Of a stretch of 37,171 bases of DNA, positions 1 through 37,171 are shown piece by piece. The stretch lies in the IMG/VR virus record IMGVR_UViG_3300025096_000058, positions 1-37,171 of that record, one strand, 5' to 3'. The notes beneath the pieces are model-generated. The model did no database searches and was not told the DNA's origin. It saw only the letters and a program-made list of their open reading frames with translations. The position numbers were made by a program, and so were the translations under genes. The stretch comes from a virus. Numbering within the stretch: position 1 is the stretch's first letter; each line of letters starts with the position of its first letter.

Positions 1-2
1 GC

Positions 3-32
3 TGTGGTAACTGCAACTGTGGTGGTAGGTGA
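3..32 (+). CDS. 3' end of a Cys/Gly-rich mini-ORF, cut by the window start
   Basis: The frame reads CGNCNCGGR and then stops at TGA (30-32). It nearly matches the complete 11-residue mini-ORF MECCGNCNCGG at 36341-36376, so it is the end of the same short gene from a variant locus. Its stop overlaps the GTG start of the nuclease at 29. In the right-hand copy a 121-residue gene separates this peptide from the nuclease; here they touch. Function unknown. Confidence 0.5.
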   Translation, partial: CGNCNCGGR

Positions 33-376
33 AATACTATTATGCTGTAGATGTAATCAAGATAGTTGATGGAGATACAGTAGATGTACGAATTGATCTG
101 GGTTTTGATGTGTGGCATAAATGTCGTGTACGACTTATGGGTATCAATGCTCCTGAATCACGAACAAGAGATAAAGAGGAGAAGGTCAGAGGGTTGGCTG
201 CAAAGGAATGGTTAACTAAAGAATTCTATGATGCAGTAGATCCAATAGAGTTACAATCACACGGCAAAGGAAAGTTTGGAAGAATACTTGGAGAGTTCTT
301 TATCAATGGTGTAAACATAAATCAATCAATGATAGAGAATGGACACGCTGTGGAGTATTTCGGTGGCAAAAGGTAA
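29..376 (+). CDS. Staphylococcal-nuclease-like (thermonuclease family) endonuclease, left copy
   Basis: A 115-residue protein with the SNase pattern: DGDT at 14-17, the VRLMGINAPES segment at 34-44 and KFGR at 82-85. R35, E43 and R85 fall where the family has its catalytic Arg, Glu and Arg. The family cleaves DNA or RNA in a Ca-dependent way; in a phage it may degrade host DNA or act on packaging or recombination substrates, which is inference. No signal peptide is visible. The start is GTG, overlapping the preceding mini-ORF stop; the right copy (36742-37089) begins with ATG. The proteins differ at four positions (V9I, S100L, I102V, E103N). Its stop TAA overlaps the ATG of the next small ORF. 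This copy has the only two GATC sites I found in the window. Confidence 0.85.
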   Translation: MKYYYAVDVIKIVDGDTVDVRIDLGFDVWHKCRVRLMGINAPESRTRDKEEKVRGLAAKEWLTKEFYDAVDPIELQSHGKGKFGRILGEFFINGVNINQSMIENGHAVEYFGGKR

Positions 377-453
377 TGAGTTGTTATACATATAAACAAA
401 AAGATACAGGTACTTATGTTACAATATGTAACTGCAAGTATGGACATAGATAG
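376..453 (+). CDS. 25-residue Cys-containing peptide (CNC core)
   Basis: The ATG shares its A with the nuclease stop (TAATG), so translation is probably coupled. The peptide starts MSCYTYKQKD and ends TICNCKYGHR, giving Cys at 3, 18 and 20 and a His near the end. The same gene, base for base, follows the right nuclease copy (37089-37166), although the nuclease genes themselves have diverged, which argues for selection or recent exchange. The CNC core recalls the 11-residue peptide at 36341-36376. Metal binding is possible but unproven. No homologue recognised. Confidence 0.55.
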   Translation: MSCYTYKQKDTGTYVTICNCKYGHR

Positions 454-461
454 GAGATACA

Positions 462-1049
462 ATGAAACTACAAGTAGTAAGAACACAGTTCGGTAAGGAT
501 GCAACTAATGGTTTGTTATTTATTGATGGTGTGTTTGAGTGTTATACATTAGAGGACCAGTACCAAGCAGTAAAAGTAATGCACGAAACCTGCATACCTG
601 AAGGTACATACGATATAAAGTTTAGAAAGACTGGTGGATTCCACGCTAAGTATTCAGCTAGATATAAGAATGCACACTATGGTATGTTACATTTACAAGA
701 TGTACCTGGCTTTCAATACATACTTATACATACAGGTAATACAGATGAACATACATCAGGTTGCCTAATCTTAGGAGAAACACAACAAGACTTAGATATA
801 AACTTTAATGGTATGGTCGGAAGTTCAGCTGTAGCGTACAAGAAAATGTATGCGAAGGTAGCAAATCAATTACTACAAGGTAAGGAAGTTACCATAGAAT
901 ACAGCAAGATAGACTTAGGTGGTAAGGAATTAAGTAACACTGCTAGTCCAGATTTCATTAAACCTGATAGTGTTTATGAAAAACTCCAAGAGATAAGTGG
1001 GGAGATTCAAGTACTCTCTGCTAAACTTGATGGAAAGGACATTGTATAA
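462..1049 (+). CDS. DUF5675-family protein, probable lysis-associated enzyme
   Basis: A 195-residue protein whose first 110 residues resemble DUF5675, a family common in phages and prophages: an N-terminal beta strand (MKLQVVRTQF), a CYTLED segment near 27-32, CIPEGTYDIKF near 44-54, and an IHTGN...TSGCLILG signature with H90 and C101. The His...Gly-Cys arrangement recalls L,D-transpeptidase-like folds, but catalysis is inferred, not shown. The tail (about 150-195) looks helical. A good ribosome site (TAGGAGAT) sits 5-12 bases upstream of the ATG. The gene ends at the A of the holin ATG (TAATG), so the two are coupled, which supports a role in lysis. Confidence 0.65.
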   Translation: MKLQVVRTQFGKDATNGLLFIDGVFECYTLEDQYQAVKVMHETCIPEGTYDIKFRKTGGFHAKYSARYKNAHYGMLHLQDVPGFQYILIHTGNTDEHTSGCLILGETQQDLDINFNGMVGSSAVAYKKMYAKVANQLLQGKEVTIEYSKIDLGGKELSNTASPDFIKPDSVYEKLQEISGEIQVLSAKLDGKDIV

Positions 1050-1330
1050 TGTTTGAGAAACTAAGAAGAGCAAGAAACCAAGATGGTACATTTAAGAAAG
1101 ATGTTTGGTGGACACCTTGGTCTGATTCGTGGGAGTATACATTGAGCGAAGAGCTTAAAGATATGATTGAAAGAACTGCCTGGACCTTCATTGAAGCGTT
1201 CATTGGTGCATTAACAGTTGCACCTTTAGTAGGTATAGATGCTGGAGCACTCCAGTTAGCTGCACTTGCAGGTGGTGGTGCTGCATTAGCAGTCATCAAG
1301 ACATACGCAAAGAAACAAATATCTAAGTAA
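1049..1330 (+). CDS. Holin, r1t-like
   Basis: A 93-residue protein with a charged, Trp-rich N-terminus (RRARNQDGTF, WWTPWSDSW), then two hydrophobic segments at about 44-62 and 66-84, and a basic tail (KTYAKKQISK). This two-span layout and length match class II holins of the phage r1t type, common in phages of Gram-positive and actinobacterial hosts. It would form inner-membrane lesions that time lysis. It is coupled to the DUF5675 gene upstream and followed by a 51-base gap before the phosphoesterase ribosome site. No antiholin dual start is evident. Confidence 0.75.
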   Translation: MFEKLRRARNQDGTFKKDVWWTPWSDSWEYTLSEELKDMIERTAWTFIEAFIGALTVAPLVGIDAGALQLAALAGGGAALAVIKTYAKKQISK

Positions 1331-1367
1331 CAGATAACCTATATAAAACTGTTTATACTATTAGAAC

Positions 1368-1384
1368 AGGGAGGTTAAACTATT
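1368..1384 (+). promoter_or_regulatory. Strong Shine-Dalgarno leading to an ATT start codon
   Basis: AGGGAGG (1368-1374) is followed after 7 bases by ATT (1382-1384). In that frame a TAA stop lies at 1376-1378, and the codons between are only ACT and ATT. No ATG, GTG or TTG occurs in frame until TTG at 1769, inside the conserved phosphoesterase core. ATT is therefore the best start. Confidence 0.7.
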
Positions 1385-2557
1385 ACACAAAAGAAAAAGA
1401 CTCCTGAAGAGTGGGGTAATAACTTCTACAAATCAGGATGGCAACCAGGACTAGAACTAAATGAATCAACTGGGTTAGGTGAGATTACCCACGTTGGAAC
1501 AGACCCTAACTATCGTAATAAATTTGATGATATATTACGTGGATGGGGATTTAATCCAGAGTTATATGAGATAGTAGATACAGTACGTGCATCCTCCTGG
1601 AATACCCAGCTTAAAGGTGGAACTGTTGAAACCTTTTATGCCTTTAAAGGTGTAGTAAAGAAGAAGAGACCTGGGCAAGATAAATACTTTAAAGAATTAT
1701 TCAAACAAGCTAAGAAGAAACCACCAGCTAAACCTAAATATAATGGTGGAGATACAGCATTCCTTTGGTTGTGTAGTGATTGGCAATTAGGTAAGCAAGA
1801 CCTGGGAGTTGAGAACACAATCAAAAGATATGACATTGCTTTACAAGATGGAGTAAATAGAATACATGAACTACGTAAAGCTGGTGTATTAATAGATGAG
1901 ATATATATATTAGGACTCGGTGATTTAACAGAGAATTGTTATGGCTTCTATGATAGCCAAGCATTTAATATTGAACTCACATTGAAAGAACAGTACGCAC
2001 TAGCAAGAGCTATGCTAATGAAAACAATAGATACCTTCTTACCTTTAGCTGATAAGCTAATACTTGCAGGTGTACCTGGTAACCATGGAGAAATGTCCAG
2101 GTCAGGTAAGGGTCAGGTTACTACTAACCGCCTGGATAATTCAGATACAATGCACCTAGATATATGTGGTGAGATAATGGCAGCTAATCCTAAGAGATAC
2201 AAGCAGGTAAAGGTAGATGTAGCTGATGGATTTCACCAGGTATTAAACATAAAAGGAATTAAGACTGGGCTGAGTCATGGACATATGTCATCAGGCAGTG
2301 GGAACGCAGAGAACAAGATTGAGAACTGGTGGAAGGGTCAGATGTATGGGTTCTTGCCCATGAATGATGTAAAACTTTTAATCACAGGTCATTACCATCA
2401 CTTTAGAGCCAAGCAACAGGGAGATAGAACCTGGTTCCAATGTCCATCATTAGATAAGTCAATAGATTTTACTGCAAGGACTGGACTATGGTCCCATCCT
2501 GGAGTGCTTACTCTAACTGTAAATAAAAAAGGATGGGATAACTTAAAGGTTCTATAA
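1382..2557 (+). CDS. Calcineurin-like metallophosphoesterase with an ATT start
   Basis: A 391-residue protein. The C-terminal two-thirds carries the phosphoesterase motifs in order: D133-W-Q135, G-D181, GNH (233-235), H299-G-H301 and GHYH (336-339), which together bind two metal ions. Relatives are nucleases or phosphodiesterases; the phage role is unknown. The N-terminal 129 residues are Trp-rich (EEWGNNFYKSGW, a second block around VRASSWNTQ) and resemble actinophage phosphoesterase proteins I know. Taking the first conventional start (TTG at 1769) would remove this domain and cut the first metal motif, so the ATT start is preferred. The gene ends just before a bidirectional terminator and is the last of the rightward lysis-end cluster. 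Confidence 0.75.
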   Translation: MTQKKKTPEEWGNNFYKSGWQPGLELNESTGLGEITHVGTDPNYRNKFDDILRGWGFNPELYEIVDTVRASSWNTQLKGGTVETFYAFKGVVKKKRPGQDKYFKELFKQAKKKPPAKPKYNGGDTAFLWLCSDWQLGKQDLGVENTIKRYDIALQDGVNRIHELRKAGVLIDEIYILGLGDLTENCYGFYDSQAFNIELTLKEQYALARAMLMKTIDTFLPLADKLILAGVPGNHGEMSRSGKGQVTTNRLDNSDTMHLDICGEIMAANPKRYKQVKVDVADGFHQVLNIKGIKTGLSHGHMSSGSGNAENKIENWWKGQMYGFLPMNDVKLLITGHYHHFRAKQQGDRTWFQCPSLDKSIDFTARTGLWSHPGVLTLTVNKKGWDNLKVL

Positions 2558-2560
2558 AGA

Positions 2561-2597
2561 AACCCACCCTAGGGCAAAAGGGTGGGTTCTTTTTTGT
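2561..2597. terminator. Bidirectional intrinsic terminator between convergent operons
   Basis: The 9-base stem AACCCACCC (2561-2569) pairs perfectly with GGGTGGGTT (2580-2588) around a 10-base loop. A T-run (CTTTTTTG) follows on the plus strand, and an A-rich stretch (AAAGA) precedes on the other side. It lies between the end of the plus-strand phosphoesterase and the end of the minus-strand early operon. Confidence 0.85.
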
Positions 2598-2644
2598 TGT
2601 TATATTCTTGACATAACAACCTCCTAGCTTTGTGAGTAAAGTTA

Positions 2645-2827
2645 TTACTCATTCATATTGCTAGGAACTTCTGCTCTCCTTCTGTCTAATGGTATTCTAT
2701 GTCTTTTCGCATAGTCTTGGCAATCATAATGGTAATAATCATAGACTTCCCATTTAGTACCAAATCTTACTTCCCATGAACTATGAATATCTTTTTTGCA
2801 CATCCTACATTTTCTCACGTATGCCAT
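2645..2827 (-). CDS. Small zinc-binding protein, last gene of the early operon
   Basis: 60 residues: MAYVRKCRMCKKDI, then a Trp/Tyr-rich middle and HYDCQDYAKRH. The C7-x2-C10 ... H-x2-C pattern suggests one zinc site. The end is basic and then acidic (RRRAEVPSNMNE). The start ATG overlaps the stop of the preceding gene, so it is coupled. Function unknown; possibly a small DNA- or protein-binding factor. Confidence 0.6.
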   Translation of the reverse strand: MAYVRKCRMCKKDIHSSWEVRFGTKWEVYDYYHYDCQDYAKRHRIPLDRRRAEVPSNMNE

Positions 2828-3066
2828 TACTTTTTCTGATATCCTAAATCAAATTCACCTATTGGAACTTTAAAATCTTTATCCCCATAAGCCTGGATTA
2901 AACTAATAACATATCCGAATATCTCATGTGCTGCGTTATCAGATATAGTATCTGAATTAGTAATCATAAGCATTAGATTACGTAGTATTCCATGGACCCT
3001 AGGGTTATTAACCTCCCACATCTTAGATGCCATTATGTTTTCTTCAATAAGCATGTCGTGTACCAT
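2827..3066 (-). CDS. Hypothetical early protein, 79 residues
   Basis: No family recognised. It looks mainly helical (RNLMLMITNSD, EIFGYVISLIQAYG) and ends in a short polar tail. GAGGAG lies 9 bases upstream of the ATG at 3066, inside the end of the preceding gene, which supports this start over the internal Met codons. Its stop overlaps the next start. Its place after the annealing protein suggests the DNA-metabolism part of the early operon, which is weak evidence only. Confidence 0.55.
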   Translation of the reverse strand: MVHDMLIEENIMASKMWEVNNPRVHGILRNLMLMITNSDTISDNAAHEIFGYVISLIQAYGDKDFKVPIGEFDLGYQKK

Positions 3067-3072
3067 ACTGTA

Positions 3073-3279
3073 TTACTCCTCTTCCTTTTCTCCTTCTTCT
3101 TTAGGCTTAGGTGTTAGTGTCATCTCAACGTTAGCCACGATTGCTAACAGCTGCACCTTACCTTCCTTGTTAGTTATAGATGATTCTTTAAATAAGTGAT
3201 GACCATTCTCTGTTTTTCTAGTTAGTAACTCTTGTAATAAAGTTACTTCACTTGCTTCTGATACAGATAAACCACTCAT
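3073..3279 (-). CDS. Hypothetical early protein with a Lys/Glu tail, 68 residues
   Basis: The start at 3279 (MSGLSVSEASEV) is chosen because its ATG overlaps the stop of the annealing-protein gene (TAATG). A longer reading from 3303 would lie mostly inside that gene. The body is a helix plus a beta stretch (KVQLLAIVANVEMTL), followed by a charged tail PKPKEEGEKEEE. Coupled translation to the annealing protein suggests an accessory role in the same process, but no homologue is recognised. Confidence 0.55.
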   Translation of the reverse strand: MSGLSVSEASEVTLLQELLTRKTENGHHLFKESSITNKEGKVQLLAIVANVEMTLTPKPKEEGEKEEE

Positions 3280-4382
3280 TAAGAACCATCCATTAAGGAC
3301 CAATCACCATCAGTATTAATCCAATCAAATATATTTTTCTTGGTAGCTTCACCGCTATTTAAAAATGTTTTAGCTTTAGCAGCTAACTCATCATTACCAG
3401 CATCAATAGCATCCTTTATCTTCTCTTCAAGTATGCCTATTTGTTTTTCTGAAGGTGCTTCACCTTCCCACTTACCGCTAGGTACATCAGTCATATCTTC
3501 TTCTCCTTCTTTTATTTCTTTTACTTCAACATCTCCATCAAAGACTTCAATCACTTCATTAATTACTTGTGAGTTAGCCTTCCTGTTCTTGAACTCTGCT
3601 CTGTGCTTGTCAATAAACTTAGATGCTTCTTCAATGAAAGTTTTTTCATTGTCATCATTATAATCAGAGAACTCTTTAGGAAATCCCTTCTTAAGATTTA
3701 CTTTAGCTAGAGTAAAGTCCCAGGTTTTCCTGGCAAATGCTGCTTCTTGACCACATAAATCAAAGAGAATATCTTTTAACTCCAGCTCACTGTCTTTAGT
3801 TGGGGAGGCATCAGAAACCCTCGTTGGTTCTTTCGGTTCAGCTACCATCTCACTAGCTATATCTTCCATCTTCTTTAATTCTTCTTCAGATAATTTAGCT
3901 GCTGGTTTCTTTTCAACCTTAACCTCAGGCTTAGGTGTAGGCTTACTATCTACAGATACAGATGCACTATATTCTTCCTCGCTCATATCTTGCTCCCATA
4001 AATGGAGTCCGATACCTAATCTCATGCAACATCTTTTAATTGCATCTGACTCAGCATCTTTAATAAGCTCACCTTCAGATTTCTTACCATTCTTGAACAT
4101 GTTAATAGCCGAAGGCTCTACATCTCCACATGAAGTAACTGTCTTCTCTCCTTCAGGAGAATCTACAACTAATGTACATCTTGCTGATATAACATGTCCT
4201 TCAGCTCCTCGTATCACTTCTACTGTATCAAAACTTTTTAATAGTCCACTATCAACAAGTCTTCTTGTGTATATGTGATGAGGTACAAAATCTCCAAAAC
4301 CTTTAGGGCTTTTTTTAATTACACTCTTAGCAAAAGGTTTAGTTAATTCCTTCCACGCTTTTGTTTTGGTTGCCTTATCCAT
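3279..4382 (-). CDS. Rad52/Sak-like single-strand annealing protein (candidate)
   Basis: A 367-residue protein. The N-terminal ~135 residues end in ELIKDAESDAIKRCCMRLGIGLHLW (108-129 region), the acidic-basic helix plus GxG turn typical of Rad52/Sak/DdrA-type annealing proteins. The middle (about 135-300) is acidic and Lys-rich, probably a linker. The C-terminus has a separate small domain with EKQIGILEEKI and ATKKNIFDWI, similar to tails of other phage recombinases. Such proteins anneal complementary ssDNA during replication-linked recombination and end repair. It is the largest early gene and the only recognisable DNA-metabolism enzyme in the early region. Other SSAP families cannot be excluded by eye. 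Confidence 0.65.
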   Translation of the reverse strand: MDKATKTKAWKELTKPFAKSVIKKSPKGFGDFVPHHIYTRRLVDSGLLKSFDTVEVIRGAEGHVISARCTLVVDSPEGEKTVTSCGDVEPSAINMFKNGKKSEGELIKDAESDAIKRCCMRLGIGLHLWEQDMSEEEYSASVSVDSKPTPKPEVKVEKKPAAKLSEEELKKMEDIASEMVAEPKEPTRVSDASPTKDSELELKDILFDLCGQEAAFARKTWDFTLAKVNLKKGFPKEFSDYNDDNEKTFIEEASKFIDKHRAEFKNRKANSQVINEVIEVFDGDVEVKEIKEGEEDMTDVPSGKWEGEAPSEKQIGILEEKIKDAIDAGNDELAAKAKTFLNSGEATKKNIFDWINTDGDWSLMDGS

Positions 4383-4692
4383 TACTTACCACCATTCCAT
4401 TTTCTTTTTCTTTAAGAGATTCAATTAGTCTTTGACCTCCAGGCATTATTTTAAATCCTTCAACAGATTCCTTTATGTCAGCATTCATCTCATCTCTATT
4501 ATCATTATGTATATAACTTGGGTCAAGCTTAGAATCCTGTGCATAAGGCTGATGCACACCTCTTTTTCTTTTTACTTTGTTATAAATCAGAGTAAGTGCA
4601 TCTAAACTTCCTCCATGAAACATACCCTCCTCATATAATTTCCACATGATTTCTTTATATACTACTAAATCAGCTCTAGTCTTTATCTGCAT
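4375..4692 (-). CDS. Hypothetical early protein, 105 residues
   Basis: No family recognised. The N-terminal half is helical with a YNKVKRKRG basic patch; the C-terminal half is polar. A stereotyped ribosome site, AAGGAAGG, lies 6 bases before the ATG. Its end overlaps the start of the annealing protein by 8 bases, so the two are probably translated together. It may be a partner of the annealing protein; inference from position only. Confidence 0.6.
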   Translation of the reverse strand: MQIKTRADLVVYKEIMWKLYEEGMFHGGSLDALTLIYNKVKRKRGVHQPYAQDSKLDPSYIHNDNRDEMNADIKESVEGFKIMPGGQRLIESLKEKENGMVVSNG

Positions 4693-4901
4693 TGTTTACC
4701 TTCCTTACTTGCTATTGTGTAGGCATGTTTGCGAGAGACTCCAGCTGCCTTAGCTATTGTCTCAACAGTCATGCCTGTATCTTCTCTACTATTAAATAAA
4801 TGTCCAACCATATTGTTACGTAACTTAGTGTCATCTTTAATACGCTTGGATATTTCCTTTAATTCTTTATACATCATCTCTTCTAAACTTGGTAGATTCA
4901 T
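4683..4901 (-). CDS. Small HTH protein
   Basis: 72 residues. The C-terminal part (about 44-66) reads as a helix-turn-helix: MTVETIAKAAGVSRKHAYTI, with the AAGVSR turn typical of DNA-binding domains. The N-terminal half is a charged helix. It could be an early transcription regulator or a DNA-binding accessory protein. Its ATG overlaps the previous stop (ATGA), and its own end overlaps the next gene by 10 bases. Confidence 0.6.
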   Translation of the reverse strand: MNLPSLEEMMYKELKEISKRIKDDTKLRNNMVGHLFNSREDTGMTVETIAKAAGVSRKHAYTIASKEGKQCR

Positions 4902-5113
4902 AACTCATATACCTCTATTAAACATTCAGTACAGTACATACTCTTTTCATTCTTATTGAGTGTACTTCCACACTCAACACAAACTCTGGTCCTTTTATTC
5001 TGACTGACTTTAAATTCTTTTAATGTTGCTTTGACATCTAACTCTGGGCTACCCATATCAGACATCAAACTATTCAAGTGTTTATTTTTCCACTTAGATT
5101 TTCTCTTTGGCAT
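4898..5113 (-). CDS. Zinc-ribbon protein, 71 residues
   Basis: Two CxxC knuckles in the C-terminal third (VCVECGS and YCTEC) spaced like a small zinc ribbon; the N-terminus is basic (MPKRKSKWKNKH). It is probably a nucleic-acid- or protein-binding factor. The ribosome site AGGAAGG precedes the ATG at 5113. The C-terminus overlaps the HTH gene start by 4 bases. Confidence 0.65.
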   Translation of the reverse strand: MPKRKSKWKNKHLNSLMSDMGSPELDVKATLKEFKVSQNKRTRVCVECGSTLNKNEKSMYCTECLIEVYEL

Positions 5114-5138
5114 TACCTTCCTTCCTATTCTATTGTTA

Positions 5139-5270
5139 CTAAGAGACAGATTCTTCTAGCTTGACTTGCGGAACTCTGAATAGCTTACACATTTGATTCA
5201 TACATAGTTGCTTCGCATTAACTATGTGTAGTATTCTTCCGCAGTACATGCACATCCAAGTCTGTTGCAA
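5139..5270 (-). CDS. 43-residue Cys-rich protein with a TTG start
   Basis: GGAGG (5280-5276) is followed after 5 bases by TTG at 5270 and an open frame of 43 residues. It begins MQQTWMCMYCGRI and includes QLCMNQMCKLF, so C7-x2-C10 and C23-x4-C28 could form one zinc site. It fills part of what would otherwise be a gap between the zinc-ribbon gene and the membrane protein. The start is supported by the strong ribosome site. Function unknown. Confidence 0.5.
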   Translation of the reverse strand: MQQTWMCMYCGRILHIVNAKQLCMNQMCKLFRVPQVKLEESVS

Positions 5271-5319
5271 TGTTACCTCCTGGTACACTTATTAGTAACC
5301 ATTATATACAACTAATATA

Positions 5320-5460
5320 TTATTTGTATAAGTTTCGTTGTTGTTTTTTTGCGTGTCTTAATTCTCTCCACTGTCCATACATTGCATATAGACCTATGAG
5401 TACAGTACCCATAAGGACAGAGAACCCTGTTAGTATAATGAATCCTTGTACACTACACAT
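5320..5460 (-). CDS. 46-residue single-span membrane protein
   Basis: The ATG at 5460 directly abuts the TAA of the upstream HTH gene (5461-5463). The peptide MCSVQGFIILTGFSVLMG continues as a hydrophobic span to about residue 27, then turns basic (RELRHAKKQQRN). The positive-inside rule suggests a cytoplasmic C-terminus. It could be a superinfection-exclusion or early membrane-modifying peptide; that is a guess from size and timing only. Confidence 0.5.
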   Translation of the reverse strand: MCSVQGFIILTGFSVLMGTVLIGLYAMYGQWRELRHAKKQQRNLYK

Positions 5461-5760
5461 TTATAACTCTCCAATCTGTATTCTGTTATCTACTTCTGGG
5501 TCATACTCACCAGGAGTACGAACCAATTTATATTTAGCTGTCTTGCCATGAGATGCTATGTTATCTATTACCCATCCTTCCTGCCTTAGCTGGTGAATGT
5601 GTGAAGATATCCTTGGTATTCCAAACGTGTAAACAAATTCATTTGAACTAACTGTCGGCTCATCCATTGCCCTTGCTTGTTGCAATGCCCACTCAACTTT
5701 AGCTCTCTGACTTTTAAACATTGGTATAGGTACCTTGTCTTTAAAGTATGCTGCATCCAT
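5461..5760 (-). CDS. Winged-helix/HTH protein (HTH_39-like)
   Basis: 99 residues. An N-terminal region is followed by a helix (KVEWALQQARAMDE) and a recognition-like segment FGIPRISSHIHQLRQEGW, then a beta wing (TAKYKLV). This resembles the phage HTH_39 family. It is likely a DNA-binding regulator. The stereotyped leader AAGGAAGGTAAGTA precedes ATG at 5760. Followed without a gap by the 46-residue membrane protein. Confidence 0.65.
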   Translation of the reverse strand: MDAAYFKDKVPIPMFKSQRAKVEWALQQARAMDEPTVSSNEFVYTFGIPRISSHIHQLRQEGWVIDNIASHGKTAKYKLVRTPGEYDPEVDNRIQIGEL

Positions 5761-5772
5761 TACTTACCTTCC

Positions 5773-6036
5773 TTAATTATCTTCATAATACGTAAGCCAT
5801 TTGTTTATTAAATAAAACCAATACTCATTCCATTCAATAACAAATACCCCACCTTGTATCGTGAATCTTCTTTCCTTCCTCCATTGTTTGTAGAAATATT
5901 TAGCTTGTATGTTGTTAAGTATTCCTACAATATGAAACATAAAATAACCGAACTTTGCTTTGGGTGATTCCTTACTGATTAATATATGCCAGGTACTGGA
6001 CCACCCTTGAAATAATATTTCCTTTAGGCTAGACAT
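5773..6036 (-). CDS. Hypothetical aromatic-rich early protein, 87 residues
   Basis: No family recognised. It is rich in Trp, Tyr and Phe, with KYFYKQWRKERRF in the middle and FVIEWNEYWFYLINKW near the end. A hydrophobic stretch (GYFMFHIVGILNN) may be a buried helix or a membrane association. The start overlaps the end of the upstream gene by 8 bases. Confidence 0.5.
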   Translation of the reverse strand: MSSLKEILFQGWSSTWHILISKESPKAKFGYFMFHIVGILNNIQAKYFYKQWRKERRFTIQGGVFVIEWNEYWFYLINKWLTYYEDN

Positions 6037-6340
6037 AATCTTTACCTATTTCTTCTAACTGATTCTCAATACAATCAGAACATAACAACTTACTTCTTCT
6101 ATCTGATTCAATAATCACATCCCCTGGCTTATCATAGTGTATGCTTTGAGAGACTATGTGTTTACATCTGTGTTTAATTTCTACCCACTTCCATTCTTTA
6201 AACACTTCATCTTCATCAGAATCCATTGGCACTGGTTCCTGTTCATGTATCATACGTAACTTATTTTCTTCCTTCTCTGTCGGAATAGGTTTATTGTTAC
6301 GATACTTACCTATTAATCTAGCCATCTTTAATGTCCCCAT
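6029..6340 (-). CDS. Hypothetical early protein with a possible zinc site
   Basis: 103 residues from ATG 6340; an internal ATG at 6325 (MARLIGKYRN, 98 residues) lies 2 bases after the upstream stop and is equally plausible, since neither has a clear ribosome site. HRCKH near 58 and LLCSDC near 86 give a Cys-x-His ... CxxC pattern that could bind zinc. An acidic stretch (DSDEDEVFKEW) separates it from the basic N-terminus. Function unknown. Confidence 0.55.
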   Translation of the reverse strand: MGTLKMARLIGKYRNNKPIPTEKEENKLRMIHEQEPVPMDSDEDEVFKEWKWVEIKHRCKHIVSQSIHYDKPGDVIIESDRRSKLLCSDCIENQLEEIGKDYV

Positions 6341-6909
6341 CCTGAAGCTGTCTCATGCCTTGGCTTACCATCCCATAACCTAGCAGTACTGAAGCTATGC
6401 GTTCTTATATATCCATCTTGTGGCACCTTGGTTTTCTCTTCACCTATTACCGCATCTGGAACTGGAACTACTTTTTCTGAACCTATGCTTGTTGCTACTA
6501 CCTTGCTACCAATCTTGACTATCTTGATTGATGCTTTTAATTTCTTAGTAACTAAATAGAAATCTATGTTGGTCTGGTCATAACCCCAGCTATCAACAAA
6601 GATGTCTCCAACTTTAATTGATTCAAAGAACTCTGCCTTTTCATTCTCTCTCTTTAATTTCTGTTCAGCTTTGTATTCGTTAGCCATCTCTACCTTGCAG
6701 AAGTAATCAGAAATATATTTATCCATTTGTTTTTTATCTCTGAATCTATAATTCCAATCTGGTTTATTTCTCTTACCACTCCAGGCAATAGCAACCAGTT
6801 TTGTTTTATTAACCAGGACCAGGACCCCATCCTCTGGTATCTTGGTTAATGTTTGCTCTACCTTTTCGTAGTCCTCTTGTCCTACCATATATTCTCTAGT
6901 GTTTATCAT
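6328..6909 (-). CDS. Conserved phage protein of unknown function, 193 residues
   Basis: The region VGDIFVDSWGYDQTNIDFYLV (about 100-120) is a signature I recall from hypothetical proteins in many phages and plasmids; no activity is assigned to it. The N-terminal part has a beta-rich EDGVLVLVNKTKLVAIAW segment and a charged helix follows. The start ATG overlaps the stop of the upstream gene (ATGA, 6906-6909). Its conservation across phages suggests a real early function. Confidence 0.65.
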   Translation of the reverse strand: MINTREYMVGQEDYEKVEQTLTKIPEDGVLVLVNKTKLVAIAWSGKRNKPDWNYRFRDKKQMDKYISDYFCKVEMANEYKAEQKLKRENEKAEFFESIKVGDIFVDSWGYDQTNIDFYLVTKKLKASIKIVKIGSKVVATSIGSEKVVPVPDAVIGEEKTKVPQDGYIRTHSFSTARLWDGKPRHETASGWGH

Positions 6910-7103
6910 TCCTTACCTTCCATTGTGCTTACCATCTCTATCTTTTCACTAACAAATTCCTGGTCTAAATTTCCTGCCTTAATATCTTCTAAATATATAG
7001 ATTGTGTATGCTCATCATTAACTAAGTCATAAACTTCATTGCGTTGCAAATTGTTTATAACATAAGTCTTTGTGATTGCTACTTCTACTGTTACCATACC
7101 CAT
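6906..7103 (-). CDS. Hypothetical early protein, 65 residues
   Basis: No family recognised. It begins with a beta strand (VTVEVAITKTYVI) and continues as an acidic helix (EVYDLVNDEH). It resembles small phage proteins with the layout beta strand, NNLQRNEVYDLV, acidic end, but I cannot name a family. The stereotyped AAGGAAGGTAAGTA leader precedes the ATG, which overlaps the previous stop. Confidence 0.5.
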   Translation of the reverse strand: MGMVTVEVAITKTYVINNLQRNEVYDLVNDEHTQSIYLEDIKAGNLDQEFVSEKIEMVSTMEGKE

Positions 7104-7258
7104 TACTTACCTTCCTTACCTGCTTGTATTATTTCAACAGCATTATCTCCACAGTCCCAACAAAGAACTTTTGGAACACCTTTAATAAAAATTTTTAAAG
7201 CCTCCCACTTAACTTTTTTATCACAGTTATAGCAGTTGAATGATTTTTCACTTGACAT
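7103..7258 (-). CDS. Zinc-ribbon protein, 51 residues
   Basis: The start at 7258 (MSSEKSFNCYNC) is chosen because GGGAG lies 6 bases upstream; a longer reading from 7330 would run inside the upstream gene. C9-x2-C12 and C33-x2-C36 form two clean knuckles of a zinc ribbon. It overlaps the end of the upstream gene by 11 bases and its stop overlaps the next start. Probably a nucleic-acid- or polymerase-binding factor; target unknown. Confidence 0.6.
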   Translation of the reverse strand: MSSEKSFNCYNCDKKVKWEALKIFIKGVPKVLCWDCGDNAVEIIQAGKEGK

Positions 7259-7529
7259 TGACTGCTCCCTTCTTATCAACATAGAATTGACCAAAGAAAT
7301 TTCTTGCTTCATAAGGACTTGGTCCAACAAAAGTTATATCCCCTTGCTCTTCTAGTATCTCTTTAGTAACTGGTCCAGCATACTGTTCAGGTCCAATCAG
7401 ATTAACTGCTTCAACATAAATAGTATCTAACTTACCAGCTGCAATTAAATCTTTTAATTGCTTCTTACTCTTAGGTCTCTGTTCAAAACCTACTTCATCA
7501 TCAATGATGAACACTCCTTGAGCACTCAT
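7248..7529 (-). CDS. Hypothetical early protein, 93 residues
   Basis: No family recognised. GVFIIDDEVGFEQRPKSKKQLKDLI, then an EAVNLIGPEQYAGP segment and a beta-like end (FFGQFYVDKKG). It looks like a compact alpha/beta domain. The leader AAGGAAGGTAAATAA precedes the ATG at 7529, which directly follows the stop of the 59-residue gene. Confidence 0.55.
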   Translation of the reverse strand: MSAQGVFIIDDEVGFEQRPKSKKQLKDLIAAGKLDTIYVEAVNLIGPEQYAGPVTKEILEEQGDITFVGPSPYEARNFFGQFYVDKKGAVNVK

Positions 7530-7709
7530 TTATTTACCTTCCTTATCTAGTTGTTCAAGAATCTCTAACTTTTGTCTGACCATTCTTTTTGCAGAGTTCA
7601 ACCTTATCTCTGCATCTTGCACTTTTTTAAATGCTTTTAACTCTGCCTCAAGTGCATGTTTCACTGCTATTTTTGCAGAATAAATATTGATTGGACTAAC
7701 TTCTTCCAT
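7530..7709 (-). CDS. Helical 59-residue early protein
   Basis: Reads MEEVSPINIYSAKIAVKHAL and continues as one long charged helix (AELKAFKKVQDAEIR ... KLEILEQLDKEGK), a probable coiled coil. Its ATG shares its A with the stop of the upstream 38-residue gene (TAATG), and its TAA is immediately followed by the next ATG. It may be a small dimeric or adaptor protein. It fills most of the stretch 7530-7848 together with the next gene. Confidence 0.6.
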   Translation of the reverse strand: MEEVSPINIYSAKIAVKHALEAELKAFKKVQDAEIRLNSAKRMVRQKLEILEQLDKEGK

Positions 7710-7825
7710 TACTTAAGCTCCTCTTTATATTTCATAGTGTCTGCACCTGCACCAGTTATTTGGTACACATCTCGCTTAACTTCATTGCCGAATATATCTA
7801 CCCAAACAATTTCTTTTTCTTCCAT
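7709..7825 (-). CDS. 38-residue early protein
   Basis: Begins MEEKEIVWVDIFGNEVKRDV and ends TMKYKEELK. It has the leader AAGGAAGGTAAAGAA before the ATG and is coupled to the 59-residue gene by a TAATG overlap. Promoter motif copy A lies about 30 bases upstream, so this gene may start an internal early transcript. Function unknown. Confidence 0.55.
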   Translation of the reverse strand: MEEKEIVWVDIFGNEVKRDVYQITGAGADTMKYKEELK

Positions 7826-7848
7826 TTCTTTACCTTCCTTTTTTACCA

Positions 7849-8397
7849 TCACTTATTAGACTCAACCTTCTCCAATTTGGTTACATGTTTTTTATTTTTT
7901 TTATTGTGTTCATGTTGTCTCGGACAAAATGTTGGGATGAAATACTCTTGCATGTATTCTTTGTAGCTACTAAATCCAGGGAATCTCTTAGCAAACTCTT
8001 CATCTTTCATTGCCCACTGTTCCTTAGCTAAATCAAAAGGTGTATGTACCATTTGTTCAAAGGTTATCTTGTTTAATTCTTTCAGAGTGTATTCCTTCCA
8101 AACATATTTACCCTCGGTTAGCAAGAATGTTTTTTCTACGTACTCATCAAGCGGCATCCCATCAACAACACCATCAACAGAACCATCAATATATTTTGCA
8201 CTGATTGAACTATCGTAAACAGTTTTGGTTTTCTTATTCAATAAGAATGCGTGTCCTCCATAGTGTTCACCACCTTCAAAGATATCTCTTAAAGCATGGA
8301 CCACAATCCAGTCATGGTTTGGGTCATGGTCTTTAGTAAAAAACTTGCTGCTGTTTATAGCCTTGAACGCAGCAGGATAACAATCACCAGCTCCCAT
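7849..8397 (-). CDS. Possible papain-like cysteine hydrolase, 182 residues
   Basis: The N-terminus MGAGDCYPAAFKA, then VVHALRD (H34), GGHAFLL (H49) and TVYDSS (D62), has the order Cys, His, His, Asp that I associate with small C39/papain-like or transglutaminase-like phage proteins of the type C...VHG...HAW...YD. C6, H49 and D62 could form a triad. The rest (about 90-182) is helical with a basic tail (HNKKNKKH). It is tightly coupled to the 47-residue gene upstream. An anti-host protease or deamidase would be attractive but is speculation. Confidence 0.5.
   Translation of the reverse strand: MGAGDCYPAAFKAINSSKFFTKDHDPNHDWIVVHALRDIFEGGEHYGGHAFLLNKKTKTVYDSSISAKYIDGSVDGVVDGMPLDEYVEKTFLLTEGKYVWKEYTLKELNKITFEQMVHTPFDLAKEQWAMKDEEFAKRFPGFSSYKEYMQEYFIPTFCPRQHEHNKKNKKHVTKLEKVESNK
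7855..7884 (-). promoter_or_regulatory. Early promoter motif, copy A
   Basis: On the minus strand: GTAACC (7884-7879), 17 bases, GTCTAA (7861-7856) plus T, so the -10-like box is TCTAAT. An A-rich tract lies upstream of GTAACC. It overlaps the last codons of the gene ending at 7849 and would start RNA near 7848, giving a leader of about 23 bases for the 38-residue gene. Same motif at 8763-8792, 9344-9373 and 26879-26907. Confidence 0.6.
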
Positions 8398-8540
8398 TAC
8401 TCTCCTTCCATTACTATATCTGGCAATACTGGTTCTGATATTGCCACTAGCTTGTCTAACTGATTCTTTGCACCTGTAAAGTTATCTTCTTCAAGTGATT
8501 CTGTTATTTGTTTTTTTAATTTGTTTATTACTTGGTTCAT
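8397..8540 (-). CDS. 47-residue early protein
   Basis: Begins MNQVINKLKKQITESLEEDN and ends PDIVMEGE. It is a charged amphipathic helix followed by a short tail. Both ends are coupled: its ATG overlaps the stop at 8540-8542 and its TAA overlaps the ATG of the next gene (8397). The leader AAGGAAGGTGAGTA stands before the ATG. Function unknown. Confidence 0.6.
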   Translation of the reverse strand: MNQVINKLKKQITESLEEDNFTGAKNQLDKLVAISEPVLPDIVMEGE

Positions 8541-8728
8541 TACTCACCTTCCTTTATTAATTTATATCCCTGGTTTTCTAGCTCATCCATAGCAGCTCTC
8601 ATTATTAAGTTTTCATAAGTGCCGCTGTTGTATTCATCCCCTTCTTTAGGTGTATATGCTTTACTTGCTGCATCTCCCATAGCTGCATAGAGTGCTATGT
8701 CTTTTATTTTCCATGGTGTCCTAGCCAT
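8540..8728 (-). CDS. Hypothetical early protein, 62 residues
   Basis: MARTPWKIKDIALYAAMGDA, then TYENLIMRAAMDELENQG; helical, with no family recognised. The start at 8728 has AAGGAAGG upstream. An alternative start is ATG at 8758, which lies 4 bases after the -10 box of promoter copy B, the same spacing as for the kinase gene, and would add 10 residues (MESKRKVDNK). The longest reading (GTG 8776) would begin inside the promoter and is unlikely. Confidence 0.55.
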   Translation of the reverse strand: MARTPWKIKDIALYAAMGDAASKAYTPKEGDEYNSGTYENLIMRAAMDELENQGYKLIKEGE

Positions 8729-8762
8729 TTTATTATCTACCTTCCTTTTGCTTTCCATATTC

Positions 8763-8792
8763 ATTAGACTACGCACCAGGTCAAAAGGTTAC
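8763..8792 (-). promoter_or_regulatory. Early promoter motif, copy B
   Basis: Minus strand: GTAACC (8792-8787), 17 bases, GTCTAA (8769-8764) plus T. An AAACTAT stretch flanks GTAACC as in copy D. It overlaps the stop codon of the kinase-like gene and points at the 8540-8728 gene. Confidence 0.6.
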
Positions 8793-9339
8793 ATAGTTTA
8801 TGAAATTTTATTCTCTTATATCCCTGGACTATTTTTGTATCTATGGATTCTTGGGACTTCAAAAATTCTATTGTCGCATGGGTCCCTTTATAGGCTCGGA
8901 CTACTTCACTAATCTTCATGCTTCTTTTGCTTTTACGATTCCTTATTCCAACATTCAAAACGCAATTAAGGATATCATTTTCAACAATTATGAATTTAAC
9001 TTCAAGCCCTGCAGCTTCAGCCATTGAAATTCTTTTGAGTACCTTGGTTAAATCCTTGCCGCGGTTATCAAATATGACCGACTCACAATTATATCTCTGC
9101 TTAAATCCTTCAGCATCTGCAAAATAGGACCCCAACAAATTGGCTGCTAATTGAGATGCTTCAGGGTGCAGGTTTGCATTAGTCTCTTTATTTAATGGCA
9201 TCTGCTTATTTAGTTGTAACTTAATTAAATCAGGGTCAATAATAAAAGCATTCATCTCTTTAGCCGCTTCATTACAGTGCCTAGATTTACCAGAACCAGA
9301 GGCTCCAATCATCATTGTTATAGTGTTTTTGTTTTCCAT
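8764..9339 (-). CDS. P-loop kinase-like protein (zeta-toxin / polynucleotide-kinase fold)
   Basis: 191 residues. A Walker A motif GASGSGKS lies at 12-19, directly after a hydrophobic strand (ITMMI). FIIDPDLI (about 32-39) and VIFDNRG (about 89-95) fit the substrate-site Asp and second Asp of the zeta-toxin/PNK group; KFIIVEND is a later strand. NRKSKRS may be part of an Arg/Lys lid. It would phosphorylate a nucleotide, nucleic-acid end or sugar; which one is unknown. It is the first gene of the leftward early operon. No ribosome site precedes ATG 9339; instead the promoter -10 box ends 4 bases upstream, so the mRNA is probably leaderless. Confidence 0.65.
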   Translation of the reverse strand: MENKNTITMMIGASGSGKSRHCNEAAKEMNAFIIDPDLIKLQLNKQMPLNKETNANLHPEASQLAANLLGSYFADAEGFKQRYNCESVIFDNRGKDLTKVLKRISMAEAAGLEVKFIIVENDILNCVLNVGIRNRKSKRSMKISEVVRAYKGTHATIEFLKSQESIDTKIVQGYKRIKFHKLCNLLTWCVV

Positions 9340-9343
9340 GTAG

Positions 9344-9373
9344 ATTAGACCGCATCACGTGTAAAAAGGTTAC
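9344..9373 (-). promoter_or_regulatory. Main early leftward promoter, motif copy C
   Basis: Minus strand: GTAACC (9373-9368), 17 bases, GTCTAA (9350-9345) plus T. TCTAAT differs from TATAAT at one position. An A-rich tract lies upstream. The -10 box ends only 4 bases before the ATG at 9339, so transcription would start at or next to the start codon. Confidence 0.7.
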
Positions 9374-9497
9374 AAGGTTTTTATTATTTTTTTATTAGGT
9401 TGTATCTATCAATCCTTTGTATTCAATGCCATGCCATCCGCATTCAAAAACAAAATAGGGTGATTTTTAGCAGGTATATTTTAAAGTAGTGAAACAA

Positions 9498-9517
9498 GGC
9501 TTTAAATCTATAAAGCC
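9498..9517. repeat. Inverted repeat GGCTTTA / TAAAGCC
   Basis: A perfect 7-base stem around a 6-base loop. No T-run follows on either strand, so an operator or RNA hairpin is more likely than a terminator. Confidence 0.5.
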
Positions 9518-9635
9518 AGTAATTAAAGGGTCATCAATGCAACATAATATAGATTATACGACAAACAATGGAAATGCTAATTTGGGTGGGGGGTATTCGT
9601 ATTCGTAACACTAGAGTTATTTAATGCCAATTTAA

Positions 9636-9679
9636 TACTATATATAGTGGTACTACATATTGGGGTACTATATCTAGTG
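9636..9679. repeat. Direct repeat of a palindromic box, 30 bases apart
   Basis: TACTATATATAGTG (9636-9649) and TACTATATCTAGTG (9666-9679) are near-identical. The first contains the perfect palindrome ACTATATATAGT. Two boxes at 30 bases (about three helical turns) suit a dimeric regulator binding one face of the DNA. A third, weaker half (ACACTAGAG) lies near 9608. Confidence 0.45.
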
Positions 9680-10001
9680 TATTGTTATAGTCTTTGTAGA
9701 TAAAGTACACAAATTAAGACTACTATCACAGTAGTACTGGTTATCGTTTACTTGCTTTAAAGTGTTCTTACACTCTTTACATTTCTTCAATAAAGTAATT
9801 CTAGTAGAAAAGAAAATACAGGAGAATACTTCTCACCCTGTGTCATCCCTCCCAAACCGATAACAAATCTATTTATGACTTATTTTATATTATGAAGTAA
9901 TAGGCTTTAACCCTAGTTAACATGGTCCAGCTAATCCACTTCCTCTTACTGTTTAATCAGATACCCTCTTCTTAAAGCTGGAAAGATATCTTAATTGTGT
10001 G

Positions 10002-10015
10002 TGATAACTTTATCA
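10002..10015. promoter_or_regulatory. Operator candidate TGATAACTTTATCA
   Basis: A 14-base palindrome that is perfect except for the two central bases, about 60 bases upstream of the proposed rightward promoter. Size and symmetry fit a dimeric repressor site; the HTH proteins at 4683-4901 and 5461-5760 are possible ligands (inference). Confidence 0.4.
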
Positions 10016-10073
10016 TAGGGGAAAGACAAAAACAAGTTTATGACTTTACAGAAAAAAATTTTTTTTACTCCAG

Positions 10074-10103
10074 GTAAAACTACAAACTTTTCCCCTATAT
10101 AGA
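10074..10103 (+). promoter_or_regulatory. Rightward promoter candidate (variant of the early motif)
   Basis: GTAAAA (10074-10079), 18 bases, TATAGA (10098-10103), then 4 bases to ATG 10108. The spacing matches the leftward motif exactly (GTAACC, 18 bases, TCTAAT, 4 bases, ATG in copy C), and an A/T tract lies upstream. No ribosome site is present, consistent with a leaderless message. Confidence 0.45.
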
Positions 10104-10107
10104 TAGT

Positions 10108-10329
10108 ATGATGGAAAACTTTAGATTTGAAATAATAAAACCAAGAGAGCCAAGTGTAGAGTATCTTAGAGAAGTTATTAGAGAATGTGATGAAAAAGAA
10201 GAATGGTATTTTTCATTAGATATAACTGAAAGAGAAGATGTTAAAGAAGAACACGAAAGGTGGTTAAGAAGTAAATTAATTAAACTTGTCATTTGTAATA
10301 GGCTTTTAGATGAAAAAGAAAACCAATAA
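10108..10329 (+). CDS. Hypothetical small rightward protein, 73 residues
   Basis: No family recognised. It is a charged, mainly helical protein (EYLREVIRECDEKEEWYFSL, then VKEEHERWLRSKLIKLVIC). Two ATG codons in tandem at 10108 and 10111 are both possible. There is no Shine-Dalgarno; a -10-like box stands 4 bases upstream. It is the first rightward gene after the control region and abuts the end of a minus-strand gene. Confidence 0.6.
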   Translation: MMENFRFEIIKPREPSVEYLREVIRECDEKEEWYFSLDITEREDVKEEHERWLRSKLIKLVICNRLLDEKENQ

Positions 10330-10536
10330 TTACTCCAGGGGGGATTGCTTTGTAGAGTCAGGGTGCCTTCCTTTGATTCTAGGAAAGGTCTTTGGCTTAT
10401 GATTATTACAATATTTGTATTTGTTATACTGAGATAGAATAGTAGTACAAGCAGAATTGATGCAGGTTCTATCTTTTTGAAACTGTTTATTCTTTTTTGA
10501 ATTGGGGTATTTGGAACCCTGTATATATTCTGCCAT
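10330..10536 (-). CDS. Small zinc-finger-like protein on the opposite strand
   Basis: 68 residues with CINSACTTILSQYNKYKYC-x2-H (C24, C29, C43, H46), a pattern I know from short phage and bacterial proteins with a C...C...LSxYN...YC-x2-H core, plus a basic tail. It lies on the minus strand between two plus-strand genes. On its strand TATAAT (10547-10542) ends 5 bases before ATG 10536, so it may have its own leaderless promoter; I do not see a matching -35. The start is only 21 bases from the divergent basic-peptide gene. Confidence 0.6.
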   Translation of the reverse strand: MAEYIQGSKYPNSKKNKQFQKDRTCINSACTTILSQYNKYKYCNNHKPKTFPRIKGRHPDSTKQSPLE

Positions 10537-10557
10537 ACTGAATTATAGGAGGAGAAA

Positions 10558-10623
10558 ATGCCAGGAAAGAAGTATTCATATAAAAAAGGTATGAAGAAAA
10601 ATAAGCCTAGAAGAAGGAAGTAG
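10558..10623 (+). CDS. 21-residue, very basic peptide coupled to the terminase gene
   Basis: An excellent ribosome site, AGGAGGAG (about 10548-10554), precedes ATG 10558. The peptide begins MPGKKYSYKKGMKKN and ends PRRRK; 11 of 21 residues are Lys or Arg. Its TAG shares G with the GTG start of TerL (TAGTG), so the terminase, which has no ribosome site of its own, probably depends on it for translation. It may also bind DNA or RNA. Short Lys-rich peptides of this style occur near packaging genes in marine phages, as far as I recall. Confidence 0.6.
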   Translation: MPGKKYSYKKGMKKNKPRRRK

Positions 10624-12518
10624 TGGCTAATCTTAAAAATCTAACTTGTCCGCATTGCGGAGATAAGTTTAAACAAGCTCATGGTAGGCAGAAGTATTGT
10701 AATTTAAAATGTACTAAAGCTGCCAATGTTCGTTCCAGGAATAAAACAACCCAGGAAGAAAAGAAACTAACTATCACCTCAAGCAATAGAGCTAATCGTG
10801 GAGAGTACTTTGATACCTTTGTAGAAGAGTATGCTGAAGAAGTTTTAGATGGAATCTTAACACAGAAGTTTGTAGCTGAAGATATGGGTATAGATGCCAG
10901 TGTTGTTGCCAGGATGTTATTGGCATATAAAGAAGATAAAGCCCTGGGCAAAGCTAGAGAAGATTGGAGTGTTCCAGAAGAAGCTAAAGAATCTTTAAAA
11001 TCATTTGAAAGTTTTAGAAATAGATACTTTGTAACAGAGACAGGGAAGCCTTACGAAACAGCTAAGTTCCACAAGGACTGGATTAAAAATATTTTGAAAG
11101 CTATTGATAAAGGAGAGCAGCTTATGATTCTCTCTCCACCACGACATGGCAAAACTGACCTACTTACTCACTTCGCTGTATGGCATATTTGTAAGAATCC
11201 AAACATAAGGGTTATGTGGGTAGGTGGTAATGAAGATATATCTAAGAATGCTGTAGGTGCGGTTCTTGACCATTTAGAAAATAATGAAAAACTAATAGAA
11301 GATTTTTGTGGACCAGGAGAAACTTTTAAACCAAAGAGTAGAACTGGTAAGACCTGGAGTTCAGGACAGTTTACAGTTAAGACCAGGACAGTTACTGGTA
11401 TTAAATCTCCAACTATGGTAGCTGTAGGTAAAGGTGGAAAGATTCTTTCAAGAGACTGCGATTTGATTATTGCTGATGACATTGAGGACCACTCAACTAC
11501 AATTCAACCAAGTTCCAGGGAGCAGACAAAGAGATGGTGGACAACAACTCTATCTTCCAGGAAAGAGGAACATACAGCTATTGTTGTTATTGGGTCCAGG
11601 CAACATCCTGATGATTTATATAATTCATTAATTGATAACCCAGAATGGAAGAAGATAATTAATTCAGCTCATAGTTTAGATATACCTATTGATTCTGGTA
11701 AACCTAAGGACCACAAGAAACACATGTTATGGTCAAGTAAGAGAAGTTATAACTGGTTAATGGCACAGAGAAGAAATGCAGAAACAACTGGTGGTCTAGC
11801 TATTTTTGAAATGGTGTATTTAAACCGACCATTCTCTGAAGGTTTACAAATGTTTAAAGTAGAAGCATTAGATGATGCCAGGGATTATGAAAGGTCTATT
11901 GGACACGTACCAGCTGGTACAAGATTAATTGCTGGACTTGACCCAGCTTCAACTGGTTATCAGGCTGCATTCTTATGGGCATATCATGTAGAAGAAGGTA
12001 AGTTGTACATGGTAGATATTGAAAACTCTAAAGGTGGTGGAATACCACAAGCATTTAAAACAATTAAAGAATGGTATGCAAAGTATGGATTAGCTCATTG
12101 GATTATTGAAGAGAATGGATTTCAACGTGCTATTAGACAAGATAGAGAATTAAAAGAATGGACATCTGCTAGAGGAATACATTTAGAAGGTCATCAGACT
12201 CAAACAAACAAATTTGACCCATACTTCGGTGTTGGTGCAATGAGTGAGTTGTTTGAGAAGGGATTGGTAAATTTGCCTTATGGTAGTGCAGATTCACAAA
12301 ACAAGAGTAATATATATCGTAGGCAGCTTTTGTATTTTTCAAATGCTGCTAATAAAGCAAGTAGCAGAGGATATAAGTCGGATATAGTTATGGCAAGTTG
12401 GTTTCCAATAAAGATTGTAAGAAGATTACAAAAAGAGTTTATTGCTGAAATGGGTTATGAATATACTCCTGCTTTCAAAGGTTTTGATGTCTCTGATATG
12501 AATAAGGCACCATGGTAA
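10623..12518 (+). CDS. terL: Terminase large subunit with an N-terminal zinc-knuckle extension
   Basis: A 631-residue packaging motor. Residues 9-30 form a Cys4 knuckle (C9, C12, C26, C30), and FVAEDMGIDASVVARML (about 83-99) looks like an HTH. The ATPase follows: Walker A SPPRHGKT (171-178) and Walker B CDLIIADDIED (279-289). The nuclease has GLDPAST (about 440), IIEENGFQ and a C-terminal DIVMASW with its metal-binding Asp. It cuts concatemeric DNA and pumps it through the portal. Typical TerL proteins are 450-550 residues; the extra ~130 N-terminal residues may supply DNA recognition, since no separate small terminase is recognised. GTG start, coupled to the basic peptide upstream. Confidence 0.9.
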   Translation: MANLKNLTCPHCGDKFKQAHGRQKYCNLKCTKAANVRSRNKTTQEEKKLTITSSNRANRGEYFDTFVEEYAEEVLDGILTQKFVAEDMGIDASVVARMLLAYKEDKALGKAREDWSVPEEAKESLKSFESFRNRYFVTETGKPYETAKFHKDWIKNILKAIDKGEQLMILSPPRHGKTDLLTHFAVWHICKNPNIRVMWVGGNEDISKNAVGAVLDHLENNEKLIEDFCGPGETFKPKSRTGKTWSSGQFTVKTRTVTGIKSPTMVAVGKGGKILSRDCDLIIADDIEDHSTTIQPSSREQTKRWWTTTLSSRKEEHTAIVVIGSRQHPDDLYNSLIDNPEWKKIINSAHSLDIPIDSGKPKDHKKHMLWSSKRSYNWLMAQRRNAETTGGLAIFEMVYLNRPFSEGLQMFKVEALDDARDYERSIGHVPAGTRLIAGLDPASTGYQAAFLWAYHVEEGKLYMVDIENSKGGGIPQAFKTIKEWYAKYGLAHWIIEENGFQRAIRQDRELKEWTSARGIHLEGHQTQTNKFDPYFGVGAMSELFEKGLVNLPYGSADSQNKSNIYRRQLLYFSNAANKASSRGYKSDIVMASWFPIKIVRRLQKEFIAEMGYEYTPAFKGFDVSDMNKAPW

Positions 12519-12522
12519 TAAA

Positions 12523-14259
12523 ATGAATGCAAGTGAATTACAAGATAGGATAACGCAGTTACATTACGATAACCAAGATGCCTATGCAACAAGAGGTCGT
12601 ATTCGTTCCATAATGAATGGTGGACCAAATGGAATACTTGCTTTACTCGGAGACCAGATAAAAGGATTTCAGGATTGGCAAGTTCCAATGCCTAACCTTA
12701 TGTCATCAGGATTAGAACACCTGGCACAGAAAATAGGTCGTATTCCTAACCTCAAGATAGATGTTCCTAATGATAAAGATTCAGAAAGAGCCAGGAGACA
12801 AGCTGAAAAAATAGGGAGAATAATAACCGCTTATGATGAAGTACAAGGACTTGAAAAACAAATGCCACAAGTTGGTAGATGGTTACCTGGTTATGGATTT
12901 GCTGTATGGGTCATACGTGAAAGAAAAGATGCTAATGGGAACCCCTACCCAATAGCTGAACTACGAGACCCATACAACTGTTTCCCTGGATATTTTGGTG
13001 CAGACCAACAACCAAAAGATTTATCTATAGTTCGTAGAGTTCCTAAACATGCACTAGCTCAAGTTTATCCAGATTATAAAGAACAGATTTATGCAAAGGA
13101 TATGGGTACTGGATTATCTATTGGTAGTGGTTCAGCTTCACCTTATACAGATTCTTATTCAGGTTCATGGGCTAATTCAAATGGTCAAGGGGATTTAATA
13201 TCAGAATATTACTGTGAAGAAGGAACTTATATATTCCATATGTCATCAGGTACAGTATTTGATTTTATTCCTAATCCGCTGAAGAGTGGTCCTGCTTTCG
13301 TTGTAGCAAAGAAGTTTTCTTTTGACCAGCTACAAGGACAGTATGACCAAATAATCGGATTAATGGCAGCTATGGCAAAGATTAATGTTATGAGCATTAT
13401 TGCTATGGAAGATGCAGTATTCACTGAAACAAACATAACTGGTGAATTAGAATCAGGTCAATACAAAAAAGGAAGATTTGCAGTTAACTACCTTGCTCCA
13501 GGAAGCACAGTATCAAAACCTGCATCAAACATTCCTTATCAATTATTTCAATCTATAGACAGAGTAGAGAGACAACTTAGAGTTGGAGCAGCTTATCCTG
13601 CTACAGATGATTCACAATCTCCTGTATCTTTTGCTACTGGTAGAGGTTTAGAAGAACTAGGTGCATCTATGTCATTGATGATTAGAGAATATCATACAAT
13701 TATGGCTGATGCTATAGAACAGACAGATGCTAAAAGACTTGAGTGGGATGAGATGATGTACCCAGGTAAGAAAAAACATTTATCTGGATATAGAGATAAT
13801 AAATTCTTTTCAGAAACTTATGAACCTCTTAAAGATATTTCAAGTAATTATAAGACTAGAAGAGTCTATGGTGCTATGGCTGGTTATGATGAGCCACAGA
13901 AGATAGTTACAGGTTTACAGTTGAAAGCTGCTGGTATTATTGATACCCAAACTCTACAAGAGAACCTTGATGGTTTAGATAACATTGTTAGAGTTAATGA
14001 ACGAATAACAAAAGAAAAAGCAGATACAGTTTTATTTGATACTTTGATGGCACAAGCTAATCAGGGAGACCAGAAGGCTGTAATGGCATTAGTACAAATA
14101 AGAAAGAATCCTGCTGATATGCAGAACGTTTTAGATAAATTTTTTACAGCAGAGGAACCAGAAATACCTGAAGAAGAAGCAGCATTAATTGAGGGTATGG
14201 GTCCTGCCACCACAGGACCTACACCTTCTATTCAACAAGCGTTAGGTATGGTGCAATAA
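12523..14259 (+). CDS. Portal protein
   Basis: A 578-residue protein directly after TerL. It has an N-terminal helical region, the GYGFAVWVIRE strand, the ELRDPYNCFPG segment common to portals, a central helical stem-like region (QLQGQYDQIIGLMAAMAKI), and an acidic C-terminus (EEPEIPEEEAALIEG). Portals form the dodecameric ring at one capsid vertex through which DNA passes. Position and size fit well. The stop overlaps the next ATG (TAATG). Confidence 0.85.
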   Translation: MNASELQDRITQLHYDNQDAYATRGRIRSIMNGGPNGILALLGDQIKGFQDWQVPMPNLMSSGLEHLAQKIGRIPNLKIDVPNDKDSERARRQAEKIGRIITAYDEVQGLEKQMPQVGRWLPGYGFAVWVIRERKDANGNPYPIAELRDPYNCFPGYFGADQQPKDLSIVRRVPKHALAQVYPDYKEQIYAKDMGTGLSIGSGSASPYTDSYSGSWANSNGQGDLISEYYCEEGTYIFHMSSGTVFDFIPNPLKSGPAFVVAKKFSFDQLQGQYDQIIGLMAAMAKINVMSIIAMEDAVFTETNITGELESGQYKKGRFAVNYLAPGSTVSKPASNIPYQLFQSIDRVERQLRVGAAYPATDDSQSPVSFATGRGLEELGASMSLMIREYHTIMADAIEQTDAKRLEWDEMMYPGKKKHLSGYRDNKFFSETYEPLKDISSNYKTRRVYGAMAGYDEPQKIVTGLQLKAAGIIDTQTLQENLDGLDNIVRVNERITKEKADTVLFDTLMAQANQGDQKAVMALVQIRKNPADMQNVLDKFFTAEEPEIPEEEAALIEGMGPATTGPTPSIQQALGMVQ

Positions 14260-14480
14260 TGCCTAATAATATAAATGAAAAATTTGCAGATATTGTTAAT
14301 AACTCATTATGGGATGTAGATGAAAATGGTGATGATATATTGCTTGAAGCTAATTTATTTGAACCTAAGATATTTACAGACCAATTACCACCAATGGTAT
14401 TCCCATTTGGTTATATGATTATTAGTTCAACATTTGCTTATTACGAAGATGAGGATGAAGATGGCAACGAGAATAACTAA
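14259..14480 (+). CDS. Small acidic hypothetical protein, 73 residues
   Basis: Coupled to the portal gene by TAATG. The sequence has LWDVDENGDDILLEANLFEP, a Pro/Phe-rich hydrophobic part (LPPMVFPFGYMIISS) and a very acidic end (YYEDEDEDGNENN). No family recognised. Its 3' end overlaps the next gene by 20 bases in another frame, and the GAGGATGAAG repeats coding for the acidic tail also serve as that gene's ribosome site. Confidence 0.6.
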   Translation: MPNNINEKFADIVNNSLWDVDENGDDILLEANLFEPKIFTDQLPPMVFPFGYMIISSTFAYYEDEDEDGNENN

Positions 14481-14817
14481 AAGAAATGCAGCTGTTAAGC
14501 CGCCAACAAATAACTATATAGACCAATCAAGATTTGCCTATGGCGAACAACAGGAATTAAAAAATTTAAACAATGAAGTTAAAGATTTAGAACTGACTGG
14601 AGGACCAACGCCAGGAGCAGCAGCTCCACCTCCAGGACAACAAGGAGTAGATGTATTTAGAGGTACAGACCAACCACTTAGACCAGTAGAAGATGGATTA
14701 GCATTTGGTCCAGGAGTTGGACCGCAAGAATCTGCTATGGAATCAACAGAGCAGTTGATTAAACAGTTTTATGATTTAACTGGGGACCCATTACTAGCGA
14801 ATATATTAAAAGGTTAG
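14461..14817 (+). CDS. Hypothetical virion-region protein, 118 residues
   Basis: The start at 14461 (MATRITKRN) is preferred over 14434 because of the GAGGATGAAG just upstream. A basic N-terminus is followed by a charged helix, a Pro/Gly/Ala-rich linker (PTPGAAAPPPGQQG) and a helical end (ESTEQLIKQFYDLTGDPLLANIL). The layout, a disordered linker with a terminal helix, suggests a structural accessory or chaperone. One base separates it from the giant gene. Confidence 0.55.
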   Translation: MATRITKRNAAVKPPTNNYIDQSRFAYGEQQELKNLNNEVKDLELTGGPTPGAAAPPPGQQGVDVFRGTDQPLRPVEDGLAFGPGVGPQESAMESTEQLIKQFYDLTGDPLLANILKG

Positions 14818-14818
14818 T

Positions 14819-17800
14819 ATGTCATACAGTACCTTTGATGCTGCTGATTTTGTAGATGACTCTGCTACACAAAGAGCTATAGCTAAATCTAAAGCTCCTT
14901 CACAAGTTACACAAGATATGGCTAATAGAGCTTCAGCTATTGTTAAAAAATATCCAACAATAAGTAAAGGTTCTTTAGTTGGTGCAGTTAAATTAGGTAT
15001 CAGTGATGAGGACCCAAGACTTAGACAGATAGTATTACAAGAATCTATAGCAAAAGAGAGAGAAGGATATGGTGCTTTAAAATCTGCTATCGGTGATAAA
15101 GCTAAAAGTATGAGTAGAGGATTATTCTTAGGATTCCAAAACTTATGGGAAGCTGGAGCTGCAAGAGGTGTACGTTATTTAGAAGGCAGACAACAAGGCA
15201 TGTCTCATAAAGAAGCTAAAGGTAAATCTAAATCTTCTTTATTAGATATGAAAGCACAAGCAGAAGCTGAAGGAAGAGAAGTTGATTTAGGAACTGGATG
15301 GTTCTTAGGTAGTACTGACCCAACACAAACAGATGAATATAAAAACTTAGTTCAATCTGGAGTGGACCCAGTAGAAGCAAGAGAGTTTGTTTTAGATAAT
15401 GTTTTAGGTGTACAGATTTATGAAGAACAAAGAAAGAAAGCAGAGACAGCAATACAGTTTACTGGTGAAAGAGCAGAGAGATTTGAAGAAGCTGGGTTAA
15501 ACCCAACAGTTACTATTGGTCGTTGGTTATTTAAACCACTTGATGACATTATAGAACCAGGAACAACAGCATATAAAAATATAACTGGAACATTAGATAT
15601 ACTTGCACAAGTATTCTTAGACCCTGTTGGTATGGCAGCTTTAGGAGTAGGTAAAGCAAGAGCTGGTGCAAAAACATTTACTGAATTAGAAAATTTAAGT
15701 ACAATGGGTAAATTATTTGAGAACACTGGATTACTCCAGGGAGCAAGAAAATCTATCTTTGGTCCAACAACTAAAGAGTTTTTATCTGGTAAAGCTGGTT
15801 TAAAGTTTAAAAAGTTTCTATGGGAGACTGATACAACAGATATAATTGCAGCATCTAAAAATAATATTGATGACTTAGATTTTTATGTAAGACTAGATGA
15901 TTTTAAAGCTGCACATAAAGGTAAATCTTTTGATGCTATAGATAAGAAACTTACTGATGAATTAATTACTGACCACTTTCTAGTTCAAGCTACTAAAAAT
16001 AATTTACCTACAGTAAATAGAAAAGGTAACAGATTGACTGGTATGTTAGAGAAATCTTATGGGACAAGAATTGTTACTAAAAATAAAAATGATAGCTTAG
16101 TTCAGTTAAATAGATACATTAGATTAGCTACAAGTTCTTTAGATGATACAAAGAAACTTACTGAAAGAAATAAATTTATGAAAGAAGCTATGAAAGCATT
16201 AAATTCTAAAGATGCACCTTCTGATGTAGCAAGATTGATTGGGAAACATTTAGGAGGAAAAAATGGATTTAGAAAACAAGTTATCAAAAAATTAGGAGGA
16301 GAAGATAATTTAACTAAGTGGCAAAAATCATTAGTAGATGAAGGTTTAAAAGTTCAGGCTGGATTTATTAGTGGTGCAAAAAAAATTAGATTAGATGTTA
16401 GAAGTTATGCAATAGAAACTGGTGGTACAGATATACCTATTACTGGTGTATTAAATAAATTACAAAAAGGTAAGTTAGATGGGGTAGAGAATCTTATGGA
16501 CCCATTAGTTGTAACACAGTTAGCGGATGAAATATTTTTACCTAATCCAACTAAGTTATTACGTGCAGCAAAAGCATTAGATGATGACTTAGGAAGAATA
16601 GGAACAAAGCTATTAGCTTCTGATAATGTTGATTCAGTAAGAAGATTTATGGATTGGTATTATGGTTCTTTATTTAAACCATTAGTTTTGTTAAGACCAG
16701 CATGGACAGTAAGGGTTATAGCTGAAGAACAATTAAGAATGGTTACTTCAGGTGTAACTAATGTTATATCTCATCCAGGAGAACTTATAGCAAGAATGAT
16801 TGGTAAACCAAAAGAATCAAGTAAAAATCTTATAGGTTCTTTTGAAGATAACGCACAGTTTATTGATGGTACTTTAAATGGAATGAATCCTGGTGCAATA
16901 AGAAGAGGTACATCAACAGGAGAATGGACAACAATTTCTAAACATGAGAATAGTAAAGCATGGGGTGAAAATGCTTTTAGAAACTTTATGCAACATAAGT
17001 TTGACCCTTTGTCCAGGAGACTTGCACAGATACAGTTAGAACCTTCTGCAGCTAAAAGAACTAGAGAATTAAATAAATTAATTAAAGAAGTACAGACAAC
17101 TGGTAATTCTTTAAATAAACATATTAGAGATATAACAGGAGCAAAAGGTCATGCTTTTAATGGAGCTGGTTTAAGTAGCAAACCTGGTGCAGCAAAAGCA
17201 GAAGAGTTTGTATATTATGTCAATGCAGCAGTAGCACAAGTTACTGGAGGTATTGTAGAGACAGGTGCAGCTAAGGGTAGTCAATATGGAAAAATGAGAA
17301 AAGCTAAAAACTGGATAGATGAAAATGGTAAAGAAGATTTATTAAAAGCACTAGGTGATGAAACTATGTCTGCAGATGAACTTGTAGGTTTAGAAAAAAT
17401 AGACATGAAAAAGTATTGGGGTGGAGACTTATCTCCGCAAGAATACGATTCTATATCTACACAGTTAATGAAGAACCAGGAAAACCTTAAAAAAAGTTTT
17501 ATTAAAAAATATAAAAAGTTATTACCAGAAAATGTACGTGGTGAATTAAAGACTGGTGCAGCTAAAAGAACAGGATGGTTAGATGACTTTACTGATGATA
17601 TGTTTAAGTTACTTATGACTGTCCCTACTAAAAATTTATCAAGAGCACCAACTTTTAAATATCATTACTGGGATAAAGTAGGAGACTTTGCACAACATGC
17701 TAACAAAACAACACTAAATAAAATGATTAAACAAGCTAAAGAAGCTGGTTTAGAGACAGGTACAAGGCATGAAAAAAAGATATTAAAAAAATTAGAAAGC

Positions 17801-19513
17801 TATAAAGGTGTAGATGGTGGTATTAATAAAGTAGAGATAGTAGATAAGATGGCTTCATCACATGCTTTAACTGAAACTAAAAAATTATTATATGATGTAA
17901 CAACAAGAAGTAGGATAGGAAATGCTACAAGAGGAATATTCCCATTCGGAGAAGCATACGTAGAAATCTTTTCTACCTGGGCAAGATTAATAAGAACAGA
18001 ACAATTAAGACCACTTAGAAGAGCACAACAAGTAGTACAAGCTGCAAGAAAACCTAATCCTGTGTTTGATGAAGAAGGACAACAAGGATTCTTTTATAAA
18101 GACCCAAACACTGGAGAAGAATTATTTGGTTATCCAGGAGAAGGGTTAGCAAACAAATGGATGTTTAAAGATTTAAACGAAGGTGGGGTAGGTGTTAATT
18201 TACCAGTCTTTGCTAGTTCTTTAAACATAGCAGGTAATCTAATACCTGGTTTCGGTCCAACTGTTACTGTTCCAATGGCATTAATAAATCAAAAGTTTAA
18301 TTTACTAAGACCTGGTAAATGGGAAGAGACATTATTATTTGGAGACTTTGCACCACCAAGAACAGGTAGTGCAACAGAAATATTAGGTTCACTTGCACCA
18401 ACTCCATCTTGGGCAAAGAAACTAGGTACCGCATTTGGTATAGGAGGAGATGAATCAAAACGTTTATTCTCTAACACAATGATTGATGTCTATAAAGCTA
18501 TGTTGTATGCAGGTATTGCAGATGATAGTACACCAGAGGGAGCAAGTGCTGCAATGGAGTTAGCTGGAGATTATGCCAGAAATATATTCCTTATAAGAGC
18601 TGCATCACAATTTATAGGACCATCTGGTGCAGTAAGTCCTAAGTATGAAATATCAGATAAGACAGGGAATGTATTTTTATTTGAAACATTAGCTGAAGAA
18701 TACAGATTAATAAAAAATTCTTCTCCTAATGATTATGAAGCAATGAAAACATTTACAGATAGATTTGGATTCAATCCAATAGCTCTGACTACAAGTAGAA
18801 CAGATACTATAAAGAAGAGACCTGTTACTGAAGATGGAGCTAGATGGGCTAGGAATAATAAAGAACTTGTAGATAAGTATGATTTAACATACGCATATTT
18901 AATTGATGATACTGATTCAGAATTTAGATATGAATTATATTGGCAACAGCTTATAGATAAAGATAGAGTTCCTAGAACTCCTGAACAATGGCAACAAGCT
19001 AAAAATATTCTTCTAGGCAATATGGAGTATGAAGAGTTTATTCGTAAGAATGGTTTATTAACAAGAGGAGATAGAGTATCTAATCAAGCTAAGTTAAATA
19101 AGAAAGCAGAGTTAGTAGGTAAATATCCTGGATATGGAAGAAGTATAGATTACTCAATGCAGAAACCAGAGATGGATGATTTAATAGATGAACTCTATAC
19201 CTGGTTTGACCCAGTTACATATCAATTAGAAAGAGATTTAGTTACTAACCCAGCTGCACAAGCATTAGTAGAATATGCTAAGACTAGAGATAGTATAATA
19301 GCTACTACTAAACGATTAGACCCAACCTATACTGATACTTCCTTTAGAAGAGCTAGTAAATTAGCTCCATTTAGAAACTTGTTAAGAGATAAATTAAAAG
19401 CTATATTGGTAAGATATCCAGAGTTTGCTCCTATGGCTAGAGAAATATTTGAAAGAGAGCTACGAGAAGCGGATGAAGATATAGAATTAGTACAGGGATT
19501 ATATGACAGTTGA
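14819..19513 (+). CDS. Giant probable internal virion/ejection protein, 1564 residues
   Basis: The largest gene in the window. It is Lys- and Ala-rich and mainly helical, with an N-terminal region holding GLFLGFQNLWEAGAARGVRYLEG (about 100-122), a hydrophobic LVLLRPAWTVRVIAEEQLRM (about 620-640), and a late segment GIFPFGEAYVEIFSTWARLIRTE with nearby NLIPGFGPTVTVPMALI (about 1040-1160). I find no polymerase, protease or methylase motif. Its place in a block of long coupled genes next to a transglycosylase suggests a protein packaged inside the capsid and ejected with DNA. A tape-measure role is less likely because no tail-tube genes are seen. It overlaps the next gene by 11 bases. Confidence 0.6.
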   Translation: MSYSTFDAADFVDDSATQRAIAKSKAPSQVTQDMANRASAIVKKYPTISKGSLVGAVKLGISDEDPRLRQIVLQESIAKEREGYGALKSAIGDKAKSMSRGLFLGFQNLWEAGAARGVRYLEGRQQGMSHKEAKGKSKSSLLDMKAQAEAEGREVDLGTGWFLGSTDPTQTDEYKNLVQSGVDPVEAREFVLDNVLGVQIYEEQRKKAETAIQFTGERAERFEEAGLNPTVTIGRWLFKPLDDIIEPGTTAYKNITGTLDILAQVFLDPVGMAALGVGKARAGAKTFTELENLSTMGKLFENTGLLQGARKSIFGPTTKEFLSGKAGLKFKKFLWETDTTDIIAASKNNIDDLDFYVRLDDFKAAHKGKSFDAIDKKLTDELITDHFLVQATKNNLPTVNRKGNRLTGMLEKSYGTRIVTKNKNDSLVQLNRYIRLATSSLDDTKKLTERNKFMKEAMKALNSKDAPSDVARLIGKHLGGKNGFRKQVIKKLGGEDNLTKWQKSLVDEGLKVQAGFISGAKKIRLDVRSYAIETGGTDIPITGVLNKLQKGKLDGVENLMDPLVVTQLADEIFLPNPTKLLRAAKALDDDLGRIGTKLLASDNVDSVRRFMDWYYGSLFKPLVLLRPAWTVRVIAEEQLRMVTSGVTNVISHPGELIARMIGKPKESSKNLIGSFEDNAQFIDGTLNGMNPGAIRRGTSTGEWTTISKHENSKAWGENAFRNFMQHKFDPLSRRLAQIQLEPSAAKRTRELNKLIKEVQTTGNSLNKHIRDITGAKGHAFNGAGLSSKPGAAKAEEFVYYVNAAVAQVTGGIVETGAAKGSQYGKMRKAKNWIDENGKEDLLKALGDETMSADELVGLEKIDMKKYWGGDLSPQEYDSISTQLMKNQENLKKSFIKKYKKLLPENVRGELKTGAAKRTGWLDDFTDDMFKLLMTVPTKNLSRAPTFKYHYWDKVGDFAQHANKTTLNKMIKQAKEAGLETGTRHEKKILKKLESYKGVDGGINKVEIVDKMASSHALTETKKLLYDVTTRSRIGNATRGIFPFGEAYVEIFSTWARLIRTEQLRPLRRAQQVVQAARKPNPVFDEEGQQGFFYKDPNTGEELFGYPGEGLANKWMFKDLNEGGVGVNLPVFASSLNIAGNLIPGFGPTVTVPMALINQKFNLLRPGKWEETLLFGDFAPPRTGSATEILGSLAPTPSWAKKLGTAFGIGGDESKRLFSNTMIDVYKAMLYAGIADDSTPEGASAAMELAGDYARNIFLIRAASQFIGPSGAVSPKYEISDKTGNVFLFETLAEEYRLIKNSSPNDYEAMKTFTDRFGFNPIALTTSRTDTIKKRPVTEDGARWARNNKELVDKYDLTYAYLIDDTDSEFRYELYWQQLIDKDRVPRTPEQWQQAKNILLGNMEYEEFIRKNGLLTRGDRVSNQAKLNKKAELVGKYPGYGRSIDYSMQKPEMDDLIDELYTWFDPVTYQLERDLVTNPAAQALVEYAKTRDSIIATTKRLDPTYTDTSFRRASKLAPFRNLLRDKLKAILVRYPEFAPMAREIFERELREADEDIELVQGLYDS

Positions 19514-20525
19514 TGAATTTTTACAGAGAATAGAAAGTATTATCTTATCTATTAATGAGGACCCAATGTTGGGTACCAATAAATTAGGCATAACAACAGA
19601 ACAACGTATTGATATATTATCTGCTGTAAATATAGATGATGCTTCAAAGTATTTAGTATCTTATGGTATTCCAGAATACGTAATAGATTTTGCAATATCA
19701 GGTGAAGATATATCAGCATTAACAGGTGATGATGTAGCAATAGCTGCAGCTACTCAACAATGGGGTATGTTCGGACAACAGAATATGAACATTGGTGTAC
19801 CAGGTGATTACACACCACCAAGAGAAGGTGCAACAGATTTTTATACAGAATCTGATTTAGTTAATTTATTTGGTGGATTAGCTCCAGAAGAGATAGCTTC
19901 AATACAGGCAGATTTAATTAATGGTGGATTACTTACTGTAGGTGATGGGTTTATTCCTGGAGAATGGGATGCAGTAACTCAAGGTAAGTTCACTCCAGTA
20001 TTAGCAAGAGCTAATAGAGGTGGAGTAACAGAGTTAGAAAAGCAAAATGGTTCTGCATGGAGAACAGCTTTAAAAGAATATGTTGCTAATCCAGTACCAG
20101 ATATACCAGAAGAAGATGTTTACCTTCCACAAGACCCAGCAACTATTGCACAAAAGGTTAAATACTTATATGCTTCAGAATTAAATAGAGACCCTACAGC
20201 TGCAGAGCTTAAGATGTTATCTAATACAATGTATAAAGAAGCAGAAGCAAGACATTCACAAGATGCTCAATTAGCTGAAGCTGCACAGCAAGACCCAACA
20301 ATGACAGGGGAAGATATTATGGGTGGTGATTATGGTAACTATGCAGTGGATAATGTACAACAAACTATAGAAGAAGAAGGATTTACACAAATAGATGCAG
20401 AGAGTAGAATGAGAGAGAAGTTTGATGCTATCACAACAAGAGAACAAGATAGGTTAGGAGAAAACTACAGTGCAAGGAATACTAGGTCTGTTATTCTCAA
20501 TAGTATCGCTAATAGACCCACATAG
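19503..20525 (+). CDS. Hypothetical internal virion-block protein, 340 residues
   Basis: No family recognised. The N-terminal part is acidic and helical. The middle (YTESDLVNLFGGLAPEEI ... GGLLTVGDGFIPGEW ... TQGKFTPVLARANRG) resembles a short helical domain of peptidoglycan-binding type, but the match is weak. A further helical segment has LYASELNRDPTAAELKML, an arrangement seen in several phage structural proteins. It overlaps the giant gene by 11 bases and is followed after 4 bases by the transglycosylase, so the three are probably made together. Confidence 0.5.
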   Translation: MTVDEFLQRIESIILSINEDPMLGTNKLGITTEQRIDILSAVNIDDASKYLVSYGIPEYVIDFAISGEDISALTGDDVAIAAATQQWGMFGQQNMNIGVPGDYTPPREGATDFYTESDLVNLFGGLAPEEIASIQADLINGGLLTVGDGFIPGEWDAVTQGKFTPVLARANRGGVTELEKQNGSAWRTALKEYVANPVPDIPEEDVYLPQDPATIAQKVKYLYASELNRDPTAAELKMLSNTMYKEAEARHSQDAQLAEAAQQDPTMTGEDIMGGDYGNYAVDNVQQTIEEEGFTQIDAESRMREKFDAITTREQDRLGENYSARNTRSVILNSIANRPT

Positions 20526-20529
20526 TTAT

Positions 20530-21270
20530 ATGAGTCAGCAAGAATTAATTTCGTTTATGGAAGCTATAAAACAGCAAGAGAATGCTGGTGGCAACTATAC
20601 CCTTAAACATAAACCAACAACTATCTTAGATTTTTATGGTAATCCTTTAGAAGTCCAGGCATTAGGTGCTTATGGAATACTAGATGTTAATTGGGATAAA
20701 TGGGCAAAACAAGCTGGGTATAAAGGTGCTGACTGGAAGATACCAGAGATGCAAGACATTGTTGCTGCATACAAGATGACAGAATATTTTAATAAGTATG
20801 GAACCTGGGACTTGGTAGCAGTTGCCTGGTATGGTGGTCCTGGTAAAGCAAACAAAGCTGCTGCAGAAGGTATAGATTCTGTAGGGGACATAGGTAACAT
20901 AGAAGGATTTGGTCCAAATATAAGAGATTATGTTAATAGTGTTATGGAAACTTATGCAGAAAATTTAGAGAGAGAACCTGAAAATGAAGATGTATCTAGT
21001 TATCTACAACAACAAGAACAAGTAGTTGCATCTAAGCCAAGACTTGATGTTCAAGATGGTGGAATGGTTCCAACTGTGGACCCTATGCAGAAACAAGCAG
21101 CTTCTTTAATATCAGCTTTAGTTCCTAAAAGAAATATGCAATCAGATTTTGAATCACAAGTTCCATCACAAGCAGGTAGCTTTGAAGGAACACAGATTAA
21201 AACTGAAATTGTTAGAGATGAATCTGATGAGTTCACTATAGAAGATATCATGGGAGTAATAGAAGAATGA
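20530..21270 (+). CDS. Lytic transglycosylase (SLT-like), virion-associated
   Basis: A 246-residue protein from ATG 20530 (MSQQELISF), 4 bases after the upstream stop; the earlier in-frame ATG at 20470 lies within the previous gene and is rejected. The SLT signature is clear: AIKQQENAGGNY with catalytic E17, GAYGILDVNWDKWA (the GAYGIxQ-type motif), and VAVAWYGGPGKANKA (the AYNAGPG-type motif). It cleaves peptidoglycan glycan strands. Placed inside the ejection block, it probably opens the wall locally at infection. The C-terminal ~90 residues look disordered and acidic, perhaps for packaging into the virion. Confidence 0.85.
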   Translation: MSQQELISFMEAIKQQENAGGNYTLKHKPTTILDFYGNPLEVQALGAYGILDVNWDKWAKQAGYKGADWKIPEMQDIVAAYKMTEYFNKYGTWDLVAVAWYGGPGKANKAAAEGIDSVGDIGNIEGFGPNIRDYVNSVMETYAENLEREPENEDVSSYLQQQEQVVASKPRLDVQDGGMVPTVDPMQKQAASLISALVPKRNMQSDFESQVPSQAGSFEGTQIKTEIVRDESDEFTIEDIMGVIEE

Positions 21271-21374
21271 AAGACTTACGTGATATGAGTTATAAAGAAC
21301 AAATGGAATTTTGGATGCAGACACGTAAGTTAGGATTACCGAAATACAAAAGTAAAACTCTTAAGAAATCGTAA
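21267..21374 (+). CDS. 35-residue basic protein inside the ejection block
   Basis: Starts in an ATGA overlap with the transglycosylase and ends in a TAATG overlap with the next long gene, so it is coupled on both sides. It reads MKDLRDMSYKEQMEFWMQTR and ends in a Lys-rich tail (KYKSKTLKKS). No family recognised. The exact joints argue for a real gene. Confidence 0.6.
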   Translation: MKDLRDMSYKEQMEFWMQTRKLGLPKYKSKTLKKS

Positions 21375-23257
21375 TGGCTGAAGATAACTTCGGTCAAGAT
21401 GAGTTAGTTGAAACACTTGCAACTTCTACTGCAGTAGCAGCACCAGCAAGAAAATCTTTTAAAGATGTTCAATACATTAGAGACTTCGTTCCTGAACTAA
21501 GAGCAGATAGTCAATTACTACAACAAGATTATAAGAAATTAATGAAATCATTAGATAGTTGGATAAAAACATTTGACATTAATCCTAAAGATTTTGATAG
21601 ATATTTATTAAATGAAATAATTTCAGATGTAGGAAACACTACTCATGCAGATGTTGCTGATAAAGTACAATGGGAATTTGTAAATAAACTAATGGACATG
21701 GACCCTTCTTTAAAAGAAAAAAAAGCAGGAGAGTTTTTACGTTCACTCATAGAGTTAGAAGAAGAAGTAACAGGTAAATCTTTAAAGTCATTTACATTTG
21801 GTGCTTATGGTAATGAACTAAGTTTGTTTGATTCTTTTAGTAGAGAAATAGCAACAGATATAGAACAATTACTAGGAAGATTACATACTTTCGTTGGTAA
21901 AGAAAGATTAAAGAATCCTTTAGATGTAGCAAAACAAATGGAACAAGGAAAGTTTAATAAGTTTGCAGGAGCTGATGAAACAATAGATGAGATAGCAAGA
22001 AGTTTATCTGATTACTTAATCAATGCAAAATTAGAAACAACAAGAACCTTTGTTCCAGAAACACAACAGTTAGGTAACGTTGCTTGGTTTTTACAAAATG
22101 AACCAGAGCTTATTAAAAATGCAGAAGCACTTTATCCTGATGATTTAGACTTACCAGGATTTAAAGAATTTATGAAAACAAGAACCAATACCTTTTTAAC
22201 ACGTAATAAAGAATTTTATAACAGGTTATCTGATTCTAAAATAATAGATGATGATATGACTAAATTCGGTAGATGGTCAGAGCAAATACAATCAGTTCCA
22301 ATTTTTCTAAAAGGAGAAATTAACATGGACCACTTTGTTAGTTATAATAAAGGTTGGCACAAAGCTATAGATATAGCATCAGTAGATGCAACTGAAACAT
22401 TTAACATTAAACCATATAAGGGTTCTTTTATTCCAATAGGTATTGAAGATGTTATGGTGGATAAAGGTACAGCATTTTTAAAAGACCCTGGTACTCCTGA
22501 TTTAAAATTAAATGTTACAGGTCCTGGAAGAATCCACATGAGACCAATATCTGAATTTATGAAGATAGCTCAAGATACAGATATTTTATTAGAAACCTAT
22601 GATAAAGTTGGGAACCGAACAAGACTTACTCCTTTGTCATTTGCTAGTAATCTAGGGAATATTCAAAATACAGGAACAATAGATTTATGGGCAGCTCCAG
22701 GTTATGAAGAAAAGTTACCAGCTTTTACTGAAAAGATAACAAAAACACCTTTAGATGAAGGTAGGGTAATTCTAACAATAGGTGAAGAAACTCCAGAATC
22801 TAAGCGTGTACGCTTAGAAAATATACGAAGTACCTTCGTAGATAATCATGGAGAAGATGCACTTAAAAAAGCAGAAGATATAGTTAAGAATAAACCTAAG
22901 TTTGCATCAAGAGTTTTAAAAGGATTAAGCAAGTTAGATGTTGGACAAGAAGTTATAGAGAAAGCATTAACAAAAGTTGGAACCAAATATGGTATGGCTA
23001 GTGTTACAGGACCAGCTGCAGGATTGTTAGCATTCTATGAAACAATGGTGTTAGCTGCAGATGTAACTAATGCTGCAACTAAAGCAGCCTTTGATAAGGA
23101 TGTAGATTTCTGGGATAACTTTGGAAAGATAGATGATAAATATTCTATCACGTATAAATTAACTAAACCTTTTTATGAAACCTTATTTAAAGGAATAGGT
23201 AGTATAACTAAGCCCAATACAGAGAATAATCAAGTACAATCATATTATGGAAAGTAG
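21374..23257 (+). CDS. Probable internal virion/ejection protein, 627 residues
   Basis: No family recognised. It is helical, acidic-basic mixed, with a mid-part GRIHMRPISEFMKIAQDTD and a C-terminal hydrophobic patch AAGLLAFYETMVLAADVTNAATKAA (about 555-580) that could insert into a membrane. A membrane-active C-terminus would suit an ejected protein that forms part of a DNA conduit. Coupled to the 35-residue gene upstream and followed by a 6-base gap. Confidence 0.5.
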   Translation: MAEDNFGQDELVETLATSTAVAAPARKSFKDVQYIRDFVPELRADSQLLQQDYKKLMKSLDSWIKTFDINPKDFDRYLLNEIISDVGNTTHADVADKVQWEFVNKLMDMDPSLKEKKAGEFLRSLIELEEEVTGKSLKSFTFGAYGNELSLFDSFSREIATDIEQLLGRLHTFVGKERLKNPLDVAKQMEQGKFNKFAGADETIDEIARSLSDYLINAKLETTRTFVPETQQLGNVAWFLQNEPELIKNAEALYPDDLDLPGFKEFMKTRTNTFLTRNKEFYNRLSDSKIIDDDMTKFGRWSEQIQSVPIFLKGEINMDHFVSYNKGWHKAIDIASVDATETFNIKPYKGSFIPIGIEDVMVDKGTAFLKDPGTPDLKLNVTGPGRIHMRPISEFMKIAQDTDILLETYDKVGNRTRLTPLSFASNLGNIQNTGTIDLWAAPGYEEKLPAFTEKITKTPLDEGRVILTIGEETPESKRVRLENIRSTFVDNHGEDALKKAEDIVKNKPKFASRVLKGLSKLDVGQEVIEKALTKVGTKYGMASVTGPAAGLLAFYETMVLAADVTNAATKAAFDKDVDFWDNFGKIDDKYSITYKLTKPFYETLFKGIGSITKPNTENNQVQSYYGK

Positions 23258-23263
23258 TAAGTA

Positions 23264-25654
23264 ATGACAAAGTATTTAGTAGTTGGCTCACCAGGTAGAT
23301 ATAGATTACAAGCTGTAAGACCTGGTGGTAAAGATTATGAATCTGGTATGTCTCAAGAAGTAGCAGAAAATACTAGAGTAGCTTTGAATGAGAAATATTT
23401 TAAAGATAAAAAGAAAGAACCACCTAAATCAAATGATACTAATAACTCTGGTGGGAGCAATGAGGACTTTGTTGAAACTATTACAGCTACTGCATCAGGA
23501 AAAATTAGAACTCTTACTGCCGAAGAATATGAAGAATTTAAAAAAATACCAATAGAAGAAAAACTAGATAAAATAGCTGAACTTGCTGCTTCTAATATAC
23601 GCTTTAGAGATAGCCAAAAAGAAGATTTAGAAAGAACTTTTCGTATTAAAGGAAAAGATTTTGATGAAGCTATGGCTAGAGGTCTAGCAGGAGAAGTAGA
23701 AGTTATTGAATCTGGACCTCTTAACTCTGGAGTAAATACTTGGTGGCAGCTCATTGGTTATGAAAGTTTAGATGAAGCCAATAGAGATTTAGCATCTGGA
23801 GCTTTGACTATTGCTGAAATCACAAGAGCTAAAGATAATGCTGAAGAAAAAAGAACTGGTGGTGCTATAGATAATACAACTCAATCAACTTATGGTCCAC
23901 AAGAATTTGGGGATATTATTACAACAGTAACTGTTTATAAAGATGGTAAAACATTAGAAGTTCTTGAATCTGATTTACATTTATACGAAGCAAGTAACTG
24001 GACAAGAGATATAGATAAAGATACTCCTAGTACAAGTACTCCTAGTACAAGTACTCCTAGTACAAGTACTCCTTCAGAAGAAGAAGAAGAAACAATAGGT
24101 AGTACTCAAGTAGTTGTTTATGGACCTAATGGTGCTAGAACTACAGCTAATACTTTTAAAAGACCTGGCGAAGAAATGTCAGAGTATGACAGACTTATTG
24201 CAGGTTTAATACCAGGTAGGGAAGGTTACGCAGGTGCAACAGAATCTGAATCATTGACAGCAGATTATCCAGGTGATTATGGTGGGGAAGATGCTTCTAC
24301 CCCTATGGACCAAAGAGAAAGTGTAGTCGGAATAGGTAACACAGATTATGATAATAAAGATTATTCATCAGTAGGACAAGTAGTTGGTCAAAGTAGTGCT
24401 AATGTAGTTCCGCAAGAACAAACTTTAAATCCTAATAAGAATCAATTTAATAATATACCAGAAGGTGCAGACCTTGTAGATGTAGAAGGACAATTATTTT
24501 TAAGATACGCAGTACCAGGAGCAGGTGAGTTATACCAGGGCAGTACATTATTTATGTTCTATGAAGTAAAAGATAATGACCCAGTGGAAGCTGGATTTGT
24601 AACTCCAGGACAAGATTGGTTTGTTAATGCTAAGTTTTCTTTTGATGATTTAGATTTAATGGGAGTGATTGCTGGTAACAGTGCAGACCTTCCAGGTAAT
24701 GACCCAATTACTGATAAGGCACCACATCCATTTACATCTTTTGCAGAGAATCTAGCAACAGAAGCACAGATAGCACCTTGGATATTAGACCCAGATTCAG
24801 TTGCATTAATAGCTGAAGCTGCATTAGAAGGTAGAGAAGTAACAGAAGCCGAATGGTTTTCTACTAACTGGTATAAAACTCGTAATGAATCAGAACGTTC
24901 TTGGCTTAGAGAATATACTAAGGACCCATTAACAGCTAAACAAAAAGCTAATGATTATAAACTACAAGTTGCTGCAGCCTTAAAAGCCTCTGGTGTATCA
25001 GGGGGATATGATAGTGAAACTAACCAGGAGTTAGGAGCTCCAGATGCTTTATCTTCATACATAGCTAACCAGTGGGTAAGTGGTCAATGGTCAGAGTCTT
25101 ACACAACTGAACAGTTAGCTTTATTTGCTGACCCATTTAGAACTGGTGTAAGAGACCAAGATTTTACAGATTGGATAGATACAGCTGGTGTTGGTGGTTT
25201 AAATAGAAGTGCTGAACAAGAAGATAGAATTAGAAGTTTATATACACAATGGCTTGGTCCAGTGTTCGGACAATTAACAGATTCAGAAGTATCAGAGAAA
25301 GCTGGAAGATTAAGAAACAATCCAGACTATGAAGCAGCTTTAGTAGAGAATTTAAAGACAAGTAGATTAGCTTTGTTTCCTAAACATACTAATACTGAAT
25401 TAACTTATGATGATATAGTCAGTCCTTATAGAGGAATTACTAGACAGATATGGGGTAAAGAAGCTGATGAGACAGAAGGTTGGTGGCAAGATATGGTAGC
25501 TACTAATGACTACGAAGCATCACAAACATTACTTAGAGAAAAAGGTTTAGAACAAAACATAGGACAAGTTACTGTAGCAGCAACAGAAGCATTGCAACAA
25601 GCATTAGGTGCATCTGCTGGTTCAGTAGAAGAGAACTTAGGAGTTAATCAATAA
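23264..25654 (+). CDS. Probable internal virion protein with a TPS-repeat linker, 796 residues
   Basis: No family recognised. The N-terminal 240 residues are mixed alpha/beta and charged. A TPSTS repeat (about 254-268) then an acidic run (EEEEE) forms a linker. The C-terminal ~300 residues are helical and Trp-rich (QWLGPVFGQLTDSEV, EGWWQDMVATNDYEAS) and end in a small-residue helix (VTVAATEALQQALGASAG). The C-terminal part resembles the next gene in composition (short helices, YEAS/YKAE elements), suggesting related virion proteins. TAATG joins it to the next gene. Confidence 0.5.
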   Translation: MTKYLVVGSPGRYRLQAVRPGGKDYESGMSQEVAENTRVALNEKYFKDKKKEPPKSNDTNNSGGSNEDFVETITATASGKIRTLTAEEYEEFKKIPIEEKLDKIAELAASNIRFRDSQKEDLERTFRIKGKDFDEAMARGLAGEVEVIESGPLNSGVNTWWQLIGYESLDEANRDLASGALTIAEITRAKDNAEEKRTGGAIDNTTQSTYGPQEFGDIITTVTVYKDGKTLEVLESDLHLYEASNWTRDIDKDTPSTSTPSTSTPSTSTPSEEEEETIGSTQVVVYGPNGARTTANTFKRPGEEMSEYDRLIAGLIPGREGYAGATESESLTADYPGDYGGEDASTPMDQRESVVGIGNTDYDNKDYSSVGQVVGQSSANVVPQEQTLNPNKNQFNNIPEGADLVDVEGQLFLRYAVPGAGELYQGSTLFMFYEVKDNDPVEAGFVTPGQDWFVNAKFSFDDLDLMGVIAGNSADLPGNDPITDKAPHPFTSFAENLATEAQIAPWILDPDSVALIAEAALEGREVTEAEWFSTNWYKTRNESERSWLREYTKDPLTAKQKANDYKLQVAAALKASGVSGGYDSETNQELGAPDALSSYIANQWVSGQWSESYTTEQLALFADPFRTGVRDQDFTDWIDTAGVGGLNRSAEQEDRIRSLYTQWLGPVFGQLTDSEVSEKAGRLRNNPDYEAALVENLKTSRLALFPKHTNTELTYDDIVSPYRGITRQIWGKEADETEGWWQDMVATNDYEASQTLLREKGLEQNIGQVTVAATEALQQALGASAGSVEENLGVNQ
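24023..24067 (+). repeat. Three tandem 15-base units within the 796-residue gene
   Basis: ACTCCTAGTACAAGT occurs three times in a row and then decays (ACTCCTTCA). It codes for TPSTS units. Copy number may vary between strains by slippage without frameshift. Confidence 0.85.
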
Positions 25655-26481
25655 TGGCAACATACTTAGAAGAAGCAGAATTATTATATCCAGATTTAAC
25701 TGGAACATTACTACAGTTGTTTGCAGCTGCATGGGCTAAGTCTGGTAATCCACAGACTGCCATAAGAGAAGTAAGACAAACAGATGAATATAAAGCGGAG
25801 TTTCCTGGTAACTACAATACAGAGACTGGACAAGTTAGATACAATGAAACTACGTATAAAGCATTAGAACAATCTTATATAGGAACTCTTGCTGAATATG
25901 GTATTCCAGCACAAACATCTAAAGTATTATTATCAGATAAATTTGTTGGCTTACTAGAAGGAGAAGTCTCCGCTAGAGAATTTCAACAAAGAGTATCTTC
26001 TGCTTATGAAGGTATAGTAGATAATATTCAAGGAGTTCAGAACTTCTTTTCAACTAATTACAATGTGGACCTAACTCCTGAAGCTATATTCATGGGAGCA
26101 TTGGACCCATCAGTTGGTGAAGAGATTATATCTGGAAGGATTACAGCTTCACAAATAGGTGGAGAAGCAGCAAAAGCAGGATTCACATTAACAAGAACTG
26201 AAGCAGAGAATCTTAGAAAAGCTGGTCTTACTCAACAACAAGCAAGACAACTTTATACAGCTGCACAAAGAGAACTACCAAGACTTAGAGATATACAATC
26301 AAGACAAGACAGTGGTGAACAACAATTAACAATAGAAGAGTTTACACAAGCTGTTGTATTCCAGGACCCAGACCAATTAGAAAACATTAGAAGATTAGAA
26401 GCAGAAGAAGAATCAATGTTCTCACCTGTTGGTGGTGCCGCAAGAGAAGGTGGCAGAGTTACTGGATTAGTTGAGGGATAA
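25654..26481 (+). CDS. Last gene of the ejection block, 275 residues
   Basis: Helical throughout. MATYLEEAELLYPDLTGTLLQL, then SYIGTLAEYGIPAQTSKVLL, FFSTNYNVDLTPEAIFMGALDPS and LTQQQARQLYTAAQRELPRL. The spacing of short helices with Tyr and Gly turns is like minor virion proteins of actinophages that I have seen, but I cannot name one. It is coupled to the previous gene by TAATG and ends just before a terminator. Confidence 0.5.
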   Translation: MATYLEEAELLYPDLTGTLLQLFAAAWAKSGNPQTAIREVRQTDEYKAEFPGNYNTETGQVRYNETTYKALEQSYIGTLAEYGIPAQTSKVLLSDKFVGLLEGEVSAREFQQRVSSAYEGIVDNIQGVQNFFSTNYNVDLTPEAIFMGALDPSVGEEIISGRITASQIGGEAAKAGFTLTRTEAENLRKAGLTQQQARQLYTAAQRELPRLRDIQSRQDSGEQQLTIEEFTQAVVFQDPDQLENIRRLEAEEESMFSPVGGAAREGGRVTGLVEG

Positions 26482-26486
26482 CAAAA

Positions 26487-26527
26487 ACCCCAACCAGGAA
26501 AACACAAATGGTTGAGGTCTTTGTTTT
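26487..26527 (+). terminator. Intrinsic terminator after the ejection block
   Basis: ACCCCAACCA (26487-26496) pairs with TGGTTGAGGT (26509-26518), with one mismatch, around a 12-base loop, and a CTTTGTTTT tract follows. A-rich sequence on the left side may let it serve the converging minus-strand gene as well. Confidence 0.7.
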
Positions 26528-26846
26528 ACTTTATTCTTAATTTATACAATGAACAATCCTTTGCTAGTTTAACTCTACCAAGATATTTTCTAGCAACTTT
26601 TAGATTATTCTCATAATATTTTTCTTTACGCATTTCAGGTGGTAAGTTCTCCAACCACTTTAACTCATTCTCTTCTCTCTCTACACGTTTTGCATTCACG
26701 AGTCTATCAAAGTATTTTTTTGTTATACCACAATTAGAACATTTAAAATCTTCCTGTATCTCATGTCTTAGCTTTCCACTAAAACCCATAACCATAACTT
26801 TTTCCTTATAGCTCTCGTTGAATAAATGTTCTTTTGTTTTAGCCAT
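26526..26846 (-). CDS. Isolated minus-strand gene in the late region, 106 residues
   Basis: A basic, helical protein with FKCSNCGITKKYFDRL (CxxC knuckle near 35-38) and repeated charged helices (RVEREENELKWLENLPPEMRKEKYYENN). One more Cys near the end (KDCSLY). A zinc or nucleic-acid-binding role is possible. It has its own promoter (motif copy D) and ribosome site (AAGGAGAAC), and terminators on both sides. It therefore behaves like an inserted early or autonomously expressed gene (moron-like), probably expressed with the leftward early genes. Confidence 0.65.
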   Translation of the reverse strand: MAKTKEHLFNESYKEKVMVMGFSGKLRHEIQEDFKCSNCGITKKYFDRLVNAKRVEREENELKWLENLPPEMRKEKYYENNLKVARKYLGRVKLAKDCSLYKLRIK

Positions 26847-26878
26847 TATTTTTGTTCTCCTTTTTTTGCCTTACATTA

Positions 26879-26907
26879 CTTAGACTCAAATAATAAAAAA
26901 AGGTTAC
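26879..26907 (-). promoter_or_regulatory. Early promoter motif, copy D
   Basis: Minus strand: GTAACC (26907-26902), 16 bases, GTCTAA (26885-26880) plus G. A strong A-tract precedes GTAACC, and the flanking AAACTAT matches copy B. Transcription would start near 26872, leaving a leader of about 25 bases with a ribosome site. This is the only copy outside the early operon. Confidence 0.6.
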
Positions 26908-26987
26908 ATAGTTTTTTTTTGTGTATAATTAATAATGAGGAAATACCCTAGCAATAGAGTATATAACCTTCCTTTCGTGTACGTATA

Positions 26988-27025
26988 AAAATAGTGGGGT
27001 TTTATCCCCACTATTTTATTTTTAT
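26988..27025. terminator. Bidirectional intrinsic terminator before the capsid operon
   Basis: A perfect 12-base stem AAAATAGTGGGG (26988-26999) / CCCCACTATTTT (27006-27017) with a 6-base loop, and T-rich sequence (ATTTTTAT) after it; the A-rich left arm serves the other strand. Confidence 0.85.
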
Positions 27026-27246
27026 AAGATATAATTAAAGTATCGGATTGCGGCTTTCTCCGATTATAAATGGATGCTGCACCTCCAGCTTATTTCAAGC
27101 GTGTAAGTTGAGTATTAAAATCGCTGGTATCTGAATAGCCGAGAGTGGCTGACAATTTTTGTTATTCTAAATTATTTTATTTGTCGCCTATCGCATTATA
27201 TTCCCCAGGGTAATGCAGTTAGTAGAAATCTGGGAGAGGAGAGACT
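27018..27246 (+). ncRNA. Possible structured leader or small RNA upstream of scaffold/capsid
   Basis: About 230 bases without a gene. A perfect TATAAT lies at 27030-27035, though no good -35 is visible because the terminator stem occupies that place. RNA starting near 27042 would begin with the hairpin ATCGGA (27042-27047) / TCCGAT (27059-27064), then CCAGC (27085-27089) / GCTGG (27123-27127) enclosing CTTA/TAAG, then AGCC (27137-27140) / GGCT (27147-27150) followed by GACAATTTTTG, which resembles a weak terminator. Further down, GCATTA (27193-27198) / TAATGC (27211-27216) and CCCAG (27204-27208) / CTGGG (27230-27234) interlock, and the second would hide the scaffold ribosome site. Not recognised as a known RNA family. 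Confidence 0.35.
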
Positions 27247-27711
27247 ATGGAAAACGTAGAAGAAAATACAGTAGAAGAAACGCAGGAAGATAACAACGCT
27301 ATCAAGAATATGCGAGAACGCATTAAAGAACTTGAAGGTGTTGAGAAGGAATATAAATCTGTGCAACAGGATAAAGTTATCCAAGATGCAGGATTTGACC
27401 CATCTTCTGGACAGGGTAAAGCACTTAAAGACCTTTACAAAGGCGACTTGGAAGTGGATGCGATAAAGGCATTTGCTGCTGAACAATATGGTTGGGGTGA
27501 AGAAGCTCCAGCAGTTCAGGAACAAGAAGCTCAAAAGGCTAGGGTAGTTACAAGTCAAGAAAGTTTAGATGCTGTAGCACAAGCTAGTGTTCCAGTTGAA
27601 CCAGCTGATGTAAATGACCAGATTGCACAAGCACAGCAAGATGGTGATTGGCAAGCAAGTTCAGCTCTCAAAGCAGAAAAATTAAAAGCCCTAATGGAGA
27701 AAAAATTATAA
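27247..27711 (+). CDS. Capsid scaffold protein
   Basis: 154 residues, acidic and Gln/Glu/Ala-rich, predicted helical: an N-terminal EENTVEETQEDNN, a coiled-coil segment (NMRERIKELEGVEKEY) and a C-terminal basic helix (SALKAEKLKALMEKK). This composition, size and position directly before the capsid gene are typical of scaffolds in HK97-fold phages; the C-terminal basic helix usually docks the capsid protein. AGAGGAGAG gives a strong ribosome site. Identity rests on composition and context, not on a motif. Confidence 0.75.
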   Translation: MENVEENTVEETQEDNNAIKNMRERIKELEGVEKEYKSVQQDKVIQDAGFDPSSGQGKALKDLYKGDLEVDAIKAFAAEQYGWGEEAPAVQEQEAQKARVVTSQESLDAVAQASVPVEPADVNDQIAQAQQDGDWQASSALKAEKLKALMEKKL

Positions 27712-27751
27712 AAATTATTCTCTATTAATTAAATAAAAAAGGAGAATTAAA

Positions 27752-28690
27752 ATGGGTGCAGTATCAGGAATGGGTGATTCGTATGATTTACCCAATTACG
27801 TAGGTGAGTTATTTAATATAACTCCAAATGATACACCATTTCTTTCTGCTATTGGTGGAATGACTGGAGGTAAATCAGTTACCTCTAAGCAATTCACCTG
27901 GCAAACAGTTGATAACGCAGCTGCAGCTCAAACAGCAGCTGTAGAAGGTGCAGACCCAACATATGCAGAGAGAAGCAGAAGTGAAGTAATTAACGTTACT
28001 CAAATTATGCAATATGGTGTAAACGTATCATATACAAAACAGGCAGCAACAGGAAACCTTTCTGGACAAGCTATTATAGGAAACCAACCAGTTCAAGATG
28101 AATTGGCTTTCCAATTAGATATGGCTTTAAAGAGAGCAGCTAGAGATATAGAGTTCTCTTTCTTGCAAGGTACTTATGTTGCAGATACAAACGTATCAAC
28201 AGCAAGAAAAACAAAAGGTATGTTAGCAGCTATCTCAACTAACGAGAGAGGAGCTGCTGGAGGAGCATTAGCACAAGGAGATGTTAATACTATTCTAAAA
28301 TCTATGGCAGATTCAGGAGCTCCATTTGAGCAACCTGTAATGTTTGCTAATGCCTTTCAAAAGCAAAAACTATCATCTATCTATTCAAGTGCATTATCAC
28401 TTGCACCAAGAGATAGAAACTATGGTGGTGTTAATATCAACACTATAGAAACTGACTTTGGTGAGATTGGTATTGTCTACAGCAGACACGTACCAGCAGA
28501 TGATATTGTAATTGCTGACCTTGCATTTTGTAAGCCAGTTTTCTTGGATATTCCAGGAAAAGGACACTTCTTTGTTGAGCCACTAGCTCAATCAGGAGCA
28601 GCTTACAAGTATCAAGTCTATGGAGAAATCGGATTAGAATATGGTCCAGAGGAATTCCATGGCAAAATTACAAACCTAGCTACTTCCTAA
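27752..28690 (+). CDS. Major capsid protein (SU10/DUF5309-like)
   Basis: 312 residues. The start MGAVSGMGDSYDLPNYVGELFNITPNDTPFLSAIGG followed by FTWQTVDNAAAA is characteristic of the SU10-type capsid family, which has the HK97 fold. QIMQYGVNVSYTKQA, the long helix ELAFQLDMALKRAARDIEFSFL and the C-terminal beta strands (HFFVEPLAQSGAAYKYQVYGEIGLEYG) also fit. AAGGAGAATT is a strong ribosome site. It would make up the icosahedral shell. An 11-base hairpin lies just after the gene. Confidence 0.85.
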   Translation: MGAVSGMGDSYDLPNYVGELFNITPNDTPFLSAIGGMTGGKSVTSKQFTWQTVDNAAAAQTAAVEGADPTYAERSRSEVINVTQIMQYGVNVSYTKQAATGNLSGQAIIGNQPVQDELAFQLDMALKRAARDIEFSFLQGTYVADTNVSTARKTKGMLAAISTNERGAAGGALAQGDVNTILKSMADSGAPFEQPVMFANAFQKQKLSSIYSSALSLAPRDRNYGGVNINTIETDFGEIGIVYSRHVPADDIVIADLAFCKPVFLDIPGKGHFFVEPLAQSGAAYKYQVYGEIGLEYGPEEFHGKITNLATS

Positions 28691-28714
28691 TAAGAAGTAA
28701 GATAGTATATTTAT

Positions 28715-28742
28715 TAGAGGGAGATAAATACATCTCCCTCTA
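28715..28742 (+). promoter_or_regulatory. Perfect 11-base hairpin after the capsid gene
   Basis: TAGAGGGAGAT (28715-28725) pairs fully with ATCTCCCTCTA (28732-28742) around AAATAC. No T-run follows. It may be a partial attenuator, an RNase processing site, or a 3' stabiliser that keeps capsid mRNA in excess over the tail genes. Confidence 0.6.
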
Positions 28743-28757
28743 GTATTATGGAGTTAT

Positions 28758-29663
28758 ATGGCAGCAGTAAGCACACTTGTAGATAGAATATATAGAGATT
28801 TTTTAAACAAACCAGATGATTTGTCTGCGTTCTCTAGGTTAGATGGTGCATTATCTGATACAACAGGAACAACAGTTGTATATGAAACTGGTTTATTTTC
28901 ATCAGAGGAAGAAAACCTTTTAGGTAATGGTGCATTAATAGAAATTGACCAAGAGTTAATGTTAGTAACTTCATCCAATACTTCTACTAGAACATTAACT
29001 GTAGCAAGAGGGTATGCAGGTACAACAGCAGCAACACATTTAGATGAAGCTAACTTATATCTCAATCCAACATTCCCAAGGAAGTCTGTATTTGATGCAG
29101 TAGCAGATAATATATCAAGACTCTATCCAAGTTTATATAATGTAACTACAACTAATGTAACTTCTAATTCAACGTATCAAGAAGTACCAGTAACTACAGT
29201 TGAAGTAGTTAATTCATGGGTACAGAATGCTTCAGGAGACCAATACACAAGTGCAGGAATAGAGTTACTTACTAACTTTCCACCATCAAGTACTAATACT
29301 GCTGTTCAGTTTTCAAATACTTCTAATGGTAAGACAGTTTATTTAGTTGTTAAAAGAAAGTTTGGCAGACCTACTGCTGAAACAGATGATTTATCTACTG
29401 CTTGTTTCTTAGAAGATTCATACCACCAAATAATTATGATTGGTGCAGTAGCTGACATTATGGGTGCAACAGATGTAGATGCTTCAACACAGGAATTTAT
29501 TACAGAGAAACTATCAGCAGAGAACTATCCTATTGGTTCTGGAGAGAGATTAAGAAATGCTTTACTTAGACTAAGGTCTTTGTTAATTGATGAAGCAAGA
29601 GGTGATTTAAGGTCTTTATATCCACAAGCAGTTGCAATAGGTAACATTAATTACAGTGCATAA
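28758..29663 (+). CDS. Head-tail adaptor/connector candidate, 301 residues
   Basis: The N-terminus STLVDRIYRDFLNKPDDLSAF, then an early beta domain with EIDQELMLVTSSNTSTRTLTVARGYAGTTAATH (a strand pattern seen in tail-connector proteins), and a C-terminal helical part (RLRNALLRLRSLLIDEARGDL). Position directly after the capsid gene supports an adaptor or connector role. GGAG lies 4 bases before the ATG. TAATG joins it to the next gene. The name is from context and overall design. Confidence 0.6.
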   Translation: MAAVSTLVDRIYRDFLNKPDDLSAFSRLDGALSDTTGTTVVYETGLFSSEEENLLGNGALIEIDQELMLVTSSNTSTRTLTVARGYAGTTAATHLDEANLYLNPTFPRKSVFDAVADNISRLYPSLYNVTTTNVTSNSTYQEVPVTTVEVVNSWVQNASGDQYTSAGIELLTNFPPSSTNTAVQFSNTSNGKTVYLVVKRKFGRPTAETDDLSTACFLEDSYHQIIMIGAVADIMGATDVDASTQEFITEKLSAENYPIGSGERLRNALLRLRSLLIDEARGDLRSLYPQAVAIGNINYSA

Positions 29664-31585
29664 TGGCTGTATTACCTTCACCATCTAATACATCTGAACC
29701 ACAGGCACAAGGATTTGAAGCTAACTTAGATGACTTATTCCTAAGATTTGCTGTTGGTCCTGGCAGACAAATGAATATTAATACTGCTCCATTACAGGCA
29801 CAAGCTATACAAACATCAGAAACTCCAGAAGATTTCCAACAAGAGTTTGGTCAGATTTATTCAAGGACTGATTTCTCTGGTGGTTCTGGATTAGATAAAG
29901 CACATAAAAGAAATGCTAGTGAAATGGATTTCTCTAGGTTCTGGGATAGTAGTGGTATTGATGTTTTTAGTGGTAAAGCTGTAGGACAGGAATACAAAGT
30001 ATCTTTACTTAACTCAACAGAGGAAGTTACTACTTCTTCTGAAACAAATCTTTATGCACAACAGCTAGATGGAACAATATTTTATGCTGATGGTGCTGTT
30101 CTTAAAAAGATAACTACTCCATTAACAGGAAGTTCTAGTACAGATGGTACACCAAGTGGAGGTAATGATATTACTGGATTAGCTATTATGGGTAATCAAT
30201 TATTCATTGTTGCTAATGGTGTTGTCTATCAGAGAACAGGTGCAGGTACTTATGGAAGTTATAACTCTGATAATACTTATAGTAGACTATGGGCTGCTAA
30301 AGGAAGATTAATTGCATCAGATACATCTGGAGTTCTTTATGAAATAGAACCATCTTCTTCATCAGCAGGAGCTGATAATACTATTCACTCACTTAGGAAT
30401 GGTAGAAGTTGGACAGATGTCTGTGATGCAGGTGCAGTTGTACTAGCTACAGCAGATGATGGGTATATATATTCTTTAGTTGATGAGAGTTCTAACTTAA
30501 CTCTTAAAGGTCAAACCTTTATTGAAGGTGAAGTACCTAATGCAATAGATGCAGCACAAGGTTTAATATTTTATGGTACTTATGAGAACACTGCTAGTGG
30601 AAAGATTGGAAGATTATATAGAGCAGAGATTACTAATGCCAACAGTTTGTATGTGTTAGTTAATGCACAGTTAATTAAACAATGGGGTGATGGTACAACT
30701 ACTTTGGACCAAGCACCTTACAGTATTATTTCAACAAGAGATAGTATCTATACAGGTATAAAAGATACAGCATCTAAGACTAACTTATGGAGATACTACT
30801 TACCTACTGGTGGGATAGCTAGAGATTTAGAATTTGCAGAAGGTGGAATAGTAAAAGGTCTTACAGTATTTTCTGATAAGTTATTTGCAACTGTAAGTGG
30901 TGGTGGAATATACAGAGAAACTTCTAACTATGTTTCTACTGGTTACATCATTACAGCATTAGGAGATTTCTTTACATCAGAAAAGAAACAGTGGGTTGGA
31001 GCTAAATTAAATACACAAGATGTAAGTTCAGGTACAGTTCAGCTATCTACTTCAACGATTGCAACAGATATAAATGATAGTTCATCTTCTACTTGGCAAT
31101 CACAAGTAACACTAAACTCTGGTACTGGTGGAGAAGAAGAAGTTATGACTTTAGTTAGTGGTAGATGGATTGCAGGAAAGATAGATATAACAACAGATGA
31201 CCAAGCACAATCTCCTGGACTACTTTCATTTGCTATAAGAGGTTTCCAGTTGGTTAATGACTTGGTTGTAGATATACCAGTTAATATATCAGACCAAATA
31301 GAAAGACCATACAGAAAAAGAATTAAGGTTAATGGACAAGGTGAGTTGGTGTATCAAGCACTTAGAAATAAAGAAGGAAAGAATGTTCAATTAGAGATAT
31401 ACAGACCAGATACATTATTAAGAGGTATAATAGAAAATGTTAGCAGTCCTATTGAAGAAATATCTCCAAGAGGTTCTGTAACAACTTATTGTCTAGTAAG
31501 ATTTAGAGGTAGTAAGGTAATACAAATATCTACTGCTGGAGAAGGGTTAGGTATAGCATTACTAGGAAGTGGAAGATTAGGATAG
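29663..31585 (+). CDS. Tail protein with propeller-like repeats (nozzle-like), 640 residues
   Basis: Beta-rich, with recurring short strands separated by turns: TNLYAQQLDGTIFYADG, NQLFIVANGVVYQRTG, WAAKGRLIASDTSGVLYEIE, ATADDGYIYSLVDE, SIYTGIKDTASKTNLWRYYL and KLFATVSGGGIYRET. About six units of 40-50 residues suggest a beta-propeller such as the tail-nozzle proteins of short-tailed phages. N-terminal ~100 residues probably attach to the adaptor. The C-terminal beta region has a KRIKVNGQGELVYQAL segment. No enzymatic motif is seen. Confidence 0.55.
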   Translation: MAVLPSPSNTSEPQAQGFEANLDDLFLRFAVGPGRQMNINTAPLQAQAIQTSETPEDFQQEFGQIYSRTDFSGGSGLDKAHKRNASEMDFSRFWDSSGIDVFSGKAVGQEYKVSLLNSTEEVTTSSETNLYAQQLDGTIFYADGAVLKKITTPLTGSSSTDGTPSGGNDITGLAIMGNQLFIVANGVVYQRTGAGTYGSYNSDNTYSRLWAAKGRLIASDTSGVLYEIEPSSSSAGADNTIHSLRNGRSWTDVCDAGAVVLATADDGYIYSLVDESSNLTLKGQTFIEGEVPNAIDAAQGLIFYGTYENTASGKIGRLYRAEITNANSLYVLVNAQLIKQWGDGTTTLDQAPYSIISTRDSIYTGIKDTASKTNLWRYYLPTGGIARDLEFAEGGIVKGLTVFSDKLFATVSGGGIYRETSNYVSTGYIITALGDFFTSEKKQWVGAKLNTQDVSSGTVQLSTSTIATDINDSSSSTWQSQVTLNSGTGGEEEVMTLVSGRWIAGKIDITTDDQAQSPGLLSFAIRGFQLVNDLVVDIPVNISDQIERPYRKRIKVNGQGELVYQALRNKEGKNVQLEIYRPDTLLRGIIENVSSPIEEISPRGSVTTYCLVRFRGSKVIQISTAGEGLGIALLGSGRLG

Positions 31586-31586
31586 A

Positions 31587-33635
31587 ATGACAGCACAAGA
31601 AACTAAGCTATTTAATGCTTTTGAAAGTACACTAACATCAACAGTTGGTGCATCAGGTTTAGATTTTGTTGTTAATTCTGTAACTGCACCTACTGCAGTT
31701 ACTTTAGCTGCACCATTTTATATAGTTTTAAATCCAGATAGCTCAACTAACAGAGAAGTTATACTTGTTACTTCAGTTAATACAGGAACTAAAACTTTAA
31801 CTTGCGATAATATAAACAAAAGATTTTTAGATGGTTCAGCAGCTAGTTCAGGATTATCACACGCATCTGGTTCTGTTGTCAGAATGTCGCCAGTAGAACA
31901 ACACATAGAAGATTTAAATGACAGAGTAGATACCATAATCAATGAAGCAGGTACAGCAGTTAATACTTCCTTATTCTTAGATGAAGATGATATGTCATCT
32001 GACTCTGCTACTAAAGGTGTAACACAGCAATCAGTTAAGAAATATGTTGATGATAATGTTACTGCTCAAGACTTAGATACAGCAGGTAACTCTGGTACAG
32101 GTGCAGTTGATTTAGATTCACAATCATTAACAGTATCTGGTGATGGAACAATACTTACTTCTACAGCTAGTGGTCAAGCAATAACATTTGCTATTGCAGA
32201 TGCAACTACTTCAGCAAAAGGTGCTGCGAGTTTTTCTTCGGATAACTTTGCAGTTTCTTCTGGTGCAGTAACTATTAAAGCTGGTGGTGTAGATTTAACA
32301 GCAGAAGTAACAGGAACATTACCTGTAGCTAATGGTGGTACAGGTGCTACTGCTTTTGATGACAAAGCTGTAATAATAACACAAGATACAGGAACAGATA
32401 CTTTAGCTGCTGCAGTAATGGATGCAAATGGTGAACTACTTATTGGTGGTACATCTGGTCCAGCAGTAGGAACATTAACAGGTGGTACAAATGTAACAGT
32501 AACAAACTCTGATGGTGGTATTAGTATCGCAGCTACCGATACCAATACAACTTACACAGCAGGTGATGGTCTTGATTTATCTGGTACAGAATTTAGTACA
32601 GACTTAAAATCTAATGGTGGTCTTGTAATAGAATCTACAGAACTAGCAGTAGATTTAGGTGCTTCATCTATTACAGGTACATTAGCAGTTGATGATGGTG
32701 GTACAGGACAAATATCATATACAAATGGTCAATTACTTATAGGTAATACAACAGGTAATACATTAGCTAAAGGTACTTTAACTGCTGGTTCTAATGTTTC
32801 TATTACTAATGGTTCTGGTTCTATAACTATTGCTGCAACAGATACAAATACTACTTATACTGCTGGAACATTATTAGATTTAGCTACTACAACATTTAAT
32901 GTAGATTTATCTGAAGCAGCAGAAGCAGCTATTGCTGATGGTGATTATGTAATGTTCTTAGATGGTGGTGCTTCAGGTACTGCTGCTAAAGAAGCAATAG
33001 GTGATATAGCTACTTTATTTGCAGGAACAGGACTTACAGCTTCTAGTTCTGTAATAGGAGTTGATACATCACAAAATATTACAGCTTTAACTGGTGGCGA
33101 TTTAACAATCTATGAAGATGCAAACAATGCAGATGTTTCTATAAAGATGGGAACAAGTGCTACCGAATCATTAACTATAGAAGTATTAAATGGTGGTTCA
33201 AACAAAACTGCTGAACAAATTAACTTCACAACAGCTACTGCTTCAGGAACTGCTGACCACGGCAAGATGGTATTTAATGTAGATGAAACATTAATAGCAA
33301 CTATTGATGATGGTGGTATTGACTTAGCAACAGGAAAAGAATTTAGTGTTAATGGAACTGCTATAGGTGGTTCAGCAACTGCTCTTATAGATGGAGATTC
33401 AGACTTTACACTTTCAGATGGTATTGCTAGTGGAATACACTACGAGTTAGATGATACAGATATGGCTAACTGGAACGCAGGTGGTGTTGCATTAACAGCA
33501 GCAGGTGGTATTTTTAGACACAATCAGACACAATCTGCTACTTATACAATAGCTGCAACAGAGGGTACAGTTCTTGCAGGACCTATTACAATAACAGGTA
33601 CAGTAACAAATGCTGGTACAATGGTAATATTATGA
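31587..33635 (+). CDS. Tail fibre with repeated NGGTG-type modules, 682 residues
   Basis: Low in aromatic residues and rich in Thr, Gly, Ala, Asp and Ser. After an N-terminal attachment domain with SPVEQHIEDLNDRVDTI (about 101-117) come adhesin-like modules: LPVANGGTGATAF and LAVDDGGTGQISY, each followed by an (N)G(E/Q)LLIG ... TAGSNV-type segment and the identical AATDTNTTYTAG. The last part (AATEGTVLAGPITITGTVTNAG) is a terminal beta motif. It is a trimeric-fibre-like shaft and probably the first host contact. It starts 1 base after the upstream stop and overlaps the next gene (ATGA). Confidence 0.75.
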   Translation: MTAQETKLFNAFESTLTSTVGASGLDFVVNSVTAPTAVTLAAPFYIVLNPDSSTNREVILVTSVNTGTKTLTCDNINKRFLDGSAASSGLSHASGSVVRMSPVEQHIEDLNDRVDTIINEAGTAVNTSLFLDEDDMSSDSATKGVTQQSVKKYVDDNVTAQDLDTAGNSGTGAVDLDSQSLTVSGDGTILTSTASGQAITFAIADATTSAKGAASFSSDNFAVSSGAVTIKAGGVDLTAEVTGTLPVANGGTGATAFDDKAVIITQDTGTDTLAAAVMDANGELLIGGTSGPAVGTLTGGTNVTVTNSDGGISIAATDTNTTYTAGDGLDLSGTEFSTDLKSNGGLVIESTELAVDLGASSITGTLAVDDGGTGQISYTNGQLLIGNTTGNTLAKGTLTAGSNVSITNGSGSITIAATDTNTTYTAGTLLDLATTTFNVDLSEAAEAAIADGDYVMFLDGGASGTAAKEAIGDIATLFAGTGLTASSSVIGVDTSQNITALTGGDLTIYEDANNADVSIKMGTSATESLTIEVLNGGSNKTAEQINFTTATASGTADHGKMVFNVDETLIATIDDGGIDLATGKEFSVNGTAIGGSATALIDGDSDFTLSDGIASGIHYELDDTDMANWNAGGVALTAAGGIFRHNQTQSATYTIAATEGTVLAGPITITGTVTNAGTMVIL

Positions 33636-34132
33636 GTTCGTTAAATGTAAATACAATAGATGAATATACAGGTGCTGCTGGTGTAACAATAGATGGTGCA
33701 TTAATTAAAGATGGCAAATTAGCTAGTGGTACAGGTAATGTACTTCAAGTAGTTACAGGAACTTTAGATAGTGCTGCTAATACTACATCTTCTAGTTATG
33801 TTGATACAGGACTTACAGCAAGTATAACTTGCTCTTCTACTTCATCTAAAGTTTTAGTTTTAGTAGCCCAACAAACAGCAGCTACAGCTACTAGCATACC
33901 TGCTCTGTATTTAAAGTTACTAAGGGATAGCACTTCTTTAGGAGAAGCAACTATGGTTCAAAATGGTGGTTCAAGTCTTTACACTACAACAAGTTTTGTT
34001 AAATTAGATAGTCCTAGTTCAACATCAGCTTTAACATATAAAACACAATTTAAAGAAGGTTCAGATGGTACAGCTTATGTTGCAACAGATAACTTCCAAG
34101 ATAATATAGTTCTTATTGAAATTGGTGGATAA
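33632..34132 (+). CDS. Receptor-binding module 1, 166 residues
   Basis: An N-terminal anchor SLNVNTIDEYTGAAGVTIDGALIKDGKL resembles the start of module 3 (IKVDTISEKTSANGVTIDSVLIKDG), so both probably dock to the same fibre site. The rest is Ser/Thr-rich beta (STSSKVLVLVAQQTAATATS). The fibre stop overlaps its ATG, and TAATG joins it to the small gene downstream. Exchangeable tip domains of this kind bind the host surface. Confidence 0.6.
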   Translation: MSSLNVNTIDEYTGAAGVTIDGALIKDGKLASGTGNVLQVVTGTLDSAANTTSSSYVDTGLTASITCSSTSSKVLVLVAQQTAATATSIPALYLKLLRDSTSLGEATMVQNGGSSLYTTTSFVKLDSPSSTSALTYKTQFKEGSDGTAYVATDNFQDNIVLIEIGG

Positions 34133-34443
34133 TGGCAATTAGTAAAATAGAAGCAATTATAAGTTTAGATTCAACAGCAGTGGTAACTGTACGAGGAGAA
34201 ACAGTTGAATGGATAAGTGGAGCTATTAAAGAACCTACTGATGCAGAGATAAAAGCAGAACAAGAAAGATTACAAACAGAGTATGATAATAACAAATACC
34301 AAAGAGATAGAGCTGCTGAATATCCATCAGTAAAAGATTTTATGGAAGCCTATACAGAAAAAGAAATAGGTAGTGATTCAACTAAGTGGGATGCTTATGT
34401 TGTAAACTATAATAAAGTAAGAACGGATAACCCTAAAGGATAG
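34132..34443 (+). CDS. Small tail-assembly-like protein 1, 103 residues
   Basis: An N-terminal beta part (VVTVRGETVEWI), a charged coiled-coil helix (EIKAEQERLQTEYDNN) and the end DAYVVNYNKVRTDNPKG. The C-terminal layout R..YPS...W....K...DNPKG is shared with the gene at 35036-35353 and recalls phage tail-fibre assembly chaperones. Coupled to module 1. Role inferred. Confidence 0.55.
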   Translation: MAISKIEAIISLDSTAVVTVRGETVEWISGAIKEPTDAEIKAEQERLQTEYDNNKYQRDRAAEYPSVKDFMEAYTEKEIGSDSTKWDAYVVNYNKVRTDNPKG

Positions 34444-34445
34444 AT

Positions 34446-35036
34446 ATGCCAGGTAGTATAAAAATAGATGATGGAAGTGGTAACTATACCATATTAACTA
34501 ATGGTGGTTCGTTAAGCTCAGACAAGACAATTACTATTCCTAATACAACTGGAACTATGGCTTTAACTTCAGATATTACAAGTGGTTTATCTTCAGCACA
34601 AACATTTAGATTAACAGCAGGAATAGGTGGTGCAGTAGATGCTGCTATTACTTCTAACTGGGAAGTACCAGATACAGAGAATCAAGGAAATATGGGAAGC
34701 CTTGTATCAGAGAGTTCTGGGATATTTACATTTTCAGAAACAGGATATTATTTAATTATTGCACAAGGTTCTACTATAACTAATACAGCAGGAAATGTAA
34801 CCATTGAAATTCATATAACTGATGACAATTCAACTTATACTGTAGTGGGAGAAGCTAGAACTTATAATTCTAATTCAAATGATAGTACATTTACTCATAC
34901 AATTATTGATGTAACTAATGTAAGTAATGATAAAGTTAAATTTTTTGCTGATGTAGACCAATCAAACTGTGAATTAAGAGGAAGTTCAACACAAAACCTT
35001 ACTTGTGTATCTTTTCTAAAACTAGGAGCAACATAA
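34446..35036 (+). CDS. Receptor-binding module 2 (C1q/TNF-like), 196 residues
   Basis: GSIKIDDGSGNYTILTNGG is an anchor, then TITIPNTTGTMALTS, and a jelly-roll-like domain with SESSGIFTFSETGYYLIIAQG and a C-terminal VSNDKVKFFADVDQSNCELRG. The last part aligns closely with module 3 (LSNDKVKFKFNDNQGGCNLLG), including one Cys. The fold resembles C1q/TNF-like trimer tips. Two bases after the upstream gene, with a TAATG joint downstream. Confidence 0.65.
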   Translation: MPGSIKIDDGSGNYTILTNGGSLSSDKTITIPNTTGTMALTSDITSGLSSAQTFRLTAGIGGAVDAAITSNWEVPDTENQGNMGSLVSESSGIFTFSETGYYLIIAQGSTITNTAGNVTIEIHITDDNSTYTVVGEARTYNSNSNDSTFTHTIIDVTNVSNDKVKFFADVDQSNCELRGSSTQNLTCVSFLKLGAT

Positions 35037-35353
35037 TGGCAATACAATTAGCAGATGTTATGAAATATTTTAACCAAGGCAAGATGCAGTGGTGGGGTTG
35101 GAAAGATACTGCTAATGGAGAAGTTTATTCTAACTTAAAATTATTAGATAACACAGCAACTATGCCAACTGAAGATGAAATCAACGCAAAAATAGCAGAG
35201 ATACAAGTAATGCAAGATAGAAGATTAGCTTATGGTTCTATTGGCGACCAGCTTGATGTGCTCTATAAAGATTTAGTAGCAGGAAAAGTAGATGCTACAG
35301 GCGAGTGGGCAAAAGCAATCAAAAAAGTAAAGGATGATAACCCTAAAGGATAA
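35036..35353 (+). CDS. Small tail-assembly-like protein 2, 105 residues
   Basis: The start MAIQLADVMK at 35036 is chosen because it overlaps the upstream stop (TAATG); an earlier in-frame ATG at 35003 lies inside that gene. The N-terminus has QWWGWKDTANGEVYSNL; the middle is helical (EDEINAKIAEIQVMQDRR); the end is LAYGSIGDQLDVLYKDLVAG...WAKAIKKVKDDNPKG. The Y-(G/P)-S-IGDQLD-(A/V)-LYKD pattern is well known from small tail-fibre-associated proteins of marine phages. Paralogue of 34132-34443. Confidence 0.65.
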   Translation: MAIQLADVMKYFNQGKMQWWGWKDTANGEVYSNLKLLDNTATMPTEDEINAKIAEIQVMQDRRLAYGSIGDQLDVLYKDLVAGKVDATGEWAKAIKKVKDDNPKG

Positions 35354-35355
35354 TT

Positions 35356-35934
35356 ATGGCAAGTGAGATAAAGGTAGATACTATATCAGAAAAGACTTCA
35401 GCTAATGGTGTAACCATTGACAGTGTTTTAATTAAAGATGGAAATGTAGATGGAGTAGATGTATCTGCTATTACACAAGGTATTACAGAACTTGACCAAT
35501 GGCAATTAACTGCAAACTTAACTGCTAGTGCTGACCCTATAACAACATTCGTAAGACCAAGTGGTACTTTACAAGCTAAAATGGGAACAGGAATGTCAAA
35601 TTCTTCAGGTATTTGGACATTCCCAAGTACAGGTTATTGGAAAATTACAGTTCACGCTTTATTTTCAAATACCTCTGACAATCAAGATGGAGATATGATT
35701 GTTTATAGTACAGCAAATAATGGAACAGCTTGGGATGAAATAGCTTACACAGCTTATAGTGGAGAACAAAATGATTTCTCTGGTTCTACAACTGGCTGTC
35801 TTTTAGATATAACAGATTTATCAAACGACAAAGTAAAGTTTAAATTCAATGATAATCAAGGTGGATGTAACTTACTAGGAGAATCTACTAAGAACAGAAC
35901 AATGTTTGAATTTATGAGGGTAGGAGATACATAA
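35356..35934 (+). CDS. Receptor-binding module 3 (C1q/TNF-like), 192 residues
   Basis: Combines the anchor of module 1 (VDTISEKTSANGVTIDSVLIKDG) with the jelly-roll domain of module 2 (SNSSGIWTFPSTGYWKITVHA, then LSNDKVKFKFNDNQGGCNLLG). It therefore looks like a recombinant of two existing cassettes. It ends this cluster; the downstream gene has its own possible promoter. Confidence 0.65.
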   Translation: MASEIKVDTISEKTSANGVTIDSVLIKDGNVDGVDVSAITQGITELDQWQLTANLTASADPITTFVRPSGTLQAKMGTGMSNSSGIWTFPSTGYWKITVHALFSNTSDNQDGDMIVYSTANNGTAWDEIAYTAYSGEQNDFSGSTTGCLLDITDLSNDKVKFKFNDNQGGCNLLGESTKNRTMFEFMRVGDT

Positions 35935-35966
35935 TAAATCCTTAATCGTATGATACAATCGTGTCT

Positions 35967-36098
35967 ATGGATTATTTTATAGGATTTTTAATAGGTTATT
36001 ATATTCGTGATTTCTTTAGATACCTAAAAAAGTTAGCTGATTACAGGGTTATTGATGACTTTGAATCCGAATGGTTAATAGAAGATGATGTTGAATAA
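35967..36098 (+). CDS. 43-residue membrane-associated protein
   Basis: MDYFIGFLIGYYIRDFFRYL gives a short hydrophobic segment, then a charged tail (KKLADYRVIDDFESEWLIEDDVE). No ribosome site is seen; TACAAT stands about 7 bases before the ATG, so a leaderless start is possible. It might be a small lysis accessory or inner-membrane peptide. No family recognised. Confidence 0.5.
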   Translation: MDYFIGFLIGYYIRDFFRYLKKLADYRVIDDFESEWLIEDDVE

Positions 36099-36122
36099 TT
36101 TAATTTGTTTTAAAATAGATAT

Positions 36123-36341
36123 ATGAATGGAAATATCAAGATAAATCCAAGCCAGATATTACAAGGTGGATTAGCAGCCTTAGTTGCTTGGTTGTTTAGA
36201 ACTGTACAAACATTAACCAATGAAGTAGCAGTATTAAAAGCAGAAATTACAAATGCTAATGAAAGATTAGCCGAAGTGCTAACTGTTATCAGTGGAATAT
36301 CAGGAGAAATCACAGAAATAATATGGAAGATAGGTGGCTAA
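36123..36341 (+). CDS. Small membrane protein with a coiled coil (holin-like or lysis accessory), 72 residues
   Basis: A hydrophobic span ILQGGLAALVAWLFRTV (about 12-28) is followed by a coiled-coil helix (LTNEVAVLKAEITNANERLAEVL) and a short end (GEITEIIWKIGG). The layout resembles small holin/antiholin-like (XhlA-like, but reversed) or spanin-like proteins. TAATG joins it to the 11-residue mini-ORF. Confidence 0.55.
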   Translation: MNGNIKINPSQILQGGLAALVAWLFRTVQTLTNEVAVLKAEITNANERLAEVLTVISGISGEITEIIWKIGG

Positions 36342-36376
36342 TGGAATGTTGTGGAAACTGTAACTGCGGTGGCTAA
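36341..36376 (+). CDS. 11-residue Cys/Gly mini-ORF
   Basis: MECCGNCNCGG, with 4 Cys in 11 residues. Its ATG overlaps the upstream stop (TAATG) and its own TAA overlaps the ATG of the next gene (TAATG), so it is a complete translational link in the chain. A variant (CGNCNCGGR) is present at the left end of the window, next to the other nuclease copy. Its small size makes coding status uncertain, but the conserved Cys/Asn/Gly core and exact joints argue for it. Confidence 0.5.
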   Translation: MECCGNCNCGG

Positions 36377-36741
36377 TGAATAGTGTTAAAGATAATTTAA
36401 CTTTTGTAATTGCGATTGTTACTTTACTTGGATTTTTAGTAGGTGGAGCAAAAAATACTTTTGATTTAATTGATAAAGTAAATGGTTTAGACAAGTCATT
36501 AGCAGAACAAACAAGCTGGGTCCAATCCCATGTATTAAGTTTTGCTGGGCAATTAGATAAATACCAAATGCAAAATGAGGAAAATTTTGATGAGGTATAT
36601 TTGTTACTTGAAGAACAACAAATGCAGATTGATGAATTGAGAGAACTTGCAGAAGGAACTAACTACTGGGTTTACATGCTAGAAGAAAGATTATGTAGTA
36701 GCAATACTATTGCAAATAAAATAGGTGGTTGTGAGGATTAG
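36376..36741 (+). CDS. Membrane-anchored coiled-coil protein (spanin-like?), 121 residues
   Basis: An N-terminal membrane span FVIAIVTLLGFLVGGA (about 10-25) is followed by a long helix (DKVNGLDKSLAEQTSWVQSHV ... YLLLEEQQMQIDELRELAEG), like an i-spanin or a holin partner, and ends in a Cys-containing tail (RLCSSN...IGGCED). It is coupled to the mini-ORF upstream, and the nuclease ATG directly follows its TAG. At the left end of the window this gene is missing between mini-ORF and nuclease, so it may be an optional cassette. Confidence 0.55.
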   Translation: MNSVKDNLTFVIAIVTLLGFLVGGAKNTFDLIDKVNGLDKSLAEQTSWVQSHVLSFAGQLDKYQMQNEENFDEVYLLLEEQQMQIDELRELAEGTNYWVYMLEERLCSSNTIANKIGGCED

Positions 36742-37089
36742 ATGAAATACTATTATGCTGTAGATATAATCAAGATAGTTGATGGAGATACAGTAGATGT
36801 CAGAATTGATTTGGGTTTTGATGTGTGGCATAAATGTCGTGTACGACTTATGGGCATCAATGCTCCTGAATCACGAACAAGAGATAAAGAAGAGAAGGTC
36901 AGAGGGTTGGCTGCAAAGGAATGGTTAACTAAAGAGTTCTATGATGCAGTGGACCCAATAGAGTTACAATCACATGGCAAAGGAAAGTTTGGAAGAATAC
37001 TTGGAGAGTTCTTTATCAATGGTGTAAACATAAATCAGTTAATGGTTAACAATGGTCATGCGGTGGAGTATTTCGGTGGCAAAAGGTAA
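36742..37089 (+). CDS. Staphylococcal-nuclease-like endonuclease, right copy
   Basis: 115 residues with the same SNase motifs as the left copy (DGDT, R35, E43, R85), an ATG instead of GTG start, and four amino-acid changes. The two GATC sites of the left copy are changed here to GATTTG and GACCCA, both silent, and the GAATTC to GAGTTC. It starts immediately after the stop of the 121-residue gene and its TAA overlaps the next ATG. It is probably the genome's own copy, since it keeps the GATC-free pattern of the rest of the sequence. Confidence 0.85.
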   Translation: MKYYYAVDIIKIVDGDTVDVRIDLGFDVWHKCRVRLMGINAPESRTRDKEEKVRGLAAKEWLTKEFYDAVDPIELQSHGKGKFGRILGEFFINGVNINQLMVNNGHAVEYFGGKR

Positions 37090-37166
37090 TGAGTTGTTAT
37101 ACATATAAACAAAAAGATACAGGTACTTATGTTACAATATGTAACTGCAAGTATGGACATAGATAG
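37089..37166 (+). CDS. 25-residue Cys-containing peptide (second copy)
   Basis: Identical at DNA level to 376-453. Coupled to the nuclease by TAATG. The bases after it (GAGAT) are the start of the ribosome site of the DUF5675 gene, which in the circular map follows next (462 onward). Confidence 0.55.
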   Translation: MSCYTYKQKDTGTYVTICNCKYGHR

Positions 37167-37171
37167 GAGAT

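Follow-up and report, generated by a model that had tools for sequence, protein, structure and literature searches.

A gene for an 11-residue peptide with four cysteines belongs to an apparently interchangeable set of micropeptides in the lysis region of ocean phages

The copper-thionein of Neurospora crassa has 26 amino acids and seven cysteines, and peptides of that kind were once the shortest metallothioneins reported (PMC4755600). Mycobacterial polycysteine leader sORFs, which are short and rich in cysteine, lie within operons (Canestrari et al. 2020, as cited in PMC9094748). Papers on metallothionein in phage genomes were not found in the open-access literature that we searched. Gene callers usually apply length cut-offs that exclude genes of 11 to 13 codons. 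Here, we describe CysP, a gene of this size on which selection acts strongly at the protein level in dozens of ocean phage contigs.

The window, that is, the whole stretch of DNA analyzed, corresponds to a linear virus record from IMG/VR, 37,171 bases long, and both of its ends lie in a late, lysis-type region. The gene order is TMcc72, CysP, cc121, SNase, and P25 at the right end and CysP, SNase, P25, DUF5675, and holin at the left end (Table 1). The DUF5675 product scored 0.002 against Tlde1_dom, which is below the cut-off, and looks like a Cys enzyme of the L,D-transpeptidase type. The capsid protein is SU10-like, with approximately 45% identity to phages of Mycobacterium and Propionibacterium, the nearest terminases are those of Streptomyces phages, and the sole match in a search of cellular genomes was a phage contig binned with an Actinomycetota MAG; these matches make a marine actinobacterium a plausible but weakly supported host. 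A zeta-toxin/AAA kinase-like protein (PF06414, E = 5e-8) is encoded at positions 8764 to 9339 on the minus strand.

Table 1. Features at the two ends of the window, with the basis of each assignment
Feature	Coordinates	Strand	Basis
Second type A peptide, 3' part CGNCNCGGR* (3-32), start codon beyond contig edge	1..32	+	
SNase-like nuclease, left copy, GTG start	29..376	+	PF00565, E = 1.2e-11
P25, left copy, MSCYTYKQKDTGTYVTICNCKYGHR, identical to right copy	376..453	+	
DUF5675, L,D-transpeptidase/Tlde1-like, H...SGCL motif	462..1049	+	PF18925, E = 8e-30
Holin-like protein (holin93)	1049..1330	+	phrog_443 holin, E = 9e-6
TMcc72, 72 aa, one apparent membrane segment and coiled coil	36123..36341	+	read from sequence
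CysP ribosome-binding site AGGTGG, within the last TMcc72 codons (..IGG)	36332..36337	+	sequence
CysP, type A (CCxxCxC), MECCGNCNCGG, 11 aa, four Cys	36341..36376	+	ORF kept in relatives, pN/pS
cc121, membrane/coiled-coil protein	36376..36741	+	resembles 120-160-aa proteins 3' of the slot in relatives
SNase-like nuclease, right copy	36742..37089	+	PF00565, E = 1.7e-11
P25, right copy, Cys3His, MSCYTYKQKDTGTYVTICNCKYGHR	37089..37166	+	29-member alignment A2
Contig-end overlap, terminal 109 bases	37063..37171	.	exact match to 350-458

Diverged copies of one locus occupy positions 26 to 458 and 36739 to 37171, and the left and right SNase proteins are 96% identical. The contig ends look like an assembly overlap that joins two strain versions of this locus, one with cc121 and one without, and the record, although classed as linear, could represent an almost complete circular genome. 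Genuine tandem copies within a single genome would also place CysP, SNase, and P25 at both ends and could account for the 4% difference in SNase; this arrangement is rather unlikely, because two copies of SNase, CysP, or P25 were found in no relative examined, and the right end stops inside the 109-bp exact match in the manner of an assembly overlap. A sequence-only reading of the window had taken the base-for-base identity of the two P25 copies as special conservation, but this identity is part of the terminal overlap.

The micropeptides picked out in that reading (36341-36376, 3-32, 376-453, and 37089-37166) were all correctly placed when re-checked; near-identical DNA to that of the left-end type A peptide is present in L001 and L002. 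Its claim that all of them are joined to their neighbors by overlapping stop and start codons held for TMcc72/CysP (TAATG, 36339-36343), CysP/cc121 (TAATG, 36374-36378), left CysP/SNase (GTGA, 29-32), and SNase/P25 (TAATG in both copies), but cc121 and SNase abut without overlap (TAG-ATG), and P25 and DUF5675 are separated by an 8-nt gap bearing a GGAG-type ribosome site. Dinucleotide-shuffled windows contained tiny ATG ORFs with four cysteines at a mean of 0.68 and a maximum of 3 per window. Within the window alone, such an ORF is thus not beyond chance, and the decision rests on relatives, in most of which the AGGTGG-nTAATG junction recurs. Two other gene models were rejected: a longer CysP from 36323 (MEDRWLMECC..), whose upstream ATG is missing in many relatives, and a TMcc72-CysP fusion by ribosomal frameshift, for which no conserved slippery site was seen and the ATG beside the TMcc72 stop is general. 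Isolates yielded no relative of TMcc72 in 50,697 phage records, and the cc121 search returned two close relatives only.

A degenerate DNA pattern for CCGxCNC[G/E]G matched 70 IMG/VR stretches, in 62 of which it is exactly this ATG-start ORF of 11 to 13 codons, far more than chance would yield. Relatives show no stops or frameshifts in this frame, which stays open while the N-terminal length changes by whole codons (MD, MGD, and MGGD). To avoid circularity, relatives were re-sampled through TMcc72 and SNase with the peptide itself unused, which gave 81 distinct TMcc72 ends, the 3' end of TMcc72 defining the micropeptide slot. A tiny Cys-rich ORF occupies 66 of these 81 slots, with exactly four cysteines in 65 and five in one (L181); the relatives are metagenomic contigs, many of them partial, and members of one type, being related, are not independent observations. 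Type A (CCxxCxC) fills 29 slots, type B (CxxCxxxCxxC, MICGLCTGMCNTCPIGK) 19, type C (CCxxxCC, MDCCGNGCCGGK) 15, type D (CxCxxxCxC) one, and type E, which is P25-like, two. A Cys-free peptide, MIEFLVVMWLSVKKSKR (MIEFL), stands in a further 10; the next gene follows directly in three, where no Cys peptide was located, and two are empty. The type labels require the Cys pattern but concealed no tiny Cys-rich peptide in any slot.

In this unbiased set, in-frame pN/pS was 0.106 for type A (18 distinct cores), 0.089 for type B (8 cores), and 0.206 for type C (10 cores), compared with 0.54 to 3.8 in the other two frames, which shows purifying selection on the peptide. The cysteines are invariant while TGT and TGC codons alternate freely. 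These comparisons indicate that CysP is a real, conserved gene, as had been supposed, the ORF being kept in relatives under amino-acid selection, and that it is one member of a group of four-thiol micropeptides that can stand in for one another in the lysis region of many ocean phages; the family libraries searched had missed these tetracysteine micropeptides.

The contents of the slot are exchanged between phages. L188 and L194 carry the same TMcc protein followed by a type C peptide in one and by MIEFL in the other, which indicates exchange of the slot at the TAATG junction. Type A was also found 3' of a 60-aa membrane protein, holin-like proteins, other coiled-coil proteins, and the gene preceding a tail protein, and it lies among tail genes in L105 and L121. 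Both genomes with an empty TMcc slot carry a single type A gene approximately 10.9 kb away (5512 versus 16426 in G001; 13257 versus 2159 in G002). This relocation suggests that the CysP product probably acts in trans.

These observations bear on the proposal that the ORF acts only in cis, as a ribosome site or restart for the next gene or as a cysteine-responsive leader, with the peptide itself irrelevant. The TAATG overlaps and the AGGTGG/GGTGG sites are as such a role would have them, attenuator sORFs of the polycysteine kind have been described in Actinobacteria (as cited in PMC9094748), a phylum that may include the host. Selection, however, also keeps the non-Cys residues G and N at a pN/pS of about 0.1, the downstream gene varies (SNase, acidic protein, DUF5675, or tail gene), a folding signal was absent in 51 contexts (mean z of -0.13), no Rfam match was obtained, and the peptide is relocated in two genomes. 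We consider a purely cis-acting role very unlikely; selection on amino acids and relocation likewise disfavor translation coupling as the sole value of these peptides, which the sequence-only reading had offered as one option.

P25 had been grouped with CysP through a shared CNC core. The 29-member alignment of P25 (A2) has two invariant cysteines, and in relatives CNC becomes CTC, CNN, CNS, or CNY. Five of the six members that have N, S, or Y in place of the second Cys of CNC possess an additional N-terminal Cys, compared with 1 of the other 23 (Fisher p = 3e-4, uncorrected for relatedness, with about three lineages contributing), so that the ligand count is kept. Four Cys/His ligands are retained in 22 of the 29 members, and seven have only three clear ligands. 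Because CNC can be lost with a compensating Cys, the shared core points to similar design, not homology; the CysP set itself includes CCxxxCC and CxxCxxxCxxC types, and common ancestry through CNC was therefore rejected. By these comparisons, P25 is a family separate from CysP, although the CysP slot is filled by P25-like peptides in L169 and L283. A low-confidence AlphaFold model of P25 (pLDDT 68) predicts a β-hairpin with strands 12 to 16 and 23 to 27 that begin and end at the two invariant cysteines, and it would place C12 and C27 side by side. Searches of Pfam, PHROG, and PDB gave no convincing match to P25.

The tie between P25 and the nuclease that the sequence-only reading saw in the window is loosened by the relatives, where P25 usually lies directly 5' of DUF5675 and approximately 2.3 kb from SNase, with an acidic secreted protein and a 60-aa membrane protein in between. 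In L001 (5359-7443) and relatives, an acidic, Glu-rich protein of approximately 700 aa has an N-terminal signal-like segment and a Thr-rich linker; its length varies between phages, it is absent at both window ends, and it has no Pfam match. In the close relative L110 (6990-7080), SNase is cut short after approximately 27 residues, with a 6-Cys peptide and DUF5675 immediately 3' of it, an apparent recombination scar.

All 19 contigs with the Cys-free MIEFL peptide in the slot carry another cysteine-cluster protein close by, namely, a 60-aa HiPIP-like protein in 12 and a 6-Cys peptide such as MDTKCNCTILCCGCSLHCKNK in 7. The HiPIP-like protein matched PioC in PDB (E = 2.5e-6, four aligned Cys) and, below the cut-off, NCBIfam Iro (E = 7e-5); those of the MIEFL contigs are 98 to 100% identical to one another and thus represent roughly one event. 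Loci for HiPIP-like [4Fe-4S] proteins were seen at L194:4176-4358 and 23 further places on 12 contigs, in the late cassette of phages with a Cys-free slot peptide. Metallothionein-like 6-Cys micropeptides (CxCxxxCCxCxxxHC) occur in L110 (~7083, reverse-complement coordinate), L196 (3292), L185 (3238), and others, and that of L110 sits just 5' of DUF5675, the usual P25 position.

We regard it as moderately probable that CysP and its counterparts are trans-acting tetrathiolate micropeptides that hold a metal ion or cluster and are interchangeable across marine phages. Open frame, purifying selection, ligand number, swapping, and relocation come from sequence comparison; translation, metal binding, and trans action are what we infer. 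CysP would be a protein gene of 11 to 13 residues whose four cysteines are kept by selection, one of several interchangeable types in the late cassette (CCxxCxC, CxxCxxxCxxC, CCxxxCC, and CxCxxxCxC) beside the separate P25 family (Cys3His or Cys4). Its translation would use the ribosome site embedded in the upstream membrane/coiled-coil gene and a TAATG restart after that gene. In the reducing cytoplasm, the four thiolates of the product would coordinate either one metal ion or one cluster (Zn, Cu(I), Fe, or Fe-S), and during late infection the peptide may buffer or donate metal or act as a thiol shield. Copper reportedly inhibits L,D-transpeptidases (PMC8263019), and a speculative role would be the protection of the Cys enzyme DUF5675 from metal. 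Metal binding, already suggested in the sequence-only reading, is the best interpretation, since the number of four ligands is constant across changing spacings, P25 compensates for Cys loss, a secretion signal is absent, and HiPIP-like or 6-Cys proteins act as apparent replacements.

The four cysteines could instead serve redox chemistry or a partner protein, with metal-free peptides forming mixed disulfides with, or docking onto, membrane coiled-coil proteins or DUF5675. Such proteins are indeed the neighbors, DUF5675 with its H...SGCL motif among them, and CGxC within CCGxC resembles a redox motif. This alternative is nevertheless improbable: with no signal peptide, CysP would be expected in a reducing compartment, the number of cysteines is fixed at four although spacings differ by type, type A also lies among tail genes, and HiPIP-like or 6-Cys proteins are present where the Cys peptide is absent. 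The possible lysis link offered in the sequence-only reading is borne out insofar as the peptides lie in a lysis-type region, with DUF5675 and a holin nearby. Linkage to holin93 and DUF5675, together with the look of TMcc72 and cc121, which read as membrane segment plus coiled coil, would suit a spanin-like or holin-regulating complex of these two proteins with the micropeptides. CysP, however, lacks a hydrophobic segment, a signal, and a lipobox, and type A also occurs outside the lysis cassette, so that a role as lysis effectors is highly improbable. The metal-binding reading, if true, would suggest that control of a metal or thiol pool is a general need of these phages in late infection. 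More tentatively, these peptides may form an undescribed class of tetrathiol micropeptides, freely swapped or replaced by HiPIP-like or 6-Cys proteins, in which each phage would need one late trans-acting metal or Fe-S carrier and CysP-type genes would rank with the smallest conserved protein genes so far known from phages.

Compared with the described systems, CysP resembles the mycobacterial polycysteine sORFs, as cited, in being a short ORF rich in Cys codons upstream in an operon, possibly in phages of the same phylum. It differs from them in that its peptide sequence is selected, its contexts vary, and it is relocatable and free of an RNA structure signal; cis control of a fixed downstream operon was thus not borne out. 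The mark of two-component spanins and o-spanins, a signal peptide with lipobox, is absent from CysP and P25 as read from their sequences. HiPIP/PioC-type [4Fe-4S] proteins are represented by the 60-aa HiPIP-like protein of relatives without a Cys slot peptide, which is non-homologous to CysP and P25. Zinc ribbons and small Cys4 zinc fingers have four thiolate or Cys3His ligands; CysP has four thiols, P25 has four Cys/His ligands in 22 of 29 members and three in the other seven, and the predicted β-hairpin of P25 has its cysteines at the open end. Unlike those domains, CysP is too short for a ribbon fold, and P25 has no convincing profile or PDB match to a known zinc domain. The fungal copper-thioneins are, as CysP is, tiny, with cysteines in CxC and CC spaced by Gly, Asn, or Ser, and type A has no aromatic residues. 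A metallothionein-like Cys richness is present (four Cys per 11 to 13 residues, with CC and CNC), but homology to metallothioneins was not detectable, and length and Cys number are unlike those of the 26-aa, 7-Cys fungal array (PMC4755600). With four cysteines in 11 to 13 residues, CysP is about half the size of the fungal metallothioneins or less and is phage-encoded; were the metal reading true, few natural metal-binding gene products would be smaller.
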